NCBI GenBank assembly: GCA_030618705.1
Contig: JAUXCW010000007.1
Coordinates: forward strand, 1 to 32,274
Direction: 5' to 3'
Length of the DNA stretch: 32,274 nt
Source of the DNA: Gammaproteobacteria bacterium
GTDB lineage: Bacteria; Pseudomonadota; Gammaproteobacteria; Pseudomonadales; JAHEGP01
This document shows, piece by piece, positions 1-32,274 of this stretch. Below the pieces are notes generated by a model, which was not told the origin of the DNA, searched no databases, and saw nothing but the letters and a program-made list of their open reading frames with translations. Positions within the stretch are counted from its first letter, which is position 1; each line of letters opens with the position of its first letter. A program made the translations under genes and the position numbers.

Positions 1-67
1 AGGCGCCCAGGGCCACTGCCAGAAAACCGGACAGCCCGGCTATTACCATAAAATACTTCGCCACCAT
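1..67 (-). CDS. DUF423 family small membrane protein (YgdD-like), N-terminal fragment
   Basis: Only the first 22 codons are in the window; the gene runs off the left edge. The start is the ATG at 67-65, preceded by a GGAG Shine-Dalgarno core three bases upstream. The peptide begins MVAKYFMVIAGLSGFLAVAL and continues GA, a hydrophobic first membrane helix that closely resembles the start of E. coli YgdD and other DUF423 proteins (inner-membrane proteins of about 120-130 residues with four predicted helices, function unknown). It lies downstream of rpoH on the same strand, separated by a long palindromic element. The family assignment rests on this short stretch only. Confidence 0.6.
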   Translation of the reverse strand, partial: MVAKYFMVIAGLSGFLAVALGA

Positions 68-84
68 GCTCTCCTGTAACCCGG

Positions 85-283
85 GGATAAGCCCAAATGA
101 CGCATGCTTTGGTCTTGACTGAGGGGCCGGGGCTTCCAGAGCAGGACCGTGCGCCGGTTGGACCCGGCGCCCGAGCCTACATGGATGTATTCACGGCGAG
201 TCCTGAGCTGGGAGCCCCGGCCCCTTGCCCAGCGCAATAGTATTACCACTCTGCTCTTAACCAAGCACCATTTGGGCTTATCC
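85..283. repeat. Nested palindromic (MITE-like) element with 15-bp terminal inverted repeats
   Basis: The ends are perfect 15-bp inverted repeats: GGATAAGCCCAAATG at 85-99 and its complement at 269-283. A second imperfect pair follows inside (GCTTTGGT at 106-113 against ACCAAGC at 260-266). The core is a long stem: 122-134 pairs perfectly with 213-225 (13 bp) and extends with one wobble to 139/208. A 6-bp stem (142-147/200-205) continues it. Two small hairpins sit in the centre: 151-157/164-170 (7 bp, 6-base loop) and 178-181/186-189. TAACC occurs at 77-81 and 287-291, each three bases outside the inverted repeats, so it could be a target duplication. No convincing ORF is present. It may be a dispersed non-autonomous element, or it may act as RNA in the rpoH-DUF423 intergenic transcript. 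Pairings were read directly; mobility is inference. Confidence 0.7.
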
Positions 284-331
284 TGATAACCTAATGCTTA
301 TGCTATGCGGCCAACCGGCGCTGGAAAACCA

Positions 332-1183
332 TCAAGCCTGCAAGCTGACTTTCATCTTCTTCATGGCATTTTGCTCCAACTGGCGGATTCGCTCGGCGGA
401 TACACCGTACCTGGCGGCCAACTGGTGCAGGGTTTCCTTTTTTTCGGACAGCCAGCGACTGGCGAGAATATCCCGGGAACGCTCGTCGAGCTGGGCGATG
501 GCACTGTGCAGGCTCTGCTCATTGCTTTGCTCCCAGTCGGCATCCTCTACCAGTAATGCCGGATCAGCGCTGTGATCCTCCAGATAGTTGGCCGGGGCAG
601 TAAAGCTCTTTTCGTCGTCGTCGGCGGCCCCATCGAAAGGTGCGTCATAGCTGCTCAAGCGACCTTCCATACGACGCACTTCAACCACGTCTACACCAAG
701 GTCATCGGCCACGGCATGGGCTTCGTCATTGGTCAGCCAACTGAGGCTCTTCTTCTTGCCGCGCAGATTGAAAAACAGCTTGCGCTGGGCCTTGGTGGTC
801 GCCACCTTGACGATGCGCCAGTTGCGCAGTATGTACTCGTGCATCTCGGCTTTGATCCAGTGCACCGCAAAAGACACCAGGCGCACTCCCCTCTCGGGGT
901 CAAAGCGCTTCACCGCCTTCATCAGGCCGACATTGCCCTCCTGGATCAAATCCGCCAGGGGCAAGCCATAGCCGGTATAGCTGCGAGCCACATGCACCAC
1001 AAAGCGCAAATGACTCATGACCAGTTGCCTTGCGGCCTCCAGATCCTGTTGATAGTACAGACGCTGGCCCAGCGCTTGCTCCTGCTCGAGAGACAAAATC
1101 GGCACCGAATTGACAGTCTGAATATAGGCATTAACATTACCGCCCGGCACCATCGCTGGTACCAGTTGCAATTCCTTACCCAT
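332..1183 (-). CDS. rpoH: RNA polymerase heat-shock sigma factor RpoH (sigma-32)
   Basis: This 283-residue protein has the usual RpoH length (about 284). Region 2 lies near residues 54-125, including the [20 protein letters not shown] stretch for core binding and -10 recognition. The RpoH-specific box QRKLFFNLR is at 133-141, and a region 4 helix-turn-helix occupies the C-terminus ([19 protein letters not shown]). RpoH directs core polymerase to chaperone and protease promoters. The start ATG at 1183-1181 follows a GAGGGGG Shine-Dalgarno at about 7 bases. It lies directly downstream of ftsX, the conserved ftsYEX-rpoH order, but has its own leader with a perfect CIRCE site, so transcription probably starts separately and may be repressed by HrcA. 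Confidence 0.97.
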
Positions 1184-1216
1184 GCAATAACCCCCTCTAT
1201 TTCTGGAACAGACATT

Positions 1217-1243
1217 TTAGCACTCAATAGGTTAGAGTGCTAA
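1217..1243 (-). promoter_or_regulatory. CIRCE operator (HrcA binding site) upstream of rpoH
   Basis: On the minus strand the sequence reads TTAGCACTC, nine bases, GAGTGCTAA. This is the full 9-9-9 CIRCE consensus with both arms perfect. It ends 33 bases before the rpoH ATG, the usual position in a leader or promoter. A weak sigma-70-like promoter overlaps it: TTGAAC at 1259-1254, 17 bases, TCTAAC at 1236-1231 (each four of six matches), so bound HrcA could block initiation. CIRCE is the established operator of the HrcA repressor, normally found at groESL and hrcA-grpE-dnaK. HrcA itself is not in the window. Confidence 0.93.
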
Positions 1244-1257
1244 CTGGTGAAAAGTTC

Positions 1258-1282
1258 AAAAAAAAACCAATTATCGGCGAAA
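1258..1282 (-). terminator. Possible weak intrinsic terminator after ftsX
   Basis: Just past the ftsX stop the minus strand has a very short hairpin (CCGATAATTGG, about four pairs with one G-U, 1277-1267) followed by nine Ts (1266-1258). The T tract is convincing but the stem is weak, so termination would be partial. The last Ts also form part of the suggested rpoH -35 element. Confidence 0.35.
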
Positions 1283-1287
1283 ACCCC

Positions 1288-2277
1288 CTAGCGAGGCTCT
1301 ATCGCACCCAAATGTCGGGTAACAGCCAGCCAGGCCCCTGCCAGCCCAAGTACGATACCTGCCAGCGCCAGGGACAGGCTGCCCGACACTCCCAGGCCCT
1401 GTAGTTCGAAGCTGCTGTCGTAGAGATCGGCGAGGATGCCCACGGGATCGTCCAGCCACCACAGCAACAGGGTCAACAACAGCCACGCCACGATGCTGCC
1501 ACCCAGTCCGTACCACAATCCGGTATAGAGAAACGGGCGGCGGACATAGGCATCGGTGCCACCCACCAGCTTGGTCACCACGATTTCATCACGCCGATTT
1601 TCAATCGCCAGGCGTATCGTATTCCCGGCAACCAACAACACCCCCAGACCCAACAAAAAGGCCAGTGCCAGACTTATTCGCTTTCCAAGCGCCATCAAAC
1701 TGTAGAGCCGTTGCACCCATTTCATATCCATCTGCGCCAGCTCCACACCGGGCAGTTGACCAAGCTGCAGCAGTAATTGCTCCATGGCCGCAACGCTACT
1801 GGCCCCCAGGGAGGGCTGTAACACCACCACCGCCGGCAGCGGATTTTCCGGCAATTCGGACAGTAGCGCGCCAAAACCCGACAACTGGCTAAATTCCTCC
1901 AGTGCCGCCTGCCGGGAGACATAGACGGACTGCGCCACATCCTCCCTGCGCGCCAATTGCTGCCCCAGGCGGCGACCGGCCTCTTCATTGACCGAATCCT
2001 CCAGAAACAGCGACACCCTGGCCGCCCCGTCCCAGCCGGCGGTCAGCTGCTGCATATTTTCCAGGGCGACAAACAGGCTGGCCGGCAGGGCCAGGGCGAT
2101 ACCGATGACCATCCAGGTCAATAGACTGGCCCCGGGAGCGCGCAACAGGCGACGCAGGCTTTCCGTCGCGACCAGGCCGTGGTGGGAGCGCCAGGCGTCG
2201 AGACGATCCGCCAGCGTCGCCTTACTCTGAACCGCGCCGGTCTCACGCCGCCCCCGGCGGTGCCCCGGGCTACTCAT
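1288..2277 (-). CDS. ftsX: Cell division protein FtsX
   Basis: FtsX is the membrane partner of FtsE. In the family, the complex couples cytosolic ATP hydrolysis to activation of periplasmic murein hydrolases at the septum, often through EnvC. The 329-residue protein fits the fold: a basic cytoplasmic N-terminus of about 50 residues, a first membrane helix near 50-72, a periplasmic domain of about 140 residues, and three helices in the C-terminal part (near 215-240, 262-285 and 300-322). The family-typical ENRRDEIVVTKLVGGT segment follows helix 2. Its ATG overlaps the ftsE stop in an ATGA arrangement, indicating translational coupling. It has no ATPase motif, as expected. Confidence 0.96.
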   Translation of the reverse strand: MSSPGHRRGRRETGAVQSKATLADRLDAWRSHHGLVATESLRRLLRAPGASLLTWMVIGIALALPASLFVALENMQQLTAGWDGAARVSLFLEDSVNEEAGRRLGQQLARREDVAQSVYVSRQAALEEFSQLSGFGALLSELPENPLPAVVVLQPSLGASSVAAMEQLLLQLGQLPGVELAQMDMKWVQRLYSLMALGKRISLALAFLLGLGVLLVAGNTIRLAIENRRDEIVVTKLVGGTDAYVRRPFLYTGLWYGLGGSIVAWLLLTLLLWWLDDPVGILADLYDSSFELQGLGVSGSLSLALAGIVLGLAGAWLAVTRHLGAIEPR

Positions 2278-2957
2278 GACCCGGCTCCCGCGGCTGCCAC
2301 CTGACCCTGAAACAATTGCCCATCCCGCAGGGTCATTGTGCGATTGGGCATACGGGCTATCAGGGCCAGGTCGTGGGTGGCTATCAGGACGGTGACCCCG
2401 ACCTGGTTGAACTGCTCGAAGAGGTGCATGATTTCAGACGACAGCCCGGGATCCAGGTTGCCAGTGGGCTCATCGGCGAGGAGAACCATAGGCTTATTGA
2501 CCACGGCCCGGGCGATCCCTACCCGCTGCTGTTCGCCCCCTGACAGGGTAATCGGGTTGCAGGTTTCCTTTTTCAGCAGACCGACCTTATCCAGCGCCGC
2601 GCGCACCCGCCTTGCCGCCTCCCGCGGATGGTAACCGGCAATCAACAGGGGCAGGGCGACATTGTGAAACACGCTGCGATCAAACAGCAACTGGTGATTC
2701 TGGAAGACAACGCCTACCCGGCGCCGATGATAGGGAACCTGGCGCCGCCCCAGTTTCCTGAGGTTCTGGCCATCCACCAGCACCTGACCGTTGCTGGGCT
2801 GCTCCATCAACATGATGAGCTTGAGCAGTGTGCTCTTGCCGGCACCGGAATGCCCGGTGAGGAACACCATCTCATCCCGTTCGATGCGGAAGCTGACTCG
2901 ATTCAGGGCCTCATGCCCCGAGGGGTAGCGCTTGCTGACAGCATCAAACTGTATCAT
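2274..2957 (-). CDS. ftsE: Cell division ATP-binding protein FtsE
   Basis: FtsE is the ABC ATPase of the divisome FtsEX complex. The 227 residues show every ABC element: Walker A GHSGAGKS at 35-42, a Q-loop at FQNHQL (85-90), signature LSGGEQQRVGIARA from 138, and Walker B VLLADEPTGNLD from 158. An H-loop His lies in IATHDLAL. The length matches the usual 222-230 residues. It lies 64 bases downstream of ftsY and overlaps ftsX by four bases, giving the conserved ftsY-ftsE-ftsX operon. The gap before it holds a small GCCC-GGAA-GGGC hairpin that could modulate read-through, but it lacks a proper U tract. Confidence 0.97.
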   Translation of the reverse strand: MIQFDAVSKRYPSGHEALNRVSFRIERDEMVFLTGHSGAGKSTLLKLIMLMEQPSNGQVLVDGQNLRKLGRRQVPYHRRRVGVVFQNHQLLFDRSVFHNVALPLLIAGYHPREAARRVRAALDKVGLLKKETCNPITLSGGEQQRVGIARAVVNKPMVLLADEPTGNLDPGLSSEIMHLFEQFNQVGVTVLIATHDLALIARMPNRTMTLRDGQLFQGQVAAAGAGS

Positions 2958-3021
2958 TGGGCTTCGTTGTTAGTGGGTACTTGCTATGGGGAAAAGCGCC
3001 GCCCTTCCGGGCAGGCACTAG

Positions 3022-4182
3022 CTAATCCAGCAATTGCGAATCGAATAAGGCGTCGACAAACTCTTCGGCGCTAAACGGCCGCAAGTCCTCTGCCGCCTCG
3101 CCGATACCGATAAAACGCACCGGCAGACCGGTTTGCTTGCAGATCGCAAAAATAACACCACCCTTGGCGGTACCGTCGAGCTTGGTCAGGGCGATCCCGC
3201 TAACATTGACCACGGACTGGAATGTGCTGGCCTGGCTGAGCGCATTTTGCCCGGTACCCGCGTCGAGTACCAACAGGGTCTCATGGGGCGCGCTGGAATC
3301 CACCTTGCCCATAACGCGAACCACTTTTTTCAGTTCGTCCATCAAATTGTCTTTGTTGTGCAAACGCCCCGCGGTATCGGCTATCAACACGTCGACGCCC
3401 CTGGCGGTCGCCGCTTCCAGTGCGTCGTAGAGTACCGAGGCGCTGTCCGACCCGGTTCGCTGGGCGACCACCGGCACGCCGTGGCGCTCCCCCCAGGCCT
3501 GTAATTGCTCCACAGCCGCCGCGCGGAAAGTATCCCCGGCTGCGAGCATGACCGATTTCCCTTCGTCACGATAACGGCGCGCCAGCTTGCCGATAGTTGT
3601 GGTCTTGCCCACTCCGTTGACGCCGACTACCAGAATGACAAAGGGCTTATGGCCGCTTTCAATCTCCAGGGGCTGGTCGGAGGGCTTCAACAAGGCTGTC
3701 ATCTCCCGCTTCAGGGCATCGAGGACGGCATCGCCATCGGCCAGCTCCTTGCGCTTGATTTCCCCGGACAACTTGTCGACAATTTCCGTGGTCGCCTCGA
3801 TCCCGACATCAGCGACCAGCAGAGCAGTCTCGAGATCCTCCAGGACATCGTCATCGATTTCTTTCTTACCCAGCAGGAAAGTGCCCATGCCCTCGGCAAA
3901 GCCACCGCCGGTGCGCTTCAGGCCCCGCTTGAGCCGCTTGAAAAAGCCCGCCTGGGATTTTTCATCAATGGGCTCGGAGGGCTCGCCGCCCTCGCCGGAG
4001 CCGGGCTCGACGACTTCGGACCGTGGATCGGCAAGGTGCTCCGTCTGTGGATCGCCACTCCCGGGCCCCTCGACCTCCCCCTCCCGGAAGGGCGTCCCGG
4101 TCACTTCACCACCCTGCCCCGCCTCACCATTCGGGGGGACGGGCGGCTGCTGGCCTGCACCCTTGCGCTTGAAAAGTTTCAT
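3022..4182 (-). CDS. ftsY: Signal recognition particle receptor FtsY
   Basis: FtsY is the SRP-receptor GTPase that docks ribosome-nascent chain-SRP complexes at the inner membrane for co-translational insertion. I use the ATG at 4182, giving 386 residues that open with the basic MKLFKRK typical of FtsY. The frame could extend to a TTG at 4224, but that would leave one base before a possible rsmD GTG on the other strand. After an acidic, Gly/Pro/Glu-rich linker (about 10-75) come the N domain and the G domain: G1 GVNGVGKTTT at 187-196, DTAGR at 269-273, TKLD at 333-336. The C-terminus GIGEAAEDLRPF is family-typical. The gene is first in the operon with ftsE and ftsX. Confidence 0.96.
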   Translation of the reverse strand: MKLFKRKGAGQQPPVPPNGEAGQGGEVTGTPFREGEVEGPGSGDPQTEHLADPRSEVVEPGSGEGGEPSEPIDEKSQAGFFKRLKRGLKRTGGGFAEGMGTFLLGKKEIDDDVLEDLETALLVADVGIEATTEIVDKLSGEIKRKELADGDAVLDALKREMTALLKPSDQPLEIESGHKPFVILVVGVNGVGKTTTIGKLARRYRDEGKSVMLAAGDTFRAAAVEQLQAWGERHGVPVVAQRTGSDSASVLYDALEAATARGVDVLIADTAGRLHNKDNLMDELKKVVRVMGKVDSSAPHETLLVLDAGTGQNALSQASTFQSVVNVSGIALTKLDGTAKGGVIFAICKQTGLPVRFIGIGEAAEDLRPFSAEEFVDALFDSQLLD

Positions 4183-4285
4183 GAAAGCTGGTGTTTCCTG
4201 CTGATAAAGCGGTTCATGTGACAAAGTGCGCTATCCTACCATTTTCAAGGACCGCAGGCAGCCTAGAGCGACTCCAGATGAACAC

Positions 4286-5680
<1,395 letters not shown>

Positions 5681-5682
5681 AT

Positions 5683-5705
5683 AGCCCCCGGTTGTCCCGG
5701 GGGCT
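5683..5705. terminator. Hairpin between the ferredoxin gene and the convergent exported-protein gene
   Basis: A perfect 9-bp GC-rich stem (AGCCCCCGG at 5683-5691 with CCGGGGGCT at 5697-5705, five-base loop) begins two bases after the ferredoxin stop. There is no T tract on the plus strand; on the minus strand ATTTA follows. It probably acts as a terminator or 3' stabiliser for the ferredoxin transcript, and possibly for the opposing gene. Confidence 0.6.
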
Positions 5706-5729
5706 GGATGGCGCTATGCCTGGAGCGAT

Positions 5730-6068
5730 CTAGTTAGCAGCAACGCTCTCGTCGGTGTGAACCTTTGGCTTGCGGCCGTTGGTACACCCCAGGCAGCGCA
5801 CGAAAGTCGCTTTGCCGGGTCCGACCACCAGGGTATCGGCGGCATCGCCGATATTGCCGCCAATTGCCGAAAACGGCAGACTGACCACAAACGCCGCAGC
5901 CCCCACAACCGTCATGACCAGCAATGCCGGACGAGCCAGCACGAGGTCACCAGACATGGCCAGAGCCGAGGGTTGATCATATATTTCCTCGGCAATGCTG
6001 AGCTGGGGCAAGCTGAATAGCAGTCCAAACACCGCTGCTGTGGTGAGCGACCTGAGCTTAGCCTTCAT
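5730..6068 (-). CDS. Small exported protein of unknown function with an RCLGC motif
   Basis: I start at the ATG at 6068, with GGGAGA upstream at about 6 bases, giving 112 residues. The frame extends to 6116 without signal-peptide character. Residues 1-27 form a signal peptide ([20 protein letters not shown], then a site after SIAEE or IA). Next come a hydrophobic segment ([28 protein letters not shown]) and a C-terminal part with [10 protein letters not shown]. It resembles small proteobacterial envelope proteins with a LPF-GGN stretch, sometimes labelled 'multidrug transporter' without evidence. One membrane helix is likely. The two cysteines three apart (CLGC) could form a disulfide or bind metal. 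The function is unknown. Confidence 0.75.
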
Positions 6069-6202
6069 AGTTATTCTCCCTAATAGTGATACCCCGGACA
6101 TCGAAACCGGGTGCAAACGGTATGAATAATCTTAGACCCTAATTTCCGCTTCGACAGCTCAAGCCCGGGAAATTCTTCACAGTTTGGGCTCATGTCCCGT
6201 AT

Positions 6203-7018
6203 TTATCGCTGGCAGTGACGACAAAATACCGTGCTGCGCTGGCCCAGGCGGGTTTCCGCAAGCACAGCACCACAGCGGGTACAGGGCTCCCCACCACGTC
6301 CGTACACCTGTAATTGCTGACTAAAATAGCCCGGCTTGCCGGCATCGTTGACGAAATCCCGCAGCGTTGTGCCGCCTTTTTCGATTGCCTGTGCCAATAC
6401 ATCCCTGATCGCGGCGACCAGGGCGGCGTATCGTGCGCGCGATATCCGGCCCGCGGCGCGATCGGGCCGGATACCGGCGATGAACAGGGCCTCGTTGGCA
6501 TAGATATTGCCCACTCCCACCACCACATGCCCGTCCATGATAAACGGCTTGACCCCGCCCCGACGGCCCCGGGAGCGCTTGTAGAGATAGTCCGGCCCAA
6601 AGCCCCCGCCCAGCGGCTCCGGCCCCAGGTCGCGCAGTAACGGGTGTTGAACAGGCGGTTCCTCCGTCCACAGCACCGCGCCAAAACGACGGGGGTCGCG
6701 CAACCTGAGGACCACGCCGTGATCAAACTGGATATCCACGTGGTCATGGGCCGCGGCAGAGGTGCCCTCTGCCACCAGGCGAAGGCTACCGCTCATGCCC
6801 AGGTGCAGGATCAAGTGACCGCGCCCGCAGTCGAGCAGGATATACTTGCCCCGCCGTTTCACCGACCGCACTTCGCAGCCCTCCAGATGGCCGGACAGTC
6901 CGGGGGGAACCGGCCAGCGCAAGCGGGGATCTCGAACGGTGACGACGCTTATCGTCCGGTGCAGGATATGGGGCTCGATACCACTTCGCGTGGTTTCCAC
7001 CTCAGGGAGTTCAGGCAT
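6203..7018 (-). CDS. mutM: Formamidopyrimidine-DNA glycosylase MutM (Fpg)
   Basis: Fpg excises 8-oxoguanine and formamidopyrimidines and nicks the abasic site. The ATG at 7018 gives 271 residues starting [10 protein letters not shown], so that processed Pro2 is the catalytic nucleophile, with Glu3 and Glu6. The frame extends to 7159 but Pro2 fixes the start. Further motifs are RRGKYI with the conserved Lys58, LHLGMSGSL (71-79), and a C-terminal zinc finger C-x2-C-x16-C-x2-C. The gene is divergent from the hydantoinase-like gene and lies near coaD and the ferredoxin, as in Pseudomonas. No obvious damage-inducible operator was seen. Confidence 0.97.
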
Positions 7019-7077
7019 GGCGGGCTTCCGGGGGGATTGTTTCACAGCATACCGCCGGGCCATGATGACCGCCAGAC

Positions 7078-7106
7078 TTGACATCGATTGCACGGACACG
7101 TGAAAT
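7078..7106 (+). promoter_or_regulatory. Candidate sigma-70 promoter for the hydantoinase A-like gene
   Basis: A perfect -35 hexamer TTGACA (7078-7083) is followed after 17 bases by TGAAAT (7101-7106, four of six matches to TATAAT). It lies about 65 bases before the ATG at 7171, in the divergent gap with mutM. This is a sequence match only. Confidence 0.4.
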
Positions 7107-7170
7107 AAACCGCTCCCTGAACCACTCTCAAAAACTACTCGCGAGAAGTACGCGTACAAAAGGTATAACC

Positions 7171-9138
7171 ATGATCCTGGGTGTAGATACCGGCGGCACC
7201 TTCACCGACTTCGTGCTGCTGGCCGGGGCGGAATTGCGCATTCACAAGGTGCTGTCCACTCCCTCAGCACCGGAACAGGCGATCCTGCAAGGTCTGGCAG
7301 ACCTGGGTCTGGGGGATACCGCGAGCCGCAAAGGCTTACTGGTCATCCACGGTAGCACGGTGGCAACCAACGCCGCCCTCGAGGGCAAGGGCGTGCGCAC
7401 GGTGTTTATTACCAACCGCGGCTTCAAGGATATGCTCACTATCGGCCGCCAGGCCAGGGCCGAACTGTATCAATTGCAACCACCACCGATACCGCCACCG
7501 GTAGCACCTGAGTTGTGCCTGGAGACCGGCGGCAGAATCGACTGCAACGGGGCGCTGTTGGAAGACCTGGGCGCCGATGACCTGGAACAACTGCGACGCC
7601 AGCTTGCCGAGCTGCGCCCCGAGGCAGTCGCCATCAACCTGCTGTATTCCTTCATCGACGACCGGTATGAGAAGCGCATCGAGGCGGCGCTGCCCGAGCA
7701 CCTTTTTATTTCGCGCTCATCCCGGGTATTACCGGAGTACAAGGAGTATGAGCGCGGTATCGCCACCTGGCTCAACGCCTGGCTCGGGCCCCTGGTAAGC
7801 GGCTATCTGCAACGACTGCAGAGCGCCTTGAACCCCACACCGCTGGCCATAATGCAATCCTCGGGGGGCACCATGTCGGCGGAGCAGGCCGCCGAGCGGA
7901 CGGTTAATATGCTGCTGTCGGGGCCCGCCGGGGGGCTGGCAGGCGCCCGCTATATGGGAGAGCAGGTCGACAGGCCCCGCTTGATCAGTTTCGACATGGG
8001 GGGGACCTCTACCGACGTCGCCTTGATCGACGGCGGCATCAAACTCACCAACGAGGGCCGTATCGGCAGCTGGCCGGTGGCGGTTCCCATGGTCGACATG
8101 CAAACCATCGGGGCCGGCGGCGGCTCCCTTGCCTACAGGGACCGGGGCGGTATGTTACATGTGGGCCCGGAATCGGCGGGGGCAAGCCCCGGGCCGGCCT
8201 GCTACGGCCAGGGTGGCGAGCAGGCGACGGTGACCGACGCAAATGTGGTGCTGGGACGCCTCAGAACCGACAATTTTCTCGGCGGCAAGATGTCCCTGCA
8301 GCTCGAGGCGGCGCAGGCCGCTGTCGGCCGGCTGGCCGCGAGCCTCGGCATGGGCACGGAAGCGACCGCCGAGGGTATCATCCGGCTGGCCAACGAGCAC
8401 ATGAGCCGCGCCCTGCGCGCCATCTCCATCGAGCGCGGTCACGACCCCGCGTTGTTCACGCTATGCTGCTTTGGCGGCGCCGGCGGATTACATGTCTGTG
8501 AGCTGGCGGAGCAGCTGGCCCTCGGTTCGGCATTGATACCGGTTCACGCAGGAGTGCTGTCCGCCCTCGGCATGCTGGTGGCGCCGCGGGAACGCCAGCT
8601 GTCGAGGACGCTGAACAAGCTATTGGCCGACATCGCCGGGCCCGAGATGGACGCAGCGCTGGAAGACCTGGCGTCCAGGGGCGCGGGGGAATTGCAGCGG
8701 GAAGGGGTGGCGGCGGGGCAAATCCGCTCGGAGTTCAGCCTCGACCTGCGCTACCAGGGCCAGTCATTCACCCTCAATATCCCCTGGCAGGGCCGTGTGC
8801 GCCAGGCGATAGAACAGTTTCACCGCCGCCATGAAGATCGCTATGGCCACACCATGGACAGACCCGTTGAACTGGTCAACCTGCGCGTCGCGGTCACTGC
8901 CGCGGCTCCCGGGTTACGTCTGCCCAAAGCACCCACCCAGCGCACATCCGCCGGCAGCGCCCGACTCTATGGCATAGAGGAAGAGGTTCCGATATTGCAA
9001 AGGGAGATGCTGGTCATCGGCAGGGCCTACCCTGGCCCGCTGCTCATCACCGAGCAGGTATCGACCACCTGGATCAAGCCGGGGTGGCGAGTGGAGCGGG
9101 ATGCTAGCGGAAATTTATTGCTGACAGCGGCTCGGTGA
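7171..9138 (+). CDS. Hydantoinase/oxoprolinase A-type (HyuA) ATP-dependent enzyme subunit
   Basis: The 655 residues match the hydantoinase A/oxoprolinase family (N-methylhydantoinase A, 5-oxoprolinase N-half, acetone and acetophenone carboxylase subunits), which use an actin/ASKHA-type ATPase fold for ATP-driven opening of cyclic amides or activation of ketones. The N-terminal phosphate loop is [11 protein letters not shown] (4-14) and the second is [14 protein letters not shown] (274-287). [10 protein letters not shown] and CFGGAGGLH are also family-typical. The start at 7171 follows AAGG at about eight bases; the frame continues upstream without homology. Many HyuA proteins work with HyuB, but none is adjacent: the gene stands alone and ends three bases from the convergent rpmG. 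The substrate cannot be predicted. Confidence 0.88.
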
Positions 9139-9141
9139 GCG

Positions 9142-9309
9142 CTACTTGATTTTACCTTCCTTGTAGGGAACGTGCTTGCGTACCACCGGATCGTACTTTT
9201 TGAATTCGAGCTTGTCGGGCGTGTTGCGCTTGCTCTTATCAGTGGTATAAAAGTGGCCGGTCCCCGCGGAGGATACCAACCTGATTTTTTCACGGGCGCT
9301 TTTAGCCAT
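9142..9309 (-). CDS. rpmG: 50S ribosomal protein L33
   Basis: L33 is a small protein of the 50S subunit near the E site. The 55-residue frame starts at the ATG at 9309 ([20 protein letters not shown]) and ends VPYKEGKIK, matching the E. coli protein in length and character. It has no cysteines, so it is the zinc-free type. It follows rpmB after 14 bases, the near-universal rpmB-rpmG operon. Its stop lies three bases from the stop of the convergent hydantoinase-like gene, so any terminator must lie inside that gene; none was recognised. Confidence 0.97.
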
Positions 9310-9323
9310 GACCCACTCGCTCC

Positions 9324-9560
9324 TTAAACTTTGACACCGTCGGCGCGCAGGTCGACCAGTACGGCATCGATCCCACGCTTATCAATAATACGCATACCCT
9401 TGACCGATACGCGCAGCTTTACAAAACGCTTTTCGGACTCAACCCAGAATCGATGGCTTTGCAGATTGGGCAGAAACCTGCGCCGGGTCCGGTTTTTAGC
9501 GTGGGATACATTGTTACCAGTAACAGGGCGCTTGCCGGTTACCTGACAGACTCTGGACAT
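9324..9560 (-). CDS. rpmB: 50S ribosomal protein L28
   Basis: L28 is a component of the large ribosomal subunit. The 78 residues start [20 protein letters not shown], contain [16 protein letters not shown], and end [12 protein letters not shown], all typical of proteobacterial L28 (78 residues in E. coli). It is the first gene of the rpmB-rpmG pair, with radC upstream on the same strand after about 150 bases. That gap should contain the operon promoter, but I could not assign one with confidence. It retains one Cys (residue 5) and not the four zinc-binding cysteines of C+ forms. Confidence 0.97.
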
Positions 9561-9708
9561 TTTACTTGCCTCTCCACCTGCGGTGGTTACTATATTCCGG
9601 GTTTTATTTCCCCGGGAGTGCGGGCTGTACCAACCAAACCAGCCTCGAAAGAGCGCGGCACTTTACCAGAACACCCCGGGTCTGGCAAGGCTGATGCCCG
9701 CCCGGCGG

Positions 9709-10383
9709 TCACAACAGGCCACGCTCCGCCAGGGACACCACCTCGCCGTCACCGACCACCATATGGTCCAGCACCCGTATATCCACCAGCGCCAGTGCGG
9801 CCTTGAGCCGCTCCGTAATTCGCAGGTCTGCCTGACTGGGCTCCGCCACCCCGGAGGGATGGTTGTGTGCCAGGATCAACGCCGCGGCGTTGTGTTTCAA
9901 TGCGCGCTTCACCACTTCCCGGGGGTAGACGCTGGCGCCGTCTATGGTGCCGTAAAACAACTCCTCACAGACGATGACGGCATGCCGGCTATCCAGGAAC
10001 AGGCACAGGAACACCTCCTGCTGGTAGGCGCGAAGATGACTGGTGAGAAAATGGCGGGTGCGCTCGGGGCTGTTGAGCACGCTTTCGCGCTGCAGGGCCT
10101 GGAGCAGGTGGCGCCTGCCGATTTCCAATACCGCCTGCAACTGCGCATAGCTGGCATCCCCCAGGCCGGCGGCGGCACACACCGAATCCCGATCGGCGTC
10201 CAGCAGCTGACGCAATCCACCAAATTGCAGTAGTAAATCCCGCGCCAGGTCGACGGCGGTCTTGCCGCGAACCCCGGTGCGCAGGAAAATCGCCAGTAAC
10301 TCGGCGTCCGAAAGCGAGCCCGCCCCGGCTGTCAGCAGCTTTTCCCGGGGCCGCTCCTGTTGCGGCCAGTCCTTGATCGCCAT
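9709..10383 (-). CDS. radC: RadC family JAB/MPN-domain protein (UPF0758)
   Basis: RadC-family protein of 224 residues, the usual size. An N-terminal helix-hairpin-helix part (about 15-80, [14 protein letters not shown]) precedes a JAB1/MPN metalloprotease-like domain whose JAMM motif is complete: HNHPSG at 173-178 with H173, H175 and D186 ([10 protein letters not shown]). Despite the name, a role in repair is not established; related proteins occur on mobile elements. It is divergent from coaBC, the conserved radC-coaBC arrangement. The ATG at 10383 follows a GGGAGG sequence. Confidence 0.95.
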
Positions 10384-10462
10384 CTCAACCTCCCTGTCAA
10401 TCAGCGAATCATTGTATGGTATCTTAGAGCGTCTCCCATGACAGCGCTAAAACGTGGAAATA

Positions 10463-11671
10463 ATGCCCACCCGGAATCTATGCAATAAACGCATCATCGT
10501 CGGCATCAGCGGCGGTATCGCCGCCTATAAGGCGGCGGAGCTGGTGCGCCGCCTTATTGAACACCGGGCCGAGGTCCGGGTCGTCATGACAAGGGCCGCG
10601 CAGGAGTTTATTACCCCGCTGACCCTGCAAGCGCTATCCGGCAATCCGGTTCATACCGAGCTGCTGGATACCGGGGCAGAGGCCGCCATGGGCCACATCG
10701 AGCTCGCTCGCTGGGCGGATGCAATGCTGGTTGCACCGGCCACGGCGGACTGCCTCGCCCGCATCGCCCAGGGGAAGGGAGACGATTTACTGGCGACCCT
10801 GGCCCTCGCCCTGGATGCGCCGCTGGCCGCCGCTCCCGCCATGAACCAGGCGATGTGGCGCAATGCTGCGACCCAGGCCAATGTCGCCCTGCTGGCGCGG
10901 CGCGGCGTACACCTGTTCGGGCCGGCGGAGGGCCCCCAGGCATGTGGCGACGTCGGCCCGGGAAGAATGCTGGAAGCCCGGCAATTGGCGGAGCGATTGT
11001 CATCGCTGTTCGATAGTGGCGTGCTGGCCGGCCTTCGCGTCTGTATTACCGCCGGGCCCACCCGGGAGGCGATCGACCCGGTGCGCTATATCAGCAATCA
11101 CAGCTCCGGTAAGATGGGCTATGCACTGGCCGAGGCGGCGGTAGAGGCAGGCGCCTCGACGACGCTTATCAGCGGCCCGGTTGTCCTGGAGCTCCCGCAC
11201 CGGGGCAAGGTCGAGCACGTCAACAGCGCCATGGATATGCTACACGCCAGTCTGGCGGCGGCGGCGGAGTGCGATATCTTTATCGCCACCGCGGCCGTCG
11301 CCGACTATCGACCGCGGCAGGTGGCCGGGCAAAAAATCAAAAAGTCCAGCACCACAATGGTACTGGAGCTGGAGCGCAACCCGGACATACTCAGCGCCGT
11401 CGCCGCGCTGGAGCACGGCCCATACTGCGTCGGCTTCGCCGCCGAAACCGACCGGGTGGTGGAATACGCCCGCGACAAACTACAGAGAAAAAAGCTGGAC
11501 CTCATCTTCGCCAACGATGTCAGCGACCCCTCGATCGGCTTCAACAGCGACGAAAACCTGGTCACCCTGGTCAGTGAGAGCGAAACCCTGCCCCTCGACA
11601 AGGCCCCCAAACGGCGCCTCGCGCGAACCCTTATCACCGAGATCGGCAGGCGCTATCCGCCACGAGCGTAA
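10463..11671 (+). CDS. coaBC: Bifunctional phosphopantothenoylcysteine decarboxylase/phosphopantothenate-cysteine ligase CoaBC (Dfp)
   Basis: CoaBC joins cysteine to 4'-phosphopantothenate (CTP-dependent, CoaB) and decarboxylates the product (FMN-dependent, CoaC). The CoaC half starts IIVGISGGIAAYKAAELVRR and includes the substrate-binding PAMNQAMW and ACGDVGPGRM segments. The CoaB half begins ITAGPTREAIDPVRYISNHS and has the KIKK segment with the catalytic Lys, then VGFAAET and FANDVS. The ATG at 10463, with GGA just upstream, gives 402 residues (E. coli about 406); a GTG at 10454 is an alternative. It begins a plus-strand run with algC, argB and slmA. dut, usually next in Pseudomonas, is missing. 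Confidence 0.97.
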   Translation: MPTRNLCNKRIIVGISGGIAAYKAAELVRRLIEHRAEVRVVMTRAAQEFITPLTLQALSGNPVHTELLDTGAEAAMGHIELARWADAMLVAPATADCLARIAQGKGDDLLATLALALDAPLAAAPAMNQAMWRNAATQANVALLARRGVHLFGPAEGPQACGDVGPGRMLEARQLAERLSSLFDSGVLAGLRVCITAGPTREAIDPVRYISNHSSGKMGYALAEAAVEAGASTTLISGPVVLELPHRGKVEHVNSAMDMLHASLAAAAECDIFIATAAVADYRPRQVAGQKIKKSSTTMVLELERNPDILSAVAALEHGPYCVGFAAETDRVVEYARDKLQRKKLDLIFANDVSDPSIGFNSDENLVTLVSESETLPLDKAPKRRLARTLITEIGRRYPPRA

Positions 11672-11807
11672 TAGCGCTAATCCGGATGTCAACTAAACTG
11701 TGTTTTACCGGCCACCAGCATTTCCGATGAGTCCGACCGGTGCCTGTGCCTAATAGACCACAAGCCGCGTTTCCGAACCCGTATAAAAATAGTCCGACGA
11801 GACCAGC

Positions 11808-15316
<3,509 letters not shown>

Positions 15317-15407
15317 AGGACAAAAGTTAATGGAAAATTGACCTGCTCTTATTGCAGCCACCCATGGTTATCGCTAGGATGTTCTTCCTAATAACACGAT
15401 TACAGTC

Positions 15408-16052
15408 ATGGCGCGTATAAAACAAAAAACGTCCCGTCGTCAACAGATCCTGGAATCTCTGGTGCACATGCTGGAGGCCAAGCCCGGCGGTCGCATTACA
15501 ACTGCCTCGCTAGCCAGGGAAGTCGGGGTTTCCGAAGCGGCGCTGTATCGACATTTTCCCAGTAAATTCAAAATGTACGAGGGCCTCATCGATTTTATCG
15601 AGGTCACGGTGTTTACCCGCGTCAGCCGTATCCTCAACGAAGAAACCGCGTGCTGGCCCCGCATCGAACGCATATTGAATCTTGTATTGACCTTCGCAGA
15701 ACGCAATCCCGGCATCACTCGCATCCTCACCGGAGATGCATTGATCGGCGAGAACGAACGCCTGCATCAACGCATCGTGCAATTTTATAATCGCCTGGAA
15801 ACCCAATTGAAACAGATTTTGCGAGAGGCGGAGCTGAAAGAGGGTATTCGTCCCCCGGTGTCGGTAAGCGCCAGCGCCAACTTGCTGGTCGCCTCCGTCG
15901 AAGGTCGCATCGTGCAGTTCGTGCGCTCGGAATTCCGCCACCGCCCCACCGAGTACTGGCAGGACCAGTGGCTTGTTCTCAACGCGGGCCTGTCCCAGCC
16001 GGCACGCACTTCCGATAAGCTGGCCGGCAACGTGGTTGCAGCCGGGAGTTAG
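15408..16052 (+). CDS. slmA: Nucleoid occlusion factor SlmA (TetR family)
   Basis: SlmA binds chromosomal sites and blocks FtsZ ring assembly over the nucleoid. The 214 residues have the TetR-type helix-turn-helix at about 27-55 (GGRITTASLAREVGVSEAAL, YRHFPSK) and then the SlmA-specific helical body: MYEGLIDFIE, NPGITRILTGDALIGEN and RIVQFVRSEFRHRPTEYW. The last part corresponds to the C-terminal region near FtsZ contacts. E. coli SlmA has 198 residues; this one has a slightly longer tail. The position between argB and pyrE is conserved. The Shine-Dalgarno is weak. A possible promoter is TTGCAG (15352-15357), 17 bases, TAGGAT (15375-15380). Confidence 0.92.
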   Translation: MARIKQKTSRRQQILESLVHMLEAKPGGRITTASLAREVGVSEAALYRHFPSKFKMYEGLIDFIEVTVFTRVSRILNEETACWPRIERILNLVLTFAERNPGITRILTGDALIGENERLHQRIVQFYNRLETQLKQILREAELKEGIRPPVSVSASANLLVASVEGRIVQFVRSEFRHRPTEYWQDQWLVLNAGLSQPARTSDKLAGNVVAAGS

Positions 16053-16071
16053 TAGAAGTCAATAATAGTAT

Positions 16072-16713
16072 CTAGCGTTCTGCCTGTTTTCGCAGCGCCG
16101 CATTCTCCAACAGGTACTCGAAGCGCAGCATATCCCGCTCGAACTGGCGCTCGACTTCAACCCGCTCGCCGTTGAGCTCATCGATTGCGCTCTCGGCATA
16201 GCGAACCTCCGATTTTAGCGACCCAATCCGCACCACCAGGGCCTCCGGGGCATCCTTGCCACGCCGCGCATAATTGGCGGCATCGCCTTGTTCCGATTCA
16301 ATCTGGCTTTTCAGTGACATCAGGTTACCCTGCAGGATACCGATGCGGGTGTCGTACTCTTTCAGGCCCCGGTTCTTCGCCTCCTCGATGTCGGCCACAT
16401 CGCTATAACGCAGGGCGAGGGATTGATCCCACTTGCGAATACGCTGCTCTTCTTCCGCCAGCAAGCGCTGCCGCTCCTCTTCGATGTCTCGCGACTTGCG
16501 CTCCTCCTCTGTCAGCCTCCGGGGCACCTCCTTGAGGATATCGCCGTTGGCGTTTACCACCTGATAGCCACGGGGCACGGCTTCCGGCGGCAATCGGTCC
16601 GTCTGCACCGTGATACCCTGCTCGTTGAAGTAGCGATAGTAGACCCTCTGGGCGTTGGCGGCCGTGGCCAACACCAAAGCCACCAGCAACAGGCCAATTC
16701 GGCTACTATTCAT
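16072..16713 (-). CDS. Exported DUF4124-domain coiled-coil protein
   Basis: From the ATG at 16713 the protein has 213 residues. A signal peptide (MNSSRIGLLLVALVLATAANAQ) is followed by a DUF4124-like segment VYYRYFNEQGITVQTDRLPPEAVPRGY (here at about 23-49) typical of small Gram-negative envelope proteins. The remainder (about 65-210) is rich in Glu, Arg and Lys with heptad-like spacing and should form long coiled coils. An upstream ATG at 16746 would place charged and Cys residues before the signal peptide and is less likely. It lies 38 bases downstream of pyrE on the same strand and is probably cotranscribed. The function is unknown; a periplasmic or peptidoglycan-associated role is inference. 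Confidence 0.85.
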   Translation of the reverse strand: MNSSRIGLLLVALVLATAANAQRVYYRYFNEQGITVQTDRLPPEAVPRGYQVVNANGDILKEVPRRLTEEERKSRDIEEERQRLLAEEEQRIRKWDQSLALRYSDVADIEEAKNRGLKEYDTRIGILQGNLMSLKSQIESEQGDAANYARRGKDAPEALVVRIGSLKSEVRYAESAIDELNGERVEVERQFERDMLRFEYLLENAALRKQAER

Positions 16714-16751
16714 GCAAGTGCTCAAGCATGTCATGGCCGCGCCCAACCGGA

Positions 16752-17405
16752 CTACGGCGACTGTTCGGCACCGTAATTTGTGCGATATGTCTCGATGCGT
16801 GCAAGTAGTTCACTGTCTTTTACCTCCATGCGTATGAAGTCAATAATATGCTCCAGGGCGACGATACTGAGCACGGATATACCATACTCCCCGGCGAGCT
16901 CCTGCACCGCCGAGTGCTCCCCCCGGCCTCTCTCCTGCCGATCCAGCCCGATAATGACTCCCGTGACCTGCGCCCCGGCAGCGGAAATCATTTCAATCGC
17001 CTCCCTGATGGCGGTACCGGCGGTAATCACGTCATCGACGACCAATACCCTGCCCTGTAACGGCCCCCCCACAATGCTGCCGCCCTCACCATGCCGTTTC
17101 GCCTCCTTGCGGTTGAAGGCAAAGGGCATATCCCTGTGCTGGTGCTCCGCCAGAGCTACAGCGGTGGCGGCGGCCAGCGGAATACCCTTGTAGGCCGGAC
17201 CGAACAACATGTCATAGTCAGCGGCAAAAGGCGCAATCGCGGCGGCGTAGCAACGCCCCAGGGATGCCAGGCTCCGACCGCTACTCATCGCCCCGGCATT
17301 AAAAAAATAAGGGCTCACTCGTCCTGACTTTAGTTGGAATTCACCAAATTTCAATGCCTCGCAGTCCACAGCCGTACGAATAAATTCTTCTTGATAAGCT
17401 TGCAT
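16752..17405 (-). CDS. pyrE: Orotate phosphoribosyltransferase PyrE
   Basis: PyrE makes orotidine 5'-phosphate from orotate and PRPP in pyrimidine synthesis. The ATG at 17405 gives 217 residues starting [20 protein letters not shown], as in E. coli (213) and Pseudomonas. An earlier ATG at 17420 adds only five residues. The orotate-side signature [13 protein letters not shown], the flexible catalytic loop [12 protein letters not shown] and the PRPP-binding motif [13 protein letters not shown] are all intact. It diverges from the Crc-like gene, the same arrangement as in Pseudomonas. No attenuator of the E. coli rph-pyrE type is possible here, because rph lies elsewhere in convergent orientation to crc. 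Confidence 0.97.
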
Positions 17406-17567
17406 GTACTTTTGCCTCAATCCTCGTTGCCGGCGCCATAATTAGTAGAACCCCGATGATAACCGGGCCAGGGGCCACCCGCGCACCCCTCCGGCACCGG
17501 CGAGCTTTATGCTGCCATCAACGCGATGCATCAGGTATCATACGCGCTCTGGCAAGCAGGGGATAAC

Positions 17568-18335
17568 ATGAGAATCATCAGTTTCTGTGCTGAAGGCATA
17601 GCGAACGCGGCCGCGAACGGCTTTTATGACTGGGTAGTGGGTCAGGATGCCGACATTATCTGCATTCAGGATCTGCGTGCACAGGAATACGACCTGCAGG
17701 ATGATATCTATTTCCCCGAAGGCTATTTCCCCTACTTTTTCGATTCTCCGGATTCGGTCAACGGCGTCGCCATCTATGTGCGCCAGATGCCAAAGGCGAT
17801 CATGACAGGCCTGGGCTTCGGTGAACTCGATATCCAGGCCCGCTATATCCAGGCCGATTTCGAGCACGTCAGTATCGGCAGCATTCTCGCTCCCGTCGCC
17901 GAGAAGGGGCAACCGGCACAGCTCGAGCAGAAAGAGCAGTTTTACAAGCTACTGCAAAACCACCTCAACAAGATTCGCAACAAGCGCCGGGAGTTTATTA
18001 TCTGCGGCAGCTGGTTCATGGCCCACAATGAAGCCGACGTGCAAGATGCCGAGGCCTGCTCCGGGTCTCCCGGCTTTCTGCCGGAGGAGCGGGAATGGCT
18101 GGAAATTCTCTACCGCGACCTGGGCTATGTCGACGGCTTTCGGCGCGTCAATTCCGATAACGACGAATTCAGCTGGTGGCCCGGTGGCGACCGCGCCAAG
18201 GGCGGCCTGCGCACCGACCTGCAAATTCTATCCAGCGGCCTGCGCAACAGCGTGGAATACGGTCTGATTTATAAAACCCAGGCCTTTTCCAACCACGCCC
18301 CGGTGATCATGGATTACGATATCGAGCTCGGCTAG
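17568..18335 (+). CDS. crc: Crc-like protein, catalytically degenerate exonuclease III family member
   Basis: The 255 residues have the exonuclease III/endonuclease-phosphatase fold but lack the catalytic set. Asn7 of ExoIII is Cys7 here ([10 protein letters not shown]), the metal-binding Glu is Asp35 (CIQDLRA), and the GDWN motif is CGSWF (147-150, Asp to Ser and Asn to Phe). In the last motif SDH becomes SNH (241-243). The same losses mark Pseudomonas Crc (CLQDTRA, CGSLY, SQHAP), which acts with Hfq to repress translation of catabolic mRNAs. Placement between pyrE and rph is also as in Pseudomonas. The ATG at 17568 follows AGGGG at about 6 bases. Its stop shares CTAG with the rph stop. Carbon catabolite control is inferred from homology. 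Confidence 0.88.
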
Positions 18336-19054
18336 GCCAGGGCTGCTCGCTGCGCACTGAGCAGCTCTGCAATTCCCCGTTGCGCCAGCGCCAGCATGGC
18401 CGACAGTTGCTCGGCGCTGAACGACCGGCTCTCCGCCGTACCCTGAACCTCGATGAAACCGCCACTCTCCGTCATCACGATGTTCATGTCGGTCTCGGCC
18501 GCTGAATCCTCCGGGTAGTCGAGATCCAACACCGCCTCGCCTTCATAGACACCGACCGAAACCGCTGCCACCATACCGATCATCGGGTCGTTCTTGATCA
18601 GCTTGTCCCGCCTCATGCCGGCGACGGCGTCCGCGAGGGCGACACAGGCACCGGTGATCGAGGCGGTGCGAGTCCCACCATCAGCCTGGATCACGTCGCA
18701 GTCGATCTTGATGGTATATTCGCCCAACGCGTCCAGGTCGACAGCCGCGCGCAGGGAGCGACCGATCAAACGTTGGATTTCCACGGTTCTGCCCCCCTGC
18801 TTGCCCCGGCTGGCCTCCCTGTTCATGCGGCTACCCGTCGAGCGCGGCAACATACCGTATTCTGCCGTCAACCAGCCCCGGCCCTTGCCCCGCAAAAAGC
18901 GCGGCACGCCGCTCTCCACTGACGCTGTGCAAATAACCCGGGTATCGCCAAAAGCGACCAGTACCGAGCCCTCGGCGTGACGTGTGTAGTTGCGCTCAAT
19001 ACTCACCTGGCGCAATTGCTCCGGACTACGTCCACTCGGTCTCGAAAATGTCAT
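18332..19054 (-). CDS. rph: Ribonuclease PH
   Basis: RNase PH is a phosphate-dependent 3'-5' exoribonuclease that trims tRNA precursors; it forms a hexamer of trimers. The ATG at 19054 gives 240 residues (E. coli 238), starting [20 protein letters not shown]. The frame continues upstream to 19171 without homology. Conserved stretches include [20 protein letters not shown], then [21 protein letters not shown] and [10 protein letters not shown], and the active-site [16 protein letters not shown]. The full-length protein suggests activity, unlike the truncated rph of E. coli K-12. AGGA lies about seven bases before the start. Its stop overlaps that of crc. Confidence 0.97.
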
Positions 19055-19088
19055 ACCTGATTCCTGATTCTCGGGGGAAAGGCCGCGC

Positions 19089-19094
19089 ATTATA
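19089..19094 (-). promoter_or_regulatory. Perfect -10 box TATAAT for rph
   Basis: The minus strand carries TATAAT at 19094-19089, 34 bases before the rph ATG. The -35 region 17-18 bases upstream (GCGAAC or GGCGAA) is poor, so the promoter is plausible but unproven. Confidence 0.4.
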
Positions 19095-19228
19095 CACAGG
19101 CCGGTGGCGCAGTTCGCCGATAGCCGTGATGAAATCAACGAGACCGGGATGCGATAAAAATAATGTAGCAAGCCCCGGGCAACACCCTGCTAGAATACAG
19201 GCCACACGATACGGGGACAGAAACGCAG

Positions 19229-20727
<1,499 letters not shown>

Positions 20728-20759
20728 ACGAATTTCACCCGCGTAATTGGCCGCCGGGC

Positions 20760-20789
20760 TTGCTAAACGACGATAAAATTTGCTAAAAT
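20760..20789 (+). promoter_or_regulatory. Candidate sigma-70 promoter for rpoZ-spoT
   Basis: TTGCTA (20760-20765), an 18-base AT-richer spacer, and TAAAAT (20784-20789, five of six matches) lie in the 128-base gap between gmk and rpoZ, about 66 bases before the rpoZ ATG. The region is clearly more AT-rich than its neighbours. Confidence 0.5.
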
Positions 20790-20855
20790 TTCCGGTTTGC
20801 TGGCTCATCTGCAGCCCGCCACGCTAATTTTCATCATTTCCCGGGTAAAAAAACT

Positions 20856-21161
20856 ATGGCACGTATTACAGTTGAGGATTGTCTGGAGCACGTCGACAAC
20901 CGATTTAACCTGGTCATGGTCGCCGCCAAGCGCGCGCGACAGATCGCCGTCTACGGCAAGGAGCCGATGGTTGAGGTAGAATCCGATAAACCTACCGTTG
21001 TCGCGCTTCGCGAAATTGCAGAGGGCCTGGTCACGCAACAGCTGCTGGAAGAGGCAGAGCTGGTACTGGAAGAGCCCGAGCTGATACTGGAAGAACCCAG
21101 CCCCGTGCCCGCCGCGGAAGAGACCCCCGTGATTATCAGGCCAGAGCCCAAGGAAGAGTAG
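20856..21161 (+). CDS. rpoZ: RNA polymerase omega subunit RpoZ
   Basis: Omega helps assemble RNA polymerase around beta' and forms one ppGpp site. The 101 residues begin [20 protein letters not shown], with MARIT important for ppGpp site 1, and contain [12 protein letters not shown] and [14 protein letters not shown], all standard. The C-terminal tail (about 60-101) is unusual: it is very acidic and proline-rich and includes three tandem seven-residue units starting LEE (64-84) encoded by a 21-bp DNA repeat. E. coli omega has 91 residues. The gene sits 42 bases before spoT, the conserved rpoZ-spoT pair. Confidence 0.96.
21045..21107 (+). repeat. Three 21-bp tandem repeats inside the rpoZ tail
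   Basis: In-frame units at 21045-21065, 21066-21086 and 21087-21107 each begin CTGGAAGA and encode [14 protein letters not shown] and LEEPSPV. The first two differ at four bases; the third diverges in its second half. Length variation between strains would keep the reading frame. Confidence 0.8.
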
Positions 21162-21203
21162 CAACGGCTCTTAGCAACTACATCAGCTAAAAGGGGGCCG
21201 GCA

Positions 21204-23318
21204 ATGCAAAATATCGAATCCCTCGCCGAGTCCCTGAGCGGATACCTGCCCGCCAACCAGATCCACCTGGTTCGGCGAGCCTATTTCTACGCCGAGCAAG
21301 CCCACGACGGCCAGCTGCGCCGAAGTGGTGAGCCCTATGTCACCCACCCGCTTGCTGTTGCCTTTATCCTCGCCGAGATGCGCATGGATCACCAGAGCCT
21401 GATGGCGGCACTGTTACACGATGTCATCGAGGACACCGGCATCGGCAAACCGGCACTGGCAGAGCAGTTCACACCTATCGTCGCGGATTTGGTCGACGGT
21501 GTCAGCAAGCTGACCCAGATCGAATTCATGTCCAGGGCAGAGGCCCAGGCAGAAAACTTCCAGAAAATGGCCCTCGCCATGGCGCGGGATATTCGGGTCA
21601 TTCTGGTGAAGCTGGCAGACCGCCTGCACAATATGCGCACCCTGGGTGTATTGCGCCCGGAAAAACGCCGACGTATCGCACGGGAAACTCTGGATATATA
21701 CGCTCCCATCGCCAACCGGCTGGGAATGAACAGCGTGCGCCTGGAGTTTGAAGAGCTGGGCTTTGCCGCACTGTACCCCATGCGCTCCCGTCGAATACAA
21801 GCCGCCGTTCGCGCCGCCCGTGGCAATCGCAAGGAGTTGGTCGATAAGATAGGTGAATCCATCAGGGAGCGCCTTGCGGACGAGGGTCACCAGGCCAGGG
21901 TCATCGGCCGGGAAAAACACCTCTACGGCATCTATCAAAAGATGCGACAAAAACGCAAGTCGTTTTCCGAGATCATGGATGTTTTCGCGGTCCGCATTAT
22001 GGTCAGCTCGGTGGATAGTTGTTACCAGGTTCTGGGCGTGATTCACAGCATGTACAAACCCGTGGCGGGCCAGTTCAAGGACTATATCGCGATACCAAAA
22101 TCCAATGGCTACCAATCCCTGCACACCATCGTCATCGGCATGCACGGCGCCAACATCGAGGTACAGATCCGCACCCACGAGATGGAGGAGATGGCCAACA
22201 ACGGTATCGCCGCACACTGGCTGTACAAGAGCAATGATGGAGAGTCGGTGCAGGGCTCACACCTGCGCGCCCGGCAATGGGTTCAAGGTCTGCTCGACAT
22301 GCAGGAACGAGCCGGCAATTCGCTGGAATTTATCGAGCACGTCAAGGTCGACCTGTTTCCGGACGAGGTTTACGTGTTTACGCCTCAAGGGGAAATCCTC
22401 ACCCTGCAAAGCGGCGCTACGGCGGTGGATTTCGCCTATGCCGTACATACCGACCTGGGTCACCACTGCTCGGCATGCCGCATCAATCGACAGTTTGCAC
22501 CCCTGTCCGAGCCCTTGCAGAGCGGACAGTCTGTGGAGATCATCTCCTCGGCCTCGGCCAAGCCCAGCCCCGCCTGGCTCAATTTCGTGGTCACCGGAAA
22601 GGCGCGCTCGCATATTCGGCACTACCTCAAACACCAACGCCAGACAGAATCCGTGGATCTGGGCCGGGAGTTGCTGGACAAGGCCTTGCACAGCCTCGAT
22701 TCGAGCCTTGACCGGCTCAAGAAGCGCCAGGTCAACCGCTTCCTGAAGCACACCGGACACGATAGTCTCGACGAGGTACTGGAGGAGATCGGGCTCGGCA
22801 ACCGGGTCGCTTTCCTCACCGCCCGCGGATTGCTCGAAGACAGCATTGAAACCGAAAACCCTTCACAGGCCCGGCAGCCGCCCCTGGTCATCGCCGGCAC
22901 CGAGGGCATGATGGTCAATTTCGCCAAGTGCTGCCACCCCATCCCCGGCGATCATATAAGCGGCCACATCAGTGCCGGCCGGGGGCTGGTGGTTCACCGC
23001 GACACCTGTAACAATATTGCCGAGGTTCGCGAAAACCGGCAAAAATGTATCGACCTGCTGTGGGCGGATGAAGTCGAAGGCGAATTCCCGGTGGAAATCC
23101 GTGTGGTTCTCGAAAACAAACGTGGCATCTTTGCCAACATCGCCAACCAGATTCACGCCATGGAAGCCAATATCGAACACATCGCCAGCGCCGAGGAAGA
23201 CCCCAGCTTCAGCTCGGTAAAACTGGTGTTATCGGTAATGGGCCGGGTTCACCTGGCCCGGGTCATGCGCCGCATCCGCGGGATTACCGGCGTCAACAAA
23301 GTTCTCAGGCCGCGCTAA
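21204..23318 (+). CDS. spoT: Bifunctional (p)ppGpp synthetase/hydrolase SpoT
   Basis: SpoT makes and degrades (p)ppGpp. The 704 residues (E. coli 702) contain the HD hydrolase domain with AHDGQLRRSGEPYVTHP and catalytic HD in LLHDVIEDT (H72, D73). RLHNMRTL and a synthetase domain (about 225-345) follow, the latter with DVFAVRIMV and GYQSLHT. Then come TGS (FTPQGEILTLQSGATAVDFA), a helical/Cys region (CCHPIPGD) and a C-terminal ACT domain (about 625-700). The hydrolase residues look intact. In the synthetase, the bifunctional-type RXKD motif reads QFKD, with Gln290 replacing Arg. The gene follows rpoZ and precedes ridA by 15 bases; GGGGG before the ATG is a good Shine-Dalgarno. Confidence 0.97.
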   Translation: MQNIESLAESLSGYLPANQIHLVRRAYFYAEQAHDGQLRRSGEPYVTHPLAVAFILAEMRMDHQSLMAALLHDVIEDTGIGKPALAEQFTPIVADLVDGVSKLTQIEFMSRAEAQAENFQKMALAMARDIRVILVKLADRLHNMRTLGVLRPEKRRRIARETLDIYAPIANRLGMNSVRLEFEELGFAALYPMRSRRIQAAVRAARGNRKELVDKIGESIRERLADEGHQARVIGREKHLYGIYQKMRQKRKSFSEIMDVFAVRIMVSSVDSCYQVLGVIHSMYKPVAGQFKDYIAIPKSNGYQSLHTIVIGMHGANIEVQIRTHEMEEMANNGIAAHWLYKSNDGESVQGSHLRARQWVQGLLDMQERAGNSLEFIEHVKVDLFPDEVYVFTPQGEILTLQSGATAVDFAYAVHTDLGHHCSACRINRQFAPLSEPLQSGQSVEIISSASAKPSPAWLNFVVTGKARSHIRHYLKHQRQTESVDLGRELLDKALHSLDSSLDRLKKRQVNRFLKHTGHDSLDEVLEEIGLGNRVAFLTARGLLEDSIETENPSQARQPPLVIAGTEGMMVNFAKCCHPIPGDHISGHISAGRGLVVHRDTCNNIAEVRENRQKCIDLLWADEVEGEFPVEIRVVLENKRGIFANIANQIHAMEANIEHIASAEEDPSFSSVKLVLSVMGRVHLARVMRRIRGITGVNKVLRPR

Positions 23319-23333
23319 CAGAGAGGTTCCAAG

Positions 23334-23720
23334 GTGAGCGACAGACAAGCCATACAAACCAATTCCGCACCCCGCGCCATCGGCACATACTCCCAGGCGA
23401 TAAAAGTCGCCGATACTGTCTGGCTATCGGGGCAGATTCCCCTGGATCCCGCGTCCATGGAGCTTGTGGGTGACGACATAGGCAGCCAGACTCGCCGCGT
23501 GTTCGACAACCTCGCCGCGGTTGCCCAGGCAGCGGGGGGCGGCCTGGAGCAGATGGTAAAGCTCAATATCTCCCTCACCGATCTTGGCCACTTCGCCCAG
23601 GTCAACGAGGTCATGGCGGAGTATTTCAGCCAGCCCTACCCCGCACGGGCCTGCGTGGGCGTTGCCTCCCTGCCGCGGGACGCAATGGTGGAAATCGAAG
23701 CCATCATGGTGCTCGACTGA
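23334..23720 (+). CDS. ridA: Reactive intermediate/imine deaminase RidA
   Basis: RidA hydrolyses reactive enamine/imine intermediates released by PLP enzymes such as threonine dehydratase. The 128 residues match the family (YjgF/YER057c/UK114) as a homotrimer: an [10 protein letters not shown]-terminal motif, LSGQIPLDP, and the C-terminal [20 protein letters not shown], in which the Arg of ARACVGV is the conserved substrate-carboxylate-binding residue. The start is GTG at 23334 with GAGAGG upstream at about 7 bases. It sits between spoT and recG, a frequent placement in gammaproteobacteria. Confidence 0.96.
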
Positions 23721-23783
23721 AGCTAACGCCCAAACACCGGGTCCCCGGTCGCTTACCTACCCGGTCCGTCAGGTACACAGCGC

Positions 23784-25865
23784 TTGAATCAGCAAGCACA
23801 GGCCACTCTCGACGCACTGCCCCTGGATCGACTGGTGGGCGTGGGTCCAAAGCTGGCCGCTAAACTTGAAGGCCTCGGCCTGAACAGCGTACAGGATCTG
23901 TTATTTCATCTGCCGCTGCGCTACCAGGACCGCACGCGAATTACACCTATCGGCGGCTTGCAAGCGGGGAGAGACGCGGTAATCGAAGGCGAAATTCGCG
24001 CCAGCGATGTGGTTTTCGGTCGACGCCGCAGCCTGGTATGCCGCTTGCAGGACAGTAGCGGCCTCATCACCTTGCGATTCTTCCACTTCAATGCGCAACA
24101 AAAGGCCCAGCTCGCGCCGGGCACACGCTTGCGCTGTTACGGCGAGGCCCGGCGCGGCGCCTCCGGCCTGGAACTCTATCACCCGGAGTACCAGCGGCTC
24201 ACCGAACAAGCCCCGCCACTGCATGCGACACTGACCCCCGTCTACCCCAGCACCGAGGGTTTCCACCAGGCCAGTTGGCGAAAACTCATTCGACAGGCGC
24301 TGGAGCTCATGCAATCCCACCCCCCCCGGGAGTTGTTACCCGCGGACAGCCAGGCCGGGAAAATCAACCTGGAACGCGCACTGCGCTACCTCCATTCACC
24401 ACCCCGGGATGCCGACCAGGCACAACTCGTGGAGGGACGCCATCCGGCACAACAACGCCTGGCATTGGAAGAGATGATCGCCCACCATCTGGGCCTGCTC
24501 AAACTTCGCCAACAGACCCGCCGCTTGCCCGCACCGAAGATGACCGGCGATAAAAACCCGGGTAAACGCCTGGCCGCCAGTTTGTCCTTTGAGCTGACCG
24601 CGGCCCAACAACGGGTTATCCGCGAGATCAGCGCTGACCTGGACAGTGACTCGCCCATGTTGCGCCTGTTGCAGGGTGATGTCGGCTCCGGTAAAACCGT
24701 GGTCGCAGCGATCGCCGCACTACAGGCAATCGATGCCGGCTACCAGGTCGCCCTGATGGCCCCCACCGAAATACTGGCGGAACAGCATCTGGCAAACTTC
24801 AAACAGTGGTTTCAGCCCCTGGGTATCGAAACCGCCTGGCTGGTCGGGCGACTCAAGGGAAAGGCGCGGCAGGCCCAATTGGACGCTATCGCCGGCGGTG
24901 TGGCGGGGATCATCATCGGCACCCACGCACTGTTTCAGGGCGATGTCAGCTTTGCCAGGCTCGGACTCAATATCATCGATGAACAGCACCGTTTCGGCGT
25001 CCACCAGCGCCTGCAACTCAGGCAGAAAGGCGAATCGGGCACCGCACCCCACCAACTGGTGATGACGGCGACACCTATCCCGCGCACCCTCGCCATGACC
25101 GCCTATGCCGACCTGGATTGCTCGGTCATAGACGAGCTGCCGCCAGGGCGGTCGCCGGTCAGGACGGTCGCCGTGGATAACAGCCGGCGTGCGGATGTCT
25201 TGCAACGGGTTCACTCGGCCTGCCACGACGGCAACCAGGCCTACTGGGTCTGTACCCTGATCGAGGAGTCCGATGTTCTGCAAGCCCAGGCGGCCGAGGC
25301 CACTGCCACGGCCCTGGAGGAAGCCCTGCCCGATATCGCCATCGGCCTGGTTCACGGGCGCCAGAAAGCGCTGGACAAGGCAGCGGTGATGGCGCGGTTT
25401 AAAAGCGGCGAACTCGATTTGCTGGTCGCCACCACTGTCATCGAAGTGGGCGTCGATGTACCCAATGCCAGCTTGATGATTATTGAAAATCCCGAGCGCC
25501 TGGGTCTCGCCCAATTGCACCAGCTCCGGGGGCGGGTCGGCCGCGGCTGCAAACAAAGCCACTGCGTTTTACTCTATCAGGGCCCCCTGTCAAAAACCGG
25601 CAAGGCCCGCATACAGGCCATGCGCGAAAGCAACGACGGCTTCTATATAGCCCAGAGGGATTTGGAGCTGCGCGGCCCGGGCGAAGTGCTGGGCACCCGC
25701 CAGACCGGGATGATGGAATTTCGCATCGCCGATTTACTGAGAGACCAGCACCTGATCGAAGACGTTCGTCGCCTGGCGCAAGTGATAGTGGAGAAGTACC
25801 CGGAGCGGATCGAGCCGCTAATCCTGCGCTGGATTCCCCACGGGGATATCTATGCCGATATCTAG
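23784..25865 (+). CDS. recG: ATP-dependent DNA helicase RecG
   Basis: RecG remodels stalled forks and branch-migrates Holliday junctions. The 693 residues (E. coli 693) start with a TTG at 23784; no ATG or GTG gives the expected N-terminus (NQQAQATLDALPLDRLVGVG). An OB-fold wedge domain (about 60-160) precedes the SF2 helicase: Walker A GDVGSGKT (298-305), DEQH box (399-402), motif III TATPIPRTLAM, and C-terminal motifs VATTVIEVGVDVPNA and QLHQLRGRVGRG. The TRG-like region GEVLGTRQTG is present. The rare start codon probably lowers expression. Its stop is four bases from that of the convergent GNAT gene, with no visible terminator between them. Confidence 0.97.
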   Translation: MNQQAQATLDALPLDRLVGVGPKLAAKLEGLGLNSVQDLLFHLPLRYQDRTRITPIGGLQAGRDAVIEGEIRASDVVFGRRRSLVCRLQDSSGLITLRFFHFNAQQKAQLAPGTRLRCYGEARRGASGLELYHPEYQRLTEQAPPLHATLTPVYPSTEGFHQASWRKLIRQALELMQSHPPRELLPADSQAGKINLERALRYLHSPPRDADQAQLVEGRHPAQQRLALEEMIAHHLGLLKLRQQTRRLPAPKMTGDKNPGKRLAASLSFELTAAQQRVIREISADLDSDSPMLRLLQGDVGSGKTVVAAIAALQAIDAGYQVALMAPTEILAEQHLANFKQWFQPLGIETAWLVGRLKGKARQAQLDAIAGGVAGIIIGTHALFQGDVSFARLGLNIIDEQHRFGVHQRLQLRQKGESGTAPHQLVMTATPIPRTLAMTAYADLDCSVIDELPPGRSPVRTVAVDNSRRADVLQRVHSACHDGNQAYWVCTLIEESDVLQAQAAEATATALEEALPDIAIGLVHGRQKALDKAAVMARFKSGELDLLVATTVIEVGVDVPNASLMIIENPERLGLAQLHQLRGRVGRGCKQSHCVLLYQGPLSKTGKARIQAMRESNDGFYIAQRDLELRGPGEVLGTRQTGMMEFRIADLLRDQHLIEDVRRLAQVIVEKYPERIEPLILRWIPHGDIYADI

Positions 25866-25869
25866 CAAG

Positions 25870-26472
25870 CTATAGCTGTTTCGCCATACACCAGGACTCC
25901 AGGCGACCGATATGCACATGGGCCCGCACCTGGTAGCCCTGCCGGCGATAGTAATCGACATTGTCGGGGTTCTGGGTATCCAGGCAAACCGAGCTGTAGC
26001 CATGCCTTCGGGCACACTCGTCCACGGCCCGCAATAGTGCGCGACCATAGCCACTCCCCTGTGAATCCGGCGTCACCGCCAATAGCGAGAGGTAGAGATG
26101 TCGTTGCCCGGGCCAGTGCCGCGGCAATTCGGCGCCGACCTTGACGAATCGAAACATCGCGGCGAAACCGCAACCGCGCACGACGTCGGCCAGCAGAGGC
26201 AACACACCACCCATGGATTTTAGCGACTGCGAATCTTTCAAATAGGCCAGGCCCAGTAGTCGACCGTCGTCGAACACGCCGAGGCTATGGCCAGAGCCCG
26301 GGGCTTGCAGGCCGTTAAGAATTTCCGCCATGGCGAACTGCTGCTGTCGAAGGGCAGGCTCTCGTCGCCTGCACCAGTATAAAAACAGCGGATCCCGCGA
26401 GAATGCCCTGGCGATAAGTGCGCTTCCCTGCTGGTGATCAGCGCTTTCGAAAAGTCTCGCCTGCAGCGCCAT
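25870..26472 (-). CDS. GNAT family N-acetyltransferase
   Basis: The 200-residue protein has a single GNAT domain. The acetyl-CoA pyrophosphate loop is QGSGYGRALL (138-147), preceded by the beta-4 strand LYLSLLAVTPD and followed by VCLDTQNPDNVDYYRRQGY, the typical beta-5/alpha-4 end. Residues 1-60 resemble those of fungal- and actinobacterial-type GNATs with an LFLYW segment. The substrate is unknown. I use the ATG at 26472; a TTG directly before it is also in frame. It begins five bases after the stop of the upstream exported-protein gene and so is probably cotranscribed with it. Confidence 0.85.
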   Translation of the reverse strand: MALQARLFESADHQQGSALIARAFSRDPLFLYWCRRREPALRQQQFAMAEILNGLQAPGSGHSLGVFDDGRLLGLAYLKDSQSLKSMGGVLPLLADVVRGCGFAAMFRFVKVGAELPRHWPGQRHLYLSLLAVTPDSQGSGYGRALLRAVDECARRHGYSSVCLDTQNPDNVDYYRRQGYQVRAHVHIGRLESWCMAKQL

Positions 26473-26477
26473 CAAGC

Positions 26478-27287
26478 TTACTCGCCACCACGCCCGCTAA
26501 TACCCTGCCCACCAAGGCTGTCAGCGACGCCGGCCAGGGTAGCCGCCACTGCAGCCTGGTATTGATCAAGCAGGCCTTGCACCGCGTCGAGCTGATAACT
26601 GTCCACCATTTCCTGTAACAGCCGGTCTGGAAAAAAACGTCCGCAATAGAGATACCAGGTCTGCATGGCCTCCTGCAGTACCGCGATACGCTCCGCCTCG
26701 ACCTCTTCCCAGCGGACAGTTCCCCCGGGCCTGTCCGCAAGAGAATAAAGCAGCTGGTCTACGGTGTTATGTAGCTGGCCCGCCATTGTGGACGACCGTG
26801 CAGCCAGGTCTATCTGCCGCGCCAGGTTGCGGCGCTCCGCTTTGGCCGGCTGCAGCGCCAGTTGTTGCTCGTATGCCTGCAGTTGCGGACCGTAGTCCTG
26901 CAGTGCCTGGCCATGGCAGGATTGCACCAGCGGAACGATTTCCTCACGGGACAGTGCGGCGATGACCTGCTGGTATAAATCGGGGTCGTAATGTTCCAGT
27001 AAATAAGCTTCTACCGCGGCTTGCAAGCGCGGTGCTGCCAGCTCCTCCATGATTACACTGCGATGACCGGAGAAGCTTTTCCCCTGGCCACTGTAGCGCT
27101 CCAGCTCCCGCGCCAGCAAGGGCTCGACCGGGGTGAAATAGCGCTGTAGCCCCAGGCTATAGAGTGCCTGTTGCACTTGCCGGGAGGCATCGAGCGCGTG
27201 TGCGGGAGATGACAGCATAAAGACTGCCGACAAAACCAGGCAGCTGATCATCCGCAGCCGGTTACTGTGTTGGCGGATAGAGTTCAT
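26478..27287 (-). CDS. Exported, mainly helical protein of unknown family
   Basis: The ATG at 27287 has an excellent AAGGAG four to five bases upstream and lies inside the 3' end of the symporter gene (26-base overlap), implying coupled translation. The 269 residues begin with a signal peptide (hydrophobic core MISCLVLSAVFMLSS, site after AHA). The mature part is predicted to be helical, with YFTPVEPLLARELERYSGQG near the N-terminus and two widely spaced Cys (VQSCHG and YLYCGRF). I do not recognise the family; general character recalls periplasmic DUF2059-like proteins but the match is not firm. The position suggests a role linked to the symporter or simply operon carriage. Confidence 0.75.
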   Translation of the reverse strand: MNSIRQHSNRLRMISCLVLSAVFMLSSPAHALDASRQVQQALYSLGLQRYFTPVEPLLARELERYSGQGKSFSGHRSVIMEELAAPRLQAAVEAYLLEHYDPDLYQQVIAALSREEIVPLVQSCHGQALQDYGPQLQAYEQQLALQPAKAERRNLARQIDLAARSSTMAGQLHNTVDQLLYSLADRPGGTVRWEEVEAERIAVLQEAMQTWYLYCGRFFPDRLLQEMVDSYQLDAVQGLLDQYQAAVAATLAGVADSLGGQGISGRGGE

Positions 27288-28539
27288 TCTCTCCTTCGCT
27301 ACGCGCGATGACCACAGCGCAACAGGAATCACTAAACACATTGACCGAGGTGCGCAACATATCCAGAATGCGGTCGGTCACCATGAGCAATCCTATACCC
27401 TCCAGGGGCACCCCGACAGCGGCGAGAATAATGGATATGGCAACCAGGCTGGCTGCCGGGATTCCCGCCACGCCGATAGAGGTGAGCAGCGCGATCATCA
27501 CGATCATAAATTGCTGGGCGAAGCTCAAGTCCACACCATAGGCCTGGGCGAGAAAAATTGCCGCAACACACTCGTATAGTGCGGTACCGTCCATGTTGAT
27601 AGTGGCGCCCAGTGGGAGTACAAAACTGCTGGTGCGCTGGGAGACGCCGGCGCCTTTTTCCACACATTCGATGGTCAGGGGCAAGGTGGCAGAACTCGAT
27701 GCTGTCGAAAATGCCGTCAACAGGGCCGGCCCCATGACCTGGAAATGGCGCACCGGGTTGACCCTGCCCAACAGCGACAGGGCAATGGGCAAGGCGACAA
27801 AAGCGTGCAGCGCCAGCGCCAGCAACACGGTAAGAAAAAACCACAGCAGGGGCAGCATGACATCGAAGCCCGTCACCGCCATGGTTTTGGCGACCAGGCC
27901 GAACACCCCAAGCGGTGCAAAGCGCATGACGAGCATGGTCATGTCCATCATCACCAGGAAGACACCCTGCCAGAAATTGGCCAGGGTCGAGCGATAGGGC
28001 TCATCGATACGCTGGATCATGGCGCCGAACAACAGGCTGAAGAATATCAGCCCGAGCATCTGACCTTCCGCGGCGGCGGCGACGACGTTGGGCGGGATCA
28101 TGCGGATAAAGACATCGACGATATCGCTGCCGCCGCGCCCCTCGATACGTTCGGCAATTGCCGCTGAATCCTCGCTGACATCCAGGTGGATACGCTCCAA
28201 CAGCGGTGCGCCATCGATAAGCCCCGGATTAATCAAATTGACCACGGCAAGGCCCAGCACGATGGCCACCGCGCTGGAGCTCATGTAGAACAACAGGGTC
28301 TTGCCGCCCATGCGGCCGAGGTTGGAGCCGCCGAGGTTCGCCGCACCGCTGATTATCGACGCCGCGATCAGGGGCACGATAATCATCTTCAGGGCATTGA
28401 GAAACAAGGTGCCGAGAAAGCTGTAAATATCGTAGAGCAGGACGTCGAACAGGGCGCCATCCTGACCGCTCCACACCCCCATCGCGGCACCCAGGCCAAT
28501 GGCGATGAGGATCTGCCAGTGAAGTGCGAGCTTGGTCAT
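27262..28539 (-). CDS. Dicarboxylate/amino acid:cation symporter (DAACS family, GltP/DctA-like)
   Basis: A sodium- or proton-coupled importer with about eight membrane helices and two re-entrant hairpins, 425 residues. HP1 has SSSATLPLT (281-289), helix 7 has the cation motif NMDGT (315-319), and HP2 has GIPAAS (359-364). Helix 8 reads DMLRTSVNVFSD (393-404). Compared with archaeal GltPh, the residues equivalent to D394, R397, T398, N401 and D405 are all present (D393, R396, T397, N400, D404). The Arg favours an acidic amino acid such as glutamate or aspartate over neutral ones. Dicarboxylates remain possible. It follows the rubredoxin fusion by 36 bases and overlaps the exported-protein gene. 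Confidence 0.92.
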   Translation of the reverse strand: MTKLALHWQILIAIGLGAAMGVWSGQDGALFDVLLYDIYSFLGTLFLNALKMIIVPLIAASIISGAANLGGSNLGRMGGKTLLFYMSSSAVAIVLGLAVVNLINPGLIDGAPLLERIHLDVSEDSAAIAERIEGRGGSDIVDVFIRMIPPNVVAAAAEGQMLGLIFFSLLFGAMIQRIDEPYRSTLANFWQGVFLVMMDMTMLVMRFAPLGVFGLVAKTMAVTGFDVMLPLLWFFLTVLLALALHAFVALPIALSLLGRVNPVRHFQVMGPALLTAFSTASSSATLPLTIECVEKGAGVSQRTSSFVLPLGATINMDGTALYECVAAIFLAQAYGVDLSFAQQFMIVMIALLTSIGVAGIPAASLVAISIILAAVGVPLEGIGLLMVTDRILDMLRTSVNVFSDSCCAVVIARSEGENELYPPTQ

Positions 28540-28575
28540 ATCAGCGTCCTGGAGTCGGCGGCATTAGAGTAGAGA

Positions 28576-29955
28576 TCAAGCGAGTATCGGCGGCAGTTCT
28601 TTCTGCAGGCGCATTTTCTCCACGATGCCCTCCCCGGTCAGGGCAAACCCCAGCAGGGCGCCGCCGGCGTCGCGGAACTCCGCCACCACATTATTGCCGT
28701 CCTCCTGTATTTGCCACTCGCCCCGGGCATCCGGCGCCGGCGGACTGACCACCACCGGACAGGCCGGTGTCTTGATGGTAACAGGCATCGCCGGGTAGGT
28801 AACGGGGGTGGGCTCGCCGGCCAGGGTTTTACCCAGCGCCCGCGCCGAGGCCATCAAGGGCGCGACAAACACCAGCACATTGCCCTCCACCTCGGCACAA
28901 TCACCCATCGCGTAGACCGAGGGCGCACTGGTCTGGAGTAGCCGGTCGGTGATGATACCGCGATTGCAGTTAATGCCGGCCGCTTTGGCAAGGGCGGTAC
29001 GGGACCGAACCCCCACCGCGGATACCACCAGATCGGCCTCGAGGACCTCGCCGGTGCTGAGGCTGACCAGCACACCGGAGCCCTCGCTATTTTTGTTGAC
29101 GGCGGTGACCAGCGGGCCGAAGTGAAAGCGCGCACCGAGATCTTCCAACGCCCGCTGCACCGCCCTCCCCGCCGGCTCCGGCAACAAGGTCGGCAGACAA
29201 TGGCCCATGGGATCCACGGTCTCGACCTCGAAGCCGCCGTTGAGCAGGTCATTGGTGAATTCACAACCAATGAGCCCGGCGCCGATAAGCACGACCTTTT
29301 TCACCTCGTTCTGCACTACCGCCTTGCGAAAATCATCGTAGTCCAGCAAGTCGTTAATCGAATAGATATACTCCCGGGCATCCCCCTCGATGGGCGGAGT
29401 GATAGTGTCTGCGCCAAGAGCGAGCACTAACTTACTGTAGTGAATGGAGGTCTCGGCATCCCCCAGCAGAATCATCTGCCGTGAGGTATCAATACGCACC
29501 ACCTGGGTCATGGTCCAGACACTGGCCTTGAATTGCCTGCCCAGGGAGCCGGCATCGAGTTGGGCCAGGTCATCCGCGGAATTCTGCTTGGTAAACCCGG
29601 TAGACAACATGGGCTTGGAATAGGAGCGCCCGTCATCCGACGTCACAATAATCAGCGGCGTATCCTTGTCGTGCTTGCGGAATTCCTTGGCCAGGCCGTA
29701 ACCGGCCAGTCCACTGCCGATAATCACTACCGGCGCCCTGGCGAGATCGGCTTCGAGCTGCTGTTCGTGGTGCGGTACTTTTTCGGGAGTTTGTTCAGCC
29801 AGAAGGGTAAAGTCCTCCTTGCCGACCCCGCAATCCGGACAAAGCCAGTCCCCGGGGACATCTTCCCAACGTGTTCCCGGTGCGACTCCATTGTCGGGAT
29901 CTCCCCTGGCCTCATCATAAATAAAGCCACAAACCATACATTCCCACTTTGCCAT
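28576..29955 (-). CDS. Rubredoxin-rubredoxin:NAD(P)+ reductase fusion
   Basis: An electron-transfer protein of 459 residues. An N-terminal rubredoxin (1-52) with C6-x2-C9 and C39-x2-C42 binds one iron. A short linker joins it to a two-dinucleotide-binding flavoprotein: FAD loop GSGLAG (80-85), NAD loop GAGLIG (225-230), and the FAD-contacting YAMGDCAE (348-355). The reductase part resembles RubB/AlkT, which reduces rubredoxin with NADH for alkane hydroxylation or for oxygen and peroxide detoxification. In Pseudomonas rubA1, rubA2 and rubB are separate genes near recG; here they are one polypeptide. The ATG at 29955 has GGGGAAG upstream. No alkane hydroxylase lies in the window, so a stress role is possible. 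Confidence 0.93.
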
Positions 29956-30236
29956 ATGCTGCTTCCCCAGTCTGGCCTGCCACGCGGCCATGTTCGAAAT
30001 CCGCCGCTGCCGGCAGCTATCCGTACGATTACGCTCCCGGCGGCAGCTTGCAAGTTTATGTGATTTCCCGCATTCTGCCGCCCGCTACCCACAGAGGCAC
30101 CAGGATGGGATCATCCAGCTGCCAGAGTGATAGACCGCGTATTTTACGATCAATGTCCTCGCAAGTACCAGCCCCGGTTAGCGAGATGGCGCGTCCACCG
30201 ATAAATTCAATTCCGCACCCCGGCGACGGTCAGGCC

Positions 30237-31376
30237 ATGGATATCCGTTTTATCTCCCACATCGATCACTGCCCCGCCGACGATTGGGACGCGATTGCCG
30301 GCGCGGACTACCCCTTCACCCGGCACTGCTACCTGGCAGCGCTGGAGCGCAGCGGCAGCGTCGGCGGGGATAGCGGCTGGCTGGCACACCACGCGCTGCT
30401 CTACGAGGACAACACCGTCGTCGGTGTCATGCCGCTCTATATCAAGCAGAACTCCTATGGCGAATACGTATTCGATTGGAGCTGGGCCAATGCCTACCAC
30501 CAGAACGGCCTGGAGTACTATCCCAAGCTGGTGACGGCAATTCCCTTCACCCCTGCCACCGGGCCCAGATTGATGTTGACCGCCGGGGCGCCGGCCAACT
30601 GCCAGGCCGAGGTAAGGCGTGCAGTGGAGCAGGAGATGGTACGGCTGGGCGCCAGTGGCTGGCACCTGTTATTCCCCGCAGAGGAAGAGGCACAACAGTG
30701 GCAGCGTGCGGGACTGATGCAGCGCCGGGGTGTCCAGTACCACTGGTTCAACGAGGACTATCGCGACTTCGACGACTTTCTCGCCGGATTCAGCTCCCGT
30801 AAGCGCAAGAACCTGCGCAAGGAGAGAAGGCGGGTTGCCGACCAGGGAATCAGCTTGCACTGCTTCCAGGGCGAGCAACTCACCGGGGAGCACTGGCAGC
30901 ATTTCTTTGCTTTCTACCAGATGACCTATGCCAGGCTCAGCGGACACGGCGGCTACCTGAGGCGTGCTTTTTTTGAACAGATCGGTAATACCATGGGCGA
31001 CGCGGTAGTCATGGTGTTAGCCAAACAGGAGGGTCGATGGATCGCCGGCGCGCTCAATTTCCTCGGCCACGACACTCTCTATGGCCGCTACTGGGGCTGT
31101 GCCCGTGAGTGCGAATTCCTGCACTTCGAAACCTGCTACTACCAGGGCATCGAGTACTGTATTCGCCACGGCATCAAGCGATTTGACCCCGGGGCACAGG
31201 GAGAACATAAAATTCAGCGCGGCTTCACCCCGGTGGCGACCAGCTCCAGCCACCTCATCACCCACCCGGGATTCCGCCAGGCAATCGGCCGGTTCCTGGA
31301 CGAAGAGGCCTCCCATATGGAGCACTATACGGCCCAGGCCAGCGCCGGTTTGCCCTTCAAAAAGAAAGATCAATAG
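30237..31376 (+). CDS. FemAB-like / DUF482 family protein (GNAT-fold, possible aminoacyl or acyl transferase)
   Basis: The 379 residues from the ATG at 30237 match the DUF482 (peptidogalycan biosynthesis/recognition, FemAB-like) family with tandem GNAT-like folds. Visible stretches are the N-terminal FTRHCYLAALERSGSVG, then VGVMPLYIKQNSYGEYVFDW and YYPKLVTAIPFTPATGPR, the conserved SSRKRKNLRKERRRV basic helix, and RFDPGAQGEHKIQRGFTPV. No signal peptide is seen. The exact substrate is unknown. The frame is open upstream to 29949; other in-frame ATGs at 30153 and 30186 would add Pro/Ser-rich residues not typical of the family, and all the Shine-Dalgarnos are weak. It is divergent from the rubredoxin fusion. 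Confidence 0.85.
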   Translation: MDIRFISHIDHCPADDWDAIAGADYPFTRHCYLAALERSGSVGGDSGWLAHHALLYEDNTVVGVMPLYIKQNSYGEYVFDWSWANAYHQNGLEYYPKLVTAIPFTPATGPRLMLTAGAPANCQAEVRRAVEQEMVRLGASGWHLLFPAEEEAQQWQRAGLMQRRGVQYHWFNEDYRDFDDFLAGFSSRKRKNLRKERRRVADQGISLHCFQGEQLTGEHWQHFFAFYQMTYARLSGHGGYLRRAFFEQIGNTMGDAVVMVLAKQEGRWIAGALNFLGHDTLYGRYWGCARECEFLHFETCYYQGIEYCIRHGIKRFDPGAQGEHKIQRGFTPVATSSSHLITHPGFRQAIGRFLDEEASHMEHYTAQASAGLPFKKKDQ

Positions 31377-31513
31377 ATGCCTAATTGTGGCGGAGTTCAC
31401 GGCTGCACCGTGTCCCCGCGCATAAGCCTGCAATTAAGCCGGGACCCCGCGGGCCATAAGGGCCTATGCTTGTTAATGTGTCCAACCCAGACTGCTACGC
31501 AGGTGCTCCTGGT

Positions 31514-32274
31514 ATGTCCGTATTAACGCTTGAACAACTCTCCAGGCTCAACCCCTTCAACGAAATGTCCGAGAATCTGTGCAAACAGATGCTGGCCAAG
31601 GCCGAGGTTATCTTCTATGAGCCCGGCGGGGCCATACTGCGCAAAAACCAGCAGAGCGATTACCATCACTACCTGATCAAGGGCGGCCTGGAAGTGCGCT
31701 CGTCATTCTTCGAGCGTTTCAACTTCGAATACAACGATCCACGCGCCATCTATCCACTGGAAAATATGGCGGGCCGCGGAGCGCAAGTCACCGCCCAGAG
31801 CAAGTGCCGTGTCGTCCGCTTCGCCCTCGCCGATATCGACCGGGTCACCAGCGCCGAGCCCCTGCCGGACTATAAACTCGACACCAACACCAAGGATCAG
31901 CTGGACAACGCCTACGTGGTAGAGGACGACTCGCTCAACGCCGACTGGATGTCCGGCTTTCTGCACTCCCCGCTGGTTAATCACGTCTCCGCCAGGGATA
32001 TCCAGCTCCTGCTTACCCACATCGAGGATATCGAGTACACAGCCGGGGCGACTGTGGTGACGGCGGGAAGCTTTGGCGAATACTTTTATGTGGTCAAAAG
32101 TGGCCTGGCGGTGGTAAAAACCGACCCCAGGGGGCCCTACGCGGGCAAGGAATTCAGCCTGATGCCAGGCAGCTATTTTGGCGAGGAAGCCCTGGTGGCC
32201 AACACCACCCGTAACGCCGAGGTCTATATGGAGACCGCCGGGGTACTGGGCCAGATAAACCAACAGACGTTTAA
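31514..32274 (+). CDS. Protein with two cyclic-nucleotide-binding (cNMP) domains, 3' end outside the window
   Basis: The frame is open from the ATG at 31514 to the end of the window (253 codons) with no stop. The start has AGGTG about nine bases upstream. The peptide begins MSVLTLEQLSRLNPFNEMSE and contains a divergent first cNMP/CRP-like beta-roll (about 10-115, with FYEPGGAILRKNQQSDYHHY and IKGGLEVR). After a linker, a second, more canonical domain starts near residue 155 (LLLTHIEDIEYTAGATVVTA, YFYVVKSGLAVV, then PGSYFGEEALVANTTRNAEV). GSYFGEEAL is the typical phosphate-binding cassette position, though the Arg after it is only at TTRNAEV. A C-terminal domain may follow. The architecture recalls eukaryotic PKA regulatory subunits and bacterial signalling proteins. 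Confidence 0.8.
   Translation, partial: MSVLTLEQLSRLNPFNEMSENLCKQMLAKAEVIFYEPGGAILRKNQQSDYHHYLIKGGLEVRSSFFERFNFEYNDPRAIYPLENMAGRGAQVTAQSKCRVVRFALADIDRVTSAEPLPDYKLDTNTKDQLDNAYVVEDDSLNADWMSGFLHSPLVNHVSARDIQLLLTHIEDIEYTAGATVVTAGSFGEYFYVVKSGLAVVKTDPRGPYAGKEFSLMPGSYFGEEALVANTTRNAEVYMETAGVLGQINQQTF

Follow-up and report, generated by a model that had tools for sequence, protein, structure and literature searches.

We analysed a 32,274-nt stretch of gammaproteobacterial DNA, hereafter the window, and observed that a perfect CIRCE operator, the site of the repressor HrcA, lies in the rpoH leader, interlocked with the elements of two promoters. Judging from its sequence, the minus-strand region 1214–1258 is probably a composite promoter/operator of rpoH, in which a sigma-E and a sigma-70 promoter would be gated by HrcA through CIRCE.

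A perfect CIRCE operator precedes rpoH

The original prediction had placed a perfect CIRCE at 1217–1243 on the minus strand, 33 nt from the rpoH ATG, and a search with the pattern TTAGCACTC-N9-GAGTGCTAA confirmed it. Minus-strand positions 1243–1217 read TTAGCACTC-TAACCTATT-GAGTGCTAA (in full, TTAGCACTCTAACCTATTGAGTGCTAA), with both nine-base arms free of mismatches, and 33 nt (1184–1216) lie between the operator and the ATG (1183–1181). This was the sole match with up to three mismatches in the window, dinucleotide shuffles of which gave a mean of 0.01 such matches by chance, and it is the only perfect CIRCE of the entire assembly (3.4 Mb, 97% complete). The surrounding features are the following; ftsX adjoins rpoH in relatives too.

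332–1183, minus strand: rpoH (sigma-32), 283 aa; TIGR02392, 402.9 bits (cut-off 323.1)
1191–1197, minus strand: Shine–Dalgarno-like GAGGGGG, 7 nt upstream of the rpoH ATG, by direct reading
1217–1243, minus strand: perfect CIRCE operator, arms TTAGCACTC and GAGTGCTAA, spacer TAACCTATT
1288–2277, minus strand: ftsX, the upstream neighbour, in the same direction; TIGR00439, 356.3 bits
2274–2957, minus strand: ftsE (context); TIGR02673, 290.7 bits

HrcA and its other targets in the genome

The genome carries an intact, full-length hrcA, which scored 329.2 bits with TIGR00331 in the genome profile search (cut-off 197.2). One further CIRCE with up to three mismatches was found genome-wide; it has two mismatches and ends 96 nt before the groES ATG. 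The original prediction had named groESL and the dnaK operon as the established CIRCE-bearing operons. The groESL part of this classical regulon was recovered here, whereas the contig with hrcA-grpE-dnaK had no CIRCE with up to three mismatches, neither before hrcA nor before grpE. The predicted HrcA regulon would therefore consist of groESL and rpoH, with the better operator at rpoH, and the DnaK arm would sense HrcA only via RpoH. A sigma-32-like sequence (CTTGAA-N14-ACCCAT) that matches at 11 of 12 positions precedes grpE, so the dnaK arm may have its link to HrcA through RpoH alone. Another 11/12 match lies a long way upstream of groES; in shuffled sequences, matches at 9/12 or better are not rare. 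Between hrcA and the opposite-facing gene upstream of it (locus L002, about 2585–2604), we also noticed a LexA-box-like palindrome, TACTGTTAATATGTACAGTA, which probably serves the divergent gene, recN by its look.

The operator is conserved in relatives and co-occurs with hrcA

The palindrome before rpoH was retained in the same-genus genome G032 and at every Halieaceae-labelled locus examined. The named loci from Haliea, Halioglobus, Parahaliea, Sediminihaliea and Halieaceae all carry CIRCE with 0–1 mismatches, 30–34 nt upstream of the homologous rpoH start. Ketobacter and several unclassified MAGs likewise have CIRCE before rpoH, with 0–1 mismatches and 30–34 nt from the start. Both its location in the leader of a heat-shock gene and its conservation among relatives agree with membership of the CIRCE class. 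No CIRCE was detected at the rpoH loci examined from Pseudomonas, Marinobacter, Endozoicomonas and Chromohalobacter, and those of Gilvimarinus and Pseudomaricurvus have degenerate copies with 3–4 mismatches. Two of the loci, one from an Endozoicomonas MAG (L005) and one from a contig labelled Salinisphaera sp. G21_0 (L009), closely resemble each other in both RpoH protein and leader although their genus labels are unrelated, and one of the labels may be wrong.

We surveyed 195 genomes, many of them MAGs, of the order, which was taken as GTDB Pseudomonadales from the named relatives. CIRCE with up to two mismatches was present in 62 and hrcA in 56, and many genomes have exactly two CIRCE sites, at groES and rpoH. 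An rpoH CIRCE with up to two mismatches was found in 49 of the 54 evaluable hrcA-positive genomes versus 6 of 139 hrcA-negative ones (Fisher p ∼4e-33, a significance inflated by kinship). Two of the 56 hrcA-positive genomes were left unjudged, G063 since its rpoH was not found and G186 since it is truncated. The hrcA-positive genomes lacking the site are G022, G068, G105 and G157, together with G028, which has three mismatches; the hrcA-negative genomes that have it are G002, G016, G087, G091, G141 and G145. Families f18, f24 and f31 each mix genomes having both hrcA and the rpoH CIRCE with genomes having neither, a pattern suggesting that in some families the two were lost in concert.

Incomplete assembly may explain some of the six hrcA-negative genomes that keep the operator. 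In G016, G091 and G145 (genus g17) and in G087 and G141 (genus g13), the rpoH CIRCE has 0–1 mismatches and hrcA was not found in assemblies that are 65–97% complete; in these, hrcA either is unassembled or was recently lost, before the operator decayed.

Retention of CIRCE in these six genomes is what one would expect if the palindrome were a relic, or acted only as an RNA hairpin in mRNA stability or as the ftsX terminator, with no HrcA control of rpoH; moreover, a sigma-E promoter at this position would transcribe part of CIRCE. Such a role is nevertheless highly improbable: the exact sequence is conserved beyond what mere pairing needs, CIRCE is found together with hrcA and has decayed in genomes that lack the gene, and it overlaps a −10 element (see below). 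The terminator or hairpin reading was rejected, as no terminator-like site was found at 1150–1450. With hrcA present and the palindrome conserved in relatives, neither of the two outcomes that the original prediction named as refuting it was obtained, and the control of rpoH by HrcA that it put forward appears well supported.

Sigma-E and sigma-70 promoter elements around CIRCE

The original prediction was right about CIRCE, but missed its promoter context, namely a sigma-E-type promoter around CIRCE and an overlapping sigma-70 extended −10. These became visible when leaders, 66 distinct ones from rpoH and 28 from groES, were stacked on CIRCE. In the rpoH stack, the arm columns are 89–100% conserved and spacer positions 13–18 are near random. 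Additional conserved columns are GGAACTTT at −14 to −7, upstream of the arms, T-A-A at spacer positions 10–12 (A12 in 89%), and AAT 3′ of the right arm (T30 in 100%). The groES stack is without these extra columns and has a TTGACA/TAT-type promoter directly before CIRCE.

The motifs of RpoE are GGAACTT at −35 and TCAAA at −10 (PMC4890791). In the rpoH leader stack, the TC of the left arm and the TAA of the spacer together make TCTAA, 15–17 nt past GGAACTT, and the right arm with the AAT makes TGCTAAAAT, a sigma-70 extended −10. When compared with the form of a sigma-E promoter (GGAACTT, about 15–17 nt, TCnnA), the window has TGAACTT-N15-TCTAA, with six of seven bases of the −35. A promoter scan of the window independently gave TTAGCA-N18-TAAAAT (9/12), preceded by TG. 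The elements are located as follows.

1252–1258, minus strand: sigma-E-type −35, TGAACTT, 6/7 of GGAACTT; GGAACTT-like columns conserved in 66 leaders
1238–1243, minus strand: weak sigma-70 −35-like TTAGCA, 4/6, entirely within the CIRCE left arm, from the scan
1232–1236, minus strand: sigma-E-type −10, TCTAA, 15 nt past the −35; its TC is common to the CIRCE left arm
1214–1222, minus strand: sigma-70 extended −10, TGCTAAAAT, from leader stack and scan; its TGCTAA is common to the CIRCE right arm

RpoE itself is encoded in the genome (TIGR02939, 327.6 bits; cut-off 236.15). Treating CIRCE as a simple sigma-70 site was abandoned once the column analysis revealed GGAACTT and TCnnA.

The composite is widespread in Gammaproteobacteria

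The composite (GAACT, CIRCE and the T) was present in 66 of 369 gammaproteobacterial genomes, and the reversed-pattern control gave 0. A phylum scan of 399 genomes gave 12 composite matches, all within Gammaproteobacteria. Composite matches are not independent, owing to common ancestry. Among the composite loci that were fetched, 39 of 40 are directly upstream of rpoH; the odd one, L261 (G265:C8:47854-47898), has GAACTT-CIRCE preceding a ClpB-like gene, possibly an extra HrcA target. Of 40 genomes carrying the composite, 38 have hrcA, as do 18 of 40 genomes that gave no match in the class pattern scans. Thirty other CIRCE loci of the class divide into 16 at rpoH and 14 at groES. Some of the rpoH CIRCE sites in the class are without GGAACTT at the usual spacing, for example L199, L200 and L204, so the composite, though common, does not occur throughout.

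The sigma-E promoter shifts with CIRCE spacing and persists without CIRCE

A sigma-E-type promoter matching at least 9/10 was found in 49 of 67 rpoH leaders with CIRCE (1.2 expected) and in 69 of 102 rpoH leaders without it (2.5 expected). Being common in the latter as well, this promoter is either older than CIRCE or independent of it.

We recovered varied gaps between the −35 and CIRCE with the pattern GAACT-N5..12-CIRCE-NNT. In each of the six sites with a gap of 6 rather than 10, TC falls at spacer positions 12–13 and A at 16, which indicates that the −10 is displaced by the same 4 nt as the −35. At these sites (L226, L227 and L255–L258 of family f153) the −10 lies wholly within the CIRCE spacer and the 16-nt spacing is kept; since all six belong to one family, the independent events are fewer than six. 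Both sites with a gap of 8, a shift of 2, have TC at spacer positions 10–11. Overall, TCnnA occurs 16 ± 1 nt past GAACTT at 55 of 62 distinct composite sites.

These observations bear on a narrower reading, according to which HrcA acts at the sigma-70 promoter only, and GGAACTT/TCTAA is here a weak or inactive relic of an ancestral sigma-E promoter. It would fit a window −35 that is one base off consensus, a strong extended −10 with an invariant last T, and the existence of the above rpoH CIRCE sites without GGAACTT at the spacing. However, RpoE is encoded in the genome, and GAACTT together with A12 is conserved in most rpoH leaders and shifts along with CIRCE spacing, which makes a sigma-70-only arrangement quite unlikely.

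Among the 68 distinct CIRCE-negative leaders with a sigma-E promoter, the extended −10 is still in place in 29 (0.5 expected). In the same leaders, the left-arm bases that serve the operator only are mostly lost (A3 retained in 3/68, C7 in 9/68 and A6 in 16/68).

A model for HrcA-gated transcription of rpoH

We propose that rpoH would be transcribed from two overlapping promoters, the sigma-E-type TGAACTT-N15-TCTAA and a sigma-70 promoter with the extended −10 TGCTAAAAT. Because CIRCE lies between and across the core elements of both, HrcA bound at 1217–1243 should keep both RNA polymerase holoenzymes, with sigma-E or with sigma-70, from acting there. Without stress, HrcA would hold down rpoH and, via the second CIRCE, groESL; heat or misfolded protein would inactivate HrcA, and both would be derepressed together. 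In Bacillus, the activation of HrcA by GroEL and its release by GroEL titration are established. Release here could follow the same titration route, or HrcA could itself sense temperature. Such temperature sensing by HrcA is reported in Campylobacter jejuni (PMC8533110). Once rpoH is derepressed, RpoH would drive its regulon, to which grpE-dnaK-dnaJ, without CIRCE here, probably belongs, and envelope stress acting via sigma-E would raise rpoH fully only after HrcA is released. Of this scheme, the site, its conservation, its co-occurrence with hrcA and the promoter columns that shift with CIRCE spacing are observed; we infer that HrcA binds there, that both promoters are used, that repression works by occlusion and that heat or GroEL titration inactivates HrcA.

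Alternatively, the heat control of RpoH may work mainly in the E. coli manner, through thermosensing by the mRNA and protein instability that depends on chaperones, and HrcA would then be a minor modulator. By eye, the E. coli RpoH-box region seems to be present (QRKLFFNLR in the rpoH translation), and the predicted pairing of the AUG falls from 0.98 at 20°C to 0.73 at 50°C. Against this, the folding energy does not stand out from that of mononucleotide shuffles (z −1.5), and pairing of the Shine–Dalgarno sequence barely alters with temperature. A search of the window against Rfam gave no match. We consider a main role of these mechanisms rather unlikely and retain HrcA gating of the composite promoter as the preferred reading. 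Autoregulation of rpoH by sigma-32 was also considered and set aside, as there is no 9/12 sigma-32 site before rpoH.

Comparison with known systems

The idea of CIRCE at rpoH is not new: a 2004 study predicted a perfect CIRCE before the rpoH gene of Geobacter sulfurreducens, at position −51 (PMC545781, Table 8), the sole direct precedent that our literature search found for HrcA with rpoH. As in our genome, CIRCE is present there at rpoH and groESL, and the HrcA and sigma-32 regulons overlap. In contrast, the hrcA-grpE-dnaK-dnaJ operon of G. sulfurreducens also has CIRCE, and no sigma-E promoter is described there (PMC545781). It is, moreover, a single species of another phylum, whereas the conservation here is wide among Gammaproteobacteria. 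The Bacillus subtilis-type system has the same repressor family and operator, and CIRCE at groESL is in common; the differences are that the target here is a sigma-factor gene and that the dnaK operon here is without CIRCE.

On the sigma-E side, the P3 promoter of E. coli rpoH is transcribed by RpoE (PMC8103513), and sigma-E binding was reported at rpoH of Vibrio alginolyticus (PMC4890791). In both, as proposed here, a promoter of the GGAACTT/TC type puts rpoH under sigma-E; the difference here is that CIRCE is embedded in the promoter, so that HrcA could gate sigma-E. In the control search for HrcA, E. coli gave no match. Neither the combination of sigma-E with CIRCE at rpoH nor rpoH as a general gammaproteobacterial HrcA target was found in the literature searched, which did not include Permina and Gelfand 2003, so priority is uncertain.

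Implications for the evolution of heat-shock control

A short segment of the rpoH promoter is probably where several stress signals come together, with the inputs of HrcA, sigma-E and sigma-32 converging on ∼45 bp. HrcA/CIRCE repression and sigma-32 activation are textbook examples of parallel heat-shock strategies, and in E. coli sigma-E feeds sigma-32. The logic predicted here is that sigma-E input would reach rpoH only with HrcA off. We think it likely, with somewhat less confidence than we have in the composite site itself, that the nested operator is an old and widespread gammaproteobacterial stress integrator, in which HrcA, reflecting chaperonin or temperature status, gates what sigma-E passes on to sigma-32 from envelope stress. 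E. coli and Pseudomonas, where sigma-E acts on rpoH with no HrcA gate, would then show layouts derived after loss of hrcA, the operator-only bases having drifted and the promoter-shared bases having stayed. This offers a route to the origin of HrcA-free regulation in Pseudomonas and enterics, and the operator and promoter bases should be separable by mutation.

Elsewhere in the window, a single minus-strand open reading frame at 28576–29991 (471 aa) appears by eye to encode a protein with an N-terminal rubredoxin joined to a rubredoxin-reductase-like FAD/NAD protein.
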